From: Tannerella serpentiformis
GTDB lineage: Bacteria; Bacteroidota; Bacteroidia; Bacteroidales; Tannerellaceae
Assembly: GCF_003033925.1 (NCBI RefSeq)
Contig: NZ_CP028365.1
Location: 2,356,001 to 2,420,000 of the forward strand
DNA: 64,000 nucleotides
Reading direction: 5' to 3'
Shown here: positions 1 to 64,000 of the stretch, piece by piece
How the letters are laid out: the number at the start of each line of letters is the position of its first letter
Position numbering within the stretch: position 1 is the stretch's first letter
Made by a program: the position numbers and the translations under genes
Notes under the pieces: model-generated
What the model was told of the DNA's origin: nothing
Seen by the model: the letters and a program-made list of their open reading frames with translations, nothing else
The model's database searches: none

Positions 1-420
1 GATCTCTTCAAGACCTCGAACGGCAAATACATCGCCCCGCAAGCGATCGAGATGAGCCTCGGCGGCAACCCCTACATCGAGCAGTGCGCCGTCATAGCCG
101 ACGAGCGCAAGTTCGTCAGCGCCCTCATCGTGCCTGCCTTCGACGCCCTCGAGGCCCATGCCCGCGCCCGCGGCATAGCCTTCACCGACCGTGCCGATCT
201 CATCGCCCGTGAGGACATCATCCGCTTCTACCGTTCGCTCATCGAGGAGGCACAGCAGCATTTCGCCTCGTTCGAGAAGATCAAGCGTTTCACCCTTCTC
301 CAGCGCCCCTTCACCATCCAGGACGGCGAATTGACCGACACCCTCAAGCTCCGTCGTGGCGCCATCGCCCGTCGCTACGCCGCCGAGATTGAGGCCATGT
401 ATAAGGACACGGAGAAATGA
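1..420 (+). CDS. long-chain acyl-CoA synthetase, C-terminal part (partial)
   Basis: The frame is open from base 1 and ends at the TGA at 418-420, giving the last 139 residues of an AMP-forming acyl-CoA synthetase (FadD-like), an enzyme that activates fatty acids to acyl-CoA through an acyl-adenylate. The piece starts with the hinge and C-terminal domain motif GKYIAPQAIE and ends with the lysine-containing DTLKLRR motif, where family members carry the catalytic lysine. The N-terminal AMP-binding domain lies outside the window. The C-terminus is complete and looks intact. Its stop is followed within 15 bp by a palindromic repeat array. Family assignment is firm; chain-length preference cannot be judged. 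Confidence 0.88.
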   Translation, partial: DLFKTSNGKYIAPQAIEMSLGGNPYIEQCAVIADERKFVSALIVPAFDALEAHARARGIAFTDRADLIAREDIIRFYRSLIEEAQQHFASFEKIKRFTLLQRPFTIQDGELTDTLKLRRGAIARRYAAEIEAMYKDTEK

Positions 421-434
421 CGCACTAAGAAGCC

Positions 435-739
435 AAACAGGCGCCTGTTTGGGCTCCCTGCAATTTGTGTAACGGTAAACAGGGCCCCTGCGGGGGCAGC
501 GAAGTTTGGCCGGGTACCAGGAAAAACTTCCCTACCTCGGCAGAGGCCAGCGCGAAGTCAAACAGGCGCCTGTTTGGGCTCCTGCAATTTGTGTAACGGT
601 AAACAGGCGCCTGTTTGGGTCTACGCAATCTGCGCAATGGTAAACAGGCGCCTGTTTAGGCTCCTGCAATTTGTGTAATGGTAAACAGGCGCCTGTTTGA
701 GCCTACGCAATCTGTGCAATGGTAAACAGGCGCCTGTTT
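435..739. repeat. tandem palindromic array A, 41-bp period
   Basis: The perfect 16-bp palindrome AAACAGGCGCCTGTTT occurs at 435, 560, 601, 642, 683 and 724. The last five copies are spaced exactly 41 bp apart. The 25-bp linkers alternate between two related versions (GGGCTCCTGCAATTTGTGTA-type and GGTCTACGCAATCTGCGCAA-type). The gap between copies 1 and 2 is 125 bp and holds a different dispersed element. The array fills the interval between the acyl-CoA synthetase and the DUF6261 gene. Confidence 0.95.
477..551 (-). repeat. dispersed GGTACC/CCCCTGC element inside array A
   Basis: The segment reads CCCCTGCGGGGGCAGCGAAG then TTTGGCCGGGTACC. It is the reverse complement of blocks found at 51040-51110 and 51165-51210 and resembles 56703-56760. 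It begins within what would be the second palindrome of array A (AAACAG is retained, then the sequence departs), so it has replaced or inserted into repeat units. Confidence 0.7.
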
Positions 740-766
740 GAGTTCAAACGAATAAAATGACCTTTG
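737..766 (+). promoter_or_regulatory. candidate promoter of the DUF6261 gene
   Basis: TTTG at 737-740 lies 18 bp before GACCTTTG at 759-766, one mismatch from the Bacteroidetes TTTG / TAnnTTTG promoter. The predicted start would be near 773, about 20 nt before the ATG at 793. The TTTG is the end of the last palindrome of array A plus one base. Confidence 0.45.
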
Positions 767-792
767 GGGATCATTAAAACGACGAGATACAT

Positions 793-1581
793 ATGACAAC
801 GACAAGCAATGACCTGCCAGAGGTCGCTAAAATCGAAGAGCGCGGCGGATGGAACTTTACCATCGCGCTGCATGTAGAGTTTCAGTATGAGCAATACAAT
901 CGAATCAAGGATTTTGATCAGGCGAAACTGAAATTTCCCGCTGGACTGATGGAAATATGGAACGGGCGGCTGAGCCGGGAGGTGAAGGTGAATAAGACGG
1001 TGAAAGAATCGGCTTTTGTCACGCAGCTGAGCGATCTCGACAAAGAGCGAGACAAGATGCTGACGAGCATTTTTGCCATCGTCCGCGGCCAAAAACTATC
1101 GCCCAAAAAGTCTACGGCCGAGGCCGCCGCACGCTTGGCACGTGTGCTGAAGCCTTACGCGAATATCCAGCGGGCCTCATTTGATGAGGAGTCGGCTGAC
1201 ATCCGAGGGTTGAAGGAAGACGTGCGCACACTGACGGACGACATCGCCACGCTGGGACTCACCGACTCCTTTACGGAACTTTTCGCCCTGAACGACTCCT
1301 TCGTTGCGCTTCGCCTCCAGCGGCAGGTGGAGTCGCCGAGGGAAGATCTGCCCAATGCGCGCGTGGCACGCGCCGAGACGAGCGAGGCTTACGACGTCGT
1401 TTGCTGCTACATCGAAGCCGCTTTCTTGCATGCCGCCAATGAGGAAGACCGCGCCGCGATCGGTGCCCTGATCAAGGATTTGAACAAGGTGACGGCCGCT
1501 TACAAGACGACGTACAACAAGAAGGTCGGGCAGCGGAAGCGGGGCGCGGCGAAGCCTGACGACGATCAGTCGGAGGAATGA
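793..1581 (+). CDS. DUF6261-family protein, paralogue 1
   Basis: 262 residues with no signal peptide or membrane segment and a high helical, charged content. It aligns by eye with the protein encoded at 55192-56100. Shared landmarks are an N-terminal LHVEFQYE/LHVGFHRD stretch near residue 27, a KERDKML..IFAIVR region (residues 79-95), a conserved LKPYANIQRASFDEE-type segment (about residues 117-132), and a C-terminal block ending in IKDLNKVTAAYKTTY. The tail is short and basic-acidic. The function of DUF6261 is unknown. The gene follows array A and converges with rseP. The family call rests on recall of DUF6261 and on the paralogy seen here. Confidence 0.75.
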   Translation: MTTTSNDLPEVAKIEERGGWNFTIALHVEFQYEQYNRIKDFDQAKLKFPAGLMEIWNGRLSREVKVNKTVKESAFVTQLSDLDKERDKMLTSIFAIVRGQKLSPKKSTAEAAARLARVLKPYANIQRASFDEESADIRGLKEDVRTLTDDIATLGLTDSFTELFALNDSFVALRLQRQVESPREDLPNARVARAETSEAYDVVCCYIEAAFLHAANEEDRAAIGALIKDLNKVTAAYKTTYNKKVGQRKRGAAKPDDDQSEE

Positions 1582-1648
1582 CGGAGGGCGGTGACGCACC
1601 GATTGGGGCGCATCCATTGGCCCTCGTTGGGCCGGGGGCGGACAAAGA

Positions 1649-1698
1649 AATGCCGGGTACATGTGGGGAGCGTCCTCCCTCATCATGTATCCGGCATT
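1649..1698. terminator. strong hairpin between convergent genes
   Basis: AATGCCGGGTACATG at 1649-1663 pairs with CATGTATCCGGCATT at 1684-1698 with one mismatch, and the loop can fold further through GGGAG/CTCCC. It sits between the DUF6261 gene and rseP, which converge. There is no long T-run, so it may be a weak bidirectional terminator or a dispersed element; it contains the GGGTACATG block seen elsewhere. Confidence 0.45.
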
Positions 1699-1745
1699 AT
1701 TCGTCGGTGCCCGCAGCCGCCTCGCCGGCAGCCGCAAGGGGGGGC

Positions 1746-3071
1746 TCAACTTCGGAAGAAGAAGCGCAGCACGTCGTTGCCGTTGGCGTAGAGCAGGAGG
1801 CCGAAGAGCAGCACCATGCCCACGATCTGGGCGTACTCGAGGAACTTATCCGACGGCTTGCGACGCGTCACCACCTCGTAGAGCAAGAACATGATGTGCC
1901 CGCCGTCGAGCGCCGGGATGGGCAGGATGTTCATGAAGGCCAGGATGACGCTCAGGAAGGCCGTCAGCATCCAGAACGTGCGCGAGTCCCAAGCCGCAGG
2001 GAAGATGTTGCCGATCGTGCCGAAGCCGCCGATCGACGAGGCGCCCTCGCGGGTGAAGACGTACTTCATGTCGCCCACGTAGCCCGTGAGCGTGTTCCAG
2101 CCCAAGGCGACGCCGGCGGGGAAGGCCGTGAAGAGGTTGTAGGTGCGCGTCGTGGTCTCGTAAAGCGACAGCGGCGAACGCATCTGCACGCCGATATGGC
2201 CGGCCGAGTCGATCGGCACCATGATCTGCGCCGTGGAGCCGTCCGCACGCACAATGCGCAGCGTGGCCTCGCGTCCGCGGTCGGCGTAGAGTTGCTCGCG
2301 GAGGTCGGAGAAGGCCACGCTGGCGACGGTGTCGACGGCCGTTATGCGGTCGCCCTCGCGCAGCCCGGCCTGCTGAGCCGTCTCGGCAACGACCTTGTTA
2401 ATGACCGCCGGATAGCGATAGTTGGCGAAGCCATCCTTGTTGCGGAGCAGACGCTGCATGGCGTCGGCAGGGATGGCGATGGCCGTCTCCTGTCCATCGC
2501 GCAGCACGGTGACGGTGCGCGCACCGACCACCTGGCGCAAGCAGTGTTCGTCCAGCCGCTCCAGAGGCTCCTCGTCGGCGCGCAGCAGGATGTCGCCGTT
2601 GCGGAAGCCGATCTCGCGGAACGTCTGGCTGAACTCCATGCCGGCCGTGACGTTCCGGAGCGGCAGGTACGTGTCGCCCCACGTGAAGAGCACCATCGAG
2701 TAGATGAAGATGGCCAGGAGGAAGTTGAAGAGCACGCCGCCGACCATGATCAGCAGCCGTTGTCCGGCCGGCTTGGAGCGAAACTCCCACGGCTGCGGGG
2801 GCTGCGCCATCTGCTCCTTGTCCATCGATTCGTCGATCATGCCGGAGATCTTACAGTATCCGCCGAGGGGTAGCCAGCCGACGCCGTATTCCGTGTCGCT
2901 GTTTTTGGGTTTGAACCGGAACAGGGCGAACCAGGGGTCGAAGAAGAGGTAGAACTTCTCAACGCGCACCTTGAAGAGGCGGGCGAAGAGGAAATGCCCG
3001 AACTCATGCACCAGCACAAGAATCGATAGGCTGAGGATGAGCTGTAGGGCTTTGATCAAAAAGGTTTCCAT
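1746..3071 (-). CDS. rseP: RseP-type site-2 intramembrane zinc metalloprotease
   Basis: 441 residues. The zinc-binding HEFGH motif is in the first membrane helix (about residues 23-27) and the second catalytic motif LDGGH near residue 390, inside the C-terminal membrane region. One or two PDZ-like segments lie between them (RNGDILLRADEEP, LREGDRITAVD). The family cleaves transmembrane anchors such as anti-sigma factors, and in bacteria it acts in the inner membrane in envelope stress response. It is the last gene of the minus-strand run murA-rimM-M23-dxr, with a 128-bp repeat-rich gap before it. All key residues are present. Confidence 0.95.
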   Translation of the reverse strand: METFLIKALQLILSLSILVLVHEFGHFLFARLFKVRVEKFYLFFDPWFALFRFKPKNSDTEYGVGWLPLGGYCKISGMIDESMDKEQMAQPPQPWEFRSKPAGQRLLIMVGGVLFNFLLAIFIYSMVLFTWGDTYLPLRNVTAGMEFSQTFREIGFRNGDILLRADEEPLERLDEHCLRQVVGARTVTVLRDGQETAIAIPADAMQRLLRNKDGFANYRYPAVINKVVAETAQQAGLREGDRITAVDTVASVAFSDLREQLYADRGREATLRIVRADGSTAQIMVPIDSAGHIGVQMRSPLSLYETTTRTYNLFTAFPAGVALGWNTLTGYVGDMKYVFTREGASSIGGFGTIGNIFPAAWDSRTFWMLTAFLSVILAFMNILPIPALDGGHIMFLLYEVVTRRKPSDKFLEYAQIVGMVLLFGLLLYANGNDVLRFFFRS

Positions 3072-3199
3072 TTATCTCTGAGTAGTTAGGGGTAGTTATG
3101 CGGCCTGCGGCCGCGGTAGTTGCGGGGCTTTCGCCCTGGGTAGTCAAAGGGTAGTTAGAAGTAGTAGGGGGTAGTTAGGGGGAGTAGTTTGAAGCCATT
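3072..3199. repeat. GTAGTTA-rich repeat between dxr and rseP
   Basis: The interval is dominated by degenerate copies of GGGTAGTTAGAAGTAGTAGG and GGGGTAGTTA, with an embedded GCGGCCTGCGGCCGC palindrome. A related motif recurs at 44640-44705, where it runs into the end of another gene. No coding signal is seen. Confidence 0.7.
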
Positions 3200-4363
3200 C
3201 TACTTCTGACTACCTGTTATTTCTGTTGCAATGCGCCGAGCTTCGGCGTCGGTCTGCACGTAATCGTCGTACGTCGGTGTGGCGATGAACGTCGTGCGGG
3301 CCATCGTTTCGGCGATGAGGTTGCTCATAGCCAGGAAGCCGATCTTTCCGCTGAGGAAGGCCGCGACGGCCACCTCGTCGGCGGCGTTGAGGATGCAGGG
3401 CATGTTGCCACCGCGACGGGCCGCCTCGTAGGCGTAGTCCAAGTTGCGGAAGCGCTCCCTGTCGGGCGCCTCGAAGGTGAGCGTCGAGAGTTGGGCGAAG
3501 TCAAGCCGTGGCGTGGCGCTTCGCAGTCGGTGCGGGTAGGCCAAGGCGTAGGCGATAGGCAGGTGCATGTCGGGCGTCCCCAGCTGAGCCATCACGGCGC
3601 CGTCGGCAAACTGCACCATCGAGTGGACGATCGACTGCGGGTGCACCACGACCTCAATCTGCTCGGGCAGCAGGCCGAACAGCCACCTCGCCTCGATCAT
3701 CTCGAAGCCTTTGTTCATCATCGACGCCGAATCGATCGTCACCTTGGCGCCCATCGACCAGTTCGGGTGACGCAGCGCCTCAGCCGGAGTCACGTCGGCC
3801 AACGCCTCGCGCGTCGTCGTGCGGAATGGTCCGCCGGAAGCCGTGAGGATCACCTTCTCCACCGCGCTCGCGTCTTGTCCGACGAGGCATTGGAAGATGG
3901 CCGAATGCTCCGAGTCGACAGGCAGGATCGGCGCGCCCGTGCGTCGAGCCGTGGCCGTGACGAGTTCGCCAGCCACAACCAGCGTCTCCTTGTTGGCCAG
4001 CGCCACGGCCTTGCCCGCCTCCAGTGCGGCGAGCGTCGGACGAAGCCCGGCATAGCCGACCATCGCCGTGAGCACCACGTCGACCGGCGCCATCTGCACC
4101 ACGTCGGCGATGGCATCCGCGCCCGCCCACACTTTCATCGGCAGGTCGGCAAGCGCCTCCTTGAGCGGCGCGTAATACTGTTCGTCGGCAATCACGACCA
4201 CCTCGGGCCGGAATTCGCGTGCCTGTTGGGCGAGTAAGTCGACGTTTTGTCGTGCCACGAGGGCGTAGATCTCGAAGCGATCCGTATTGTCCCGGACGAC
4301 GTCGAGCGCCTGTGTGCCGATCGAGCCGGTGGAGCCCAGCAGGGCAATTTGTCTTTTATGCAT
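3200..4363 (-). CDS. dxr: 1-deoxy-D-xylulose 5-phosphate reductoisomerase
   Basis: 387 residues from the ATG at 4361-4363. An upstream in-frame ATG at 4417 would overlap the preceding gene and add residues lacking family similarity, so the internal start is chosen. The NADPH-binding motif LLGSTGSIGTQ follows directly after the start. The metal and substrate site PVDSEHSAIFQ, the flexible SGGPFR loop and the MNKGFEMIEA motif are all present. It catalyses the first committed step of the MEP isoprenoid pathway. It starts 5 bp after the M23 peptidase gene. Its last codons (GGT AGT CAG AAG TAG) are a copy of the GGTAGTNAGAAGTAG repeat. Confidence 0.97.
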   Translation of the reverse strand: MHKRQIALLGSTGSIGTQALDVVRDNTDRFEIYALVARQNVDLLAQQAREFRPEVVVIADEQYYAPLKEALADLPMKVWAGADAIADVVQMAPVDVVLTAMVGYAGLRPTLAALEAGKAVALANKETLVVAGELVTATARRTGAPILPVDSEHSAIFQCLVGQDASAVEKVILTASGGPFRTTTREALADVTPAEALRHPNWSMGAKVTIDSASMMNKGFEMIEARWLFGLLPEQIEVVVHPQSIVHSMVQFADGAVMAQLGTPDMHLPIAYALAYPHRLRSATPRLDFAQLSTLTFEAPDRERFRNLDYAYEAARRGGNMPCILNAADEVAVAAFLSGKIGFLAMSNLIAETMARTTFIATPTYDDYVQTDAEARRIATEITGSQK

Positions 4364-4368
4364 GTTTG

Positions 4369-5253
4369 TCAGAACGCAATGTATTCTTCGGGGTTGACTG
4401 ACGTGCCGCGATACCACAGCTCGAAGTGCAGGTGCGGGCCTGTGGAGAGTCTGCCGGTGTTACCGACCAGTGCGATGGCCTCGCCGGCCACTACATGATC
4501 GCCGACATCCTTCAGTAGCATGTCGTTGTGTTTGTAGACGGACGTGAAGCCGTTCTTGTGCTGCACGGCGATCACGTTGCCAAAGGCCGGGTCGTTGCCG
4601 GTGTAGATGACGGTGCCTTCCAGCGTGGACACGACGCTCTCCTTGATCCCGGCCACGAGATCAACGCCGTAGTGACGCTTTTCGATGTTGTAATGCGACG
4701 AGATGACACCGTTGACGGGCTTGTAGAAGAAGGCGTTTTCGGTCAGCCGTGGAGCGTTGGTGGAGCTGAGGTTGTACTTCTCCTCTTCCTCATACTTCTT
4801 GACGAAGGCCGCTTCGTCCTTCGAGCGGGGAATGTTGTAGTCGGCGTTGATGTAGGATGACGAGTCGACGGCGTGAATAGAGTCGGGCTTCATCTTGCCG
4901 GTGATGATGGCCGTGACGTTGCTCAGATAGCGCTGTTGTAGCTTCAGCGCCGCGTCGAGCGAGTCTGCCTTGACGGCGCTTTGCACGATCTCACGACGCA
5001 CCTCGGCGTCGAGGTAGCCAGGCAGATAGTTGCGGATCGGTGTGGTGATGATGATGAGCGAGGTGATGATGATCAGGCTGAGCGCAAACAGGCAGACGGC
5101 AGAGAAAAACCACAGCTGCGAAACTCGAAAGCTGAACACCTCGTCCAGCGTCGATTCGTTGATGAACGACAGCTTATACTTGAAGCGGATACGCTTCCAA
5201 AACGATTTCTTTTTCGCGTTATGGCTCGCCGCCTTTTTCTCTCTCTTCTTCAT
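4369..5253 (-). CDS. M23-family (LytM-type) murein peptidase, membrane anchored
   Basis: 294 residues. A lysine-rich N-terminus precedes a single transmembrane segment at about residues 47-72 (QLWFFSAVCLFALSLIII). The C-terminal third is an M23 zinc peptidase domain with the metal ligands HYGVDL (H, D) and HLHFE (H) in the expected order, plus the typical glycine-rich beta-sheet around VGNTGRLSTGPH. Members cut or regulate cutting of peptidoglycan cross-links from the periplasmic face. It is located between rimM (6 bp upstream) and dxr (5 bp downstream), so co-transcription is very likely. Active rather than degenerate, since the metal residues are intact. Confidence 0.92.
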   Translation of the reverse strand: MKKREKKAASHNAKKKSFWKRIRFKYKLSFINESTLDEVFSFRVSQLWFFSAVCLFALSLIIITSLIIITTPIRNYLPGYLDAEVRREIVQSAVKADSLDAALKLQQRYLSNVTAIITGKMKPDSIHAVDSSSYINADYNIPRSKDEAAFVKKYEEEEKYNLSSTNAPRLTENAFFYKPVNGVISSHYNIEKRHYGVDLVAGIKESVVSTLEGTVIYTGNDPAFGNVIAVQHKNGFTSVYKHNDMLLKDVGDHVVAGEAIALVGNTGRLSTGPHLHFELWYRGTSVNPEEYIAF

Positions 5254-5259
5254 AACAGG

Positions 5260-5790
5260 TTAGTTCAAATCCAACAGTCCCTCGGGTATATCCACCGCGA
5301 TGCGTCGCGCGGCGTGATCCACCGTGCGCACCACCTCTGGCGCCACCGGGATCAGTAACTCTTCTCCCTCGCGATCGACGCTAAACAGCACGTTGGCCGT
5401 CGATGTATCTACGCCGTCCACCGTACCCACCGCGTGTCCCGCGGCGTCCGTCAGCTGATAGCCCACGAAGCGCTCCCACGTCGGTTCGTCGCCTTCGGGA
5501 TCATCCTCTGGCAGGCGGTCGATGGGGTAATACACCGTGTGATGGGCCAATCGCCGCGCGGCTCGATCGTCGTCCACATCGTCCAACTTCACCAGCAGCG
5601 AACTGCCGCCCCGCGGGCGATAACTCTCGATATAAAATGGCACGAGGATGCCGTCCATGTCGCAAATGAGGTAGGGATCCTCCATGTCGTCAAACAGCCC
5701 ATCGTACATCGTCGTCATCACCATCTCACCGGCGATGCCGTGCGGCTTGACAAGCTCACCGACGGCCGTGACTTCCTCTTTCCGAATCAT
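5260..5790 (-). CDS. rimM: 16S rRNA-processing protein RimM
   Basis: 176 residues from the ATG at 5788-5790. The longer open frame upstream overlaps murA and is not RimM-like. The N-terminal RimM barrel carries VGELVKPHGIAGEM, the hallmark of the family, and the C-terminal PRC-barrel half contains GTVDGVDTSTANVLF and LLIPVAPEVVRTVD. RimM binds ribosomal protein S19 and helps maturation of the 30S head. It lies 29 bp after murA within the same run, an arrangement common in Bacteroidetes. Confidence 0.95.
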   Translation of the reverse strand: MIRKEEVTAVGELVKPHGIAGEMVMTTMYDGLFDDMEDPYLICDMDGILVPFYIESYRPRGGSSLLVKLDDVDDDRAARRLAHHTVYYPIDRLPEDDPEGDEPTWERFVGYQLTDAAGHAVGTVDGVDTSTANVLFSVDREGEELLIPVAPEVVRTVDHAARRIAVDIPEGLLDLN

Positions 5791-5819
5791 GCGTTCTCTT
5801 GTAGCTCTTCCCGCGTTCG

Positions 5820-7127
5820 TCAATCCACCCGCGTGATGCAGGCCCCCAGGGCGTTTAGTCGTTGGTCGATGTGTTGGTAGCCGCGGTCGATCTGCTCGAT
5901 GTTGTCCATCCGACTCGTTCCGTCGGCGCTCATAGCGGCGATCAGCAGGGCGATACCGGCGCGAATGTCTGGCGACGTCATCTTTCCTCCGCGCAACCGG
6001 AAGCGGTGCCCCAGCCCGATGACTGTCGCCCGATGCGGGTCGCAAAGAATGATCTGCGCGCCCATGTCGATCAACTTATCGACGAAGAAGAGCCGGCTCT
6101 CGAACATCTTTTGGTGGATCAACACGCTGCCCCGCGCCTGCGTCGCCACGACGAGGATCACGCTCAGCAAGTCCGGCGTCAATCCCGGCCACGGCGCATC
6201 GGCAATCGTCATGATCGAGCCGTCCATGAAGGTCTCGATCTCGTACGCCTCATGCGTCGGCACATGAATGTCGTCGCCCTCCTGCGTCATCTGTATCCCC
6301 AACCGACGGAAGGCGTCGGGGATGATCCCCAGCTGGTCGTAGTTCACGTTCTTGATGCGCAGGTCGGAGCCTGTCATGGCGGCCATACCGATAAAACTGC
6401 CCACCTCGATCATGTCCGGCAGCACGGTGTGTGTCGTTCCCCGCAGCGAGCCCACGCCCTCCACGGTCAGCAAGTTCGACCCCACGCCCGAGATCTTCGC
6501 CCCCATGCGGATCAGCATCGCGGAGAGCTGCTGGATGTAGGGTTCGCACGCCGCATTGTAGATCGTCGTCACGCCTTCGGCCATGACGGCCGCCATGAGG
6601 ATGTTGGCCGTTCCCGTCAGCGAGGCTTCGTCGAGCAGCATATAGGTGCCACGGAGCTTTTCTGCCCGTAGCTCTCCCGTGCGACGTGCCGTATGGTAGA
6701 TCATCTCTGCGCCGAGCTTGCGGAAGCCCAAGATGTGTGTGTCGAGGCGCCGTCGCCCGATCTTGTCACCACCCACGTTGGGCAGCACAGCCCGACCGAA
6801 GCGTGCCAACAGCGGCCCGGTCATCATCACCGACCCGCGCAGCGATCCCGCCCGACGCAGGAAGTCATCCGTCTCCAAATAATTCAGGTCGATCGCGTCC
6901 GCCTGAAACGTGTATGCACCCTTCGCCACATGCTCCACCTTCACGCCCATGTCGGCCAGCAGGCGGATCAGGTTGGCCACGTCCAGAATGTCGGGCACGT
7001 TCCGGATCTCCATCTTCTCGCTCGTCAGCAGCGTGGCGCAGATCACTTCCAGCGCCTCATTCTTGGCCCCTTGCGGCGTGATCTCACCCCGCATCCGGTG
7101 CCCCCCCTCAATCACGAACGAGCTCAT
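5820..7127 (-). CDS. murA: UDP-N-acetylglucosamine 1-carboxyvinyltransferase, Asp-type active site
   Basis: 435 residues, full family length. It has the N-terminal QGAKNEAL motif (catalytic lysine), the RAGSLRGSVMMTGPLLARFG segment, and VGGDKIGRRRLDTH at the place where E. coli has GGCTIGARPVDLH. The nucleophilic Cys115 is therefore Asp here. It transfers enolpyruvate from PEP to UDP-GlcNAc, the first cytoplasmic step of peptidoglycan synthesis. Cys-to-Asp MurA enzymes are active but are not alkylated by fosfomycin (known for the family). It overlaps the DUF4290 gene by 4 nt (ATGA), which implies translational coupling. Confidence 0.97.
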   Translation of the reverse strand: MSSFVIEGGHRMRGEITPQGAKNEALEVICATLLTSEKMEIRNVPDILDVANLIRLLADMGVKVEHVAKGAYTFQADAIDLNYLETDDFLRRAGSLRGSVMMTGPLLARFGRAVLPNVGGDKIGRRRLDTHILGFRKLGAEMIYHTARRTGELRAEKLRGTYMLLDEASLTGTANILMAAVMAEGVTTIYNAACEPYIQQLSAMLIRMGAKISGVGSNLLTVEGVGSLRGTTHTVLPDMIEVGSFIGMAAMTGSDLRIKNVNYDQLGIIPDAFRRLGIQMTQEGDDIHVPTHEAYEIETFMDGSIMTIADAPWPGLTPDLLSVILVVATQARGSVLIHQKMFESRLFFVDKLIDMGAQIILCDPHRATVIGLGHRFRLRGGKMTSPDIRAGIALLIAAMSADGTSRMDNIEQIDRGYQHIDQRLNALGACITRVD

Positions 7128-7738
7128 TTCTTCTTGCGGAATTTCTTGCTCTTGTTCTGGTGCTGCGCCGCTGCGGCCACCTGTTGCAGCTCGCGTCCAT
7201 CGATCAGCTTCAGGTCGCCCTCCTTGAGGTCGATCAGCCCGTCGGACAGCTGCGCCAAGTCCTTGAAGATCTTCGCGTCGCTCACCGTGTCTTTGTTATT
7301 CCACGTCACGTAGGAGCGCTTCATTTGGTTCGCCAGCGACCGCACCAGGTAGTCCTTCGCCTCGCTGTTCTCCATCTCCGTCGCCTTGCCCACCATCTGC
7401 TCCATGATCTTGCCATATTGGCGCGACCGGATGCGGGTGCTGACGTACGGAATGCGCGGCGGCCGCGTCTCCAAATCCGCCTCCTTAACCACCTCGTAAG
7501 GGTAGTCCACATCCAACTTGAAGCCTGACATAATGGCCAGATGATCCCAGAGAATATGCTTGAAGTCGTTCGTGTCGCGCTGTTGGGGATACAGGTTGCC
7601 CATGATCGAGATAATCGCGTTTGCACAGCGGTTGCGCTCCTCTCGGTCTTCGATCGTCACGCAGTAGTCGACCAGGTTTTGAACGTTGCGCCCATACTCA
7701 GGCTGTGCCAAATGTTTCTCGGCAGTGTTGTACTTCAT
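7124..7738 (-). CDS. DUF4290-family protein
   Basis: 204 residues, cytoplasmic, with no membrane helix. Recognisable DUF4290 features are the N-terminal YNTAEKHLAQPEYGRNVQNL segment, the central DFKHILWDHLAIMSGF and a strongly basic tail (SKKFRKKK). The function is unknown. In Bacteroidetes it is regularly found directly before murA, as here with a 4-nt overlap. It is the first gene of the envelope operon and has a promoter-like box 31 bp upstream. Confidence 0.9.
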   Translation of the reverse strand: MKYNTAEKHLAQPEYGRNVQNLVDYCVTIEDREERNRCANAIISIMGNLYPQQRDTNDFKHILWDHLAIMSGFKLDVDYPYEVVKEADLETRPPRIPYVSTRIRSRQYGKIMEQMVGKATEMENSEAKDYLVRSLANQMKRSYVTWNNKDTVSDAKIFKDLAQLSDGLIDLKEGDLKLIDGRELQQVAAAAQHQNKSKKFRKKK

Positions 7739-7768
7739 TGTTAGCTTAATCTATTATTGATGAGGTCG

Positions 7769-7776
7769 CAAAAGTA
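7769..7776 (-). promoter_or_regulatory. -7 box of the DUF4290-murA operon
   Basis: TACTTTTG on the minus strand matches TAnnTTTG. A start about 6 bp downstream would leave a leader of roughly 25 nt before the ATG at 7738. No clear TTTG is seen at the -33 position. Confidence 0.55.
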
Positions 7777-8472
7777 GGTATTCCCACCGATTGCCCCGGG
7801 GCGCATCGCCTCCTCGTTTTGCACCTACAGCCCGCCTCACGGCCCCGTTTTGCTCCTCGGACGCTCCCCAAAGCCCTGTTTCAGGCCCGTTTCTTCTCGG
7901 GTTTACGCCCAAAAACCGCCTTCGGGAGCCATTTCTGGTGAAATACATGGCCCGAATCACGGATTTTAGCCCATTTCTTCCTTGTTTTCGAGTTAGCAAG
8001 TAGATAGACGCTTCCTCTGACCATCTGCGTATATCGCACATTGTCGCATGGTCCCATTCTTGATCTCTGCGCGATAAACAATTATGCAGCATGCACTCAT
8101 CGTTGATCACTGCGCGCGTATTACTTATCATGTAGGCCGCTCTATGGATAGGTGTATATGGTGTAAACCTGTTGCAATTTTACTCCATCGATCACTGCGC
8201 GATATGTAACCATGTTGCGCGATTGTTGCTTCGATCACATTCAAAAGTGGGAAAGTGTAGCATGATATATGTCTTGATTTTATTCGATAGCTATATGCAG
8301 TTACCTGTTTGCACTTTTGATTGTAATCATCGGTGCATCTTACTTACATATTGCTATTTTCCTCGATCTATTTTTATGCTATCAAAAAAGTGGAGAGGGA
8401 AGACCGTATTCGCGTGGAATACTGCCTTCCCTCTCTTTTTATTTCGACGTATAGACGTAATGGGATGAATCG
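7777..8472. other. AT-rich non-coding interval
   Basis: About 700 bp without a credible gene between the MscS stop and the DUF4290 promoter. It is much richer in A+T than the flanking genes. Short open frames are present on both strands but show no recognisable protein, start site or codon bias. A degenerate 43-bp array occupies 8019-8245, and AGAGGGAAGAC...GCCTTCCCTCT near 8393-8436 forms an inverted repeat. Confidence 0.6.
8019..8245. repeat. degenerate tandem array J, about 43-bp period
   Basis: The motif GATCACTGCGCG or near variants starts at 8019 (GACCATCTGCG), 8062 (GATCTCTGCGCG), 8105, 8190 and 8233 (GATCACAT). Steps are 43, 43, 85 (two units) and 43. TGCGCGA also recurs within units. 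It is the most diverged of the arrays. Confidence 0.65.
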
Positions 8473-9540
8473 TTACGATGGATCACTCCCCTTATCGATG
8501 TATACCGTACGCGAGGGGAAGGCGAAGTTAAGCCCGGCTGCATTGAACTGCGAAAGTATATCGAAGTTGACCTCCGTTTGGGTGCCTAAGATGTCAGCCG
8601 ATTTGCGGATGAAGTAAATGAGCCGGATGGTGAGCGATGAATCGGCAAAGGCGACAAAGGCCGCTATGATGCTGCCAGGCTCCACGCCACGTACACGGTC
8701 GTCCATGCTGCTGAGGATCGCCATCGCCTGACGCATTTTCTCTGGAGAGGTGTCATAAGTAAGCCCCAGATCAATCACCACGCGGCGCCCGGGCTCGGAG
8801 GAGATGTTCGTCACTACCGCGTCGATCAGTTGCGAGTTAGGCAAGATCACCAACTGGCCGTCGTAGGTGCGAAGGCGCGTACTGCGAAGACCCACGTCTA
8901 CTACCGTCCCCTCCGTGTCGCCAATGCGGATGATGTCACCAATTTGAAACGTTTGATCCGTGAAGATGGTGACACCGCCAAAAATGTTTTTGATCGTGTC
9001 TTGCGACGCTAAGGCGAAGGCCATACCGCCAATGCCGAGCGTACCCATCAGCGTGGTGACGGTCACACCTATATTGTGTAGGGCCATAACGATACCGATG
9101 GCCCACACAACAATCAGCACGCCGCGCTTAATCAGCGGGATGAGATGCGTGTTGATGTTCAGTCTCGTGGTGGCCGACCCGTCGCGTGGTGTAAACACGG
9201 ATTCGATCAGGCGGGCGATGACACGCGCGAAGAGCCACGTGACGTTGAGCGTGACGAGCACCTCGTACGCGTTGCGCAAAAAGTGATGAAACTTCACGCC
9301 CAGATCCAGCCTCCCCAGCGAGATCCATACAGCGAACAGTATCACGCCGAGCAGGATGGGCGGTTCGAGTGCATCGGAGAGCAGATCGTCAATGCGCGTG
9401 CGGCTACGTTCCGCAATGCGGCGCACGACGCGTCGGTTGATGATCGAAATCAGTTTGTTGACAATTAGTACGCCGACGATGATCAGCAGCGATATGCCCC
9501 AATCTCGGAGCGAATTGCCGTAATAGAGTTTATCCCACAT
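8473..9540 (-). CDS. small-conductance mechanosensitive channel (MscS family)
   Basis: 355 residues from the ATG at 9538-9540; the longer frame upstream lies inside tcdA and is rejected. Three or more N-terminal membrane helices are followed by the pore-lining stretch TLMGTLGIGGMAFALASQDT and the beta domain with FTDQTFQIGDIIRIG and LRTYDGQLVILPNSQLI. The pore helix is rich in Gly and Ala as in MscS. The channel opens under membrane tension to release solutes on hypo-osmotic shock. The start overlaps the end of tcdA by 11 nt. Confidence 0.93.
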   Translation of the reverse strand: MWDKLYYGNSLRDWGISLLIIVGVLIVNKLISIINRRVVRRIAERSRTRIDDLLSDALEPPILLGVILFAVWISLGRLDLGVKFHHFLRNAYEVLVTLNVTWLFARVIARLIESVFTPRDGSATTRLNINTHLIPLIKRGVLIVVWAIGIVMALHNIGVTVTTLMGTLGIGGMAFALASQDTIKNIFGGVTIFTDQTFQIGDIIRIGDTEGTVVDVGLRSTRLRTYDGQLVILPNSQLIDAVVTNISSEPGRRVVIDLGLTYDTSPEKMRQAMAILSSMDDRVRGVEPGSIIAAFVAFADSSLTIRLIYFIRKSADILGTQTEVNFDILSQFNAAGLNFAFPSRTVYIDKGSDPS

Positions 9541-10315
9541 GTGAGTCAGAGGTTTTGTGTATGATGTCTTGTATAACGAGTCCAGAGAGTGTGAAGCCGA
9601 AGATGGCCGTGATGTGCGCCAACGTGCCATTGATGCGTGCCTTGCGGGCGTCCCAAGTGGAGACCGGTGCCGAGTTGGCGCCGTCGAGCGAGGCGGATGG
9701 TGCACCCTGATTTTCGAGCACTTCGTCGCTGTAGACGCAGAGGAAGTCGCGCGCAGGTGGTTCGCCCTGTTTGAGCTGACGGCGCAGCGCAGCCGCTAAT
9801 GGGCAGCCCGCCACGCGGCGGAATTTGGCCACGCGGATTCGCTGCGGATCGGCCTTGAGTGCGGCGCCCATGCTGGAGAAGAAAGTGGCTTGCGGCAGGC
9901 GTGTAGCCGTGCGGATGAGGTGCACTTTTTCCTGGAGGCTATCGATGGCGTCGATGATGTAATCGTATTGCTCCAGACCGAACGACGCCGAGGTGTCGGC
10001 ATTGTACACACCTGCGATGGCGTCGATCGCGGCCTCGGGGTTGATCTCAGCGAGGCGCTCCTTGAGGACGTCCACCTTCACGCGCCCCACCGTCTGCCGC
10101 GTGGCTGGCAGCTGGCGGTTGATATTGGTAGGGCTTACACGGTCAGAGTCCACCAACGTCAGTCGGCGGACACCCGAGCGCACCAAGCCCTCGGCACACC
10201 AGCTACCCACGCCGCCCACGCCGAACAGAATCACGCGCGCGCGCTCCATCCGCAGCATGGCCTCCCGCCCGATAAGCAGCTCGGTGCGGGAAAAAAAGAG
10301 GTCATTTTCATTCAT
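9530..10315 (-). CDS. tcdA: tRNA threonylcarbamoyladenosine dehydratase (ThiF/E1-like)
   Basis: 261 residues. The nucleotide-binding motif GVGGVGSWCAEGLVRSG lies at about residues 32-48, followed by the acidic strand VDSDRVSPTNINRQLPA, which contains the adenylation-site Asn and Arg residues, and the DAIDSLQEKV motif. These define the CsdL/TcdA branch of E1-like enzymes, which converts t6A37 in tRNA to the cyclic form using ATP. It belongs to the minus-strand series pyrB-pyrI-PorT-like-tcdA-mscS. Confidence 0.9.
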   Translation of the reverse strand: MNENDLFFSRTELLIGREAMLRMERARVILFGVGGVGSWCAEGLVRSGVRRLTLVDSDRVSPTNINRQLPATRQTVGRVKVDVLKERLAEINPEAAIDAIAGVYNADTSASFGLEQYDYIIDAIDSLQEKVHLIRTATRLPQATFFSSMGAALKADPQRIRVAKFRRVAGCPLAAALRRQLKQGEPPARDFLCVYSDEVLENQGAPSASLDGANSAPVSTWDARKARINGTLAHITAIFGFTLSGLVIQDIIHKTSDSHVG

Positions 10316-10363
10316 AGTGATGGCTGTCAGTCGTTATTCGTAAGTCGTCAGTTGTGTTTAGTT

Positions 10364-11113
10364 TCAGAACATCACCCCCACGGACATACTGAGTCCACTG
10401 GTGCGTCGACTGATGCGCATGGGTGCAGGGGGCAAGGTGGAGGCGCCGTAGGTGTAAGCGCCTAAGTCGGCGTGCAGGCTATTCATGCCGTATTCATAGC
10501 CGACATCGAAGGTGAGGCGGTCGATGCGCACCTCCAGCGCGGCGCAGACCGACCAATGGCGCGGCGAATCATCACCGCGGAAGTCAAAAGAGGTCTCAGG
10601 GGTGTCAGGCGTGAGGCGTACCCGATAATTGTACTTCATTTTTACCCCACCCATGAGGCTGAGTTGGAAGGGCGACTGCTGCACCAAGTGGCAACCGATA
10701 ACAATGGGGGCCTCCAGACGAAGCTCGCGCAGCGTCATCGACTGCGGGAAATAGGCCACCGGCACGGCGCCCGGGGAGGCGGAGAGTAGGTTGAACCCGA
10801 TGCGGCTCTCCGACCGGCTCCACCCCACGGCAGGCTGCAGGAAGACGCGCCGTATGCCGATGCGCAGCGACACCTCCGCCGTGTGTCCCACACCGGAGTG
10901 TACCGCCACGTCGCTTACGGTTGTCCCTGCGCCGCCCGGATGGATGGCCGTCAGATCCGGTTGCAAGGCGCAGACGCCGACCTTCACGCCAAGGCGTAGG
11001 CGGTCGCTACCGACCTCCGTCGTCTGGGCCCGTGCCCCGGTCATGCAGAGCATGACCCAGAGCAGCGTGCCGATGGTCCGCAAGGTCCGTCGTGCGCCTC
11101 GTCCGCCGTTCAT
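10364..11113 (-). CDS. PorT-like outer-membrane beta-barrel protein
   Basis: 249 residues. The N-terminus has a basic stretch and a hydrophobic core ending in CMTGARA|Q, a signal-peptidase I type site. The mature part is built of short alternating strands and ends with Phe (LSMSVGVMF), as usual for barrels inserted by BAM. The layout (LGVKVGVCALQPDL at the start, WSVCAALEVRIDRLTFDVGYEYG near the end) matches the PorT/outer-membrane beta-barrel domain family of Bacteroidetes. A specific role in type IX secretion is not claimed. It lies 7 bp after pyrI. Confidence 0.8.
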   Translation of the reverse strand: MNGGRGARRTLRTIGTLLWVMLCMTGARAQTTEVGSDRLRLGVKVGVCALQPDLTAIHPGGAGTTVSDVAVHSGVGHTAEVSLRIGIRRVFLQPAVGWSRSESRIGFNLLSASPGAVPVAYFPQSMTLRELRLEAPIVIGCHLVQQSPFQLSLMGGVKMKYNYRVRLTPDTPETSFDFRGDDSPRHWSVCAALEVRIDRLTFDVGYEYGMNSLHADLGAYTYGASTLPPAPMRISRRTSGLSMSVGVMF

Positions 11114-11120
11114 CGAGCCG

Positions 11121-11588
11121 CTACTTCAGTACGATCTCGTCACGGTGAATCTTATGCTCGCAGTAACGACACTGCACCGTGCCGCACTCCTTGTCCGTGA
11201 CGTAAAAGCGCGACTTCATCGGTTCATTGTTCGTGATGCACTTCGGGTTGTTGCAACGAATAATGTCCGTCAGCTCGTCGGGTAGCTCCACGCGACGTTT
11301 TTCCACCACTTCATAGTCGCGGATGGTGTTCAGCACCACATTGGGCGCCACTACGGCAATGCGGTTAATCTCATCCTCCTCAAAAAATTTATCTGCGATC
11401 TTGATCACGCCCTTATGCCCCATCTTGGAGCTCTTTAGATTATTCCCGATCGTGATGCGATGGTCCATATGTTCAAGACCTAACAGTTGCGCCACCTTGA
11501 AAAGGTGCTCGGATGGAATATGGTCGAGTACCGATCCGTTCTCGATCGCGGCCACTTGCAGTTCGGTTCTTTTCTTCTGTTCAGACAT
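11121..11588 (-). CDS. pyrI: aspartate carbamoyltransferase regulatory subunit
   Basis: 155 residues, full length. The N-terminal allosteric domain contains [19 protein letters not shown] and the C-terminal zinc domain has its four cysteines as CNNPKC and CRYC, separated by about 20 residues. It binds nucleotide effectors and tunes the PyrB catalytic trimer at the start of pyrimidine synthesis. It follows pyrB by 43 bp. Confidence 0.97.
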
Positions 11589-11631
11589 GGGTCGTATGTA
11601 TATTATAGATGTATAAGCGCGGTGGGGTGGG

Positions 11632-12552
11632 TTAGTCGTCTACTTCGATGCCGAGCACGTCGCAGATGATCGCTTCGCGGGTGAAGAGTCCGTTGCGGGC
11701 CTGCTGAATGTAGTAGGCCTTGGGACTGTCGTCCACGTCGTACGAGATCTCGTTCACGCGGGGCAGCGGGTGCAGCACGCGTAGGTTCTCCCGCGATCCA
11801 TCAAGCATGCGCCGATGCAGGATGTAGACATTTTTTACACGCTCATATTCCATAGGATCCGTGAAGCGCTCCCGTTGCACACGGGTCATATAGAGTATAT
11901 CGGTCTGGTTGATGATCTCCTCCGAGAACACGGTGTGCTCATGAAACGCAATGTTGTGCGCCCGACAGAACTGCTTCTGCTCCTCCGGCATAGAGAGCTC
12001 GTGGGGCGCAACGAAGTGGAACGTGGGGTGGAAGTGCGACAGGCCGACAATCAGCGAGTGGACCGTACGACCATACTTCAGGTCGCCCACCATCGTCACG
12101 GTCAGGTTGTCCAACCTCCCTTGCGTTTTCTGGATCGAGTAGAGATCGAGCAGCGTCTGCGAGGGGTGTTGGTTGGCGCCGTCGCCAGCGTTGATCAGGG
12201 GCACATCCGTCACCTCCGAGGCGTAGCGCACGGCCCCCTCTAAATAGTGGCGCATGATGATGACGTCCGCGTAGTTACTGACCATGAGGATGGTGTCTTT
12301 GAGCGTCTCGCCCTTGGTGGAGCTGGTGGTCGATGCGTCTTGGAAGCCAATGACGCGTCCGCCGAGCCTATTGACCGACGTCTCAAAGCTGAGCCGCGTG
12401 CGGGTGGAAGGCTCGAAGAAAAGTGTGGCAACGACGCGCCCACGCAGGAGGTCGCGGTTCGGACGTGCTTCAAACCGGGCGGCATTGCCGATGATGCGCA
12501 GAATGTCTGCCTTCGTACATTGATCGATGGAAACTAAACTCTTATTCAGCAT
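11632..12552 (-). CDS. pyrB: aspartate carbamoyltransferase catalytic subunit
   Basis: 306 residues from the ATG at 12550-12552; the frame continues upstream but those codons run past the promoter and are not PyrB-like. The carbamoyl-phosphate site [12 protein letters not shown] is at about residues 49-60, and the HPLPR motif is near residue 265. It condenses carbamoyl phosphate and aspartate. It forms a pyrB-pyrI operon with the regulatory subunit. Confidence 0.97.
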
Positions 12553-12575
12553 GACAGGGGTATTTTTTCGTGCGG

Positions 12576-12583
12576 CAAAAGTA
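12576..12583 (-). promoter_or_regulatory. -7 box of pyrB
   Basis: TACTTTTG on the minus strand, 24 bp before the pyrB ATG. It fits TAnnTTTG; no clear -33 TTTG is present at the right distance. Confidence 0.5.
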
Positions 12584-12726
12584 GAAAAAGGGGGTGGCGG
12601 CCGTGGCGGATTCACATTTTTACCGACTCCGTATGAAGTTGGAACGTGGACCGATCGCGCAACAGGCCCCCGCGGTGTGATTTCCACAGCGCCGCGGCGG
12701 ACGGAATCTGCACCATGAACGCTGCT

Positions 12727-12756
12727 TTTGCACCGCGCAAAAACGCTCTATCTTTG
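12727..12756 (+). promoter_or_regulatory. promoter of mscL
   Basis: TTTG at 12727-12730, an 18-bp spacer and TATCTTTG at 12749-12756, matching both halves of the Bacteroidetes primary promoter. The leader to the ATG at 12829 would be about 65 nt. Confidence 0.7.
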
Positions 12757-12828
12757 CGCCAACAATTTGAGACGGCCCCTTCAGACCGTCCCAATGCGTT
12801 GAGAACCAAATAAACTATACATCGTTAT

Positions 12829-13248
12829 ATGGGATTGATAAAAGAGTTCAAGGAATTTGCCATGCGCGGCAACGTGCTCGACATGGCTGTAGGTATCGTG
12901 ATCGGTGGAGCCTTCGGGAAGATCGTATCTTCGTTTGTGGAGGACATACTTATGCCGCCGATTGGTGTACTGTTGGGGGGTGTAAACTTCACCGACCTGA
13001 AGATTGTCTTCAAACAGGCCGTGATGGACGGTGAGAACGTAGTCACACCGGAGGTCGCGTTGCGTTACGGCAACTTCATCCAAGTCATCTTCGACTTCTT
13101 GATCATCGCCTTTGCCATCTTCATGCTGCTCAAGGCGGTCAACAAGTTCAACAAGAAGAAGGAGGAAGCTCCTGCAGCGCCCGAGGCACCACCTGCTGAC
13201 GTGCAACTGCTGACGGAGATCAGGGATTTATTGCAGAAGAAGAACTAA
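12829..13248 (+). CDS. mscL: large-conductance mechanosensitive channel
   Basis: 139 residues. The N-terminal amphipathic helix and first membrane helix carry the family signature [21 protein letters not shown] periplasmic loop (about residues 50-75) and the second helix [20 protein letters not shown] follow, then a charged C-terminal helix. It is an inner-membrane emergency release channel for hypo-osmotic shock. It has its own promoter and a terminator directly after the stop, so it is probably monocistronic. Confidence 0.97.
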
Positions 13249-13257
13249 CGCAGAATG

Positions 13258-13290
13258 AAACCGGGAGCCTTCATCCCGGTTTTGTCTTTT
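13258..13290 (+). terminator. intrinsic terminator after mscL
   Basis: AAACCGGGA pairs with TCCCGGTTTT around a 7-nt loop, followed by TTGTCTTTT. The stem begins 10 bp after the mscL stop. Confidence 0.85.
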
Positions 13291-13330
13291 ATGGAGGTAA
13301 CTCATTAGAGGTAGACACACGATAGATAAA

Positions 13331-14620
13331 ATGAAACAGGAATTGAAAGCTGCCGATGGACGCTTAGCCGTCCTGATAGCGGGCGTGGGCGGAGCCGTAT
13401 CCACCACGATGATTGCCGGCGTGATGGCCGCCCGACGTGGGCTGGCTAAGCCGATTGGATCAGTGACGCAGATGGGCCGTATGCGCAGGCAGGATGGTCG
13501 CGAGCAACTGATCAAAGAGATGGTCCCCATAGCAGGGCTGGACAGCCTCGTCTTTGGCGGGTGGGACATCTTCCCTGATAACGCCCTCGAAGCCGCACGA
13601 TGCGCCGAGGTGCTGAGTGAGAAGGATCTGAAGGGCGTGGCCGACGAGCTGGCCGCCATCCGACCGATGGCCGCTGCCTTTGACCCGCGTTGGGCCAAGC
13701 GGCTGCATGGCACACACACGCTGCAGGGTGCTACGCGTCGGGAGATGATTGAACACCTGCGTGGTGACATCCGCCGTTTCATGGCGGACAACAAATGCAG
13801 TCGTGCAGTTGTCCTCTGGGCCGCCAGCACGGAGATCTTCCTGCCCATGACCGACGAGCATCGCTCGCTCGAGTCGCTCGACCGTGCCATCGATGCGAAC
13901 AATACGGAGGTGATCTCGCCCAGTATGTGCTACGCCTACGCCGCCCTGTCCGAGGGCGTACCCTTCATCATGGGCGCGCCGAATCTATGCGTCGACATTC
14001 CCGCCATGTGGGAGTTGGCCGCGCAGAAACACGTGCCCATCGCCGGTAAGGACTTCAAGAGCGGGCAGACGCTGATGAAGACCGTCTTGGCGCCGATGTT
14101 TAAGACGCGCCTGCTGGGCGTCAGCGGGTGGTTCTCCACCAACATCCTCGGCAACCGCGATGGTGAGGTGCTGGACGATCCGGACAACTTCAAAACGAAG
14201 GAGGTGAGCAAGCTCTCCGTCATCGAAAGTATCCTTGACGCCGATGAGCAGCCCGATCTTTATAAGGACATCTATCACAAGGTGCGCATCAACTACTATC
14301 CGCCCCGCAGGGACAATAAGGAGGCCTGGGACAACATCGACCTCTTCGGTTGGATGGGCTATCCGATGGAGATCAAGGTGAACTTCCTCTGCCGCGACTC
14401 CATCCTGGCTGCGCCCATAGCCCTCGACCTGGTGCTCTTCAGCGATCTGGCTGCAAGGGCTGGCATGAGTGGGATCCAGACATGGCTCTCGTTCTTCTGC
14501 AAAAGCCCGATGCACGATTTCGATCATGTGCCCGAGCATGATCTCTTCACCCAGTGGCGCATCGTCAAGCAGACGCTCCGCACTTTGGTGGGCGAGAGGG
14601 AACCGGACTACCTGAGCTGA
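13331..14620 (+). CDS. myo-inositol-1-phosphate synthase (inositol-3-phosphate synthase)
   Basis: 429 residues. The NAD-binding GVGGAVSTT is at about residues 18-26. Conserved family segments are VVLWAASTEIF, the active-site region PIAGKDFKSGQTLMKT (catalytic lysines), and SVIESILDADEQ. The enzyme turns glucose-6-phosphate into inositol-phosphate by an NAD-dependent internal aldol cyclisation. In Bacteroidetes such genes supply headgroups for inositol phospholipids and sphingolipids, but no lipid-transfer gene sits next to it here, so that use is inference. The gene stands alone between two terminators. Confidence 0.92.
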   Translation: MKQELKAADGRLAVLIAGVGGAVSTTMIAGVMAARRGLAKPIGSVTQMGRMRRQDGREQLIKEMVPIAGLDSLVFGGWDIFPDNALEAARCAEVLSEKDLKGVADELAAIRPMAAAFDPRWAKRLHGTHTLQGATRREMIEHLRGDIRRFMADNKCSRAVVLWAASTEIFLPMTDEHRSLESLDRAIDANNTEVISPSMCYAYAALSEGVPFIMGAPNLCVDIPAMWELAAQKHVPIAGKDFKSGQTLMKTVLAPMFKTRLLGVSGWFSTNILGNRDGEVLDDPDNFKTKEVSKLSVIESILDADEQPDLYKDIYHKVRINYYPPRRDNKEAWDNIDLFGWMGYPMEIKVNFLCRDSILAAPIALDLVLFSDLAARAGMSGIQTWLSFFCKSPMHDFDHVPEHDLFTQWRIVKQTLRTLVGEREPDYLS

Positions 14621-14649
14621 GCTCCCCTCCGGGCAACTAAGAAGGAAAG

Positions 14650-14714
14650 AAGTCCTGCCGGACGTGGGGTGGGGGTGTATGTGATACACCTCAGCACTCC
14701 CGTCGGCAGGACTT
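14650..14714. terminator. bidirectional terminator between inositol-phosphate synthase and queF
   Basis: AAGTCCTGCCG at 14650-14660 pairs with CGGCAGGACTT at 14704-14714; GGTGTAT/ATACACC inside the loop forms a second hairpin. The outer stem (GTCCTGCCG/CGGCAGGAC) is the same as in the hairpin at 32501-32560. Confidence 0.75.
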
Positions 14715-14750
14715 CTCGTTTTTAGCTCACTACGGCACACCCTTAGCTCA

Positions 14751-15206
14751 CTATAGTGGCCCGCTGTCGAACAGCCGCCGCTCGGCCAGTGCCTCGTACC
14801 GTGTGCCAGGTCGGCCGTAGGTGCAGAGTGGGTGGATGCTGATGCCTCCGCGTGGCGTGAAGATGCCCCGCACTTCGATGTACTTCGGATCCATGAGCCG
14901 GATCAGATCCTTCATGATCAGGTTCACACAATCCTCGTGGAAGGCTCCGTGTGTGCGGAAGCTGAAGAGGTAGAGCTTGAGGCTTTTACTCTCGACCATC
15001 TTCACGTCCGGGATGTAGTCGATCGTGATCGTGGCGAAATCTGGCTGGCCCGTGATGGGGCAGAGGCTGGTGAACTCGGGGCAGTCGAAGTGCACGCGGT
15101 AATCACGCTCCGGGTGGCGGTTGGTGAAGGCCTCCAGCACCTCGGGCGCATAATCTTGACGGTAGTCCGTCTTCTTACCCAAGAGGGTTAGTTCTCGTTT
15201 TTCCAT
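14751..15206 (-). CDS. queF: NADPH-dependent 7-cyano-7-deazaguanine reductase
   Basis: 151 residues from the ATG at 15204-15206, the short single-domain (type I) form. The motif [16 protein letters not shown] contains the catalytic Cys and Asp, and [20 protein letters not shown] is the QueF-specific NADPH-site motif. It reduces preQ0 to preQ1 in queuosine synthesis. The longer frame upstream starts inside the neighbouring terminator and is rejected. Its -7 box lies so close to the ATG that the message may be leaderless. Confidence 0.96.
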
Positions 15207-15210
15207 GCCG

Positions 15211-15218
15211 CAAAGGTA
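15211..15218 (-). promoter_or_regulatory. -7 box of queF
   Basis: TACCTTTG on the minus strand ends 4 bp before the queF ATG, so transcription would begin at or next to the start codon. Confidence 0.5.
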
Positions 15219-15290
15219 TTTCAGCGGACATTTTGCCCGCAGCTCAGCCTGAACAAGCGCCCCTCCTTCTTTCAACCAAGGGAATAAAAA

Positions 15291-15325
15291 AGCGTGTGCC
15301 CCACACGGATCGTGGGACACACGCT
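15291..15325 (-). terminator. intrinsic terminator of the patB-like gene
   Basis: AGCGTGTG pairs with CACACGCT, with a nested CCCACACG/CGTGGG stem. On the minus strand the stem is followed by TTTTTTATTCC. Confidence 0.85.
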
Positions 15326-15346
15326 AAAGATGGTCGGAGCACGGGA

Positions 15347-16525
15347 TTACTTCCCGTTTACTGCCTCGGTCAATCGGTCGAGCGCCGTCTGAAGCGTGGC
15401 ACGCGGACAGCCGACGTTGAGTCGCATGAAGCCCGTACCCTCATGGCCAAACATGGCGCCATCATTGAGTGCCAGCCGTGCACGGTCGACAAAGAGCTGG
15501 ATCAGTTCGTCGTGCGACAGTCCCAGCCCACGACAGTCGAGCCAGACGAGGAACGACGCTTGCGGTCGATAGACCTTCACCTTGGGTAATCGCTCCCGGA
15601 GGTACGCCTCAACAAACGCCACGTTCTCCCACACGTAGGCCAGCATTTGCCGTCGCCATTCGGCGCCTTCCGGGGTGTAGGCCGCCTTGGTAGCCTCGTA
15701 AGCGAAGATCGTCCCATGGTTGAACTCGCCCGCTTCGAGGAACGAATAGAAAGCCTGCCGCAGACGGTCGTTCGGTACGATGGCGTACGAGGAGACGATG
15801 CCGGCAATGTTGAACGTTTTGCTCGGGGCCGTGAAGAGAATGCTGCACGCCGCTGCCTCGTCCGATACGGTCGGGAAGGGGTAATGGCGGAAGCCCGGGA
15901 AGGCCATTTCGGCGTGGATCTCGTCCGAGACGACCATCAGGTTGTGGCGCACGCAGATGGATGCCAGTCGCTGCAGCGTCTCCTTAGACCACACGATGCC
16001 CGCGGGGTTGTGCGGATTGGAGAGGATGAGCAGCTTGCAACGATCGTCGATGATGGATTCCAATTGCTCAAAATCCATCTCATACACACCGTCAACCAGC
16101 CGCAGCGGGTTGGTGATCACCTCGCGCTGCATGCCCTCGGGCACAAGGCGGAAGGGATGATAGACGGGCGGCTGAATGATGATACGGTCACCGGGCTTTG
16201 TGAAGTGATCGATCACGAAGGCAAAGCCCTTGACAATCCCCGGGATGTAAGAGATCCATTCGCGGCGGATGTCCCACCCATGCAGGTCGTGCACCCAGCG
16301 AATGATGGCGTCGTAGTACGCCGACGACGGAAACGTATACCCGAACACAGGGTGCTCACAGCGTCGGCGCAGCGCATCGAGGATGAAGTCCGGCGTTCGG
16401 AAGTCCATGTCAGCCACCCAAAGTGGCATCAGACCATCTCGCCCGAAGTTCTCCGTCAGTGCGTCATACTTAATAGAATCAGTGTTTGTTCTCTCGATAA
16501 ACTCATTGAAATCATACTGTTTCAT
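15347..16525 (-). CDS. MalY/PatB-family PLP-dependent C-S lyase
   Basis: 392 residues, fold-type I aminotransferase fold. Diagnostic segments are PLWVADMDFRTPDFI near residue 33, the LSNPHNPAGIVW motif, VSDEIHAEM (PLP-binding Asp) and TAPSKTFNIAG with the Schiff-base lysine. The MalY/PatB branch usually has cystathionine beta-lyase (cysteine-S-conjugate lyase) activity; substrate cannot be fixed from sequence. It is divergent from the lipoprotein gene at 16601 and ends at a clear terminator. Confidence 0.9.
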   Translation of the reverse strand: MKQYDFNEFIERTNTDSIKYDALTENFGRDGLMPLWVADMDFRTPDFILDALRRRCEHPVFGYTFPSSAYYDAIIRWVHDLHGWDIRREWISYIPGIVKGFAFVIDHFTKPGDRIIIQPPVYHPFRLVPEGMQREVITNPLRLVDGVYEMDFEQLESIIDDRCKLLILSNPHNPAGIVWSKETLQRLASICVRHNLMVVSDEIHAEMAFPGFRHYPFPTVSDEAAACSILFTAPSKTFNIAGIVSSYAIVPNDRLRQAFYSFLEAGEFNHGTIFAYEATKAAYTPEGAEWRRQMLAYVWENVAFVEAYLRERLPKVKVYRPQASFLVWLDCRGLGLSHDELIQLFVDRARLALNDGAMFGHEGTGFMRLNVGCPRATLQTALDRLTEAVNGK

Positions 16526-16556
16526 GGTGCAATAATTTTTCGGGAGGCAAATGTAA

Positions 16557-16564
16557 TAACTTTG
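16557..16564 (+). promoter_or_regulatory. -7 box of the lipoprotein gene
   Basis: TAACTTTG, fitting TAnnTTTG, 36 bp before the ATG at 16601. A TTTTT tract near 16536-16540 could act as a weak -33 element. Confidence 0.5.
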
Positions 16565-16600
16565 CCCCGACTTAATTAATCATAAATAGAAAAGAAAGAA

Positions 16601-17275
16601 ATGATGAGAAAGAATTTGATCTACGGAGCACTGATCCTCTGCATGGGGTTGCTCCTGGGCAGTTGCAGTAAGAATGACGACCCGAAAACGAGCGAGTTAG
16701 CTGGCACATGGAAGCTGAAGGAGAAGGGCCATACAGAGGTTGTATGGGAAGCACCGAGCGACCTTACGCTGGAGATGATGGGGCGGAAATTTCCCGCCAG
16801 TATGCTCTCTGGCTACCTCACACCGATGCTCAGCAACTTAATTGGCAATGCTCTGCAAGGCGTGACTTTGACGTCCGATGGTAAGGTGAAAACCACCGTC
16901 TATACGGACGCGGCGAAGAAGACCACAGCCGTCTCTGAGGGCTATGCCACCTACAAGGACGAAGGTAACGGTCGCCTGATGCTCTACTTCACCGACAAGA
17001 CTTTTTCTGAGTTGAAGAACGTCGATGCTCAGACGTTGACGCAGATCAAGGCTGCGCTGAAGGACGGTGTCCCCGTACGCTATGCCATCAGTGGCAACAG
17101 CGCCCGTTTCTATCTCGACACCGAGACGATCAAGGCCATGCGCAACTACCTCCCCGCGCTCTTCTCGATGGCTGGCGGTATGCCTCCCCAGGTATTGAAA
17201 GGTCTACAGGCTGGGCTAGCTAATGTGGTGGAGAAGTCGACCAAAATAGAGCTCGCACTGAACGTAGAGCGATAA
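16601..17275 (+). CDS. lipocalin-like lipoprotein of unknown function
   Basis: 224 residues. A lipoprotein signal peptide ends in LLLGSC|SK, so the protein is acylated at Cys22 or so and likely faces the periplasm or cell surface. After a short linker, SELAGTWKLKEKG begins a beta-rich domain of the kind found in Bacteroidetes DUF4923/lipocalin-like lipoproteins; the exact family is uncertain. Its two ATG codons are adjacent (MMRKN). It is monocistronic, with a -7 box upstream and a strong terminator downstream. Confidence 0.75.
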   Translation: MMRKNLIYGALILCMGLLLGSCSKNDDPKTSELAGTWKLKEKGHTEVVWEAPSDLTLEMMGRKFPASMLSGYLTPMLSNLIGNALQGVTLTSDGKVKTTVYTDAAKKTTAVSEGYATYKDEGNGRLMLYFTDKTFSELKNVDAQTLTQIKAALKDGVPVRYAISGNSARFYLDTETIKAMRNYLPALFSMAGGMPPQVLKGLQAGLANVVEKSTKIELALNVER

Positions 17276-17297
17276 ACCGCTCTCTCCGTTAAATAGA

Positions 17298-17336
17298 GAA
17301 ATCCCCCCTTCTGCCGATGGTGGAAGGGGGGATTTC
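17298..17336. terminator. terminator after the lipoprotein gene
   Basis: GAAATCCCCCC pairs with GGGGGGATTTC, with CTTC/GAAG extending the stem, followed by TGTTT. It can serve both the plus-strand lipoprotein gene and the minus-strand MlaD gene. Confidence 0.85.
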
Positions 17337-17367
17337 TGTTTGGTATGCGGGGGACGAGTTGCGGAGG

Positions 17368-18252
17368 TCAGAAGAGCGAGAAGCGCACGTAGCGTTTCGG
17401 GTTCTGCTTAAAGTCAATCAGCAGATTGTTGGCGCTTCCGACGGTCTGATTGAGATTCTGATAGAGCGACGTGTCGTTGAGCAGCAGCCCCATCGAATTG
17501 TCTTTCGCGTTCAGCTTAGCCGTCGTCTGATTCAGGTTGCCGATGGTCTGATTGAGCGACTGCACGGTGCCGTTCAGATCCAGCGTGCGCAGATCGCCAC
17601 TCAGGGCTGAGAAGTTGGCCGAAGCCGTGTTGAGGTTGCCCGCAATGGCCGGCACATCCCTTTGCAATAGCCGGTTCAGCTGTCGAGACGATTGCTCCAG
17701 CCCAGCCGTCGTTCGCTCGATATTCTCCAGCGACTGTGTCAGCGCAGGATGGTTGACCAGCACTTGCAGTCCGGCCAGGATCGAATCCAGCTTCGGCAAG
17801 AGTGCCATCACCTGCGGCAGCATTTGGTCCTGCACGGTCGACATCAGACTCTCCGGCTGACGTCCCTCGATGGTGTCGCCTGATTGCAGGTATTCGTCCA
17901 CATATTTATTGAGTTGGATATGCAGTTCAGCACCGCTGAGGAGGGTCTTTTCCAGCGATACGTAACTGCCCCGATTGATGCGCATACTCTTTTCGAGGTT
18001 GATCTCAACGAGTATCCGGTTCGTTGTCGAATAGTCGTAAAAGATGTTTCTCACCAGTCCTACCTTGAAGCCCTCGACGTAGACAGGGCTGGAAATCGTT
18101 ACGTCCTTCACGTTCGTGCAGGCCACGAAATAGCGGTTGACGGGGCGGAACAGGTTGATCCCCTTCAGGTAATTGACACCCAAGTAAAGTAATGTCAGGC
18201 TGATGATCGTCACAAGGCCGATCGTCACCTCTTTGGAAAACTTCATCTTCAT
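17368..18252 (-). CDS. MlaD-family lipid-transport (MCE) protein
   Basis: 294 residues from the ATG at 18250-18252; the frame runs upstream but into the amidase gene. An N-terminal membrane anchor (VTIGLVTIISLTLLYLGVNYLKG) precedes one MCE domain (YFVACTNVKDVTISSPVYVEGFKVG). The rest is a long Asn/Leu/Gln-rich helical region typical of tube-forming MCE proteins. MCE proteins carry phospholipid between the membranes with an MlaEF-type ABC complex, which is not in the window. It follows the amidase gene by 29 bp, a pairing frequent in Bacteroidetes. Confidence 0.92.
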   Translation of the reverse strand: MKMKFSKEVTIGLVTIISLTLLYLGVNYLKGINLFRPVNRYFVACTNVKDVTISSPVYVEGFKVGLVRNIFYDYSTTNRILVEINLEKSMRINRGSYVSLEKTLLSGAELHIQLNKYVDEYLQSGDTIEGRQPESLMSTVQDQMLPQVMALLPKLDSILAGLQVLVNHPALTQSLENIERTTAGLEQSSRQLNRLLQRDVPAIAGNLNTASANFSALSGDLRTLDLNGTVQSLNQTIGNLNQTTAKLNAKDNSMGLLLNDTSLYQNLNQTVGSANNLLIDFKQNPKRYVRFSLF

Positions 18253-18281
18253 ATTTCTGTTATAGATCTGTCTCTCTCCGG

Positions 18282-19508
18282 TTATTTCAGCCGCTTTCCG
18301 TCCTTCATGCGGATAATGAAAGCGTTGGGGAAATCCTTCTGGAGTTCCCGATGGAGCCGCTGTATGTCTTTGAACTCCGTCGTCTCGCCACACGTGTATT
18401 TATACTTGCCTCCCTCGCGGTAATAGCTCGTGCGACGGCCTTTGAAGGCTCGGGCATTGTCCGGTAGTGGTTTGTCAGAAGTCAAGATCTGCACCTTGTA
18501 AACGACCCCGCTGCTGCTTGTTGACGAATGGCGGCTCTCGCCCACCACGCTACGTGCCGGACCATCAAACTGCACCGACACACTCGACCGTGATGACGAC
18601 GAGCTACGACTTGTGGGCGAGCTTTTCGGCTCCTCTTTCTTCTTTTCCGGAGCCTCTTTACGGCTTACGCCCTGGCCCTGCTTGCGTTCATAGTCGCGTT
18701 TGTAGCGTCCGAACGCGTTATAAATAGCCCGCGCCAACTCTGTGCGCCCCTTGTCGGAGGCCATGTAACTCTCCTCGTCAGGGTTTGAAATGTAGCCTAC
18801 CTCAACGAGCACACTAGGCATGCTGGTCGCCTTCAGTACCAAGAATCCAGCCTGCCGCACACCACGATTTCTCCGCCCCGCTTGCTCGAATCCACGCTGA
18901 ATTTCAGTGGCCAGTGCGATGCTTTGCGCCATGTTTTTATTCTGAATCAGGTCGAACATGATGTACGACTCTGAGGAATTGGGGTTGAAGTTTTCGTAGC
19001 GCTTCTTGTAATTGTCCTCCAGTAGGATGGCGGAATTTTCCAGCATCGCCACGTCCAGATTCTCCTTCGTTTGCGCCAATCCCAGGGTATACGTTTCCGT
19101 GCCCCGGACAGAACTGCCGTGCTTCAGCGAATTGGTATGGATGGAAATAAAGAGGTTGGCGTTGTTGTGGTTGGCTATGTTGGCACGCGTCTCCAAGCCC
19201 ACAAATTTGTCGCCTGTCCGCGTGTAGATCACCTTGACGTCCTTGTGCCCCTCGGCGATCATCTCGCCCAGCCTTTTGGCGATAGCCAAATTGATGTTCT
19301 TCTCGTTCGTTTTGCGCCCCCTGGCGCCGGGATCGCGTCCGCCATGTCCAGCGTCGATCACCACAGTGAATGTTTTCTTACTCGCCTGCAGCTGTGGAGC
19401 ACACCACAACGTGCAGAGGATGGAGACGATAAGCACGCTCCACAGCTTGTTTCTAATCGTTCCGTTTACCACCACTTTGTTTTTTGCGCAGATTGTTTGA
19501 ATGTGCAT
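18282..19508 (-). CDS. N-acetylmuramoyl-L-alanine amidase with SPOR-like C-terminus
   Basis: 408 residues. A hydrophobic N-terminal signal (SVLIVSILCTLWCA) is followed by an Amidase_3 domain (about residues 46-265) with zinc ligands in IDAGHGGRDPGARG, ISIHTNS and the catalytic Glu in VLVEVGYISN. A Lys/Glu and Ser-rich linker leads to a C-terminal domain (VYKVQILTSDKPLPDN to the end) like a SPOR peptidoglycan-binding domain. It cuts stem peptides from glycan strands, probably during daughter cell separation. It probably forms an operon with the MlaD gene. Confidence 0.93.
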   Translation of the reverse strand: MHIQTICAKNKVVVNGTIRNKLWSVLIVSILCTLWCAPQLQASKKTFTVVIDAGHGGRDPGARGRKTNEKNINLAIAKRLGEMIAEGHKDVKVIYTRTGDKFVGLETRANIANHNNANLFISIHTNSLKHGSSVRGTETYTLGLAQTKENLDVAMLENSAILLEDNYKKRYENFNPNSSESYIMFDLIQNKNMAQSIALATEIQRGFEQAGRRNRGVRQAGFLVLKATSMPSVLVEVGYISNPDEESYMASDKGRTELARAIYNAFGRYKRDYERKQGQGVSRKEAPEKKKEEPKSSPTSRSSSSSRSSVSVQFDGPARSVVGESRHSSTSSSGVVYKVQILTSDKPLPDNARAFKGRRTSYYREGGKYKYTCGETTEFKDIQRLHRELQKDFPNAFIIRMKDGKRLK

Positions 19509-19598
19509 CTTTCAAAAAAGAAAAAGGTCGATTGGCAACCGTATAGGCTCCCCTCATTTGTTTCGATAAGTGGGGGCTATCGTGCTGATCGACGGGGA

Positions 19599-19606
19599 CA
19601 AAAGTA
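19599..19606 (-). promoter_or_regulatory. -7 box of the amidase operon
   Basis: TACTTTTG on the minus strand, about 90 bp before the amidase ATG. No good -33 box is seen. Confidence 0.45.
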
Positions 19607-19639
19607 GGAAAACTTTCAAGAGGCCTTTGTGGCGCGGCG

Positions 19640-19915
19640 GCTTCCACGGCCGATCCTGCGGCTCTGTCGTGCCCCCGCGAAGCCTCCGCCGAAACCTCCG
19701 CGAAGCCATTTTGAACATGCGAACCTCTCGTCCGAACCTCCGTGGCCTCATTTCCAATCCGTGAAGGCATCAACCAAACCGCTGTACCCCCATTTCCTAT
19801 CCGTGAAGGCATCTACCGAACCACGGTGTCCCCATTTCCTATCCGTGAAGCCTTCAACCAAACCTCCGCGAAGCCATTTTCAATCAATGAAGACATCAAC
19901 CAGATTTTACCCATG
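19640..19915. repeat. array C-left, 42-bp period
   Basis: Units such as CGTGAAGGCATCAACCAAAC followed by a CCCATTTCCTATC-type tail start at 19760, 19802, 19844 and 19886 (exactly 42 bp), with more diverged units upstream from about 19640. The right-hand array at 20468 is the same family in reverse orientation. Confidence 0.85.
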
Positions 19916-19919
19916 TTTT

Positions 19920-20440
19920 TGTGATGTCACGAAGGTCTGGATGATATACTCATAATATACGAATGCGCGCATGAATTAAAGATAAGTGTTATATTCATAA
20001 TAGCACGCGTGGATAAAATATAGTACAATGAGTGAAATAGATTCATGTGTAATCACGAATGATTATATATAATACGATTTATAATCTTGTGAACACAACA
20101 ATCTGTGTAAATTGTATTCTCATATATAGATGTATACAGGATAAATCGCATGAGATATGATTATTCTTTATGTGATATCATGATTGCATGTATGATATAC
20201 TTATAATATACACATGTGCGCATGGGTTATAGAAGAATGCTATATTTATAAGAGTATGTGTGGATGAGGAATAGTATAACAAGTTGAATAGATCTATATG
20301 TGATCATGGTGAGTCGTTTACAATGTGATTTATGTTCTTGTGAGCGCATGTAATCGTATATATTATATCCTCAGATGTATGTGCGTGCAGAATAAGTTAT
20401 AGGAGATGCTATTATTCTTCATGTGATATCACGAATTAGT
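19920..20440. repeat. AT-rich 251-bp tandem duplication
   Basis: Two diverged copies, 19920-20170 and 20171-20421, plus the start of a third. Matching landmarks keep a constant 251-bp offset: TGTGATGTCA/TGTGATATCA at 19920, 20171 and 20422; ATGATATAC at 19941 and 20192; GCGCATG at 19967 and 20218. Each unit starts with a near-palindromic GTGATRTCAC. The segment is far more A+T-rich than anything else in the window and contains no credible gene. Confidence 0.9.
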
Positions 20441-20467
20441 GATTCCTTTGACAGTGGACACTTCACA

Positions 20468-20640
20468 GATTGAAAATGGCTTCGCGGCGTTTGGTTTGGA
20501 GGCTTTGCGGATTGAAAATGACGTTGTGGAAAAGGCGATGAAGGCTTCGCGGGTTGAATCTGGAGCCACCAGATTTGGTTTGGGGGCTTCGTAAAGTGGA
20601 AATGGCCTTGCGGGATTCGTGGTGATAGCGTTGCGTCAGG
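20468..20640. repeat. array C-right, 42-bp period, inverted relative to C-left
   Basis: Units beginning GATTGAAAATGGCTTCGCGG start at 20468, 20510, 20552 and 20594, exactly 42 bp apart. The sequence matches the reverse complement of array C-left (for example GATTGAAAATGGCTTCGCGG against the end of the left array). Together the two arrays bracket the 251-bp duplication as long inverted repeats. Confidence 0.85.
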
Positions 20641-20726
20641 AGGGGAGGGTGGAGGCGTTGTCGGTGGGTGTCATGCGCCGGCGGGAGGGTGCGGATCGGA
20701 TTCAGGAGGCGAAGGGGTGAAAACAA

Positions 20727-20759
20727 AAAGGCTGCACTGGATGAACCAGCGCAGCCTTT
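20727..20759 (-). terminator. terminator after tRNA-Lys
   Basis: AAAGGCTGC and GCAGCCTTT pair, extended by CTGG/CCAG, around an ATGAA loop. T-rich sequence follows on the minus strand. It lies 38 bp downstream of the tRNA. Confidence 0.8.
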
Positions 20760-20796
20760 GCTTTTATCTATTCAATCGGAAGAAATTGTTTCGGTG

Positions 20797-20869
20797 TGAC
20801 CCCGGAGAGGCTCGAACTCTCGACCCAATGATTAAGAGTCATTTGCTCTACCAACTGAGCTACGGAGTC
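20797..20869 (-). tRNA. tRNA-Lys (CTT anticodon)
   Basis: The minus strand folds into a full cloverleaf: acceptor GACTCCG/CGGGGTC, D-arm with GCTCAGTTGGTAGAGC, anticodon loop CTCTTAA, and T-arm with GTTCGAGCC. The anticodon CTT reads the lysine codon AAG. The discriminator is A and the CCA end is not encoded. A TACTTTTG box lies about 34 bp upstream and a strong terminator downstream, so it appears to be a single-tRNA transcript. Confidence 0.97.
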
Positions 20870-20902
20870 AAAAATCATCATTCCGTCGAACGATTACGGC
20901 TG

Positions 20903-20910
20903 CAAAAGTA
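20903..20910 (-). promoter_or_regulatory. -7 box of tRNA-Lys
   Basis: TACTTTTG on the minus strand, 34 bp before the first base of the tRNA. Confidence 0.5.
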
Positions 20911-20962
20911 GTGCTTCGATTCACTTCTCCAAATCTCGACCCCTATTTTTTCTCTGATTGCA

Positions 20963-21003
20963 CAAAAAAGCCCCCTCGCTCTTTGGGGGAGAGGAGGGGG
21001 CTG
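20963..21003 (-). terminator. terminator of the V-type ATPase operon
   Basis: AGCCCCCTC and GAGGGGGCT form the stem (with an extra inner CCCCC/GGGGG pairing). On the minus strand TTTTTT follows. It lies about 20 bp after the subunit K stop. Confidence 0.85.
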
Positions 21004-21024
21004 ATGATTCCTTTTGGAGGGCAA

Positions 21025-21486
21025 TTAGGCTGCCACAGCGGGGAAGGTGAACGATATCAGGATGGACACAACGAGGGCGAGGATGGCGTAGAGCTCGGGG
21101 AATACGGCCATAACCATCGTGGCGGCAAAGACGTTGTGGCCGGCGCCGGTGGCGGCGATACCGTTGGCGCAAACGTGTGCCTGACGAATGGATGAGTAGA
21201 AGCCGGCAAAGCCCATGATCAGTCCGGCACCGAAGATACCGGCGGCCGTAACCCAAGGCATGTCAGCAACGAGGAATTTTTGCACCATCATATAGGCTAC
21301 GAAGCCGTAAAGTCCCTGCGAACTGGGCAGGGCGCTCAGGGCGATGTATGTACCCATTTTCTCTGGGGCTTTCTTCATCGCTCCCACTACGGCGTTACCG
21401 CAAATTGTCAATCCAAATGCACTGCCGATGCCGCTCAGGCCGACCATCAGTGCTACTCCTACATACGCTAATAATACTGGTCCCAT
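21025..21486 (-). CDS. V/A-type ATPase subunit K (membrane rotor proteolipid)
   Basis: 153 residues, about double the size of a single c-subunit: two fused helical hairpins, four membrane helices. The first hairpin has SSQGLYGFVAYMM and lacks the acidic residue; the second has VFPELYAILALV with the ion-carrying Glu. One Glu per four helices is the pattern of V-type K/NtpK proteins. The Ser-Gln before GLYGF resembles one side of the sodium site of Enterococcus NtpK, but ion choice cannot be settled by eye. Last gene of the ATPase operon, 55 bp after subunit I. Confidence 0.93.
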   Translation of the reverse strand: MGPVLLAYVGVALMVGLSGIGSAFGLTICGNAVVGAMKKAPEKMGTYIALSALPSSQGLYGFVAYMMVQKFLVADMPWVTAAGIFGAGLIMGFAGFYSSIRQAHVCANGIAATGAGHNVFAATMVMAVFPELYAILALVVSILISFTFPAVAA

Positions 21487-21541
21487 AATTCTAAATACTT
21501 TGTTTTTGAGGTTCTATTATTCTATTATTCTATTCATTGAT

Positions 21542-23410
21542 TCATATTTTCCGGAAGGGAGCGTAGGCGGTGCCGCCGCCTTCAAATTCCGAGTTCTTAT
21601 AGTACTCCACGTAGATCAGACGCATGGGGTGAACCAGCGAGCTGACCATGCTCAGGCCGATGTTGAGGGCGTGGCCGACGAGCAGGATGAGGAGCATCGG
21701 TAGCCAGCGCACCCAGATGGGCATGGTGGCGGTCATGTCGACGGCCATCGTGTTGAAGACACCACCCAGCAGGGATCCGGTCAGGCCGATGGCGTAGAGT
21801 CGGATGTAGGAGAGGGTGTCGCCCAGAAGGCCGGATGCGGTGTTGTACGTCGCCCAAATGCCCGAACCGAAATTGAGGAAGACGTTCTTGCCGGGCGAGT
21901 TGTAGAAGAAGGCGATGAGGGCGCCGACGCCGGCCACGCCATAGAGGGCGTAAACGACGGGTTGCGGCAGGTGGATATTCATCATCGGCAGTCCGACGGC
22001 CAGCGCCAGCGCCAAGATGAGGAAGACCCACGCGAAGGCGGCGAGGCTGTACTTGAGTCCGCGCTGCACCTTGACCTTCATCGCGGCCACAAACTTGCCA
22101 TAGAGCACATGGATGAAGCCGATGACGAGCGAGAGGGTCATGATGTTGTCGCTCGTCAGGAAGTAACGCTTGACGCTCGCCAGAGCGGGGATCTCGGCGA
22201 TGTTGACGCCGAAGAAGGAGCCAGAAAGGGTGCCCACGACTAACGTAGCGATGCCGAAACACTGGAGGAGCGAGAGGATCGGTTTCATGTCGGCTTTGGC
22301 CTTCCGCTTCATCAGTGTGCCCAGGAGAAGGAGTAGGAGCCCGTAGCCGCCGTCGCCGAAACAGATGCCGAAGAAGAGCATGAAGAAGGGGGCGAAGAGG
22401 GGCGTGGAGTCGAACTCGTGGGCGTTGGGCAGGGAGTAAAGCCGGGTGATAGGCTCGAAGAGTCGGTTGAAGCGGTTGTTCTTCAGTTCGATGGGGATGT
22501 CGTCCTCATCGCTGATCTTGAGCTTGCGGCAGTAGTAGTCGCCGCGGTCGAGGGCCGACTCGAGCGACTGCGCCTCAGCCGTGGGGATCCACCCCTCGAG
22601 GAGCATGAGTCGGTCGTCAGCCTCGCGTTCGGTTTGCACCTTGGCGTTGTCCCACGTGTACTCGTTTTCAAGCAGTCGGCCGTAGGCTTCGAGCGTGCGG
22701 TAGTCGTTGAGAGCGACGGCCAACAGCTCAGCGTTCAACTCCTCGCGCTGGCGACGCTGTGCCTCGCGCATGTCACGGAGGGCGCGGAGGTCCTTCTCTG
22801 GCATACGCACCCGTTCGGCGTCGATCTCGATCGGGCTGCCTATGGGTGTGATGGTGATGAAGTAGGTGGCCGACTGTGCGGTGGCGATGGGAACGGCATA
22901 GAAGTCCGTCTCCCAGGCTTCGTCGTAGCGTGCAGCGGGGCAGGAGAAGAAGGTGACTTCGTGGCCTGCTTCGCGGAGGCGACGTAGGTTGGCGTAGTCG
23001 AACTCACCCCAGACTTGCATTGTGGCGAGATCTTTCTCTGTGGCCTGCTCAGCGGCCTGAGCCTTTTCGATCCGGTCGCGTAGGTTGTCGATCCGGTCTA
23101 ACAGAGCGGCGCCCTCGTCGGCCGTCACGGGTCGCTCAGGGGCGAGGGGCAGCGTGACTTTCGCCTTGTTACCGGTGGCTTTCGCGTCGGCCTTGAGGGC
23201 TTCGAGGCGACTCTCCTGCGTGTGCTTCAACTGGCGCATCTCGCTTTCGAGGCGTTTGCGCTCGGCCATGAGGCGTTGCAGCCCCGCGTCGTCTTTCTCC
23301 GACTTTGTTTCCCGGATATGCACCACGCCTAAGGAGCGCAGCAGTTCCAGGAAGGCGTCATATTCTTTATGGTACACCATGAAGGCGTACTTGCTCATTT
23401 TTACAATCAT
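21542..23410 (-). CDS. V/A-type ATPase subunit I (membrane stator, a-subunit)
   Basis: 622 residues. The N-terminal half is soluble and coiled-coil rich (stator contact), followed by about seven membrane helices from near residue 330 (PLFAPFFMLFFGICFGDGGYG). The key arginine is in LSYIRLYAIGLTGSLLGG, where it faces the rotor Glu. The start at 23410 overlaps the subunit D stop as ATGA, which favours this start over the internal Met at 23398. It provides the ion half-channels. Confidence 0.93.
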   Translation of the reverse strand: MIVKMSKYAFMVYHKEYDAFLELLRSLGVVHIRETKSEKDDAGLQRLMAERKRLESEMRQLKHTQESRLEALKADAKATGNKAKVTLPLAPERPVTADEGAALLDRIDNLRDRIEKAQAAEQATEKDLATMQVWGEFDYANLRRLREAGHEVTFFSCPAARYDEAWETDFYAVPIATAQSATYFITITPIGSPIEIDAERVRMPEKDLRALRDMREAQRRQREELNAELLAVALNDYRTLEAYGRLLENEYTWDNAKVQTEREADDRLMLLEGWIPTAEAQSLESALDRGDYYCRKLKISDEDDIPIELKNNRFNRLFEPITRLYSLPNAHEFDSTPLFAPFFMLFFGICFGDGGYGLLLLLLGTLMKRKAKADMKPILSLLQCFGIATLVVGTLSGSFFGVNIAEIPALASVKRYFLTSDNIMTLSLVIGFIHVLYGKFVAAMKVKVQRGLKYSLAAFAWVFLILALALAVGLPMMNIHLPQPVVYALYGVAGVGALIAFFYNSPGKNVFLNFGSGIWATYNTASGLLGDTLSYIRLYAIGLTGSLLGGVFNTMAVDMTATMPIWVRWLPMLLILLVGHALNIGLSMVSSLVHPMRLIYVEYYKNSEFEGGGTAYAPFRKI

Positions 23411-24018
23411 GCTTCTGCCTCCTTCGCGTTACGTTTTTCTTGATTGGCGCGCATAATCTTCTGCGACGATTTGGAGAGGCTCTCTTCGTCTTCCATAAAG
23501 CGCTTGATCTTACGGATGGCGTCCTTGTAGCCGGGGATCTGCACCTTTTCGAAAAGGTTCAGCTTCTGTGTGGTGCGTCGGCGGGCACGTTCAAGCATGT
23601 CGAGTTTCAGGTTGGTGAACTCTGCTTCGATACCCGTTTCGGCCATTGTCTTGAGTAGCTCGATGCCGTCAGCGTACCACGAGGGGGCGCTGAAGAGGCT
23701 GTAGCGGGCGATGCGAAACTCTACGCCGTCGAGCACCGGGATGGGCACGCCGGCGATCTTTCGGGCTGACAGTCGGACGTCCTCCACGGAGATCAGTTCG
23801 GGGCGGAACTCGTTCCAGAGCGCCATCATGTACTCATAGTTCCGAATCTCGTTCTCTAACCGATCCTCCAACGCCGCAGCTTCGCCTTTCGTTCGTTTCA
23901 CCTCCATACGCAGCGCGCTCTCCTTACTTTTGATGGTAGGCAGGGCACGTTCGCGCACCTTCAGTTGCTTATCGAGGCCCTGAAGGGAGGTCTTGTTGTA
24001 TTGAAATTTAATAGCCAT
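23407..24018 (-). CDS. V/A-type ATPase subunit D (central stalk)
   Basis: 203 residues, nearly all helical. Typical of subunit D are the N-terminal NKTSLQGLDKQLKVRERALP segment and the C-terminal RARRRTTQKLNLFEKVQIPG, which form the long coiled coil that rotates inside the A3B3 head. It sits 24 bp after subunit B and overlaps subunit I by 4 nt. Confidence 0.92.
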   Translation of the reverse strand: MAIKFQYNKTSLQGLDKQLKVRERALPTIKSKESALRMEVKRTKGEAAALEDRLENEIRNYEYMMALWNEFRPELISVEDVRLSARKIAGVPIPVLDGVEFRIARYSLFSAPSWYADGIELLKTMAETGIEAEFTNLKLDMLERARRRTTQKLNLFEKVQIPGYKDAIRKIKRFMEDEESLSKSSQKIMRANQEKRNAKEAEA

Positions 24019-24042
24019 GACAGTTCACTGCGAAGCGTTCGC

Positions 24043-25368
24043 TCATTTCGCCGTCGGCCAATACTTGTCCACAAGCGCCTGTTTGATGTTGACCTCCTCC
24101 TGCTTGAAATGCTTGGCAAAGAGGGTCCACGCCACGTCGAGCATTTCCGTCGTGTTGAGGTTGACGTCGATGGCAAGGAGCTTCTCGGAGTAGTCGCGGG
24201 CGAAGGCCAGGGCGCGGTTGTCGTAATCGGTTAGGTCGAAACCGTTCTCCAATTTCGTTTTGGCATCGGCGGCGTCGGCATAGAGTCGGACGGCGGCGTT
24301 CATCACCTGCGGGTGATCCTCACGCGTCTTCTTACCCGTCACCAACTGCTTCAGTCGGGAGAGTGAGCGGAACGGGTCGACGATGACCTTGCCCACGTCG
24401 CTGTCACGGCGCAGATAAAGCTGTCCCTCGGTGATGTAACCCGTGTTGTCGGGCACGGCGTGCGTGATGTCGCCCCCGGAGAGCGTCGTCACGGCGATGA
24501 TGGTGATCGATCCGCCGTCGGGGAACTGCACGGCCTTCTCGTAGATCTTGGCCAGGTCAGAGTAGAGCGAGCCCGGCATGGAGTCTTTCGAGGGGATTTG
24601 ATCCATACGGTTCGACACGATGGAGAGCGCGTCGGCATAGTTCGTCATGTCGGTCAGCAGCACCAAGACCTTCTCGTGCTTCTCTACGGCAAAATATTCC
24701 GCGGCTGCCAGCGCCATGTCAGGCACGAGGATGCGCTCTACCGACGGGTCTTCCGTTGTATTGATGAAGCTGACAATGCGGTCGAGTGCACCGGCATTGC
24801 TGAAGGTGTTCTTGAAAAAGAGGTAGTCGTCGTTCGTCATACCCATGCCGCCGAGGACGATCTTGTCCGACTGGGCGCGCAGGGCCACCATGGCCATCAC
24901 CTCGTTGAACGGCTGATCGGGATCGGCGAAGAAGGGGATCTTTTGCCCGGTCACGAGCGTATTGTTCAGGTCGATGCCGGCGATACCTGTAGCGATCAAT
25001 TCTGACGGCTGCTTACGGCGCACAGGGTTTACTGACGGTCCACCAATCTCCACCTCACGCCCCTCGGGTACGGGGCCGCCGTCCACGGGGTCGCCATAGG
25101 CATTGAAGAAACGTCCTGCCAGCTGGTCGCCCACTTTGAGTGACGGTGCTTTGCCCATGAACACCACTTCGGCGTTCGTGCGAATGCCTTCGGTGCCGGA
25201 GAACACTTGCAGTGTCACCTCGTCGCCGGCGATCTTCACCACCTGCGCCAGCTTGCCGTCCACTGAAGCCAGTTCGTCGTAGCCCACGCCCGTAGCCTTC
25301 AGCGAACAGGTCGCTTTGGTGATCTGCGTGATCTTCGTAAATATCTTTTGAAATGCTTTTGTTGCCAT
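24043..25368 (-). CDS. V/A-type ATPase subunit B (non-catalytic head subunit)
   Basis: 441 residues. The RecA-like core lacks a P-loop as expected for B; recognisable segments are NAYGDPVDGGP, IAGIDLNNTLVTGQKIPFFA, LLTDMTNYADALSI and SRLKQLVTGKKTREDHP. It alternates with subunit A in the head and contributes the arginine finger side. It follows subunit A by 14 bp. Confidence 0.95.
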   Translation of the reverse strand: MATKAFQKIFTKITQITKATCSLKATGVGYDELASVDGKLAQVVKIAGDEVTLQVFSGTEGIRTNAEVVFMGKAPSLKVGDQLAGRFFNAYGDPVDGGPVPEGREVEIGGPSVNPVRRKQPSELIATGIAGIDLNNTLVTGQKIPFFADPDQPFNEVMAMVALRAQSDKIVLGGMGMTNDDYLFFKNTFSNAGALDRIVSFINTTEDPSVERILVPDMALAAAEYFAVEKHEKVLVLLTDMTNYADALSIVSNRMDQIPSKDSMPGSLYSDLAKIYEKAVQFPDGGSITIIAVTTLSGGDITHAVPDNTGYITEGQLYLRRDSDVGKVIVDPFRSLSRLKQLVTGKKTREDHPQVMNAAVRLYADAADAKTKLENGFDLTDYDNRALAFARDYSEKLLAIDVNLNTTEMLDVAWTLFAKHFKQEEVNIKQALVDKYWPTAK

Positions 25369-25382
25369 ATCTCACTTGATTC

Positions 25383-27149
25383 TTATTGTTTCGACTCGGC
25401 GGCAGCCTCCTGAAGGAGCGTCTCGGCCTGCCGGCTGTAATTCTCGAACTGTTCGCTGCGGAACTCCGAATAGTTCATCTGCTTGAGCACGTTGATCAGT
25501 CGCTTGAAGTAGTCCGTCACCTCGCTGAAGTTGTCGAAGGCAAAGTCTTGGTGGCAGATGTCGATCACGCGCTTCATCATGTATTCCTGTCGCTCGAGCG
25601 GCGTCACGGAGTCGGTGGCGTCGAAGGCGTCTTGCTGCAGGATGACGAAGTCGATCAGCTCCGACTTCCAGAACGTCACGTGGTAATCCACCGGCACACC
25701 GTCGTCGCCCAAGATGTTGATCTGCTCCGCGATTTCCTTGCCGCGCAGCATACGCGTCTTCACCTCGTTCACCATGCCGAGCCATTCTGGCGAGATGTGT
25801 TCTGAGACATAGGCCTCAAACTCGGGGTACTCCAAGTATTTCGAATAGCTGTCGATCGGGTTGACGGCCGGGTAGCGCTTGCGGTCGGCGCGTGCCTGCT
25901 CGAGGGCGTAGAAACAACGTGCCACCTTCTTCGTGTTCTCCGTCACCGGCTCTTTCAGGTTACCACCCGCAGGCGATACGGTACCGATGAACGTCACCGA
26001 ACCGGTCTTTCCATTATTCAACACCACCATGCCGGCGCGAGCGTAGAAGTTGGCCACGATCGCAGACAAGTCCATCGGGAAGGCGTCCGGTCCCGGCAGC
26101 TCTTCGAGTCGGTTAGACATCTCGCGGAGTGCTTGTGCCCAGCGCGATGTGGAGTCGGCCATAAGCAGCACCTTCAGCCCCATGCTGCGGTAATACTCTG
26201 CGATAGTCATGGCCGTGTAGACCGATGCCTCACGCGCAGCCACGGGCATGTTCGAGGTGTTGGCGATGATGATCGTGCGCTCCATCAGCTTGCGGCCTGT
26301 GTGCGGATCGACCAGCTCGGGGAACTCTACGAAGATTTCCACTATCTCGTTGGCACGTTCGCCGCAGGCCGCGATGATCACAATGTCCGCCTCGGCCTGC
26401 TTCGAGATGGCGTGCTGAAGCACCGTCTTGCCCGTTCCGAACGGCCCGGGGATGAAGCCCGTGCCGCCCTCGACGATCGGGTTCACCGTGTCGATGATGC
26501 GCACGCCTGTTTCGAGCAACTTGTACGGCCGCGGCTTCTCCTTGTAACACGTGATGGCGCGCTTCACCGGCCACTTTTGGATCATCGTTACCTCATGCTC
26601 CGCACCCTGTTCGTCCGTCAGTACGGCGATGGTGTGCGTCACGGGATACTTGCCCGCAGCTACCACTGACTTTACCTTATATGTACCCTCAAACTTGAAC
26701 GGCACCATGATGCGGTGCGGCTGCGCGTTCTCTTCCACCTCGCCGAGCCACGCGCCGGCCTCGACCGTGTCGCCGGCCTTAGCCAGCGGCTTGAAGTCCC
26801 ACAGCCGGTCGTTGTCGAGCGGGTAGGTGTATTCGCCGCGTTTGAGGAAGACGCCGTCCATCTTGTCCAGATCGTTTTGCAGCCCGTCGTAGTTGCGCGA
26901 GAGCATACCCGGCCCGAGCGTCACCTCTAACATATGGCCCATGAACTCCGCCTCGTCGCCCACGCGCATGCCGCGTGTGCTCTCGAAGACCTGCACATAG
27001 GCGTTGCGCCCGATCACCTTGATCACCTCGGCCATCAGACGCACACCGCCCACGGTGATGTAGCATATTTCGTTTTGAGACACCGGCCCGTCCACTTCCA
27101 CAGTGACCAGGTTCGACACGATGCCCTTCACAGTTCCCTTTGTTGTCAT
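25383..27149 (-). CDS. V/A-type ATPase subunit A (catalytic)
   Basis: 588 residues. The Walker A motif GPFGTGKTVLQ is at about residue 230, after the non-homologous insert characteristic of A subunits. Further motifs are ACGERANEIVE and LMADSTSRWAQALRE (Walker B region). It hydrolyses or makes ATP at the A/B interface in the cytoplasm. It follows the DUF2764 gene by 12 bp. Confidence 0.96.
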   Translation of the reverse strand: MTTKGTVKGIVSNLVTVEVDGPVSQNEICYITVGGVRLMAEVIKVIGRNAYVQVFESTRGMRVGDEAEFMGHMLEVTLGPGMLSRNYDGLQNDLDKMDGVFLKRGEYTYPLDNDRLWDFKPLAKAGDTVEAGAWLGEVEENAQPHRIMVPFKFEGTYKVKSVVAAGKYPVTHTIAVLTDEQGAEHEVTMIQKWPVKRAITCYKEKPRPYKLLETGVRIIDTVNPIVEGGTGFIPGPFGTGKTVLQHAISKQAEADIVIIAACGERANEIVEIFVEFPELVDPHTGRKLMERTIIIANTSNMPVAAREASVYTAMTIAEYYRSMGLKVLLMADSTSRWAQALREMSNRLEELPGPDAFPMDLSAIVANFYARAGMVVLNNGKTGSVTFIGTVSPAGGNLKEPVTENTKKVARCFYALEQARADRKRYPAVNPIDSYSKYLEYPEFEAYVSEHISPEWLGMVNEVKTRMLRGKEIAEQINILGDDGVPVDYHVTFWKSELIDFVILQQDAFDATDSVTPLERQEYMMKRVIDICHQDFAFDNFSEVTDYFKRLINVLKQMNYSEFRSEQFENYSRQAETLLQEAAAESKQ

Positions 27150-27161
27150 TCTCTGTAGTAT

Positions 27162-28031
27162 CTATTTTGTATGATTTCGTTTGAATTCGTCCAGCACCGC
27201 GGCGCTGCCCTTCTTGAGCGCGCCCACCATGCTGCGGAATGTCTTCTCGCCCGCGGCCGCGTCGAGCGTTGCCCACCGCTCAAGCATCTCCAGGCGCAGC
27301 AGGTAAGCAAAGACGCTCTCGAAGTCGAACGTTCGGAAGAACGTCTCCTCCTCTAACCAGTTCCATTTCATCACGTCTAACCTCCGTTCGCGCATCAGCA
27401 AATCCGTCTCTTCGGCCACGCGCATCAGCTCCGGCAGGTAGTCCAACGATTCGCCCAGCCCAAAGTCGCGCGCATTCGACGTGCGGAGCAGTTCGGCCGT
27501 CTCGTTGCCCGGCACGACATACTCCGCGCGGTCCAAGTCATGCCTCCGACAGGTGATCGCCGTCAGCACGTTGGCCATGTTCAGATTCAGCTCATACCAT
27601 GCGCTCACGAACGCGTTCTTCGAGCCCATCGCATAGCGGAAATAGCGCGCCGAGAGTCGGTCTTGCCACACCACTGCGTCCATCTCCCGCCCCTCTTCTG
27701 CAACCTGGAGATACTCCCGCATGAAGTCCACGAGATACGCCGGCAGCGACGTCCGCGGCAGGGCCTCCTCCGTCTTCAGGGCCGTCAGCACCGCCTCCGC
27801 TTCGTCACGAGTCACCGTTCCGCGCGCGTCCCATGCCGTCTCCGCGTGTTGCAGCATCGACAGCACGTTCCGGTTGTCATATTGAAGGAAAAAGCAGGAA
27901 AACAGCGGGCGATCCGTGGCCGAAAGCATCGGCATCACCTCCGCCTTGAAGTCCGCCACCGTGTAGGGGCGCCTTCCGTCGTCCAGAGCCACCTCGGGCA
28001 GCCCCGCGATCAGGTAATAGTATTTGCTCAT
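27162..28031 (-). CDS. DUF2764 protein of the V-type ATPase operon
   Basis: 289 residues, all soluble. Begins SKYYYLIAGLPEVALDDGRRPY, the DUF2764 signature. No enzymatic motif is seen. It overlaps subunit E by 4 nt (ATGA) and precedes subunit A, the slot filled in other A/V-ATPase operons by subunit C. DUF2764 may therefore be the diverged C/d-type socket between rotor and stalk; this is inference from position and length, not from sequence similarity that can be seen. Confidence 0.85.
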   Translation of the reverse strand: MSKYYYLIAGLPEVALDDGRRPYTVADFKAEVMPMLSATDRPLFSCFFLQYDNRNVLSMLQHAETAWDARGTVTRDEAEAVLTALKTEEALPRTSLPAYLVDFMREYLQVAEEGREMDAVVWQDRLSARYFRYAMGSKNAFVSAWYELNLNMANVLTAITCRRHDLDRAEYVVPGNETAELLRTSNARDFGLGESLDYLPELMRVAEETDLLMRERRLDVMKWNWLEEETFFRTFDFESVFAYLLRLEMLERWATLDAAAGEKTFRSMVGALKKGSAAVLDEFKRNHTK

Positions 28032-28624
28032 TTCGAGAACAGCATCTCAATCAGCTGCGGGCGCAGGAACTCCTTGAAATACTCCACGAACTCCGCCTCG
28101 CCGAACTGCACCTTGAACGATCCGTCGGCCGGGGCGATGGCAAACGAAGTCTTGTGGCCGTTCACCTCCTCGATCCGCACGCCGCCCTGGAGCAGCTCCG
28201 CAGCCTTAGCCTTGAAATAGGCTGACAGTTTGTCGGCGTCGGAGGTTTGGATGGTCATCTCGCCGTTTTTCGCCCATTCGCGAGCGATTTCGAGCATCAT
28301 CTGCCGCATGAAGTCGGCGTCCCCCGTGGCGGCCTTCACTTCCTTCCGCACCACGCGGTCGGTGACGAGGTCGGCCACCTCCGTTTTGAGCGCCTCCACG
28401 GCCTGCGCGGCATACATCCGGAGTTCTGCCTCCGTGTTCTTACGCAGTTCGTCCGCCTCTCGGCGTGCCTGTTCTACGATGGCGTCGGCCTCCGTGCGCG
28501 CTTCGCGCAGCATGCTCGCCTCTTTCTCCTTGGCGTCAGCCACGATGCGCCCGGCCTCCTCGTTGCCTTTCTCCACGCCTTCCCGATAAATTTTCTCGGT
28601 CAATTCCTGAATCTTACTGTCCAT
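28028..28624 (-). CDS. V/A-type ATPase subunit E (peripheral stalk)
   Basis: 198 residues. The first 100 residues are Ala/Glu/Lys/Arg-rich heptads (EAGRIVADAKEKEASMLREA), the peripheral-stalk helix, and the C-terminal half is the globular head-binding domain. No separate subunit G/H or F gene is visible in the operon. First gene of the ATPase operon. Confidence 0.88.
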   Translation of the reverse strand: MDSKIQELTEKIYREGVEKGNEEAGRIVADAKEKEASMLREARTEADAIVEQARREADELRKNTEAELRMYAAQAVEALKTEVADLVTDRVVRKEVKAATGDADFMRQMMLEIAREWAKNGEMTIQTSDADKLSAYFKAKAAELLQGGVRIEEVNGHKTSFAIAPADGSFKVQFGEAEFVEYFKEFLRPQLIEMLFSK

Positions 28625-28674
28625 AACGACGATATTTTCTTGTTAGAGTGTATCTGTTTACTGTTTTGATGCCA

Positions 28675-28682
28675 CAAAGTTA
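28675..28682 (-). promoter_or_regulatory. -7 box of the V-type ATPase operon
   Basis: TAACTTTG on the minus strand, 50 bp before the subunit E ATG. The 28683-28825 interval beyond it holds no other feature that can be supported. Confidence 0.45.
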
Positions 28683-28825
28683 CGGCAATTCCACCGACCG
28701 CTCGGAGCCGGAGGCCTGTCCACGCCCCCGTGCCGACCCGTTGCAGAACGCCGTAGCACTGTCATTATGGCACGAATCGTGGGCGTGACGCTCTACATCT
28801 TCTGCCTTTCATACGTCGCCAAGCC

Positions 28826-29353
28826 GCTTGACGGCTCCGCTGGCACGCAGGCTCTCCAAAAAGTCGCTTGACGGGGCCGCTGGGTCGTAAGTGGCGCTAA
28901 AAAGTCGCTTGACAGCTCCGCTGGCACGCAGCGGCGCTAAAAAGTCGCTTGACGGGGCCGCTGGGTCGTAAGTGGCGCGAAAAAGTCGCTTGACGGCTCC
29001 GCTGGCACGCAGCGACGCGAAAAAGTCGCTTGACAGCTCCGCTGGCACGCAGGCTCCTCAAAAAGTCGCTTGACGAGGCCGCTGGCACGCAGGCTCTCCA
29101 AAAAGTCGCTTGACGGCTCCGCTGGTACGCAGGCTCCTCAAAATGTCGCATGACGAGGCCGCTGGCACGCAGGCTCTCCAAAATGCGGCATGACGGCTCC
29201 GCTGGCACGCAGGCTCTCCAAAATGTCGCATGACGAGGCCGCTGGCACGCAGGCTCTCCAAAATGCGGCATGACGGCTCCGCTGGCACGCAGGCTCTCCA
29301 AAATGTCGCATGACGGGCCCGCTGGCACGCAGCGACGTGAAAATGTCGCATGA
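28826..29353. repeat. tandem array B, 40-41-bp period
   Basis: About thirteen units of the type GCTTGACGGCTCCGCTGGCA plus CGCAGGCTCTCCAAAAAGTC. Measured starts include 28826, 28866, 28907 and 28947. Two subtypes alternate (AAAAAGTCGCTTGAC and AAAATGTCGCATGAC). The array fills the space between the divergent ATPase operon and the NagB-like gene. Confidence 0.9.
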
Positions 29354-29449
29354 CGGGGCGGCCCTCGCACTCACGTGACCCGAAATGTGGCGCGGTTGCT
29401 ATACCTATTTATATAGGGGAAGGAATAAGCGAGGGTATCCCTGCTTTCC

Positions 29450-29530
29450 ACATCCTTTTCTGCCCGTGATGAAAGAAAAGGATGCAAAAGAAGATCAAGG
29501 CCACACCGGGGCCGGGGAAGTTTGCCGCCC
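29450..29530 (+). repeat. dispersed CCTTTTC-hairpin element
   Basis: CATCCTTTTCTGCCCGTGATGAAAGAAAAGGATG forms a hairpin, followed by CAAAAGAAGATCAAGGCC and a GGGGAAGTTTGCCG block. Copies with the same order are at 44530-44607 and 48090-48178, and an inverted one at 59697-59787. Confidence 0.75.
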
Positions 29531-29574
29531 GCGGCTACTTTTGGCGCCCGAATCATACATTTATATATACAGCA

Positions 29575-31563
29575 ATGAGAAATAACCTGAGCTCACAGAT
29601 TACCCTGACACGCGTCCCGGAGAAGTATTACAAACCGGAGAACGCCTATGAATACAGCCTCCTGACCCGATTCGAGAAGGTCCGGACGCATATCTACGCC
29701 ACCATGGAGGAGGGCGCTGGAGAGTTGGCCCGCGAACTGGCCACCAGCATCCGCGAACGCCAACGCGAGGGCAAACAGTTTGTTCTGGCCGTGCCTGGCG
29801 GACGGTCGCCGTACCCCATCTTCCGACAGCTGATCCGTATGCACCGCGAGGAGGGACTCAGCCTGCGCAACGTGGTCGTCTTCCTCATCTACGAGTTCTA
29901 TCCGCTCGCGAACGAGGCATACAGCAACATGCACCTCCTGCGCGAGGTCTTCCTTGACCATGTCGACATCCCCAAGGGCAACGTCTACAGCCCCGACGGA
30001 TTCATCGATAAGAACGACATCTACGACTTCTGCCGGCGTTACGAACAGCGCATCCGCGAGTGTGGCGGCATCGACTGCATGCTGCTCGGCGTGGGGCAGG
30101 CGGGGACGATTGGCGTGAATAGCGCCGGTACGTCCGTTAGCTCGCGTACACACCTCGTGCTCATGGACGACACCTCGCGCAAGGAGTCAGCGCAGCTCTT
30201 CCGGTCGATCGACAATGTGCCCGCGGGCGTGATCACGATGGGCCTCGGTACGCTCATGGAGGCGGCCAAAGTGGTGCTCGTGGCGTGGGGAGAAAACAAA
30301 TCACGGATCATCCGTGAGACGATCGAGGCCCCCGCGAGCGATGCCGTGCCGTCCACCTGTCTACAACACCACCCGAACGCCAAGGTCGTGATCGACCTCT
30401 CGGCTGCGGGTCAACTGACACGCATCAGTCACCCGTGGCTCGTCACGCCGTGCGTGTGGGATAATAAGCTGATTCGCCGCGCCATCGTTTGGCTTTGTGC
30501 GCAGACCGATAAGCCCATCCTGAAGCTCACCAACAAGGATTACAGCGAGCACGGATTAGGCGAACTGCTGGCCCTCTACGGCTCGGCCTACAACGTGAAC
30601 ATTCGCATCTTCAACGACATTCAGCACACCATCACGGGTTGGCCGGGCGGCAAACCCAACGCCGACGACTCGAACCGTCCGGAGCGCGCTAAGCCCTACC
30701 CGAAGCGTGTCATCGTCTTCAGTCCGCACCCGGACGACGACGTGATCTCGATGGGCGGCACACTGCGCCGACTCTGCGACCAGCAGCATGAGGTGCACGT
30801 GGCTTACGAGACGTCGGGCAACATTGCCGTGGGCGACGACGAGGTGATCCGCTATTGCGAGTATCTGCGCGACGTCAGCGAGCGCTACGCACCGGGCGAG
30901 ACCCCCATTCGTGAGAAGGCTGAGGAGATTATCCGCTATCTGCGTTACGAAAAGAAGGAGGACGGCCAGCCTGAGCGCCCCGATGTGCTCTTCATGAAGG
31001 GCACGATCCGCCGCGAGGAGGCGCGCCACGGCTGCCGTTATTCGGGCGTGAAGGATGAGCATGTGCACTTCCTCGACCTGCCCTTCTACGAGACGGGGCT
31101 TGTGAAGAAGAATCCGCTCGGGCAGCGCGACGTGGACATCGTCAAGCAACTACTGACGGAGGTCAAGCCGCACCAGATGTTCGTGGCCGGTGACCTGGCC
31201 GACCCGCACGGTACGCACAAGGTCTGCCTCGACGCCGTCCTGGCCGCCGTGGACGAGATGAAGGGCGAGGAATGGCTGAAGGATTGCCGCATTTGGATGT
31301 ACCGCGGTGCGTGGGCCGAGTGGGAGATGGACCATATCGAGATGGCTGTGCCCATCAGTCCCGAGGAGCTGCGCTACAAGCGTAACGCCATCCTCAAGCA
31401 CCAGTCGCAGGCCGAGAGCGCGCCGTACCTCGGCGACGACGAGCGACTCTTCTGGCAGCGCGCCGAGGATCGCAACCGCGCCACGGCCGAGATGTACAAG
31501 CACCTCGGGCTGGCGGCTTACGAAGCCATCGAGGCCTTCGTGCAATACATTCCCATCGACTGA
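29575..31563 (+). CDS. NagB-like/PIG-L fusion with degenerate NagB domain
   Basis: 662 residues from the ATG at 29575; an in-frame ATG at 29482 lies in the dispersed element and is rejected. Residues 1 to about 280 align with glucosamine-6-phosphate deaminase (NagB), and the rest with the PIG-L/LmbE deacetylase fold seen fused to NagB in Bacteroidetes. The NagB catalytic residues are missing: FNMDEY reads FLIYEF (Asp72 to Tyr), and GVGNDGHIAFNEP reads GVGQAGTIGVNSA (Asp141, His143 and Glu148 all lost). The PIG-L half keeps FSPHPDDDVISMGG and DLADPHGTHKV, so its metal site looks intact. Probable role: PIG-L-type hydrolase with a binding-only or structural N-terminal domain. It precedes the BASS transporter by 14 bp. 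Confidence 0.85.
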   Translation: MRNNLSSQITLTRVPEKYYKPENAYEYSLLTRFEKVRTHIYATMEEGAGELARELATSIRERQREGKQFVLAVPGGRSPYPIFRQLIRMHREEGLSLRNVVVFLIYEFYPLANEAYSNMHLLREVFLDHVDIPKGNVYSPDGFIDKNDIYDFCRRYEQRIRECGGIDCMLLGVGQAGTIGVNSAGTSVSSRTHLVLMDDTSRKESAQLFRSIDNVPAGVITMGLGTLMEAAKVVLVAWGENKSRIIRETIEAPASDAVPSTCLQHHPNAKVVIDLSAAGQLTRISHPWLVTPCVWDNKLIRRAIVWLCAQTDKPILKLTNKDYSEHGLGELLALYGSAYNVNIRIFNDIQHTITGWPGGKPNADDSNRPERAKPYPKRVIVFSPHPDDDVISMGGTLRRLCDQQHEVHVAYETSGNIAVGDDEVIRYCEYLRDVSERYAPGETPIREKAEEIIRYLRYEKKEDGQPERPDVLFMKGTIRREEARHGCRYSGVKDEHVHFLDLPFYETGLVKKNPLGQRDVDIVKQLLTEVKPHQMFVAGDLADPHGTHKVCLDAVLAAVDEMKGEEWLKDCRIWMYRGAWAEWEMDHIEMAVPISPEELRYKRNAILKHQSQAESAPYLGDDERLFWQRAEDRNRATAEMYKHLGLAAYEAIEAFVQYIPID

Positions 31564-31577
31564 AAGGGCGCGGAGGG

Positions 31578-32477
31578 ATGCTGAAGTTTTTCAAAGACTG
31601 GATGCTGCCGATCGCCATGTTGGCCGGTGCGCTGACCTATCCGTGGGTCAGCCGCCTGGCCTTCCTGACGCCGTACTTGATCTTCGCCATGCTACTCTTC
31701 ACCTTCAGCAAGATCGAGCCGGGCGACATCCGTCTGCGTCGTGAGCACGTGTGGCTGCTGCTTGTCCAACTGATGGGCAGCGGCGGCCTCTACCTGCTGT
31801 TGCACCCCGTCGACCGGATCATCGCCAGCGGCGCCCTGCTCTGTCTGCTGACGCCTACGGCCGCCTCCGCGCCTGTCGTCACGGGTATGTTGGGCGGCGA
31901 CGTGGGCTTCCTCACTTCCTACGTCATCCTCTGCAACGTCACCGTGGCGCCCGTCGCTCCCGTCTACTTCTCCCTGATCGGCATTTACGGCAGCGAAAAC
32001 CTGCCCTTCATTCAGGCGCTCCTGTACGTCTGCAAACGCGTCTTTACGCTCCTCCTATTACCTCTGTTCACGGCCTTCGCCATCCGTCGGTTTGCGCCCG
32101 GATTGCGGCGCGTCATGCTCCGTGCGCCCCGCATGTCGTTTTATCTGTGGGCCTTTTCGCTGTTCATCGTCACGTCGGTCACTGTTCGCTTCCTGATCGA
32201 GCACGGCGGCGAGAATCCGAGGACGGTAGTGGGGCTACTCCTCGTCTCGCTCGTGCTGTGCGTGGCGCAATTCCTCATCGGACGGTGCATCGGCCGTCGT
32301 TACGGTGATCCGATCTCGTCCGGCCAAGGCCTCGGGCAGAAGAATACGATCCTTGCCATTTGGATGGCCCAGACGTACCTCCATCCGCTGACGGCTGTCG
32401 CACCGTCGGGTTACATCCTCTGGCAAAACATCATCAACAGCTATCAGCTGTGGCGACACGGGAAGAGGAAGAACTAA
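31578..32477 (+). CDS. bile acid:sodium symporter (BASS) family transporter
   Basis: 299 residues with about nine membrane helices. The family-typical crossover segments are present: LLTPTAASAPVVTGMLGGD in the first half and SGQGLGQKNTILAIWMAQTY in the second, which in BASS proteins bind sodium ions. Substrates of bacterial members include organic acids and precursors; none can be named here. It follows the NagB-like/PIG-L gene by 14 bp and probably shares its transcript, suggesting transport linked to amino-sugar or related metabolism. Confidence 0.85.
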   Translation: MLKFFKDWMLPIAMLAGALTYPWVSRLAFLTPYLIFAMLLFTFSKIEPGDIRLRREHVWLLLVQLMGSGGLYLLLHPVDRIIASGALLCLLTPTAASAPVVTGMLGGDVGFLTSYVILCNVTVAPVAPVYFSLIGIYGSENLPFIQALLYVCKRVFTLLLLPLFTAFAIRRFAPGLRRVMLRAPRMSFYLWAFSLFIVTSVTVRFLIEHGGENPRTVVGLLLVSLVLCVAQFLIGRCIGRRYGDPISSGQGLGQKNTILAIWMAQTYLHPLTAVAPSGYILWQNIINSYQLWRHGKRKN

Positions 32478-32500
32478 CTACGGAAAACTAAAAACGAACG

Positions 32501-32560
32501 AGTCCTGCCGGTGGGAAGAGAGGCGCAAAAGCATACGCCATTTCTCCCGCCGGCAGGACT
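32501..32560. terminator. bidirectional terminator between convergent genes
   Basis: AGTCCTGCCGG pairs with CCGGCAGGACT, continuing through GGGA/TCCC and GGCG/CGCC. Same outer stem as the hairpin at 14650-14714. TTGTTCTTTG follows on the plus strand. Confidence 0.8.
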
Positions 32561-32592
32561 TGTTCTTTGTGGGCAAGACCCACGTCTTGCGC

Positions 32593-34875
32593 TCACTGGA
32601 TGCCTATTCGTGAGCGATCGGCCTCGCGGCGCTGCTTCTCCTTGTAACGGCTGAAGCGGTAGGTGAGGCGGAGCATGACGGAGCGACTGATCCCGCCTGT
32701 GTAGTCGTAGTCGCTCCACTGCGACTGATATCGGGTGCGGGCTATCGGCGTGGCGCTCTCGAAGAGGTCGTTCACGTTGAGAGCGATCAGCAGCGATTCC
32801 TCCTTGAGCAGTGCTAATTGTAGACCCGCATTGACGCCCCAGCTCTCGCTGGATTTCTGTATGCCTTGTCGGCCGCCGGAGTAGTAATAGCCGTCGGTGG
32901 TGAAGGTCAGGCGGGGGCGGGAGAGGAGGCTGAGCTGGCTGCTGACGTTCATACCGCCCGCCCAACCTGCGACGTCGAAGGAAAGATCGTGCCAGTGCTC
33001 CGTCCGGTAGTGCTCGTGGTAGGCCGTGGGGGCGAAGGTCAGGAACCAGCGGCCGCCGATGGTGACCGGGACGGAAGCCGATAGCACCCAGACATGCGAC
33101 AAATCTGTGTTGGTGATTTGCTTGATCAGCTCGAGGCGGTCGGGCGACTGGTAGAGCTGCGTGAAGAAGGCGTCGCGGACGTGGTAGTAGTAGACGTTGA
33201 AGGCGTAGCGCGAGCGGTAGACGTAGTTCAGGCTTGCGATGTTGTATCGGGCCACGCGCAGGTCGGGGTTGCCGAGGTTAACCTCGTAGCCGTCCACCTC
33301 GCGGCGGTACGTCTGGCGATACCAGTAAGCGGGGTAGTTGTGGAAGGCCTGCCAGCCGAGAGTGAGGGCGTGGTCGTCCGTCGGGGTATAGCTAATGGAA
33401 ACGTCGGGGAGGATCGACTGCCGACGGTAGTCCCGGATGCGGTAGCCTTCGCCGGCGAGGGAGGCGGAGAGGTTCGCGCGGTCGCCCGCAAAGGAGATGT
33501 CCGTGCCCACGTAGGCGTTGGCGATGTCTTCGTCGGACGTGACGGGCGCGGCGCCGGTCTGTTCGCTGTGGTTGCGGGTGCGGGTGTAGTCGGCGCCGTA
33601 GCGCAGGCTGATCCGTTCGGAGAGTGCGTGGCGCCCGCGGAGGTAGCCGTGCAGTCGGTCGATGCGTTGGAAGCGATCATAGGCGATGGGGCGACCGGCG
33701 ACGGTACCCGTGTAGTCCCTCCGGCTGTTGGAGTAGAGGTATTCCGCTCCTGCGCGCCATCCGCGGAGGATGTATTCGGCTGCGATGCTTTGGAGGTGGT
33801 CACGGAGGGTGCCGTGCTGATCGCTGCGGCCGGTGAGGGTGCTGACGGAGCGGTCGTCAAACGTTTCGTTGGGCGTCACCCGTGCGTTGTAGTAGACGCT
33901 GAGGCGGTGGCGGTCGGCCAAGGCGTAGTCGAGGTTCAGGTAGAGGTCATGGGTGGCGGGGGTGTGCGAGCGGTAGTCGGTGTGGTTGCGGATTTCGGTC
34001 GTGTCGCTGCCGACGGCGTGCCGCACGTACATGTTTGTCCGACTGATCTCGTGCCCGGAACTCAGGCGGTAGAGTAGGTCAGCGGAGAACTTGCCCGAGG
34101 CATACATAACGGAAGCCGTTTGGGTGAAGCGGTTCGCGTGTTTGTTGTCCCACTGCGTCTGGACTTGCGCCGTGAGGCGGTCGGAGAGGCCCTCCTTGAG
34201 GATGATGTTGACGGCTGCGCCCTTGACGTTCCATTCCGGCGGCGCGGTGTGGGCCACCTCGATGCGGAGGACGCGATCGGCGGGCAGTGACTTTACATAA
34301 AGCAGCGTGGCGGCCGCATCGCGGGTGGAGGGGCGACCGTTGATGAGCAGGCTGGGCGCCTGGTCCATTGCGATGAGGCGGATTGACTCGCCGTCGGTCG
34401 ATTTCAGGCCTGGGGTCTCGGCCAGGAGGTCGAAGGCGGTGGCGAGGATCTTCGATTTTGTAAGGCCTTGCGGTGTAAAGCTCAGGCGGCCGTTCTGCAC
34501 GCGGACGATGGGGCGTTCGGCGCGCACGACGACCTCCTCGAGCGTCTGCGCCTTGAGCTCCAGCACGATCGTGCCGAGGTCGCTCCGAGAGTCCGCGATG
34601 GTGCGTGTCTCGTAAGCCAAATGCTGCACGCTGAGCAGGTAGGGACGGGCCGTGGAAAGCAGGCGGAAGGTGCCGTCGTCTTCGCTCACGGCCGACTCCA
34701 AGTAGGTGGAATCGGGGGCGGAGAGGATCAGGGCGGCCTGTGCCACGGGCTGGCCGGCGGCGTTCGTCAGTCGGCCGGTGATGCCCTGTTGTGCACGGGC
34801 GGCAACGGTGAGCAGCAGGCTTGCTGCAAGGATCGGCAGGAGAGCTGTCTGCCGAAAAAAGCGATTCGTTTTCAT
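32593..34875 (-). CDS. outer-membrane beta-barrel protein with carboxypeptidase-like N-domain
   Basis: 760 residues from the ATG at 34873-34875; upstream in-frame codons lack a signal peptide. The signal peptide ends ...LLTVAARA|QQ. Residues 25-105 form a CarboxypepD_reg-like domain (ITGRLTNAAGQPVAQAALIL). A plug-like region follows (LLAETPGLKSTDGESIRL, SLLINGRPS) and a long barrel rich in Tyr and Arg. It belongs to the TonB-receptor-like 'outer membrane beta-barrel family'. No substrate can be assigned. It is followed upstream by a TetR regulator (81 bp from the barrel start), which may control it. Confidence 0.88.
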   Translation of the reverse strand: MKTNRFFRQTALLPILAASLLLTVAARAQQGITGRLTNAAGQPVAQAALILSAPDSTYLESAVSEDDGTFRLLSTARPYLLSVQHLAYETRTIADSRSDLGTIVLELKAQTLEEVVVRAERPIVRVQNGRLSFTPQGLTKSKILATAFDLLAETPGLKSTDGESIRLIAMDQAPSLLINGRPSTRDAAATLLYVKSLPADRVLRIEVAHTAPPEWNVKGAAVNIILKEGLSDRLTAQVQTQWDNKHANRFTQTASVMYASGKFSADLLYRLSSGHEISRTNMYVRHAVGSDTTEIRNHTDYRSHTPATHDLYLNLDYALADRHRLSVYYNARVTPNETFDDRSVSTLTGRSDQHGTLRDHLQSIAAEYILRGWRAGAEYLYSNSRRDYTGTVAGRPIAYDRFQRIDRLHGYLRGRHALSERISLRYGADYTRTRNHSEQTGAAPVTSDEDIANAYVGTDISFAGDRANLSASLAGEGYRIRDYRRQSILPDVSISYTPTDDHALTLGWQAFHNYPAYWYRQTYRREVDGYEVNLGNPDLRVARYNIASLNYVYRSRYAFNVYYYHVRDAFFTQLYQSPDRLELIKQITNTDLSHVWVLSASVPVTIGGRWFLTFAPTAYHEHYRTEHWHDLSFDVAGWAGGMNVSSQLSLLSRPRLTFTTDGYYYSGGRQGIQKSSESWGVNAGLQLALLKEESLLIALNVNDLFESATPIARTRYQSQWSDYDYTGGISRSVMLRLTYRFSRYKEKQRREADRSRIGIQ

Positions 34876-34955
34876 CACGTGAAGGGGTTTTATGGTGTTT
34901 GGATCTATAGAAATAACATGGGATGGCCCCGCCCCTTCGATTGGGGGGGCGGCGG

Positions 34956-35603
34956 CTAATGGGCGGCGGCCAACTGATAGAGGAAGTCCCACTCTTTGCG
35001 CAGCTGGTCGAGGACGAACTGCTGGTGGATGACGGCGCCGTGAAACGCTATGCCGACATAGACGGAGTGGAAGGCGTTGTACAGGGTCTCGGTGTCGACC
35101 TCTTTCCGGATCTCGCCGCGTTCCTGACCTTGATGGATGGCCTCCGACCAGCACTGCGCTTGCGCCTCTTCGTACGCCTGGAGCTTCCGCTTGATACCGG
35201 CTACGTACTTGTTGATGAAAAGCAGGAAACTCATGAAATCGGCCGACGTAATGTCACTATCTGGGCCCACTTGTTCAAGGAAGAGCTGCACCCGCTGTTC
35301 TATTTGGCGGATCTGTGCGTCCAAGAAGCTCCTCAAGGGCGTCTGGTCGTCTATGATCTCGTCCGCCGAGGGGCTACTCTGCAAAAAGTCGATGACGAAT
35401 TTCTCTGCTACGCCCCTGAGCAGATCTTCTTTGTTTCTGAAATGATAGAAGATGGCCCCTCTGGTGACTTGGGATACTTGTTCGATGCTCATAAAGCTGA
35501 CGGCATGGTATCCGTGTGCCAGGAACAGCTTGAATGCGGCCCAGAGAATGCGGCCTTTTGTCTCAGTCTTTCTCAGTTCGTTCTTGTTCGTTTTCTGGAT
35601 CAT
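34956..35603 (-). CDS. TetR-family transcriptional regulator 1
   Basis: 215 residues from the ATG at 35601-35603. The N-terminal helix-turn-helix is clear: GRILWAAFKLFLAHGYHAVS and MSIEQVSQVTRGAIFYHFRNKEDLL. The ligand-binding domain is all-helical without a recognisable family. It is co-oriented with the barrel gene downstream and with a second TetR gene upstream that is a clear paralogue. Confidence 0.93.
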   Translation of the reverse strand: MIQKTNKNELRKTETKGRILWAAFKLFLAHGYHAVSFMSIEQVSQVTRGAIFYHFRNKEDLLRGVAEKFVIDFLQSSPSADEIIDDQTPLRSFLDAQIRQIEQRVQLFLEQVGPDSDITSADFMSFLLFINKYVAGIKRKLQAYEEAQAQCWSEAIHQGQERGEIRKEVDTETLYNAFHSVYVGIAFHGAVIHQQFVLDQLRKEWDFLYQLAAAH

Positions 35604-35928
35604 AAGCGGGAATGGTTGAATGGGGGTTAAAGGGTTGTAGATGGATAGCCTCGTTCGGCTTGTCGACCCCAAAAATAAGCAGGGCGAGAGCAACCTGCAT
35701 ACTATTCGGTCTATTTTCCTTCATGGCTGGAGCTTCTTTCGCTCCGTGGCTCCCGCCGACACCCCCCGCCGGCGGCCGCCGTCGCCCATCGGCGGGTAGG
35801 GGTAGGGACGAAAATGAACATGCCCCCAGACGTTTCCGCAGGGGGCATATAGGTTCGGGGGCCGTGTGCAATCGTCGGCCCACGTCGTGCACGTTGTCGC
35901 CGGCGCACGGGCCGAGGCGGGGCGGACA
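35604..35928. other. intergenic interval between the two TetR genes
   Basis: No gene is seen. It holds a degenerate copy of the 36.9-38.0 kb repeat material (CCCATCGGCGGGTAGGGGTA) and a hairpin ATGCCCCC / GGGGGCAT at 35820-35848. GC content is very high. Confidence 0.6.
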
Positions 35929-36576
35929 CTACGCCTCGATGGTAGTCTGGTAGAAGTTGTCCCACTCGTCTTGGAGCTGGTCGAGGGGGATCTCTTGGTG
36001 GCAGACGGCGCTCTGGAAGATGATACCGGAAAGGATGTGGACGAAGGTGTCGCCCAGGGTGACGGTACTGAGCGCCTGGCGGATTTCGCCGCACGCCTTG
36101 GCCCGGTTGATGACCTCCGACCAGTAGCCCAGTTGCGTCGTGTGGAACGCTTGCAGCGCCCGTTTGAAGGAGGCACTCAGGGTGCAGAGGTGAATCATGA
36201 AGTTGATCGACGAGGCCGACGTGACCTTCGTGTCTTTGACTATGTTCTCCTTGAAATGCCTGACCTGCGCTTCTACCATCTGGACGAACGCCTTCAGATA
36301 GTCCTTCAGCGGCGTCCGGCTGTTTATCACCTCCTCGTCGGGGCAGGTGTCGCGGAAAAAGTCGGCGATGAACTTCTCCGAGGTGAGTAGGAGCAGGGTC
36401 TCTTTGCTCCGGTAATGGTAGATGAGGCTTCCGCGGGTCGCTCCCGCGCCCTGCTCAATGTCTGCCAGACAGACCTTTTCGTATCCGTGCGTCAGGAACA
36501 GCTCGTAGGCCACGTTCAGGATAGTCTGCTTCAAGGCCTCAGCTTTCTCTTGCTTCATTTTCATTCTTTCACCCAT
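35929..36576 (-). CDS. TetR-family transcriptional regulator 2
   Basis: 215 residues. The helix-turn-helix reads NVAYELFLTHGYEKVCLADI then GAGATRGSLIYHYRSKETLL. The rest parallels regulator 1 throughout, including a closing QLQDEWDNFYQ against QLRKEWDFLYQ, so the two are a tandem duplication that has diverged. Start taken at 36576; the Met at 36564 is an alternative. A TATCTTTG box lies 68 bp upstream. Confidence 0.92.
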   Translation of the reverse strand: MGERMKMKQEKAEALKQTILNVAYELFLTHGYEKVCLADIEQGAGATRGSLIYHYRSKETLLLLTSEKFIADFFRDTCPDEEVINSRTPLKDYLKAFVQMVEAQVRHFKENIVKDTKVTSASSINFMIHLCTLSASFKRALQAFHTTQLGYWSEVINRAKACGEIRQALSTVTLGDTFVHILSGIIFQSAVCHQEIPLDQLQDEWDNFYQTTIEA

Positions 36577-36643
36577 AAGTGTATCGTGTATTGTTGCGAG
36601 TAAATAAATCCGTTTTAGCTGCTTGTTTCCAGCTTTTCCATTG

Positions 36644-36651
36644 CAAAGATA
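36644..36651 (-). promoter_or_regulatory. -7 box of TetR 2
   Basis: TATCTTTG on the minus strand, matching TAnnTTTG. A -33 TTTG is not evident. Confidence 0.5.
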
Positions 36652-36839
36652 GCTTGAATCTTTCTGTTATTCATTCAGTTGGAGGAAAAATAAATTACAA
36701 ATTGAACTTTCGCCTCCAGTAGCCCGTCGTCGGATGTTGTTTCGTAAGCCATCAGCATTCATTTGCTTATAACTTGGAATCTAATAGGCGCCCAAAACGC
36801 TGATTCGCTTCCGTCAGAAACCTTTTTACGGGCCACCGC

Positions 36840-38070
36840 TATCCATTGGCCCCCGAAATGGTTTCCGATGTGTGCGCCCGACGCCCATCCGCCGGTAGGG
36901 TAGGGGCGTATTGCATACGCCCCTTCAGATATCCCCGCAGGGGACAAATCCGACGGCGGCGGTCGACACCCATCCGCCTATAAAATGGAATCCGATTGCG
37001 GCGGATACCTGTCGGGCGCTATTGTTCTCGGCCATGAACATGGGAGGCGTATGCAATACGCCCCTACACGGACGTTCGACAATGGCCGCTGTCGTCCATT
37101 CGCCTCTGTCGGAAACCATTTCACGGGCCACCGCGTCCCATCCGCCGGTAGGGTAGGGGCGTATTGCATACGCCCCTTCAAATGGCCCCGCAGGGGACAA
37201 ATCCGACGGCGGCGGGTCCCTGTTGGGCGCTATTGTTCCCTGCCGGGAACATCGGGGGCGTATGCAATACGCCCCTACACGGACGTTCGACAATGGCCGC
37301 TATCGTTCATCCGCCCCCGTCGGAAACCATTTTATAGGCCATCGCGTCCCATCCGCCGGTAGGGTAGGGGCGTATTGCATACGCCCCTTCAAATGGCCCC
37401 GCAGGGGACAAATCCGACGGCGGCGCCTGACGTTCATTCGCCCCCAAAATGTTTTTCGATTGCGGCGGATCTCTGTCGGGCGCTATTGTTCTCGGCCATG
37501 AACATGGGGGCGTATGCAATACGCCCCTACACGGACGTCCGACAATGGCCGCTGACGTTTGTTCGCCCCCGAAATGTTTCCCGATTGCGGCGGATACCTG
37601 TCGGGCGCTATTGTTCCCTACCGGGAACATGAGGGGGCGTATGCTTTTGCGCCCCTACACGGACGTCCGACAATGGCCGCTGTCGTTCATTCGCCCCCGT
37701 CGGAATCCATTTTATAGGCCATCGCGTCCCATCCGCCGGTAGGGTAGGGGCGTATTGCATACGCCCCTTCAAATGGCCCCGTAGGGGACAAATCCGACGG
37801 CGGCGCCCGACGCCCATTCGCCTCCGAAATGGTTTCCGACGGCGGCGGATACCCGATAGGCGCTATTGTTTCCTACCGGGAACATGGGGGGCGTATGCAA
37901 TACGCCCCTACACGGATGTCCGACAATGGCCGCTGTCGTTCGTTCGCCCCCAGTCGGAATCTATTTTATAGGTCATCGCGTCCCATCCGCCGGTAGGGTA
38001 GGGGCGTATTGCATACGCCCCTTCAAATGACCCCGTAGGGGACAAATCCGACGGCGGCGGTCGACGCCCA
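36840..38070. repeat. higher-order repeat field H
   Basis: The near-palindrome GGGGCGTATTGCATACGCCC recurs in one orientation at 36903, 37156, 37367, 37747 and 38001, each preceded by CATCCGCCGGTAGGGTA and followed by CTTCAAATGGCCCCGCAGGG. The opposite orientation alternates with it near 37045, 37257, 37505, 37890 and 38143, followed by CTACACGGACGTYCGACAAT. Spacing between like copies is about 211, 253 and 380 bp, near multiples of 42. Long open frames in all frames here are products of the repeats. Confidence 0.85.
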
Positions 38071-38229
38071 TCCGCCTATAAAATGGAATCCAATTGCGGC
38101 GGATGCCTGTTGGGCGCTATTGTTTCCTACCGGAAATATGGGGGGCGTATGCTTTTGCGCCCCTACACGGACGTCCGACAATGGCCGCCGACGTTCATTC
38201 GCCCCCGGAATGTTTTCCGATACGTGCGC

Positions 38230-38757
38230 CCGACGCCCATTCGCCCCCGTCGGAAACCATTTTATGGGCCGATGACACCCATTCGCCTCTAAAATGTTTT
38301 CCAATGGGAGCGGCTGACGCTTGGGCGCCCTTGTCGGAAACCATTTTATGGGCCGATGACACCCATTCGCCCCTAAAATGTTTTCCAATGGGAGCGGCTG
38401 ACGCTTGGGTGCCCTTGTCGGAATGTCCAACGGGAGCGGCTGGCGGTCAGACACCCTCAAAATGGTTTCCAATGGGGCGTCTTTTTGCTCGGACGCCCCC
38501 GTTGGACACTCCGACGGGGCGTCTTTTTGCTCAGACACCCTCAAAATGGTTTCCAACGGGGCGTCTTTTTGCTCAGACACCCTCAAAATGGTTTCCAACG
38601 GGGCGTCTTTTTGCTCAGACACCCTCAAAATGGTTTCCAACGGGGCGTCTTTTTGCTCAGACACCCTCAAAATGGTTTCCAACGGGGCGTCTTTTTGCTC
38701 AGACACCCTCAAAATGGTTTCCAACGAGGCGTCTTTTTGCTCAGACGCCCCATCTGT
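38230..38757. repeat. tandem array I, 42-bp period
   Basis: The 42-bp unit (AAAATGGTTTCCAACGGGGC then GTCTTTTTGCTCAGACACCCTC) starts at 38459, 38543, 38585, 38627, 38669 and 38711, all multiples of 42 apart, with a variant unit at 38501. Before it, an 84-bp double unit (CCCATTCGCC at 38278 and 38362) links the array to field H. Confidence 0.92.
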
Positions 38758-38864
38758 GCATTTTTTTGGCGGCTTCGGGGGCTTGGCGGCCGCCGATGGA
38801 TCGCGCTTGGACGGCACGGACTGACCCGCGGCCGGCGATGGGAAAGAGGAAATGAAGGACGGCG

Positions 38865-38872
38865 TACTTTTG
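38865..38872 (+). promoter_or_regulatory. -7 box of the protease-like/TPR gene
   Basis: TACTTTTG fits TAnnTTTG. Transcription would begin near 38879, which excludes the in-frame ATG at 38878 in favour of the one at 38899. Confidence 0.5.
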
Positions 38873-38898
38873 CGCCCATGAATTTTAATACGGATAAG

Positions 38899-40626
38899 AT
38901 GAATAAGACGAGTTGGTTAGTGTGCGCTTTGATCTTGATTCAGAGCGGCGGAATGTTGCTGGCGCAGAAAGCGCCGAAGTGGGCCGAACGGGCGCGGCGG
39001 TCGGTCTTTACGATTGAGGCCACGGACAAGAGTGGCAATGTCACGCGCGGCACGGGATTTTTTGTGGGCGACCAGGGCGAGGCCGTCTCTAACTATACCT
39101 TATTTATAGGCGCCGATCGGGCCACGGTGATCGATGCCGACGGCGGGCGCCTGCCGGTGGTCTGCATCCTCGGCGCGGATGATCTGTACGACGTGATCCG
39201 GTTCAAGGTTAGCTCGCAGAAGAAACTGCCCGGCTTGACCCCAGCCGTGAGCCAGCCCGCCGTCGGAGATCGGGCTTACCTCATCCCCGCCTCGTCGGCT
39301 AAGGGCGCGGCGCCGGCCGTGGGCCCGATCTCGGAGGTGACCCGCATCAAGGAACAGTATGGCTACTACCGCGTCGACATGCCCCTCACGCGCGAACAGG
39401 TCAGTGCGCCGCTGCTGAACGAGGGCGGCCAGGCGTTTGCCCTGGCGCAGGCCGACGCCTCGGGCAAGGGCAAGACGTACGGCATTGATCTGGCTTACAT
39501 CATGAGTCTGCGGCCGGCGGCAACCGATGTCCTGAACAAAGTCTACTCCTCCATCGGCATCCGGACGGCTTGGGCCAGCTCGGCCGACGAGGCGCTCGTG
39601 GCCCTCATGCTCTACGCCGCCCAGCAGGACGCGCACGCCTATCTCGCCACCCTGGACGACTTCATCGCCACCTTCCCCAGCTCCCCGGATGGTTACCTGA
39701 CGCGGGCTTCGCACTACGTCTACCAGCGGAAAAAGCTCTCCGACGTGGGCACCGAGCAGCAGCTGCTCAGCCGGGCTGAGGCGGACTTAGCGTCGGCGCA
39801 GAAGCTGTTCGGAGACAATGTCGCCGAGGGCTACTACAACCACGCGAAGCTCATCTATGGCGTCTCCGCCGCCGACTCCACCCTCACGGCTCCCGGCTGG
39901 ACGATGGACCGCGCCGCCGACTGGATCGCTAAGGCCATCGCCGCAGACGACCGCCCCCTCTACCGACAGCTCGAGGCCGACATCGCCTTTTTCCGCGGCG
40001 ACTACCCCAAGGCGGCCGCCGACTATGCACGCGTCAATCAAGGCCCCGGCGCCTCGGCCTCTTCGTTTTACATGGCCGCCAAGACCGAGGAGCAGCTCGA
40101 GGCCCCCGACACCACCCGCATGTTTATGCTCATGGATAGCGCCATCACACGCGCCACGGGCGTCAACCCGACCGACGCGGCCACGTACATCATGGACGCC
40201 GTCGATATGCGCATGCGCCGCGGCCAATTCGCTGAGGCCGTAAAGCTGTACGACCGCTACTATGCCCTCACGGGTGGCGAAGTCTTGCCGCGCTTCTACT
40301 ACTACCGCGAGCAGGCTAAGTTCCGGGCGAACGATATGGACGGCGCCCTCTCCGACATCCGCCTCGCACTCGAGGGCGACCCCAACAACGCGCTCTACCT
40401 GGCCGAAGAGGGCTCCATCTACCTCCGCAAGCAGGACTTCGCCAAGGCCCGACAGAGCCTGGAGCGCTGCATTGCGCAGGCCCCCGACTTCTCGGCGGGC
40501 CACCGTCTGCTCGGGCTCTGCCTCGTCCGCAGCGGAAAGAAGGCCGAGGGCTGTCGGGCCTTCGAACGCGCCAAAGAGCTGGGCGATCCCGTGGTCGAAC
40601 GTCTCATGAAGCAGCATTGCCAGTAA
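38899..40626 (+). CDS. degenerate trypsin-like domain plus TPR repeats, exported
   Basis: 575 residues from ATG 38899, chosen because of the -7 box at 38865 and because the signal peptide (LVCALILIQSGGMLLA|QK) follows directly. Residues 25-210 resemble an HtrA/trypsin-like domain (VTRGTGFFVGDQGEAVSNYT), but the catalytic His expected in SNYH reads Thr and the serine site (QVSAPLLNEGG) is altered. The C-terminal 350 residues form helical TPR-like repeats, clearest at ALSDIRLALEGDPNNALYLA and SLERCIAQAPDFSAGHRLLG. Probable role: a periplasmic scaffold rather than a protease. The upstream 2 kb is repeat DNA. Confidence 0.8.
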   Translation: MNKTSWLVCALILIQSGGMLLAQKAPKWAERARRSVFTIEATDKSGNVTRGTGFFVGDQGEAVSNYTLFIGADRATVIDADGGRLPVVCILGADDLYDVIRFKVSSQKKLPGLTPAVSQPAVGDRAYLIPASSAKGAAPAVGPISEVTRIKEQYGYYRVDMPLTREQVSAPLLNEGGQAFALAQADASGKGKTYGIDLAYIMSLRPAATDVLNKVYSSIGIRTAWASSADEALVALMLYAAQQDAHAYLATLDDFIATFPSSPDGYLTRASHYVYQRKKLSDVGTEQQLLSRAEADLASAQKLFGDNVAEGYYNHAKLIYGVSAADSTLTAPGWTMDRAADWIAKAIAADDRPLYRQLEADIAFFRGDYPKAAADYARVNQGPGASASSFYMAAKTEEQLEAPDTTRMFMLMDSAITRATGVNPTDAATYIMDAVDMRMRRGQFAEAVKLYDRYYALTGGEVLPRFYYYREQAKFRANDMDGALSDIRLALEGDPNNALYLAEEGSIYLRKQDFAKARQSLERCIAQAPDFSAGHRLLGLCLVRSGKKAEGCRAFERAKELGDPVVERLMKQHCQ

Positions 40627-40701
40627 CCATCGGCGGCTTCGATCGGTGGGCGGCCGCCTGCCGATCGCTCGTTTGTAGCTTTTTATTTTTCGTGTCACAT
40701 C

Positions 40702-42012
40702 ATGGATAGTGTAGCCTTTCAGTATCTCCCTCAGGCGGAGATCAAAGCCTATCAAGAGCAGTGCCTCGTCGAGACACTGGCTTACGTCAATGAACGGTCG
40801 CCCTTCTACCGCCGCCGATTCGCCGAAGCCGGCATCGACGTCAGCAGCATCCGGCGCCTCGAAGACCTCGTGCGACTCCCCGTCACGACCAAGGAAGACC
40901 TCCAACGCCACAACGAGGATTTCCTCTGCGTCCCCCGCACCGAGATCCTCGACTACGTCACCACCTCCGGCACCCTCGGCGAGCCGGTCACCTTCGCCGA
41001 CACCCGCCACGACCTCGATCGCCTCGCGCTCAGCGAATACCTCTCGTACGAGATCTGCGGCTGTCGCCCGGACGATGTCATCCAACTCATGGCCACCAAC
41101 GACCGCTGCTTCATGGCCGGTCAAGCGTGCCTCCTGGGCAGCTTCCGCCTCGGGTCGGCCATCGTCCGCGTGGGCAACGGCATCCCCGAACTGCAATGGA
41201 ACATGATCCGGCGTCTCCGCCCGACCGTCTGCGTGTGCGTACCCTCCTTCATCCTCAAATTGATCGACTACGCCCGCGCTCAAGGCATCGATTACCGGAA
41301 CTGTAGCCTCCGCCGCGCCTTCTGTGTCGGCGAAACAGTCCGCACCGACACCCACGAGCTGAACCTACTCGGCCGCAAGATTCACGATCTCTGGCCCGAG
41401 CTGTCGCTACACGTCAACTATGCCTCCACCGAGATGCAATCGTCCTTCATGGAGTGCGAACATCAATGCGGCTCGCACCACAAGCCCGACTTGACCATCG
41501 TGGAGTTTCTCGACGACGACAACCGCCCCGTCGGCCCCGACGAGCCAGGCGAGATTACCATCACCACCCTGGGCGTGGAGGGTATGCCAGTTGTCCGTTT
41601 CAAGACGGGCGACGTCTGCCGCCATTTCGAAGATCCCTGCGCCTGCGGCCGTCACTCGTTACGTGTCGGCCCGATCATCGGTCGCAAAGGGCAGATGATC
41701 AAATTCAAGGGCACAGCGCTCTATCCGGCCGCCCTCTACGACATCCTCGACAACGTGCCCGAAGTCACGAACTACATCGTCGAAGTCTACACCAACGCCA
41801 TCGGCACGGACGGCATACGCATCCTGGTCGGTGCCGGCGAGTCGGCTGACGAAGGCTTCGAGAAGCGTCTCAAAGATCTCTTTCGGTCCAAAGTGCGTGT
41901 TGCGCCGGACATTGTCTTCGCGCCGGCTGAGCTGATCGCCCGCAAGCAGATGCCACCGACGAGCCGTAAGCTGATCAAGTTCATCGATTACAGAGGGGAG
42001 ACCTTCGCATAG
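40702..42012 (+). CDS. phenylacetate-CoA ligase-like (PaaK-type) adenylating enzyme
   Basis: 436 residues. ATP-binding motif TTSGTLGEPVTF at about residues 89-100, the acid-specificity and adenylate motif NYASTEMQ near residue 236, the GEITITTLGVEGMPVVRFKTGD hinge motif, and a terminal lysine motif TSRKLIKF. PaaK-type enzymes activate aryl or fatty acids to CoA thioesters. The gene converges on the ABC exporter of the DarA/DarB cluster; such ligases are common in resorcinol and flexirubin type clusters, so it may load the starter acid. That link is inference. Confidence 0.85.
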   Translation: MDSVAFQYLPQAEIKAYQEQCLVETLAYVNERSPFYRRRFAEAGIDVSSIRRLEDLVRLPVTTKEDLQRHNEDFLCVPRTEILDYVTTSGTLGEPVTFADTRHDLDRLALSEYLSYEICGCRPDDVIQLMATNDRCFMAGQACLLGSFRLGSAIVRVGNGIPELQWNMIRRLRPTVCVCVPSFILKLIDYARAQGIDYRNCSLRRAFCVGETVRTDTHELNLLGRKIHDLWPELSLHVNYASTEMQSSFMECEHQCGSHHKPDLTIVEFLDDDNRPVGPDEPGEITITTLGVEGMPVVRFKTGDVCRHFEDPCACGRHSLRVGPIIGRKGQMIKFKGTALYPAALYDILDNVPEVTNYIVEVYTNAIGTDGIRILVGAGESADEGFEKRLKDLFRSKVRVAPDIVFAPAELIARKQMPPTSRKLIKFIDYRGETFA

Positions 42013-42014
42013 CG

Positions 42015-42320
42015 GCGCAACCTGCGCCGATGTCGCGGCAAATGCTTTGGGAGTTGCGCAACCTGCGCAGACGTCGCGGTAAATGCTTTGGGAGTTGCGC
42101 AACCTGCGCAGACGTCGCGGCAAATGCTTTGGGAGTTGCGCAACCTGCGCCGCTGTCTCGGCAAATGCTTTGGGATCGGCGCAACCTGCGCAGACGTCGC
42201 GGCAAATGCTTTGGGAGTTGCGCAACCTGCGCAGACGTCGCGGCAAATGCTTTGGGAGTTGCGCAACCTGCGCCGCCGTCTCGGTAAAAGCTTTGGGATT
42301 GGCGCAACCTGCGCAATGCC
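42015..42320. repeat. tandem array D, exact 41-bp period
   Basis: GCGCAACCTGCGC starts at 42015, 42056, 42097, 42138, 42179, 42220, 42261 and 42302, each 41 bp apart. TGCGCAACCTGCGCA is an inverted repeat with a 3-bp centre. The rest of the unit (GACGTCGCGGCAAATGCTTT GGGAG) varies slightly. It lies between convergent genes; 42321-42423 holds one further hairpin (GCCGGTTCACCGGC at 42398-42411). Confidence 0.95.
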
Positions 42321-42423
42321 TGTTGCTTATTTCTTGGAGGCTTGCAAGTTCTTAGGCCGAACTCACGTTATACCCGCCGATGCAGGTAGGCCGTTTTGCC
42401 GGTTCACCGGCCACTTCTCTCTG

Positions 42424-43713
42424 TTAGCTTTTCATTTTCCGTCTGACGATCGCCACGCCGAGCATGATGGCGAAGAAAACGAGTGAGGCTGCGGCATAGG
42501 GGGCCACATCCGACAGTCCGCCGCCCCGTACGAAGAGCGTGTTGAAGCCTTCCAATCCCCAGTTCAGGGGTGAAATGCGGGCGACGGTGCGCATAAGGGG
42601 TGGCATGACGAACGTGGGGATCCACACGCCGCCGATGGCCGCCAAGATGACGACGGACACGGCGCCGAAGATGCTCGCCTGTTGTGCCGTGCGGGCTACA
42701 CTGCCGATGGCCAAGCCGTAACCCACAGCCGACAGCGAGACGGCGATGCACATCAGGGCGAGGGCGACATGGTCGTGGCCGAGGCGGAGGGGCGGTAGGC
42801 CGAGGTGGGGCATGAGGTAGAGGCCGGTGAGGAGAAGCAGGGCGAGCTGCAAGAGGCAGACGAGGAGGTGGACGAGCACCTTGCCCGTGAGGTAGAGGGC
42901 GTAGGGACAGGGCATGGTCAGGAGGCGAGCAAAGCAGCCCGTTTCGCGCTCGCGGATCATGTTCCCGGCCAGCGAGATGACGATGAAGAAGACGGCGAAC
43001 ATGCTCCAGGCCGGCACGTTGTGCTGCGTAGCGTTAGGCAGCAGGTCGGTGGTGGAGGAGGTGCGGGCGTAGGACTCTTGGACCGTGATCCAGCCTTCCG
43101 TCTCCATCTCTAAATCGATGGGCATAGGGATAAGGCGGTTGACGTGACGCGAGATTTCACCGAGCAGGAGCCGATTCTGGACCGTGAGCATGTGTTCGCG
43201 GACGGCGCTGAGCAGCGTGGCCCGAAAGGACGGCTTTGCGGTCGGGTCGACCCATAGACGGATCTCAAGCGGTTGAGCCGAGAGGGTGTCTGCCTCGGAT
43301 TCACTCACGCTATCCTCTTCGCCACCGAAGGCTTGTGCGACGCCTCGCGCTACGCGTTGCCGCAGACGGTCGGTGGTGCCGGACGGGATGACGACGCCGA
43401 TCAGGTAATCGCCCCGCGCCACGGCCGTTTCCACCGCCTCGGCTGTCAGCGGCTGACCGTCGGGCGCCGTGGAGGTAATGTCGAAGAGGTGGCTATCGGC
43501 TAGCTCGCGGCTGACGGTGTTGCCGAGCGAATCGGCGTCTTCGTTCAGCAAGAGGAGGGGGATGTGCTGTTCGTCGAGGGTGCGGAAGGTGCTGTCCTGC
43601 AAGCTGGCCATAAGGATCACGAGCGCCCACGGCATCAGGAACAGTAAGACGAGCCCCCACGGATCGCGCAGGAGCAGCAGCAGGTCTTTGCGGAATAATG
43701 CGGCGAGCTTCAT
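42424..43713 (-). CDS. ABC-2 type transporter permease
   Basis: 429 residues from the ATG at 43711-43713; the long upstream open frame is the shadow of the ATPase gene. The N-terminus has one membrane helix (PWGLVLLFLMPWALVILMAS), then a large soluble loop (about residues 45-215), then five helices, the layout of ABC-2 exporters of the YhfgE/DrrB kind. The start overlaps the ATPase gene by 4 nt. It probably exports the lipid-like product of the DarA/DarB cluster. Confidence 0.9.
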   Translation of the reverse strand: MKLAALFRKDLLLLLRDPWGLVLLFLMPWALVILMASLQDSTFRTLDEQHIPLLLLNEDADSLGNTVSRELADSHLFDITSTAPDGQPLTAEAVETAVARGDYLIGVVIPSGTTDRLRQRVARGVAQAFGGEEDSVSESEADTLSAQPLEIRLWVDPTAKPSFRATLLSAVREHMLTVQNRLLLGEISRHVNRLIPMPIDLEMETEGWITVQESYARTSSTTDLLPNATQHNVPAWSMFAVFFIVISLAGNMIRERETGCFARLLTMPCPYALYLTGKVLVHLLVCLLQLALLLLTGLYLMPHLGLPPLRLGHDHVALALMCIAVSLSAVGYGLAIGSVARTAQQASIFGAVSVVILAAIGGVWIPTFVMPPLMRTVARISPLNWGLEGFNTLFVRGGGLSDVAPYAAASLVFFAIMLGVAIVRRKMKS

Positions 43714-44453
43714 GCGCGTCCGGCCTCCTCCGTCCGGGCGATAAAGAGGGCTTCGAGCGAGGGCATGCGCGCCTCGGCAAGCAAGGCGTCGGGCGTGCCT
43801 TCGCAGACGGTTGCGCCGCGGTTCATGAGGGCTACGCGGGTGCAGAGTCGCTCGGCCTCGACCATATCGTGCGAGGTGTAGATGATCGTCATGCCGTCGG
43901 TGTTGAGGGCGCGGAGGTGCGCGATGATCTCTTGCCGGGAATGCACATCGACGCCCACGGTCGGCTCGTCGAGGAAGAGGATACGGGGGCGATGGAGCAA
44001 GGCGACGAGGAGGTTGAGCTTGCGCTTCATGCCGCCAGAGAGGTGTTCGATGCGTTTGTGCAGGTGGGCGCGGAGGTCGAGGCGGTTCACATCCGTGTCG
44101 ATGCGTTCGCGGAGCGTGCGGGTGGGCAGGCCGTGCATGCGACCGAAGAAGTGAAGGTTCTCTGCGGCGGTGAGTTCGGGATAGAGGGCAATGTCTTGCG
44201 GCACGACGCCGATCAGCGGACGGATGCGGGCACGGTCGCGGCGTATGTCGAGGCCGCAGAGATGCACCGTGCCGCCGTCGAACGGTAGGAGGCCGGCGAG
44301 GATGGAGAGCGTCGTCGTCTTGCCTGCGCCATTGGGGCCGAGTAGCCCGAAGAATTCGCCCTCGGAGACGTGCAGCGTGAGTCCGTCGACAGACGGTGCA
44401 GCGGCGCCGCGATACGTCTTGCGGAGGTCGCGGATGTCGATGGCAGATGTCAT
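43710..44453 (-). CDS. ABC transporter ATP-binding protein
   Basis: 247 residues with all nucleotide-binding motifs: Walker A LLGPNGAGKTTT, signature LSGGMKRKL, Walker B ILFLDEPTVGVD and the switch His in IYTSHDM. It resembles DrrA/CcmA-type exporters. It pairs with the permease at 42424, with coupled start and stop codons. Confidence 0.95.
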   Translation of the reverse strand: MTSAIDIRDLRKTYRGAAAPSVDGLTLHVSEGEFFGLLGPNGAGKTTTLSILAGLLPFDGGTVHLCGLDIRRDRARIRPLIGVVPQDIALYPELTAAENLHFFGRMHGLPTRTLRERIDTDVNRLDLRAHLHKRIEHLSGGMKRKLNLLVALLHRPRILFLDEPTVGVDVHSRQEIIAHLRALNTDGMTIIYTSHDMVEAERLCTRVALMNRGATVCEGTPDALLAEARMPSLEALFIARTEEAGRA

Positions 44454-44498
44454 GTATAGTTACGAGTGAATGGTTACGAGTTACAAGTGCCGGGAGCC

Positions 44499-44607
44499 GG
44501 GGCATATACGATGCGCCTCTACGGTCTTCTTTTCTTCCCTTGGTGGAAGAAAAGAAGCAAAAGAAGATCAAGGCGTCAGGGACGCCGGCCAATTTGGCCG
44601 GGTACCA
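44499..44607 (+). repeat. dispersed composite element
   Basis: In order: GGGGCATATACGATGCGCCT (degenerate GGGGCGTAT palindrome), a CTTTTCTTCC / GGAAGAAAAG hairpin, CAAAAGAAGATCAAGGCGTC, and GGCCAATTTGGCCGGGTACC. The same modules in the same order occur near 48070-48178. It fills most of the space between the ATPase and BtrH-like genes. Confidence 0.75.
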
Positions 44608-44639
44608 AGAGGGTGTGAAAAATCGGGCGGACAGACAGG

Positions 44640-44705
44640 CCTGCTCCTACTTTCTACTACTTCAAACTACTTCTCACTACCCTTTACTACTTCTCACTAC
44701 CCGTT
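44640..44705 (-). repeat. GGGTAGTGAGAAGTAGT short repeats over the BtrH-like 3' end
   Basis: On the minus strand GGGTAGTGAGAAGTAGT occurs twice at about 20-bp spacing, followed by decayed copies. The first copy codes for the last residues of the BtrH-like protein and the second supplies its TAG stop. Related to 3072-3210. Confidence 0.7.
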
Positions 44706-45714
44706 CCAGATCCGTGAAGAGTGTACGTTCCATGCCGCCGATGGCCTTCAGATCGGCGCCGAGCGTGCGGTAGTCAACGTCGGCCGACGAGCGGTTCTTG
44801 CAGACGCGCCCGGCGTTGGCGGCGAAGCGTCGCCATTGGTCGCCGATGTCGGTCAGGCGGGCGGATAGCTCGTTGAGGGCGGGGATGCCAGTCACGTCGG
44901 CGGCCTCTTGCAGGAAGGCGGCGTAGAGGAAGCGGAAGCCGGCGCCGCCGGTGCCGATCTCCTCCATCATGCGGATCAGTTGCGCCAAATGGAGCGCGGC
45001 TCGCTTTGGCCCGTACTGCTGCGGGAAGCGGGGGATTTGTCGGCCGAGATAGTCGAACGTGTTGATGCCCACCCAAGGCATCGGCCCGGGCTGATGGATC
45101 ATGCGGTTGCAGTTCGTGAGGATGGCGCGGCGCACAAGCGGCGGCAGGTCGGGCGTGTGCCGGGGCAGCGAGCGGATGTAGTAGAGCTTGCCCATGGGCG
45201 GATAGGTGCCGCGGGCGAAGCGGGCGCGCATCATGTCGCGCGCCGAGAGTCGCACCTTCTCCATCGCGATCGGGTCGCTGACCAGGTAGTCGTCGCCATC
45301 CTTGCCAAAGACGGCAATGTTGTGCGCATTGAAATGGAAGCGGTATTCCGCAGGCATGTAGGGCAGGAAGTACATGCTCACCACGACGCCCGTGGGTGTG
45401 CCCTCGGCCAGCAGGCGGTCGAGCTTGCGTTCGGCCCGCGAGTGGTTGAAGTAGATGTGTTGCCGCGTACCGAAGCCGAGCAGGCGCGTGGTGCGTGAGA
45501 AGATCATGCCGGGCAGGGGGCGGAACGACGTCACGGGGAAGCCGGCCAGGCGGACGAAGGGCAGATGGACGAAGTAGAGCGAGGCGGAGAGGCCGAAGAC
45601 GAGCGGCTCGGAGTAGTCGTAGCCGTAGAAATGCAGCAGGTTGCGGGTGACGCCATTCTCGCAGTGGGCGCTGGGGCGGTGGTCAAAAGCTATTTCAATC
45701 GAAGACGTTTGCAT
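44677..45714 (-). CDS. BtrH N-terminal-like (C39 fold) acyltransferase
   Basis: 345 residues from the ATG at 45712-45714. The N-terminal BtrH-like domain has the catalytic Cys in SAHCENGVTRNLLHFYG and, about 130 residues on, the His and Asp of AHNIAVFGKDGDDYLVSDP, the arrangement of a papain/C39-like acyl transfer site. The C-terminal half (from about residue 205) is helical and matches the DUF4872-type partner domain. BtrH transfers an acyl group from an acyl carrier protein in butirosin synthesis, so transfer of an acyl or aryl unit is expected here. An in-frame upstream extension to 45870 is rejected. Confidence 0.85.
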   Translation of the reverse strand: MQTSSIEIAFDHRPSAHCENGVTRNLLHFYGYDYSEPLVFGLSASLYFVHLPFVRLAGFPVTSFRPLPGMIFSRTTRLLGFGTRQHIYFNHSRAERKLDRLLAEGTPTGVVVSMYFLPYMPAEYRFHFNAHNIAVFGKDGDDYLVSDPIAMEKVRLSARDMMRARFARGTYPPMGKLYYIRSLPRHTPDLPPLVRRAILTNCNRMIHQPGPMPWVGINTFDYLGRQIPRFPQQYGPKRAALHLAQLIRMMEEIGTGGAGFRFLYAAFLQEAADVTGIPALNELSARLTDIGDQWRRFAANAGRVCKNRSSADVDYRTLGADLKAIGGMERTLFTDLERVVRSSKG

Positions 45715-45866
45715 AGCAGCGCATCTGCTGCGTTGCCTTCGACACTCTGGCTCGGTTATGTACTTAAGTACACTCCCTTCGCCATCGGTCTCGGACGCCT
45801 TGCATCTGCACCACTCTGCAAAGTCTCTCATTGCTCCGCAATGGAGCTCTTTTTCAAAGACCTCCA
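45715..45866. promoter_or_regulatory. intergenic segment with 14-bp perfect palindrome
   Basis: TGTACTTAAGTACA at 45759-45772 is a perfect palindrome, of operator-like size. GCTCCGCAATGGAGC near 45834-45848 is a second inverted repeat. The segment is open in the BtrH-like frame but has no start signal of its own. Confidence 0.45.
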
Positions 45867-46262
45867 TCACACACTCCTCAGTTCGTCCACGGTGATGCGC
45901 AGCGCGTCGGCATATCGCTCCAGGGTGCGGTCGTCGAGCTGCATAAAGGCGTCGTAGGTGAGGTGTTTCTTCACCTTGCGTTTGGGTATGTCGGCGTAGG
46001 CGGCCAGCATGCTGACGTCTTGCAGGTTCTTCGTCATGTGGTAAGCCAGCGGACTGGCCTCGTGGCGGAGCACCTGCTCGCGGATGGCCTCGCAGGAGGC
46101 GCGGATGTCGTCCCAGACGAGCTCCAGCACATCATTCTTCACCGTCCAGCCGTCGCTGACGACGCTCTGGTAGCGCCCGTCCTCATCGACGGCATACGCC
46201 ACGTCGCGGATCACGCCGCCGGCCATGTATTTTAAGTCTTGGGGTACTTCGTTTATCGTCAT
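45867..46262 (-). CDS. small conserved-looking protein with HTH-like C-terminus
   Basis: 131 residues, soluble, no Cys-based motif. The N-terminal half is Asp/Val-rich (VAYAVDEDGRYQSVVSDGW). The C-terminal 45 residues (MLAAYADIPKRKVKKHLTYD to the end, finishing YADALRITVDELRSV) read like a Cro/C1-type helix-turn-helix. The family is not recognised. It lies between array E and the BtrH-like gene on the cluster strand, so it may be the cluster's regulator or an accessory subunit of the acyltransferase. Confidence 0.65.
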   Translation of the reverse strand: MTINEVPQDLKYMAGGVIRDVAYAVDEDGRYQSVVSDGWTVKNDVLELVWDDIRASCEAIREQVLRHEASPLAYHMTKNLQDVSMLAAYADIPKRKVKKHLTYDAFMQLDDRTLERYADALRITVDELRSV

Positions 46263-46297
46263 CTCTTATGCGTTTTGTTCTAATCATTCATGAAAGC

Positions 46298-46860
46298 GTT
46301 TGCGGGAACTCCGCAAGTGCCTCCGAAAAACTTTTTGGAGTTTGCAGGAACCCCGCAAGTGCCTCGAAAAACTTTTTGGCGTTTGCGGGAACTCCGCAAG
46401 TGCCTCGAAAAACTTTTTGGCGTTTGCGGGAACTCCGCAAGTGCCTTGAAAAACTTTTTGGTGTTTGCGGGAACCCCGCAAGTGCCTCGAAAAACTTTTT
46501 GGCGTTTGCAGAAGTTCTGCAAGCTCCGATTTCTCCTTTTTGGCGTTTGCAGAAGTTCTGCAAGCTCCATTTTTCTCTTTTGGGCATTTGCAGAAGTCCT
46601 GCAAGCTCCATTTTTCTCTTTTGAGCATTTGCAGAAGTTCTGCAAGCTCCGATTTCTCCTTTTTGGCGTTTGCAGAAGTTCTGCAAACTCCATTTTCTTC
46701 TTTTGGGCATTTGCAGAAGTTCTGCAAGCTCCATTTTTCTCTTTTGGGCATTTGCAGGAGTTCTGCAAGCTCCATTTTTCCCTTTTGGGCGTTTGCAGAA
46801 GTTCTGCAAGCTCCATTTTTCCCTTTGGGGTCTTTGCAGGAACGCTGCAAACGTTTTCGG
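46298..46860. repeat. tandem array E, 41-bp period, stem-loop units
   Basis: About fourteen units. Starts measured at 46298, 46340, 46381, 46422, 46463, 46504, 46545 and 46586: one 42-bp step, then 41 throughout. Two subtypes: GTTTGCGGGAACTCCGCAAG and GTTTGCAGAAGTTCTGCAAG, each followed by a different 21-bp tail. The inverted repeat TTGCGG/CCGCAA in one is TTGCAG/CTGCAA in the other, so both arms changed together. Confidence 0.93.
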
Positions 46861-46877
46861 AAGACTAACGAGAGGGT

Positions 46878-48023
46878 TTATACCACCGTCAGCAGCGCGT
46901 AGGAATACGAGAAGCGGGCGCTCTCGGGCACCATCAGCAGGATGCGTTGCCCGGGCCGCAGTCGCCCCGTCTGGCGCAGCCCGTCGAGCATGGCGAAGGC
47001 CGAGACAGAGGCCACGTTGCCGATCTCGGGCAGGTTGACGTACCAGCGTTCGGCGGGGATGTCGTATCCCATACGCTCCAGCTCGGCCTCGATCTTCTTC
47101 TTGAAATACATCGACGAGAGGTGCGGCAGGAACCAGTCGACCGACGAGAGATCGAAGGCGCGCTTTTTCATTACCCGGCGGAGGAAGTCGCCGCCCAGCG
47201 TGATGATGTTGCGCTCCAGGATGCGCGTGTCCTGCTTCAGGGCGAAGAGCGATCGCGACAGCCATTCGGCCTCGGGGTGTTGCGCCCAACCGACGAGCTG
47301 CCCCTCGGCGTCCTTCTCCCCACCGGCATACATGCACGTCTCCACCCGATCGGCGTACGACGTGCCCTCGATCCATTCGATGCGGAAGGCCAGCCGACCG
47401 TCCGTCGGCGGTTCGTACCCGAGCAACAGCGCCGCGCTGCCGTCCGACAGCATCCAGCGCAGAAACTCCTTTTCGAAGGCCAAGATAGGCTTCTCCATCA
47501 GCTGGTCGATCAGCTCCGCCTCCCGTTCGAAATAACGCGCCTGCATCCAGGCCGAGAGTCGCTCCGAAGCCACGCACACGGCCCGCTGGGCGTCGCCCGT
47601 GCGCATCGAGAGCCAGGCGTACTTCAGCGCGTGCATACCCGTGCAACACGATCCGGCGAAGGAGACCACCTCCGCGCCGCCATCGCCACCGAGTGCGCCG
47701 TGCACCATCACGCCGTGCGAGGGCATGAGCTGTTCGGGCGAGGCGGTGCCGCAGGCCAGCAGGTCGATGTCCGAGGGCGTCATCGCGGCCTCCGCGAGCA
47801 GATGTCGCACGGCCAGCGCGGCCATCTCGACGTTCGTGTGCGTCACGCGGCCGCTCTTGTCTAATGCGTAATAGCGGCTGCGGATGCCGTTCTTCTCTAA
47901 AACCAATCGCTTGGCGATGGACGATTTCGGATTAACGAGTCCGATATAATCCTCCATCTCTTCGTTGCGCACCGGCGCGTTGGGGAAGAAGGTGGAGAGG
48001 TGGGTGATATAGATGTATTCCAT
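46878..48023 (-). CDS. DarB-like 3-oxoacyl-ACP synthase III
   Basis: 381 residues, KAS III thiolase fold. The nucleophile is in SFAGSCCTGMHALK (near residue 123), the His in WFLPHLSS (near residue 298) and the Asn in LPEIGNVASVS (near residue 336). The DarB branch condenses two beta-keto acyl chains into a cyclohexanedione in dialkylresorcinol synthesis. It is followed downstream by array E and preceded by a DarA-like gene, which supports the assignment. Confidence 0.85.
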   Translation of the reverse strand: MEYIYITHLSTFFPNAPVRNEEMEDYIGLVNPKSSIAKRLVLEKNGIRSRYYALDKSGRVTHTNVEMAALAVRHLLAEAAMTPSDIDLLACGTASPEQLMPSHGVMVHGALGGDGGAEVVSFAGSCCTGMHALKYAWLSMRTGDAQRAVCVASERLSAWMQARYFEREAELIDQLMEKPILAFEKEFLRWMLSDGSAALLLGYEPPTDGRLAFRIEWIEGTSYADRVETCMYAGGEKDAEGQLVGWAQHPEAEWLSRSLFALKQDTRILERNIITLGGDFLRRVMKKRAFDLSSVDWFLPHLSSMYFKKKIEAELERMGYDIPAERWYVNLPEIGNVASVSAFAMLDGLRQTGRLRPGQRILLMVPESARFSYSYALLTVV

Positions 48024-48069
48024 TGTTGGGGATGTTTAGGTGTTGGGGATGTTTAGCTGTTTAGGCGTT

Positions 48070-48178
48070 GGGGGCGTTGCCCCCGGGCCCCACTCCTTTT
48101 CTTTCCTTGATGAAAGAAAAGGAGGCAAAAGAAAATCAAGGCACCAGGGGTGCCGGCCAAGTTTGCCGGGTACATGTA
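48070..48178 (+). repeat. dispersed composite element abutting the DarA-like stop
   Basis: GGGGGCGTTGCCCCCGGGCC, then hairpin CCTTTTCTTTCCTTGATGAA/GAAAGAAAAGG, CAAAAGAAAATCAAGGCACC, and GGCCAAGTTTGCCGGGTACA. It ends one base before the DarA-like stop codon. 48024-48069 holds GGGGATGTTTAG-type short repeats. Confidence 0.75.
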
Positions 48179-49102
48179 TTAGGACAATTCGTAGCATACT
48201 TCTTGGCGGGCCTTCTTTAACGCGGCGCGGCGCAGTGGGTAGGTGAGTCCATAAAACAGTAGGCCGAAGGGGGAGACGGCGTATAACACGAAAAAGAGGT
48301 AGGCCTTGAAGAGCCGCAGCCGTCCCTGCCGACGCGGATCGCCCGCGCCGCCCCGATGCCGTACGAAGTGGGCCCAACGGCCCCACATGCGGTAGCCGTT
48401 GCGCTCAATAAAGTAGAGCTGGGGAATGAAGGTGACGGCGCCCTCGCGCATGAGTCGCTCCTGAAGCTGCTCCCACTGCCCGTCGTAGAGCGTGCGGAGG
48501 AGGATGAGGCCGAAGCGATCGGCGTCGGCCACGTCGCGCTGCGAGACGCCCGCGGCGGGCAAGAGGCGAGTGGCCTCCTTGCGTCCGTAGAACAGCCAGC
48601 GGATGATGGTCAGCACGCTGACGAGGTTCGGCGCACGGTCGTGCAGCTCGATGAAGCCGACGTAGCGGGCGCCAATCTCGCGCAGGTAACGACGCGTTTC
48701 GCTTTGCGTCATCACCCACATGTTGCGGCAACCGTTGACAAAGACGACGGGTCGGCCGTGGAGGTAGGCGCGCACATCGGGCGACTGGAAGAAGGCGTGC
48801 AGCGGCGTGGAGAGCGAGAGGTACCAGCTTTGACCGACCACGAGGACGAGGTCGGCCTCGGCCACCGCACCGCTCAGATCCACCGGCTCGATGGCGCAGG
48901 CAATGCCGAGGCGCGACTCGGGAAAGACTTGAAAGAAGGCCTCCGACGACCACGGGTAGGGGTAAGCCGTCACGGGGCGGATCTCCTGCGTAACGACCCG
49001 ACAGCCGGCCGCCTCAAGCGGCGCACAGAGGCTCCGGGCGATGGCGAGTGCCTGCCCGGTCTGGGTGTAATAAAAGACTGCAACCGTGAGTGTGCGTGCC
49101 AT
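48179..49102 (-). CDS. DarA-like dialkylresorcinol condensing enzyme (flavodoxin-like)
   Basis: 307 residues from the ATG at 49100-49102. The first 20 residues are a flavodoxin-type FMN loop (VAVFYYTQTGQALAIARSL). A second flavodoxin-like block is VVGQSWYLSLSTPLHAFF, followed by VVFVNGCRNMWV. The C-terminus has one or two hydrophobic helices (YLFFVLYAVSPFGLLFYG), so the protein is probably membrane-associated. This architecture matches proteins annotated as dialkylresorcinol condensing enzyme DarA in Bacteroidetes. Placed 20 bp after the radical SAM gene. Confidence 0.8.
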   Translation of the reverse strand: MARTLTVAVFYYTQTGQALAIARSLCAPLEAAGCRVVTQEIRPVTAYPYPWSSEAFFQVFPESRLGIACAIEPVDLSGAVAEADLVLVVGQSWYLSLSTPLHAFFQSPDVRAYLHGRPVVFVNGCRNMWVMTQSETRRYLREIGARYVGFIELHDRAPNLVSVLTIIRWLFYGRKEATRLLPAAGVSQRDVADADRFGLILLRTLYDGQWEQLQERLMREGAVTFIPQLYFIERNGYRMWGRWAHFVRHRGGAGDPRRQGRLRLFKAYLFFVLYAVSPFGLLFYGLTYPLRRAALKKARQEVCYELS

Positions 49103-49122
49103 TCTGTGTGGGTCTCCGTCGG

Positions 49123-50403
49123 TCAGCTGGCTTTGATGTTGCGGACTACGTCGCGGCCGAACGACTTGTTGGCCAACGCGCGATTGCGGGGGCGGAAGGT
49201 GCCGTCCTCCATCTCGCGCATGACGACTTGCGTGAAGAGGCGGAACATCTTCTGCTCCTGACTCTCGTCGTGATAGAACGTGTCCCAGGCGTATTCGTAA
49301 AGCTCTTGGAGCCGTTCGGCGGACATCTGTTTGGGGTGGAAGACGACCTGTCCGGCGTTGTAGTGATCCCAATCGAAGTCGAAGATGCGCCCCTGACGGA
49401 GGTAGTCGTCGTAGCCCTTGGTGTGGGGGAAGGGCGTCATGACGGTGAACTCGGCCAGGTCGAGGTCGATCTCGAGGAGAAAGTCGATGAGGCGCTTGAT
49501 GTCGTCTTCGGACTGGTTGTCGAGGCCCAGCAGGATGGTGCCTTCGACGCCGATGCCGTGGTCGTGGTAACGCTTGACGCGCTCGCGGATGTAGTTCGAG
49601 GTGTCGTAGACGGCCTGATAGACGTACCAGGCGCCGGCCTGTGCGGCCAGGTCGAGCACCTTCGGATCGTCCTCGATGGTGTGGCTGATCCACTTCTTTT
49701 TGAAGGGGATCATCTCGCGAAAGAGATCCATCTCCCACTGCTTGTTTTGGGCCAGTGAGTTGTCGACGATGAAGAGGCGGTTGTTGTCGATCGAGGCGAG
49801 GTCTTCGATCACCTTATCCATCGGCCGGGGGCGGAAGATGCGCCCGCCGAGGTAGGTCACGGCGCAGGGATAGCAGCTGAAACGGCAGCCGCGCGAGGCG
49901 TGAAAGAGGTCGACCATCTGCACGCCCTTATGGTTGTAGAGGTGGCGCTTGTAGAGGTCGTGGCGGGCGGGGCCGACGTCCTCGATGGCCGGCTGGCGGG
50001 TCATGTAGTTATAGACGCGCTTGAGACAGCCGCGGCGGAAGTCGTCGATCACCTCCTGCATGCGGCCCTCGGATTCGCCGAGGAAGACGGCGTCGGCATG
50101 CTCCATCGTCTCTTCGGCGTGCAGCATGGTCGATATGCCCCCGAAGAGCACCTTTTTGCCGCGTCGGCGGTATTCGTCCGCGATGGCCCAGCCGCGTTTG
50201 ACCTGCGTGCTGAGCATCATGGATATGGCTACGAGGTCGCACGCCTCGTCATAGTCGAGCGCTTCGACATTCTCGTCCGTGAACGACACGTCGACGTCCT
50301 CGGGCAAGGTGGCTGCAAACACGACCGGCCCGTGTGGGGGCAGGTTGAATGTGGTTTGGCCCTTTAGTTTCTTCCATTTCGGATAGATCAATTTCAGCTT
50401 CAT
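49123..50403 (-). CDS. B12-binding-domain radical SAM protein
   Basis: 426 residues. The N-terminal 130 residues have the cobalamin-domain pattern (LVAISMMLSTQV, KVLFGGISTMLHAEE) though the DxHxxG motif is not obvious. The radical SAM cluster motif is CRFSCYPC (CxxxCxxC) at about residues 175-182, and TILLGLDNQSEDD fits the SAM-binding region. First gene of the cluster, with its own promoter. Chemistry is unknown: methylation, oxidation or C-C bond formation on the lipid product are all possible. Confidence 0.85.
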   Translation of the reverse strand: MKLKLIYPKWKKLKGQTTFNLPPHGPVVFAATLPEDVDVSFTDENVEALDYDEACDLVAISMMLSTQVKRGWAIADEYRRRGKKVLFGGISTMLHAEETMEHADAVFLGESEGRMQEVIDDFRRGCLKRVYNYMTRQPAIEDVGPARHDLYKRHLYNHKGVQMVDLFHASRGCRFSCYPCAVTYLGGRIFRPRPMDKVIEDLASIDNNRLFIVDNSLAQNKQWEMDLFREMIPFKKKWISHTIEDDPKVLDLAAQAGAWYVYQAVYDTSNYIRERVKRYHDHGIGVEGTILLGLDNQSEDDIKRLIDFLLEIDLDLAEFTVMTPFPHTKGYDDYLRQGRIFDFDWDHYNAGQVVFHPKQMSAERLQELYEYAWDTFYHDESQEQKMFRLFTQVVMREMEDGTFRPRNRALANKSFGRDVVRNIKAS

Positions 50404-50432
50404 CTCTGACTGTATTTACTGTGAAAAGCGCG

Positions 50433-50440
50433 CAAATGTA
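50433..50440 (-). promoter_or_regulatory. -7 box of the DarA/DarB cluster
   Basis: TACATTTG on the minus strand, matching TAnnTTTG, 30 bp before the radical SAM ATG. It is the only good promoter box found upstream of the cluster genes. Confidence 0.55.
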
Positions 50441-50459
50441 ACCGTCTGCGGGCGTCTGC

Positions 50460-50545
50460 GAATTTGGCCGGGTACATATAGGGGCGCAAAAGCATACGCC
50501 CTACGTGTACCCGGGTAGGGGCGTATTGCATACGCCCCATTGCAC
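50460..50545. repeat. dispersed GGGGCG palindromes next to array F
   Basis: AATTTGGCCGGGTACATATA, then GGGGCGCAAAAGCATACGCC, then GGGGCGTATTGCATACGCCC. The last is identical to the palindrome of field H. Confidence 0.75.
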
Positions 50546-50554
50546 AGCCTCGTC

Positions 50555-50985
50555 GCAGTGTGTGAAATGACCACGCAACACCTGCGCAGCGTCGTCGCAG
50601 TGTGTGAAACGACTATGCAACACCTGCACAGCCCCGCTGCAGTGTGCGAAACGGCCACGCAACACCTGCGCAACCCCGCCGCAGTGTGTGAAACGATCAC
50701 GCAACACCTGCGCAGCCCCTTCGCAGTGTGCGAAACGACCATGCAACATCTGCACAGCCCTTTCGCAATGTGTGAAATGACTACGCAACACCTGCGCGGC
50801 GTCGTCGCAGTGTGTGAAACGACTACGCAACACCTGCACAGCGTCGTCGCAGTGTGTGAAATGACCATGCACCACCTGCATAGCCTCGTCGTAGTGTGTG
50901 AGACGACCATGCACCACCTGCACAGCCTCGTCGTAGTGTGTGAGACGACCACGCAACACCTGCGCAGCCCTTTCGTAATGTGCGC
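50555..50985. repeat. tandem array F, 42-bp period
   Basis: GCAGTGTG starts at 50555, 50597, 50639 and 50681 and continues to about 50985, eleven units. The unit also contains ACGCAACACCTGCGCAGC, and GTCGT/ACGAC arms flank the GCAGTGTGTGAA core. It lies between the divergent radical SAM and TonB-receptor genes. Confidence 0.92.
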
Positions 50986-50994
50986 CCCAACCCG

Positions 50995-51240
50995 GGGACA
51001 ATCATTCATCCCTGCGGGATGTCTGGGGGGCGAATGCAATTCGCCCCTACACGGGTACCCGGCCAAACTTCGCTGCCCCCGCAGGGGCCGCCCCTACCAC
51101 GGGGACAATCATTCATCCCTGCGGGATGTCTGGGGGGCGTATGCTTTTGCGCCCCTACATGTATCCGGCAAACTTCGCTGCCCCCGCAGGGGCCGCCCCT
51201 ACCCGGGTACAATCATCTGGCCCCGGGTTATCCGGCAAAC
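50995..51240. repeat. two copies of the dispersed composite element
   Basis: Copy 1: GGGACAATCATTCATCCCTG, GGGGGGCGAATGCAATTCGC, CCCCTACACGGGTACCCGGC, CAAACTTCGCTGCCCCCGCA. Copy 2 has the same modules with GGGGGGCGTATGCTTTTGCG. A third, partial copy follows (ACCCGGGTACAATCATCTGG). Confidence 0.85.
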
Positions 51241-51280
51241 TTCGCCGGCGTCCGCAGACGCCCCCTCCCAATTATTAGGG

Positions 51281-51313
51281 ATTGTGAATGCGTAGCGCCC
51301 TGTCCTACCTTTG
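51281..51313 (+). promoter_or_regulatory. promoter of the TonB receptor operon
   Basis: ATTG at 51281-51284, 21-bp spacer, TACCTTTG at 51306-51313: one mismatch from TTTG-N19-21-TAnnTTTG. Leader about 20 nt to the ATG at 51339. The ATG at 51288 would be upstream of the transcript start. Confidence 0.6.
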
Positions 51314-51338
51314 CGGCCCTATTTTTAACGTGAATAGC

Positions 51339-53690
51339 ATGATGACAACAAGAAGAACCTTCTTATGGATATGGATAGCCTGTTTCGCTGCCCTCGCTTG
51401 GGGACAGATGGAGGCGCAGACGGCACGCATCACGGGCGTCGTGATCGATGCCGCTAACGAGGAGCCGCTTATCGGTGCTAGCGCCTATATCGAGCAACTG
51501 AAGCGCGGCGAAGTGGCCGGGCGCAACGGTGATTTTACCCTTGACGGCCTTCGCGCGGGCAGCTATACGGTACGCTTCGATTATATGGGCTACGAGAGCC
51601 GCACCGAACAGATCACCCTGCGTGAGGGGGAGACGCGGCGGCTGAAAGTGCGCCTCAAGGGCGAGTCCAAGTCGCTCGGCGAAGTGATCGTCACAGCCAA
51701 GAGCGAGGCCCGCCAGCTGCGCGAACAGGCTATGCCCGTCACCGTCCTTTCGGCCGATCAGCTGGCCGGTTCGGTGAGCGATGTGAGCGACATTTTGAGC
51801 AAGACGATGGGCGTCACCCTTCGCTCGCAGGGCGGCGTGGGCAGCGTTTCACGCCTTTCCGTGCGTGGACTCGAGGGTAAACGCATTGGCTTCTTTATCG
51901 ACGAATCGCCCATGAACGATCACTCCGACTTTATCGATATCAACGACATTCCCGTCAGTATGATCGAGCGGATTGAGATCTACAAGGGCGTCGTCCCGGC
52001 CAAGTTTGGCGGCTCCGCGATGGGCGGCGCCATCAACATCGTGCTCAAGGAATACCCGCCGCGCTACCTCGACCTCTCCTATGCCATCGAGTCCTTCAAT
52101 ACTCACAAAGCCACAGCCGTCGTCAAGCGTAACCTGGCCAACGCAGGCCTCGAGATCGGTGGTGGCGGCTTCTACACCTATTCGGACAATGACTACACGA
52201 TGGAGTCGCCCTACCAGAAGGGGCTACTCATCAAGCGCGATCACGACCGCTTCAGCTCTGCCGCTGGTGCCATCGGCATCAAGGCCCGCAAGTGGTATTT
52301 CGACGAGCTGAAGATCAACTTCGAGGGCCTCATCAATAGCAAGCAGATACAGGGCGTCTATTACAACATTCAGCATGCCCACAGCCGATCGAAAGTCGGG
52401 GTGATGGAGCTGGAGCTGAAGAAGAAAAACTTCCTTGTCGAAGGACTCGATCTCGACTTCAAGGGCGCCTCCGCCTTCTCGCGATACCATTTCATCGATA
52501 CCGCCATGCACCGCTACGATTGGGACATGAAGCCCTACATCCCCGTCCATCCACTGGGCGGCGAGATCGGCGCAGCGCCCTCCAACAGCACCCTCGATAA
52601 GTTTCACGTCGGCACGAAGCTCAACCTGAACTACATCCTCTCGGCCCGGAACGCCATCAACCTGAACCTGCTCCAGCGATACGCCAATGGGCATCCCAAG
52701 GACACCCTCCGAGACCGTGCGATGGGTTACAAGATGAACTACGATAGCCGCATGAATAGCCTCGTCGTCGGCCTGAGTTACGACTACAAGTCGAACAACG
52801 ACCGCCTGCTCAACTCCCTCACCGGTAAGTACTACTTCTACTCCATGAAGACCATCCTTCGCGAAGTCTATGGGGGGCACGACGAGATACCTATCCACCT
52901 CGAAAAGCATTATTGGGGTATCAGCGATGCCTTGCGTTACCGCTTTATGCCTGAGTGGATGGGCAAGTTCTCCGTGGCTTACGAGGTGCGCACCCCGACC
53001 GAAAACGAGCTGATCGGCGACGGCTACCTCCTCTCCCCGTCGGGCGACCTCCGGCCCGAGCGCGGCGTCAACGTCAACCTCGGTACGCTTTGGGATCGGC
53101 GCATACCGAACGGCATCTTCCAGTTAGAGGTCAACCTCTTCGGCAATTACCTCCGCGACATGATCCGCCAAACGCAGAACTATACGCAGACGCGCTACGA
53201 GAACTTCGGCGAAATGCGCACCCTCGGCGTCGAGGCTGAGGTAAAGGCCGACGTCTTGCCCTGGTTGTACGGCTACGCCAACGTCACCTTTCAAGACCTC
53301 CGCGACGTCCGTGAATACGAGCCCGACAGCAAGGCCCCCAACCCCACCCGGCATCTGCGCATGCCCAACATCCCCTACTTCCTGGCCAACGCCGGATTAG
53401 AGTATCACCGTGAGAATCTCTTCGGCACGAAGCGCACCAACATGCGCCTCTTTGCCGATGCCTCCTTCGTGGAGGAATACTTCTACGACTTTGAGCAGAG
53501 CATCCACCAAGAGCGCCGCATCCCGCGCTCCATGCGCCTCGACCTTGGGCTGGAATACAGCCTCATGGATGGCCGCATCATCCTCTCCGGTAAGGTGGGC
53601 AACGCCACCGGCGCCAAGCTCTTCAGCGAGTTCAACTATCCGCAGCCCGGGCGAACCTATTCCCTCCGCCTGCGCTACGTACTCAAGTAA
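51339..53690 (+). CDS. TonB-dependent outer-membrane receptor
   Basis: 783 residues from the ATG at 51339 (promoter supports this over 51288). Signal peptide ends ...GQMEAQ. Residues about 28-105 are a CarboxypepD_reg-like domain (ITGVVIDAANEEPLIGASAY), then a plug domain (VTVLSADQLAGSVSDVSDIL, ERIEIYKGVVPAKFGGSAMG) and a barrel ending GRTYSLRLRYVLK. Paired with a DUF4374 lipoprotein 12 bp downstream. Such pairs import iron chelates in Bacteroides (Xus-type), so siderophore or heme uptake is the best guess. Confidence 0.93.
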   Translation: MMTTRRTFLWIWIACFAALAWGQMEAQTARITGVVIDAANEEPLIGASAYIEQLKRGEVAGRNGDFTLDGLRAGSYTVRFDYMGYESRTEQITLREGETRRLKVRLKGESKSLGEVIVTAKSEARQLREQAMPVTVLSADQLAGSVSDVSDILSKTMGVTLRSQGGVGSVSRLSVRGLEGKRIGFFIDESPMNDHSDFIDINDIPVSMIERIEIYKGVVPAKFGGSAMGGAINIVLKEYPPRYLDLSYAIESFNTHKATAVVKRNLANAGLEIGGGGFYTYSDNDYTMESPYQKGLLIKRDHDRFSSAAGAIGIKARKWYFDELKINFEGLINSKQIQGVYYNIQHAHSRSKVGVMELELKKKNFLVEGLDLDFKGASAFSRYHFIDTAMHRYDWDMKPYIPVHPLGGEIGAAPSNSTLDKFHVGTKLNLNYILSARNAINLNLLQRYANGHPKDTLRDRAMGYKMNYDSRMNSLVVGLSYDYKSNNDRLLNSLTGKYYFYSMKTILREVYGGHDEIPIHLEKHYWGISDALRYRFMPEWMGKFSVAYEVRTPTENELIGDGYLLSPSGDLRPERGVNVNLGTLWDRRIPNGIFQLEVNLFGNYLRDMIRQTQNYTQTRYENFGEMRTLGVEAEVKADVLPWLYGYANVTFQDLRDVREYEPDSKAPNPTRHLRMPNIPYFLANAGLEYHRENLFGTKRTNMRLFADASFVEEYFYDFEQSIHQERRIPRSMRLDLGLEYSLMDGRIILSGKVGNATGAKLFSEFNYPQPGRTYSLRLRYVLK

Positions 53691-53702
53691 AACCTAATTC
53701 AT

Positions 53703-54974
53703 ATGTATAACAAGATGAAAACAACGAATGTATTCCGAATGGCAGGCCTTGCTGTGCTTGCCGCAATGACCCTGACTTGGACAGGGTGCAAAGAAGACAC
53801 GCCTACCCCCAAACCCAATCCGAACCCGCCGACGCCTGGTGGTGCGAAGGGCGACGTGGCCGTCGTCTCCATGCTCACTAACCCCGACGGACAGTCTGGC
53901 ACCGCTTGGATGCAACTTGTCGACGGCATCACGCCGCGAACGATCGACAACTCCAAGGCGCGCCAGATCGGCTTCGGCATGCCCCCGATGGATGTGCTCG
54001 GTAACTACATCTTCACCATCCCGCAGTATGGCCAGTCGAACATCTTCGCCAAGTGGGAACGCACCGCCGACGGTGCCCTCAACAAGGTGGCCGAGTTGCT
54101 GCTACCCGTCAACAGTGTCTCCATGCATGGCCGCATCTACTCCGCCGAAAAGGGCTTCCTCAGTACAGTGGTGGGCAAGCTGCTCATCTTTAACCCCACC
54201 ACGATGAAGCTCACGGGCGAGATCGACCTCAGCGCCTATGCCGACAAAGGCTTGTCTGTGCCGCAGTTCGGCTCCCTCTTCTTCGATGGCGAGACGATGT
54301 ACGTCCCCCTCTGGCAGGTCAACACCCAACGCATGCCCATCGGCGATCCGGGCATCGACCTCCTGCTCATCGACCTGAAGACGAACAAGGTGATCAAGCG
54401 CATCAAGGACTCTGCCTCGGGGCTCTCCAGCCTCGGCTACCCCTACGGCGTGCAGAAGAACGTCTTCAAGGACGAGCAGGGCGACGTCTACTATGTGGCC
54501 AGCGGCTCCTTCTCCACCGATCCGAAATACAAGACCGGCATCGTGCGCATCAAGAAGGGTGCGACCGAGATCGACCCCACCTACAACTGGGTGCTCAACG
54601 ATCAAGCGATCGAGGGCGAGACGGGCAAGATGAGGTGGTTAGCCTGCGTCTATTATGCGGGCAACGGCAAGCTCTACGGCATGGCCGACATGCCCAACTA
54701 TTGGGCCGACAAGACGAAGCCCAACTGGCTGCGCGACCGCTCGGTGATCTCCGTCGAGATCGACCTCCGCGCCAAGACGGTCAAGAAGTTGCCCATCCCC
54801 CACAGCTGCGCCTACTCCACACACGTCTCCACTTACAACGACCTGATTGTCTTCTCCGTTTGGGGCGATAAGGAGACGGGCTTCTACACCTACGACCCGA
54901 AGACGGGTAAGGCCAGCGACGGCGCCGTGATCAAAATGCCCGGCTTCCCCTTCTGGTTCTACCAGTTCAAGTAG
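53703..54974 (+). CDS. DUF4374-type surface lipoprotein
   Basis: 423 residues. Lipoprotein signal ends in TLTWTGC|KED, with a Pro-rich linker after it (PKPNPNPPTPGG). The mature domain has repeated four-strand segments (for example MDVLGNYIFTIPQYGQSNIF, KLLIFNPTTMKLTGEIDL, YTYDPKTGKASDG) typical of a beta-propeller. The family matches DUF4374. The Met at 53715 is an alternative start. It probably caps or hands ligand to the receptor encoded 12 bp upstream. Confidence 0.85.
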   Translation: MYNKMKTTNVFRMAGLAVLAAMTLTWTGCKEDTPTPKPNPNPPTPGGAKGDVAVVSMLTNPDGQSGTAWMQLVDGITPRTIDNSKARQIGFGMPPMDVLGNYIFTIPQYGQSNIFAKWERTADGALNKVAELLLPVNSVSMHGRIYSAEKGFLSTVVGKLLIFNPTTMKLTGEIDLSAYADKGLSVPQFGSLFFDGETMYVPLWQVNTQRMPIGDPGIDLLLIDLKTNKVIKRIKDSASGLSSLGYPYGVQKNVFKDEQGDVYYVASGSFSTDPKYKTGIVRIKKGATEIDPTYNWVLNDQAIEGETGKMRWLACVYYAGNGKLYGMADMPNYWADKTKPNWLRDRSVISVEIDLRAKTVKKLPIPHSCAYSTHVSTYNDLIVFSVWGDKETGFYTYDPKTGKASDGAVIKMPGFPFWFYQFK

Positions 54975-55009
54975 GCGACCGATAGCGCCATCCTCTGGCA
55001 CATAATCGC

Positions 55010-55054
55010 AAGCCCCGATCCTCCGCTCTTTGGATGAGCAAGGGTCGGGGCTTT
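55010..55054 (+). terminator. terminator of the TonB receptor operon
   Basis: AAGCCCCGATCC pairs with GGGTCGGGGCTT; T-rich sequence follows. It starts 35 bp after the lipoprotein stop. Confidence 0.8.
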
Positions 55055-55060
55055 GTCATA

Positions 55061-55188
55061 GGGTTGTTGGGGGCTTCGCCCTCTGTTGATTTGTTTAGGT
55101 GTTTGTTTACCTGAGTCGCTGTCAACTACGGGTACATCAACAGATAAACAAACCAACGACTAAACGGGGCTTCAGCCCCCAACAACCA
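55061..55188. repeat. long inverted repeat between convergent genes
   Basis: GGTTGTTGGGGGCT near 55063 is matched by AGCCCCCAACAACC near 55174-55187. The 90-bp inside carries partly symmetrical GTTGATTTGTTTAGGTGTTT and AGATAAACAAACCAACGACT. Shape suggests a MITE-like remnant or a terminator for the DUF6261 gene. Confidence 0.6.
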
Positions 55189-55191
55189 CCT

Positions 55192-56100
55192 CTATTCCTC
55201 CGGCAGCTTGATGTCAGGATTGCCGTCGTCGGGTTTCTTCGGATCCTTCGGCTTCTCGGGCTGCTTAGGCTGTTCCGGTTGCTTCGGGTCGGGCGCTGGC
55301 TTGGGATCCTTAGGTTGCTTAGGTTCCTTGGGCTGTTTGGGTTCCTTGGGTTGCTTGTCCCCGGCGGCCTTACGCTGGGCGAGGCTCTGGCGATACTCCG
55401 TATCTGTCCTATCCACCAAATTGTTCAGGTCGTGAATCAAAGTCTTGATTACAGCCCGATCCACGGGGGTGGCGCCGGAGAGATAGGCGGCGCGGATCAT
55501 AAAGATGATGCGGTCATAGGCGGCGTCGGTCTTGGGACGTACCTCGGCGGCCGTGGGTAGGTTGCTGCGGCGATCCTTCTTCACGTTCTGCATAAAGAGG
55601 TTGCGGAAAGCTGTGTTGGCGGCCTCCAATTTCGTCACGATCGGCGTGAGCCGTAGGGTGGTGATGAGCGCCGCATTTTCCGGCTTCTTCAGGTCTGTGA
55701 TCAGGCCGTCGATGTGATCCGTTTCGCGGCGGAGCGATTCGCGCTGTAGCTTGCTGTAAGGCTTGATGAGGAGGACCAGCTTTTCGGCAGCGATAGCCTC
55801 GTCGTTCTCGGGCGACAGCCGATAATCGCGGATCATGGCAAAGAGGAAGGAGATGAGCTTGTCGCGCGCCTCGTCCTTTTTGTCGATCTCTTTGGTGATG
55901 TAATCAGCCGTTGACTCTTGGTTGATGTCGCCTTCGAGGTCGAGATTCTCTTTCCATTCCTGTTTCCTGGCTTCCGTGATGCCGATTTTGGCGACCTCAC
56001 AGGCGTTGACCAAATCGTACGCGTCTCTGTGGAAACCCACGTGCAGCCCGTTGTCGAGCTTTTTCTTTCCTAAGGAATTGACTTCGATAAATTCTTCCAT
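55192..56100 (-). CDS. DUF6261-family protein, paralogue 2
   Basis: 302 residues from the ATG at 56098-56100 (MEEFIEVNSLGKKKLDNGLH is the usual family N-terminus; the 21 codons upstream are not). Helical core parallel to the 793-1581 protein: KKDEARDKLISFLFAMIRDY against LDKERDKMLTSIFAIVRG; IKPYSKLQRESLRRETDHID against LKPYANIQRASFDEESADI. The C-terminal 55 residues are a low-complexity Lys/Pro/Gln tail (KQPKEPKQPKEPK type) absent from paralogue 1. Function unknown; array G lies directly upstream. Confidence 0.8.
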   Translation of the reverse strand: MEEFIEVNSLGKKKLDNGLHVGFHRDAYDLVNACEVAKIGITEARKQEWKENLDLEGDINQESTADYITKEIDKKDEARDKLISFLFAMIRDYRLSPENDEAIAAEKLVLLIKPYSKLQRESLRRETDHIDGLITDLKKPENAALITTLRLTPIVTKLEAANTAFRNLFMQNVKKDRRSNLPTAAEVRPKTDAAYDRIIFMIRAAYLSGATPVDRAVIKTLIHDLNNLVDRTDTEYRQSLAQRKAAGDKQPKEPKQPKEPKQPKDPKPAPDPKQPEQPKQPEKPKDPKKPDDGNPDIKLPEE

Positions 56101-56204
56101 ACTGATTCTGTAAGTGATTGGTTGATTGAAAAGTGAATTGGTTATATGTCGTTGCTGATCCATGACGGGCGCCTTTTAACTGTGTTTTACCCCTTGCACG
56201 GCGT

Positions 56205-56546
56205 GCGAGTACCAAAACTCACCGGGTTTTGCCCTTTGCACGGCATGCGAGTACCAAAACTCGCCGGGTTTTGCCCTTTGCACGGCATGCGAGTACCAAA
56301 ACTCGCCGGGTTTTGCCCTTTGCATGCCGTGCGAGTACCAAAACTCACCGGGTTTTGCCCTTTGCACGGCATGCGAGTACCAAAACTCACCGGGTTTTGC
56401 CCTTTGCACGGCATGCGAGTACCAAAACTCGCCGGGTTTTGCCCTTTGCACGGCGTGCGAGTACCGAAACTCACCGGGTTTTACCCCTTGCACGGCGTGC
56501 GAGTACCAAAACTCACCGGGTTTTGCCCTTTGCACGGCGTGCGAGC
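56205..56546. repeat. tandem array G, exact 42-bp period
   Basis: GCGAG starts at 56205, 56247 and so on to 56541, nine sites exactly 42 bp apart. Unit: GCGAGTACCAAAACTCGCCG then GGTTTTGCCCTTTGCACGGCAT. Each contains two hairpins: AAAACTC/GGGTTTT and GCACG/CGTGC (variants GCATG, CATGC). Confidence 0.95.
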
Positions 56547-56601
56547 ATTCAAACGTGATTCAAATAGCGATTAAACGAGCCTCTGCCCGCGTCAGCGGCG
56601 A

Positions 56602-56609
56602 CAAATGTA
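56602..56609 (-). promoter_or_regulatory. -7 box upstream of array G
   Basis: TACATTTG on the minus strand. If this is the promoter of the DUF6261 gene, array G is transcribed as a leader of about 500 nt. Confidence 0.4.
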
Positions 56610-56642
56610 GAACGATTCGGCTACCCCCACACCCGCCCCCGG

Positions 56643-56790
56643 TCGCCTGATCATTCATCCCTGCGGGATGTCTGGAGGGCGTATTCGATACGCCCCTACA
56701 TGAGGTACCAGGCCAAACTTCCTTGCCCCGGCAGGGGCCGCCCCTACACGGGTACCAGGAAAACTTGGCAGGCATCCCTGATGCCCCCAT
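56643..56790. repeat. dispersed composite element
   Basis: TGATCATTCATCCCTGCGGG, GGGCGTATTCGATACGCCCC, TACATGAGGTACCAGGCCAA, ACTTCCTTGCCCCGGCAGGG, then GGGTACCAGGAAAACTTGGC. Same modules and order as 50995-51240. Confidence 0.8.
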
Positions 56791-56810
56791 CCGGTCGGGG
56801 CATAAAAAAA

Positions 56811-56838
56811 GCCGGACGTGCTTCACAGCAGATCCGGC
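56811..56838 (-). terminator. terminator of the etf/acyl-CoA dehydrogenase operon
   Basis: GCCGGA and TCCGGC form the stem; on the minus strand TTTTTTTATG follows. It lies 62 bp after the dehydrogenase stop. Confidence 0.75.
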
Positions 56839-56899
56839 GTACCTAAATAAAAATGAAATCTCCTCCGGTAAAAAGAGGGGCTTCTTCTTTGTGTATCGT

Positions 56900-58603
56900 T
56901 TATGCCTTGTAATCCGAGAGCGACTCGGGGCGGAAGTCCTCGATGAAGCTGCGGATCTGGGCGATCTCGGCGGCGCCGTAGCGGACGTAGACGCGCGCCG
57001 AGGGCGTGAACGAGTCGTCCGTGTTGGCGCTCTGGAGGAGCAGGTAGCCGAAGACGCAATGCGTGGCGGCCTCGACTAAGCGGCGCGCCATGAAGTCGAG
57101 CAGCTCCGCATCCTTAGGCTCCGTGACGCGGGCCACAAGCCCTTCGTACGTGTCGGTCATCTCCCGGAGCTGCGCGTGCAGGTCGGAGAGCTCGGGGCGA
57201 TAGGTCTCGGCTTCGTATTCGCGCAGGCGGGCGAGGTAGGTGCCGGTGGTGACGTGGCGGATGGCGGCCACGACTTGCAGCTGCGTGGTGCCCTCGTAGA
57301 TGTTCGTGATGCGGGCGTCGCGGTAGAGGCGTTCGCAGGTGTAGTCCTTCATAAAGCCCGATCCGCCGTGCACCTGGATGGCGTCGTACGTGTTGCGGTT
57401 GGCGAACTCGGTCGACATGCCCTTGCCCATCGGCGTGAAGGCGTCGGCCAGCTTGGCGTAGCGCTTCTGCTCCTTGCGCTCGTCGGGCGTCAGCTTGCGT
57501 TCGCGGGCGATGTCGTCGAGGGCCTTGTAGATGTCCACGTAGCGGGCCGTCTCGTAGAGCATGGCGCGGGTGGCGTCGGCGCGGGCACGCATGAGGGCGA
57601 GCATCTCGTAGACGGCGGGGAACTCGATGATGGCGCGGCCGAACTGCCGGCGTTCGTGGGCGTACTTGTCGGCTTCGCGCCAGGCGGCCTCGCAGAGGCC
57701 CACGGCCTGCGCCATGATGCCGAGGCGGGCGCCGTTCATGAGCGCCATGACGTATTTAATCAGGCCCAGGCGACGCTCGCCGCACAGCTCGGCGGGGGCG
57801 TTGTTGAAGACCAGCTCGCAGGTGGGCGATCCCTTGATGCCCATCTTATTCTCGATGCGGCGGACATTGACGCCGCCGTTGCGCTTGTCGTAGATGAACA
57901 TGGAGAGGCCGCGGCCGTCGCGGGTGCCCTCTTCGGAGCGGGCCAGGACGAGGTGGATGTCCGAGTCGCCGTTGGTGATGAAGCGCTTCACGCCGTTCAG
58001 TCGCCAGCACTGCGAGGCCTCGTCGTAGGTGGCCTTGAGCATGACGGACTGCAGGTCGCTGCCGGCGTCGGGCTCGGTGAGGTCCATCGACATCGTTTCG
58101 CCGGCGCAGACGCGCGGGATGTAGCGGCTGTGCTGATCCTCGTTGCCGAACTCGTAGAGCGTCTCGGCGCAGTCCTGCAAGCCCCAGAGGTTCTCGAAGC
58201 CTGCGTCGGCGCGCGAGACGATGTCGGCGGCCATGATGTAGGGCACGATGGGGAAGTTCAGCCCGCCGTAGCGGCGCGGCATGGCCATGCCCATGAGTCC
58301 GGCACGGCGCACGGCGTCGAGGTTCTCCTGCGTGCCTGGGGCGTACGTCACGCGACCGCCTGCCACCGTCGGGCCGTCGTGGTCGACGCCCTCGGCGTTC
58401 GGCGCGATGACGTCGGCGCTGATCTCGCCGACCATCTCCAGGACGCGCTCGTAGCTGTCCATCGCGTCGTCAAAGTCGACCGGCGCGTAGTCGTACGTGT
58501 CTTTATCTCTGAAATTACGCTCCTTCAGCTCCACGATGCGGCGCATGAGTGGGTGGTGCAGGTGGTGGCGGAGCGAGGGCGTATCGGTATAAAAGTTTGC
58601 CAT
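56900..58603 (-). CDS. acyl-CoA dehydrogenase with C-terminal extension
   Basis: 567 residues, longer than the usual 380 because of a C-terminal helical extension (from about residue 440). FAD-binding motif MSMDLTEPDAGSDLQ, KRFITNGDSD and the C-terminal GGSGFMKDYTCERLYRDARI are present; the catalytic Glu is probably in IYEGTTQLQ. It passes electrons from acyl-CoA to the electron-transfer flavoprotein encoded directly upstream (12 bp). Catabolic or butyrate-type direction cannot be told. Confidence 0.93.
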   Translation of the reverse strand: MANFYTDTPSLRHHLHHPLMRRIVELKERNFRDKDTYDYAPVDFDDAMDSYERVLEMVGEISADVIAPNAEGVDHDGPTVAGGRVTYAPGTQENLDAVRRAGLMGMAMPRRYGGLNFPIVPYIMAADIVSRADAGFENLWGLQDCAETLYEFGNEDQHSRYIPRVCAGETMSMDLTEPDAGSDLQSVMLKATYDEASQCWRLNGVKRFITNGDSDIHLVLARSEEGTRDGRGLSMFIYDKRNGGVNVRRIENKMGIKGSPTCELVFNNAPAELCGERRLGLIKYVMALMNGARLGIMAQAVGLCEAAWREADKYAHERRQFGRAIIEFPAVYEMLALMRARADATRAMLYETARYVDIYKALDDIARERKLTPDERKEQKRYAKLADAFTPMGKGMSTEFANRNTYDAIQVHGGSGFMKDYTCERLYRDARITNIYEGTTQLQVVAAIRHVTTGTYLARLREYEAETYRPELSDLHAQLREMTDTYEGLVARVTEPKDAELLDFMARRLVEAATHCVFGYLLLQSANTDDSFTPSARVYVRYGAAEIAQIRSFIEDFRPESLSDYKA

Positions 58604-58615
58604 GATGCTTCCTTA

Positions 58616-59635
58616 TTATTTGCTGTTCTTCTTGTAATACTTGATCATGCGCGGCAGGACGCTCTCCACGGTGCCCGTGATCACGTAGTCCGCGATGGCA
58701 TTGATCGGCGCCTCGGGGTCGCTGTTGATGGAGATGATGATGGCGCTCTCTTGCATGCCGGCGATGTGCTGGATCTGGCCCGAGATGCCGCAGGCGATGT
58801 AGAGCTTGGGTCGCACGGTGACGCCCGTCTGTCCGATCTGCCGGTCGTGGTCGGTGAAGCCCGCGTCGACGGCGGCGCGTGAGGCGCCCACCTCGGCGTG
58901 CAGCTCCTTGGCCAGGTCGAAGAGCAGCTGGAAGTTCTCCTTCGATCCCACGCCGTAGCCGCCGGCCACAACGATGGGCGAGCCCTTGAGGTTGTTCTTC
59001 GCCTTCTCCACGTGTCGCTCGATGACCTTCACCACGCAGTCCTCGTCGGTGATGTAGTCGCTCGTGTTGTGACGGATGACTTCGCCGCGATAGTTCGCGT
59101 CGCGCACCTCCTTCTTCATCACGCCCTCGCGTACGGTGGCCATCTGTGGCCGGTGGTCGGGGTTGATGATGGTGGCGACGATGTTGCCGCCGAATGCGGG
59201 GCGGATTTGGTAGAGCAGATTCTCGTAGGTGCGGCCGGCCTTGCGGTCTTCGTACGTGCCGATCTCCAGGGCCGTACAGTCGGCGGTAAGTCCGCTGGTG
59301 AGGGCCGACGAGACGCGTGGCCCGAGGTCGCGACCGATGACGGTGGCGCCCATCAGGGCGATCTGCGGTTGTTCTTCCTTGAAGAGCTTGATGAGCACGG
59401 CCGTGTGAGGCAGTGAGGTGTAGGGGGCCAGACGCGGGTCGTCAAAGACGTGCAACACGTCGACGCCGTAAGGCACGATCTGTCGTTCGATGCCATCCAG
59501 TCCGCTCCCGGCGGCCACGGCCTCGAGCTTACAACCCAGCTGATCAGCCAGCGCGCGCCCCTTGGTGAGCAGCTCCTGACTGACGTCGGCTACGGTTCCT
59601 TCTTCTATTTCGCAGTAGACAAAAACGTTATTCAT
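58616..59635 (-). CDS. etfA: electron transfer flavoprotein alpha subunit
   Basis: 339 residues. The C-terminal FAD domain shows the family signature VVAGGYGVGSKENFQ, GASRAAVDAGFTDHDRQIGQTG and LYIACGISGQIQHIAGM, with SINSDPEAPI at the end. It is the partner of EtfB. Separated from etfB by 174 bp containing an inverted copy of the CTTTTC-hairpin element. Confidence 0.96.
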   Translation of the reverse strand: MNNVFVYCEIEEGTVADVSQELLTKGRALADQLGCKLEAVAAGSGLDGIERQIVPYGVDVLHVFDDPRLAPYTSLPHTAVLIKLFKEEQPQIALMGATVIGRDLGPRVSSALTSGLTADCTALEIGTYEDRKAGRTYENLLYQIRPAFGGNIVATIINPDHRPQMATVREGVMKKEVRDANYRGEVIRHNTSDYITDEDCVVKVIERHVEKAKNNLKGSPIVVAGGYGVGSKENFQLLFDLAKELHAEVGASRAAVDAGFTDHDRQIGQTGVTVRPKLYIACGISGQIQHIAGMQESAIIISINSDPEAPINAIADYVITGTVESVLPRMIKYYKKNSK

Positions 59636-59696
59636 AGTGCTATTTCTCTTTATGGATTATGGAATCCTCTCATCGGTCATCCGGCACATTCGATTT

Positions 59697-59787
59697 CGTA
59701 TCCGGCCAAGTTGGCCGGCCTCCCTGAGGCCTTGATTTTCTTTTCGCTTCCTTTTCTTGCATCAAGGCAAGAAAAGGAAGAAAGGAA
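59697..59787 (-). repeat. dispersed element, inverted copy, within the etf operon
   Basis: GTATCCGGCCAAGTTGGCCG, GAGGCCTTGATTTTCTTTTC, then CCTTTTCTTGC/GCAAGAAAAGG hairpin. It is the reverse complement of the module order at 44530-44607. It sits between etfB and etfA. Confidence 0.75.
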
Positions 59788-59809
59788 TGCACCATAGACC
59801 GAAAGGGCG

Positions 59810-60688
59810 TCATCCGATGGTGTGATTACTAATTAATTCCTTCATCAACGCTTCAATGTCAGCGTCCGAGTCCGTCAGCGAGCGACTCTCTTTGGCTTGG
59901 AAGACGATGTTTTCGATCGTTTTCACCTTCGTCGGTGAGCCTGAGAGGCCGCACTGGGAGACGTCGCCATTGACGTCTGCCACGGACCACTCGACGAGGT
60001 TCAGGTACGGGCGCGATTCGTAGAGCTCGGCGTAGGGGAGGGAGGCACCCTTTGTGCGCTCGGCTTTCTCTTGCGCACCCAGCGCGTGCTTGTACTTCTG
60101 CACGAGTCGCGCGTTACGCGGCCTGCATGCTGCGGCCGATCCGTTCACCGTGACTACGATGGGCAGCGGCCCTTCGACCGTCTCCACGCCTCCGGGGATC
60201 TTGCGTCGCACCGTGATGCGTCCGTCCGTGACGCCGACAATCTCCTCTGCATACGTGATCTGTGACAGCCCGAGCTTCTCCGCCACTTGCGGACCCACCT
60301 GGGCCGTGTCGCCGTCGATAGCCTGCCGTCCGCCGACGATCAGGTCGAAGTCGCCGATCTTGCGGATCGCCATGGCCAAGGCATACGAGGTGGCCAGGGT
60401 GTCGGCGCCGGCGAAGGCGCGATCGGTGAGGAGCACCCCGTCGTCCGCCCCGCGATAAAGCCCCTCGCGGATGATCTCGGCGGCGCGTCCCGGCCCCATG
60501 GTGAGGAGCGTGACGGTCGATCCGGGGTAGCGTTCTTTCAGTCGCAGCGCCTGCTCCAGCGCGCTGAGGTCTTCGGGGTTGAAGATGGCCGGCAGCGCTG
60601 CGCGATTGATGGTGCCGTCCGCCTTCATCGCGTCCTTCCCGACGTTACGCGTGTCCGGCACCTGCTTAGCTAATACAATAATTCTCAT
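59810..60688 (-). CDS. etfB: electron transfer flavoprotein beta subunit
   Basis: 292 residues. N-terminal IIVLAKQVPDT, the LSALEQALRLKE segment, DLIVGGRQAIDGDTAQVGPQ (AMP or second-flavin site) and AEEIVG are typical. Begins the etfB-etfA-dehydrogenase operon. Whether it belongs to the electron-bifurcating type is not decidable by eye. Confidence 0.96.
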   Translation of the reverse strand: MRIIVLAKQVPDTRNVGKDAMKADGTINRAALPAIFNPEDLSALEQALRLKERYPGSTVTLLTMGPGRAAEIIREGLYRGADDGVLLTDRAFAGADTLATSYALAMAIRKIGDFDLIVGGRQAIDGDTAQVGPQVAEKLGLSQITYAEEIVGVTDGRITVRRKIPGGVETVEGPLPIVVTVNGSAAACRPRNARLVQKYKHALGAQEKAERTKGASLPYAELYESRPYLNLVEWSVADVNGDVSQCGLSGSPTKVKTIENIVFQAKESRSLTDSDADIEALMKELISNHTIG

Positions 60689-60713
60689 CTGTCAGAATAT
60701 TATGGTTTGGCGG

Positions 60714-60721
60714 CAAAAGTA
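60714..60721 (-). promoter_or_regulatory. -7 box of etfB
   Basis: TACTTTTG on the minus strand, 26 bp before the etfB ATG. Nothing else is supported in 60722-60862. Confidence 0.5.
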
Positions 60722-60862
60722 GGCGCAAGAATGAGATGGCGCCAGCCGGCTGTATATATAAGGTATGCCCCTGAGGTCTGCGTGCGGATGATGCAAGATT
60801 GCCCATTGCCCGCGATGGCTTAGGAAGGCTTCCGAGAAGGAATGCACCCCCCAGTGTGCGCG

Positions 60863-62641
60863 CTATGCGAGGGGCAGGCGCTGGGCGTCCATGACGCGCA
60901 TGAAGTTACCGCCCCAGATGTTGGCGATGTCGGCGTCGGAGAGACCCTCGGCAAGGAGACGGAGGGTGATTTGGAGCATCTCGCCGGCCGATTGGCAGCC
61001 GATGAGCCCGCCGCCGCCGTCGAAGTCGGAGCCGATGCCGACGTGATTCGGGCCGACGAGCCGGACGACGTGCAGGATGTGGCGGACGGCATCGCTGAGG
61101 GTGGCGCCGTCGGGATGGTCGTGGTTGATGAATCCGCCATAAAGGCAGATCTGCATCACGCCGCCCGTTGCGGCCAGGGCGCGGATGCGGTCGTCGTCTA
61201 AGTTGCGGCGATGGTCACAGAGGGCGCGGCAGGAGGAATGGGTGGCGACGATGGGGCGCCGGCTGAGGCGAATAACATCGTCGAAAGTGGCATCAGCAGC
61301 GTGCGATACGTCGATCATCATGCCGATGCGGTTCATCTCTGCCACCACCTCGCGCCCGAAGGGACTGAGGCCGCCCCACTCGCCTTGTCCGGCGGCAGAG
61401 TCGCAGAGTTCGTTGTCTCCGTTGTGACAGAGTGTCATGTACGCCACGCCCATACGCTTGAATGCGTGCAGTCGGGAGAGGTCGCGGCCGATGGCGTAAC
61501 CGTTTTCGACGGCGGGGATGATGGCGCGTCGGCCCTCGCGCTTGAGGCGGCGGAGGTCGTCCGTAGAGCGAGCGATGTCGAGGAGGTTAGGGTAGCGGAT
61601 GGCCTGCTCCTCAACGTGTGTGAGTCGCTCGACGGCATAGTCGAAAGCGCGGCGGTGCGCCTCGTCGTTGCGCTCGTCTTGGGGGAGGTAGGCGGCCATG
61701 ACGACAGCGTCGAGCCGTCCCTCGCGCATGAGCGGCAGGTTGACCCGGCCACCCTCTTTGCGTCCGAGGTCGAAGGCGTCGAAGAGCATGGGCGTGTCGG
61801 TGTGCGAGTCGAGGGTGATCATGGTGTGGTGCAGGCGTCGGGCGTGGGCGTAGCGGCGTGCACGGCTGACAAGATGACGGAAGAGGTTGAGCATCGCCTC
61901 GTGGCCGGTGGTGGCGAGCCATTCGGGGTGCCACTGGACGCTGAGGATGGGGTATTCGGGGTGCTCCATCGCCTCGTTGACGCCGTCGGGCGCCTCGGCC
62001 GTGGCGATGAAACCGGGGGCCAGGTCGCGGACGGCTTGGTGGTGGAGCGAGTTGACGGGGATGGGTGCGGTACGCGTCGTGGCGTCGAGCCCCATTGCGC
62101 GTTGCAGCTCGGAATCTGGGGCAGTGAGAGTGACAGACTGCGTGATAACATCGCGTGCTTCCGCCTGACTATGTGGCAATACGGGGCTTGGAAACTGCGA
62201 GGGAAGGTCTTGGTAGAGCGTGCCGCCAAAGGCCACATTGATGAGCTGATGGCCGCGACAGATGCCGAAGATGGGGAGGCCGCGTTGGTGGGCCAAGCGG
62301 ATCAGTTGCAGCTCGCTGGTGTCGCGGATCGGATCGACGTCCTCGATCGACGGGTGGGGCGTCTCGCCAAGCAGGTCGGGACTGATGTCGCCGCCGCCAG
62401 TCAGAAGCAGGCCGTCGAGACCTTCGACAATCGTGGTGAGGACGCTCAGCTCGGTTGTTGCGGGCACGAGTACGGGGGCACCACCGGCCAGGATGACAGA
62501 CTGGAAATAGGGGTCGGCGAGCATCTCTTTGCCGTCTCGTCGGTTCACGGAAATACCTATGCGTGGGCGTGTGGGGGTGGCAGTGTCGACAGCTGAGGCG
62601 CGGTCAACCTGCGCAAATAGTTCTTTTAAAGTGAGTGACAT
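60863..62641 (-). CDS. peptidase C26 (glutamine amidotransferase-like) fused to M19 dipeptidase
   Basis: 592 residues with two enzyme domains. Residues 25-255: class I glutamine amidotransferase fold of the gamma-glutamyl-GABA hydrolase type with nucleophile GICRGHQLIN and the His/Glu of VQWHPEW. Residues 270-592: renal-dipeptidase (M19) barrel with metal ligands in LDSHTDTP, VENGYAIG, DVSHAADATFDD, ATHSSCRALCDHRRNL and IGSDFDGGG. Both active sites look intact. The pair could remove a gamma-glutamyl group and then split a dipeptide such as Cys-Gly, as in glutathione breakdown; this is inference. Confidence 0.9.
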   Translation of the reverse strand: MSLTLKELFAQVDRASAVDTATPTRPRIGISVNRRDGKEMLADPYFQSVILAGGAPVLVPATTELSVLTTIVEGLDGLLLTGGGDISPDLLGETPHPSIEDVDPIRDTSELQLIRLAHQRGLPIFGICRGHQLINVAFGGTLYQDLPSQFPSPVLPHSQAEARDVITQSVTLTAPDSELQRAMGLDATTRTAPIPVNSLHHQAVRDLAPGFIATAEAPDGVNEAMEHPEYPILSVQWHPEWLATTGHEAMLNLFRHLVSRARRYAHARRLHHTMITLDSHTDTPMLFDAFDLGRKEGGRVNLPLMREGRLDAVVMAAYLPQDERNDEAHRRAFDYAVERLTHVEEQAIRYPNLLDIARSTDDLRRLKREGRRAIIPAVENGYAIGRDLSRLHAFKRMGVAYMTLCHNGDNELCDSAAGQGEWGGLSPFGREVVAEMNRIGMMIDVSHAADATFDDVIRLSRRPIVATHSSCRALCDHRRNLDDDRIRALAATGGVMQICLYGGFINHDHPDGATLSDAVRHILHVVRLVGPNHVGIGSDFDGGGGLIGCQSAGEMLQITLRLLAEGLSDADIANIWGGNFMRVMDAQRLPLA

Positions 62642-62666
62642 GTTGGGTTTGAATGGGAGAAAAAGA

Positions 62667-62696
62667 AGAGGGCACCTCGCATGGCGATTGCCCTCT
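62667..62696 (-). terminator. terminator of gyrB
   Basis: AGAGGGCA pairs with TGCCCTCT; on the minus strand TCTTTTTCTCCC follows. It lies between gyrB and the fused peptidase gene. Confidence 0.8.
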
Positions 62697-62752
62697 GTCG
62701 TTTGATGGTTTATGTAAAAGACTCCGCAGCGTGGTGCTATGCGAAGTCGGTG

Positions 62753-64000
<1,248 letters not shown>

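Follow-up and report, generated by a model that had tools for sequence, protein, structure and literature searches.

The chromosome of Tannerella serpentiformis is a single contig (C1) of 3,013,500 bp. The window, that is, the whole stretch of DNA analysed, spans 64,000 nucleotides at C1:2356001-2420000 and has a GC content of 59%; positions without the prefix C1 are counted within it. The block studied here (19675-20678) is about 1 kb long and lies between an amidase gene and a tRNA-Lys gene (Table 1). The probable amidase promoter is a TACTTTTG box, and the consensus of the Bacteroidota-type -7 box is TAnnTTTG. As read from the sequence, the block is located past the tRNA-Lys terminator at one end and behind the promoter of the amidase gene at the other, and is part of neither transcript. 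The V-type ATPase subunit encoded next door has its closest relatives in Tannerella, of which two oral groups have been described (PMC13298647), and the closest congener amidase is about 61% identical. At the amidase loci of 11 congeners, neither tRNA-Lys nor arrays were found nearby.

Table 1. Features of the block and its surroundings (positions within the window).
Feature	Position	Strand	Basis or remark
Amidase gene, N-acetylmuramoyl-L-alanine amidase (Amidase_3)	18282..19508	-	PF01520, E 2.8e-52; left of element, pointing away
TACTTTTG box, probable amidase promoter	19599..19606	-	sequence; beyond lattice boundary
Left GC-rich 42-bp array	19675..19915	+	about 5-6 non-palindromic units; lag 42 identity 0.65-0.71
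Left inverted arm, best-matching stretch	19833..19892	+	
AT-rich core	19916..20437	.	31% GC; 13 dyad positions, spacing 41.83 bp
251-bp copy 1, six 42-bp units	19920..20170	+	68.5% identity to copy 2
First anchor dyad GTGATGTCAC	19921..19930	.	sequence
251-bp copy 2, six 42-bp units	20171..20421	+	
Central dyad GTGATATCAT	20172..20181	.	centre 20176.5, the inversion axis of both arms
Third anchor dyad GTGATATCAC	20423..20432	.	sequence
Right GC-rich 42-bp array	20438..20678	-	opposite orientation to left array
Right inverted arm, best-matching stretch	20461..20520	-	
Probable tRNA-Lys terminator, GC-rich hairpin then T run	20727..20759	-	inverted repeat and sequence
tRNA-Lys (CTT)	20796..20869	-	

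An earlier note on this DNA had described two 42-bp arrays in opposite orientation, and both are present where it placed them, with 42-bp steps. TRF reports the left array at 19732-19902 with 4.0 copies, which makes the element a minisatellite by a definition of at least four tandem copies of a 10-200-bp unit, and extra copies reach 19675. Copies of the right array are at 20455, 20497, and 20581. The best-matching stretches of the two arms are 82% complementary across 60 nt (E = 2.9e-9 in a whole-genome search), and the ungapped comparison of the left array with the reverse complement of the right array gives a 53% match over 241 bp. The units of the arm arrays tested do not have significant hairpin dyads (p 0.4-0.93), but are inverted in pairs instead.

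The core between the arms has a GC content of 0.31, compared with 0.59 for the window, and every other 500-bp stretch in the window is less AT-rich. At an offset of 251 bp the core is 68-69% identical to itself, while every other offset gives 40% or less, and blastn aligns the two copies with 71% identity over 270 bp (E = 7e-30). The tandem duplication of A+T-rich units in the earlier note is thus confirmed, as is its third partial start, which is the GTGATATCAC box. The same note had remarked that 251 is close to six times 42. In the two-copy profile, 42 is the top of 125 offsets after 251 (27.2, compared with a permutation mean of -0.5 and sd of 5.7), and an independent blind scan of lags from 20 to 79 chose lag 42 inside the core too (20120-20384). 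The core conceals the 42-bp period of the arrays (251 = 6 × 41.83); it is too diverged for TRF, and the 42-bp lag there is significant. The core has no long open frame (251 is indivisible by 3), and it has neither Rfam matches at E ≤ 1 nor DNA relatives. The earlier note had named a conserved gene or an IS remnant as evidence against it; the core has neither, as judged from open frames, Rfam, and the DNA search.

When the core is stacked at 41.83 bp, a short dyad is seen at a fixed register in most of the units. The dyad centres are at about 19925.5, 19967.5, 20007.5, 20051.5, 20092.5, 20134.5, 20176.5, 20218.5, 20260.5, 20302.5, 20344.5, 20385.5, and 20427.5, and the stacked dyads are GTGATGTCAC, TGCGCGCA, CACGCGTG, TTGTGAACACAA, TGTATACA, GTGATATCAT, ATGTGCGCAT, TGATCA, and GTGATATCAC. 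The allowed jitter inflates covariation p-values, so the dyad pairing was judged against a phase-matched control: it is 0.593 at the register, while the other phases, with equal jitter, average 0.434 and reach at most 0.549. The register still beats all other phases without the three anchor boxes (h = 4, 5, and 6; rank 0). For this core, dyad strength does not reach significance in a Fourier test (half-width 7 bp), whereas the phase tests with shorter dyads were significant. The centres of the dyads vary, yet they are self-complementary (GATATC, CGCG, TATA, and GATC), with stems of 4-5 bp. The box is private to the locus, with four of the seven ATGTGATATCACGAA-like sites in the genome being in this core.

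What is the relationship of the arms to the core? The inversion axis calculated from the arms alone is 20176.5, the exact centre of the middle GTGATATCAT box. Thus, the arms and the core form one mirror-symmetric lattice, although the core itself is not one big palindrome, as its global mirror score is 0.33 compared with a background of 0.28. The symmetrical structure with an AT-rich core in the earlier note is correct, and the position of the axis on the central dyad adds to it. The block is a single lattice, in which a unit of 41.8 bp occurs about 24 times, and not two arrays with an insert. The outer units have a high GC content, are not palindromic, and are inverted about the axis, while the inner units are AT-rich and diverged, with dyads in register. 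We hold these structural claims with high confidence.

A single strand of the block folds far beyond shuffled sequences (z = -6.3 with DNA parameters), via arm-arm pairing, as might be expected if the block were transcribed into an array of RNA hairpins or encoded a structured non-coding RNA. However, both strands show the symmetry equally, the block sits between a terminator and a promoter, the core stems are very short, and Rfam gives no match, so we consider an RNA function to be highly unlikely.

The AT-rich core with iterated boxes could also be taken for a centromere-like or replication site, both of which were suggested in the earlier note. Furthermore, dnaA is 42 kb from the element, and there are two 8/9 DnaA-box-like matches at 20008 and 20259, 251 bp apart. 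However, the window has 18 DnaA-like matches compared with 20.8 expected, which is not above chance. The only exact parS in the chromosome (TGTTTCACGTGAAACA, a 16-mer) is at C1:1418558-1418573, almost 1 Mb from the element. The rRNA operons at 1.175 Mb (-) and 2.306 Mb (+) point outward, and the GC skew, from the sampled stretches, changes near 1.4-1.5 Mb. By these three observations, the origin is close to 1.42 Mb. At 2.376 Mb, the element is about 64% along a replichore and is near neither the origin nor the terminus, and lattices of this class are dispersed across the chromosome. The oriC/parS reading was dropped on position and absent sites, and any role in replication or partition, be it as origin, parS-type centromere, or terminus, has a negligible probability in our estimation. 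The dnaA gene, at C1:2333207, is about 0.9 Mb from parS, so the origin region and dnaA are apparently far apart. A 42-bp array at C1:1416514-1416736 sits 2 kb from parS.

The genome-wide figures are based on a 464-kb sample, made up of twenty 20-kb stretches across the chromosome (400 kb) and the window, together with pattern searches. The sample has 115 intergenic gaps of at least 200 bp; 55 of these show clear periodicity, with a period of 40-43 bp in 50. The TRF arrays number 6, 15, and 28 at 40, 41, and 42 bp (49 in total), and there is one at 43 bp. The density of periodic islands is 16.8 per 100 kb in this genome; it is 2.8-5.2 per 100 kb in other Tannerella and falls to 1.3 in the outgroup loci, including those of Porphyromonas. 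Divergent gaps have periodic DNA more often (58%) than tandem (40%) or convergent (39%) gaps, although these numbers are small. The units of simple arrays carry hairpin dyads (mean 6.8, compared with 4.8 for shuffles; p < 0.05 in 18 of 47). Both kinds of array are therefore mirror-symmetric, the simple ones through dyads within the units and the arms through inversion of the units in pairs.

The window contains seven other 40-42-bp tandem arrays, with unrelated unit sequences, at 560-742, 28821-29332, 38447-38750, 42015-42315, 46296-46839, 50541-50969, and 56184-56545. At 36989-38423 there are nested higher-order tandem repeats of 211, 380, 254, and 84 bp, near multiples of 42 bp.

The full architecture of GC-rich inverted 42-bp arms with an AT-rich dyad core is also found at C1:1201304-1202186, C1:1502184-1502914, and C1:2116983-2117599, and there is a weaker fourth further element at C1:465608-466223. 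In all four elements with outer arms (the present one and the first three), the axis of the arms and a symmetry point of the core lattice coincide (offset 0.0 bp), for which the chance is about 1/42 each. The element at C1:1201304-1202186 and C1:1502204-1502894, which is part of the second, align to their own reverse complements over 700-930 bp. Scaling from four in 464 kb suggests, by extrapolation, about 25 such elements per genome. The block is thus a member of a class of 40-42-bp intergenic arrays found throughout the Tannerella serpentiformis genome; the earlier description was right about the local structure and had not recognised that the architecture recurs elsewhere. The element at C1:1201304-1202186 has outer 34-nt inverted repeats and adjoins the start of an apparent ECF sigma-factor gene; all of its 900 bp is covered by the reverse-complement alignment.

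The palindromic boxes are clearly more conserved than the linkers in six sister AT-rich cores, with box and linker identities of 0.76 and 0.36, 0.74 and 0.37, 0.73 and 0.42, 0.63 and 0.39, 0.59 and 0.42, and 0.57 and 0.35. A seventh sister core gives 0.45 and 0.41, and the present core has the weakest box of all these (0.42, compared with 0.37 for the linker). The box sequences vary by locus: TCGG..CCGA at two loci, TCATAGNCTATGA, ATTACGNCGTAAT, and TATACGNCGTATA. In a chromosome search with two mismatches allowed, ATAGNCTAT at a 41-bp step gave 50 matches, compared with one for the reversed control. These matches, which also take in another, GAAATACACTATTTC-like family, are mostly at five loci near 0.60, 1.51, 2.30, 2.49, and 2.54 Mb, 0.05-0.9 Mb apart. 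The ATAGNCTAT box array was not found in 40 congeners with one mismatch allowed. AT-rich TTTCATAGNCTATGAAA arrays with an exact 41-bp step and without inverted arms occur at C1:2490200-2492400, C1:2536600-2538800, and C1:2303000-2305500; the first of these stretches takes in the CATAG-N-CTATG array at C1:2491064-2491400.

The DNA of the core and arms, for which the earlier note proposed a search of related genomes and a test of copy number, is single-copy in the genome and is unmatched in 40 relatives, phages, and plasmids; it is the architecture, and not the sequence, that recurs. The 464-kb sample also has no near-identical copies of AT-rich elements, while some loci have arm families in common, at 72-78% identity. 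The single copy and the lack of matches in phages and plasmids speak against the earlier suggestion of a mobile non-coding element; mobility of this copy is possible, but unsupported. At five loci of other Tannerellaceae, the intergenic arrays have units of 20-23 bp (two turns) and not 41-42 bp.

Eukaryotic foldback elements have long inverted termini of tandem subrepeats around a central loop. The block has the same plan of inverted subrepeat termini around a centre, and it may be an old foldback or MITE-like element, in which long terminal inverted repeats built from subrepeats surround a loop and the transposase acts in trans. The 34-nt inverted repeats that bound a sister element and the arm families common to some loci fit this origin. 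However, the element has no transposase inside and no copies, and the sole Y1 transposase gene is flanked by 29-bp GGGGTTTCGCCCC repeats and not by 42-bp units. We therefore regard such an origin as improbable, although less so than an RNA function.

No described family that explains the arrays was found in open-licence papers. The nearest published element found there is BrickBuilt of Porphyromonas gingivalis, a MITE that has IS-related TIRs and, inside them, a minisatellite of 23-nt repeats from a single family (PMC4596501), which is loosely similar in being intergenic, present at multiple loci in a related Bacteroidales family, and made of tandem repeats with inverted ends. The present element has terminal inverted repeats (the 60-nt arms, with 42-bp subrepeats), but it has neither sequence-similar genomic copies nor a 23-nt repeat, as its unit is 41.8 bp. 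Furthermore, in T. serpentiformis the 40-42-bp units have many unrelated sequences, the repeats themselves make the inverted arms, and there is an AT-rich dyad core with an exact coincidence of axes. The arrays resemble REP/BIME sequences as dispersed extragenic palindromes, at times clustered in alternating orientation. However, each RAYT has a single family of tagged hairpins as its REPs, while here the fixed lattice of 41-42 bp carries many families of boxes, and the element has no palindromes in common with the RAYT-gene flanks. Prokaryotic satellites and VNTR minisatellites are likewise non-coding tandem arrays of unrelated families scattered in genomes, in a survey whose main text does not mention Tannerella (PMC6749651), but they differ from the present arrays, which have a near-constant unit length across unrelated sequences, dyad units, and mirror-symmetric composites.

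The Y1-type transposase (RAYT-like, 152 aa) is the only one, at about C1:1380004-1380351, with the 29-bp GGGGTTTCGCCCC hairpin repeats on both sides; the repeat occurs three times in the 464-kb sample. The GGGGTTTCGCCCC repeats and the transposase are a candidate REP/RAYT system of Tannerella. RAYT was dropped as the driver of the arrays, since its flanking repeats differ from the 42-bp units.

A length of 41-42 bp corresponds to four turns of B-DNA, so every dyad would be on the same side of the helix. The best overall explanation, to which we give a probability of about 45%, is that the lattice is a helically phased array of protein-binding sites. Putative dimeric proteins of nucleoid type would bind to these sites cooperatively along one face, so that the stretch behind the amidase promoter, which neither transcript includes, would melt easily or be wrapped or bridged. 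The lattice may have grown as single units and larger blocks of them (42 to 251 bp) were duplicated, with dyad and phase retained while the linkers drifted. Among the suggestions of the earlier note, a silencing or nucleoid-protein site would be the closest to this proposal. The hidden 42-bp period of the core, the phased dyads, the coincidence of axes in all four elements with outer arms, the tight period of 40-43 bp across unrelated families, the five-locus ATAGNCTAT box at 41 bp, the mirror symmetry reached by both kinds of array, and the location of the block outside the two transcripts all favour a protein array, and the conservation of boxes above linkers in the sister cores is beyond what pure slippage gives. 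Constant pitch, conserved dyads, and mirror symmetry would together point to selection by a cooperative dimeric DNA-binding protein. On the other hand, the boxes of the present core are weaker than those of its sisters and private to the locus, its Fourier test is not significant, the variety of boxes exceeds the need of one DNA-binding protein, and the box family tested is absent from the congeners. The differences in boxes among loci suggest either several related proteins or one that reads shape and dyad over sequence. That the lattice actually functions as a protein array, with a putative protein, is a slightly more tentative claim than the overall explanation.

The main rival is the neutral growth of a functionless minisatellite by slippage and unequal recombination, aided by hairpins on the lagging strand. 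In this process, quasipalindrome correction, by template switching in hairpins, would preserve dyads without selection, and fold-back copying would give inverted arms. The higher-order periods of 84, 123, 211, 251, 254, and 380 are typical of duplication, the varying but self-complementary dyad centres fit template-switch repair, and the complete absence of the tested box family from the 40 congeners argues for fast turnover. However, neutral growth does not explain why unrelated sequences converge on 40-42 bp or why boxes outlast linkers in the sister cores. We consider it a substantial possibility, although a lesser one than a protein array.

Going further with the protein array, the mirror-symmetric four-turn dyad lattices with a pitch of 40-42 bp across the chromosome could be platforms for a putative nucleoid or insulator protein that recognises spacing and dyad symmetry. 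This broader proposal is speculative, and we think it less likely than neutral growth; if it is true, the system would be the counterpart in a bacterium of positioned-nucleosome or satellite chromatin. Close to half of the sampled larger intergenic spaces have one four-turn pitch in unrelated sequences. If this pitch is selected, it would represent an undescribed principle of chromosome organisation in a genus that includes bacteria of the human mouth, and if it is neutral, there would be a repeat-making process able to impose a helical pitch. One sampled stretch, C1:2500001-2520000, is a low-GC (45%) island with zero periodic islands of 40-43 bp, and is possibly recently acquired DNA that the arrays have yet to colonise.
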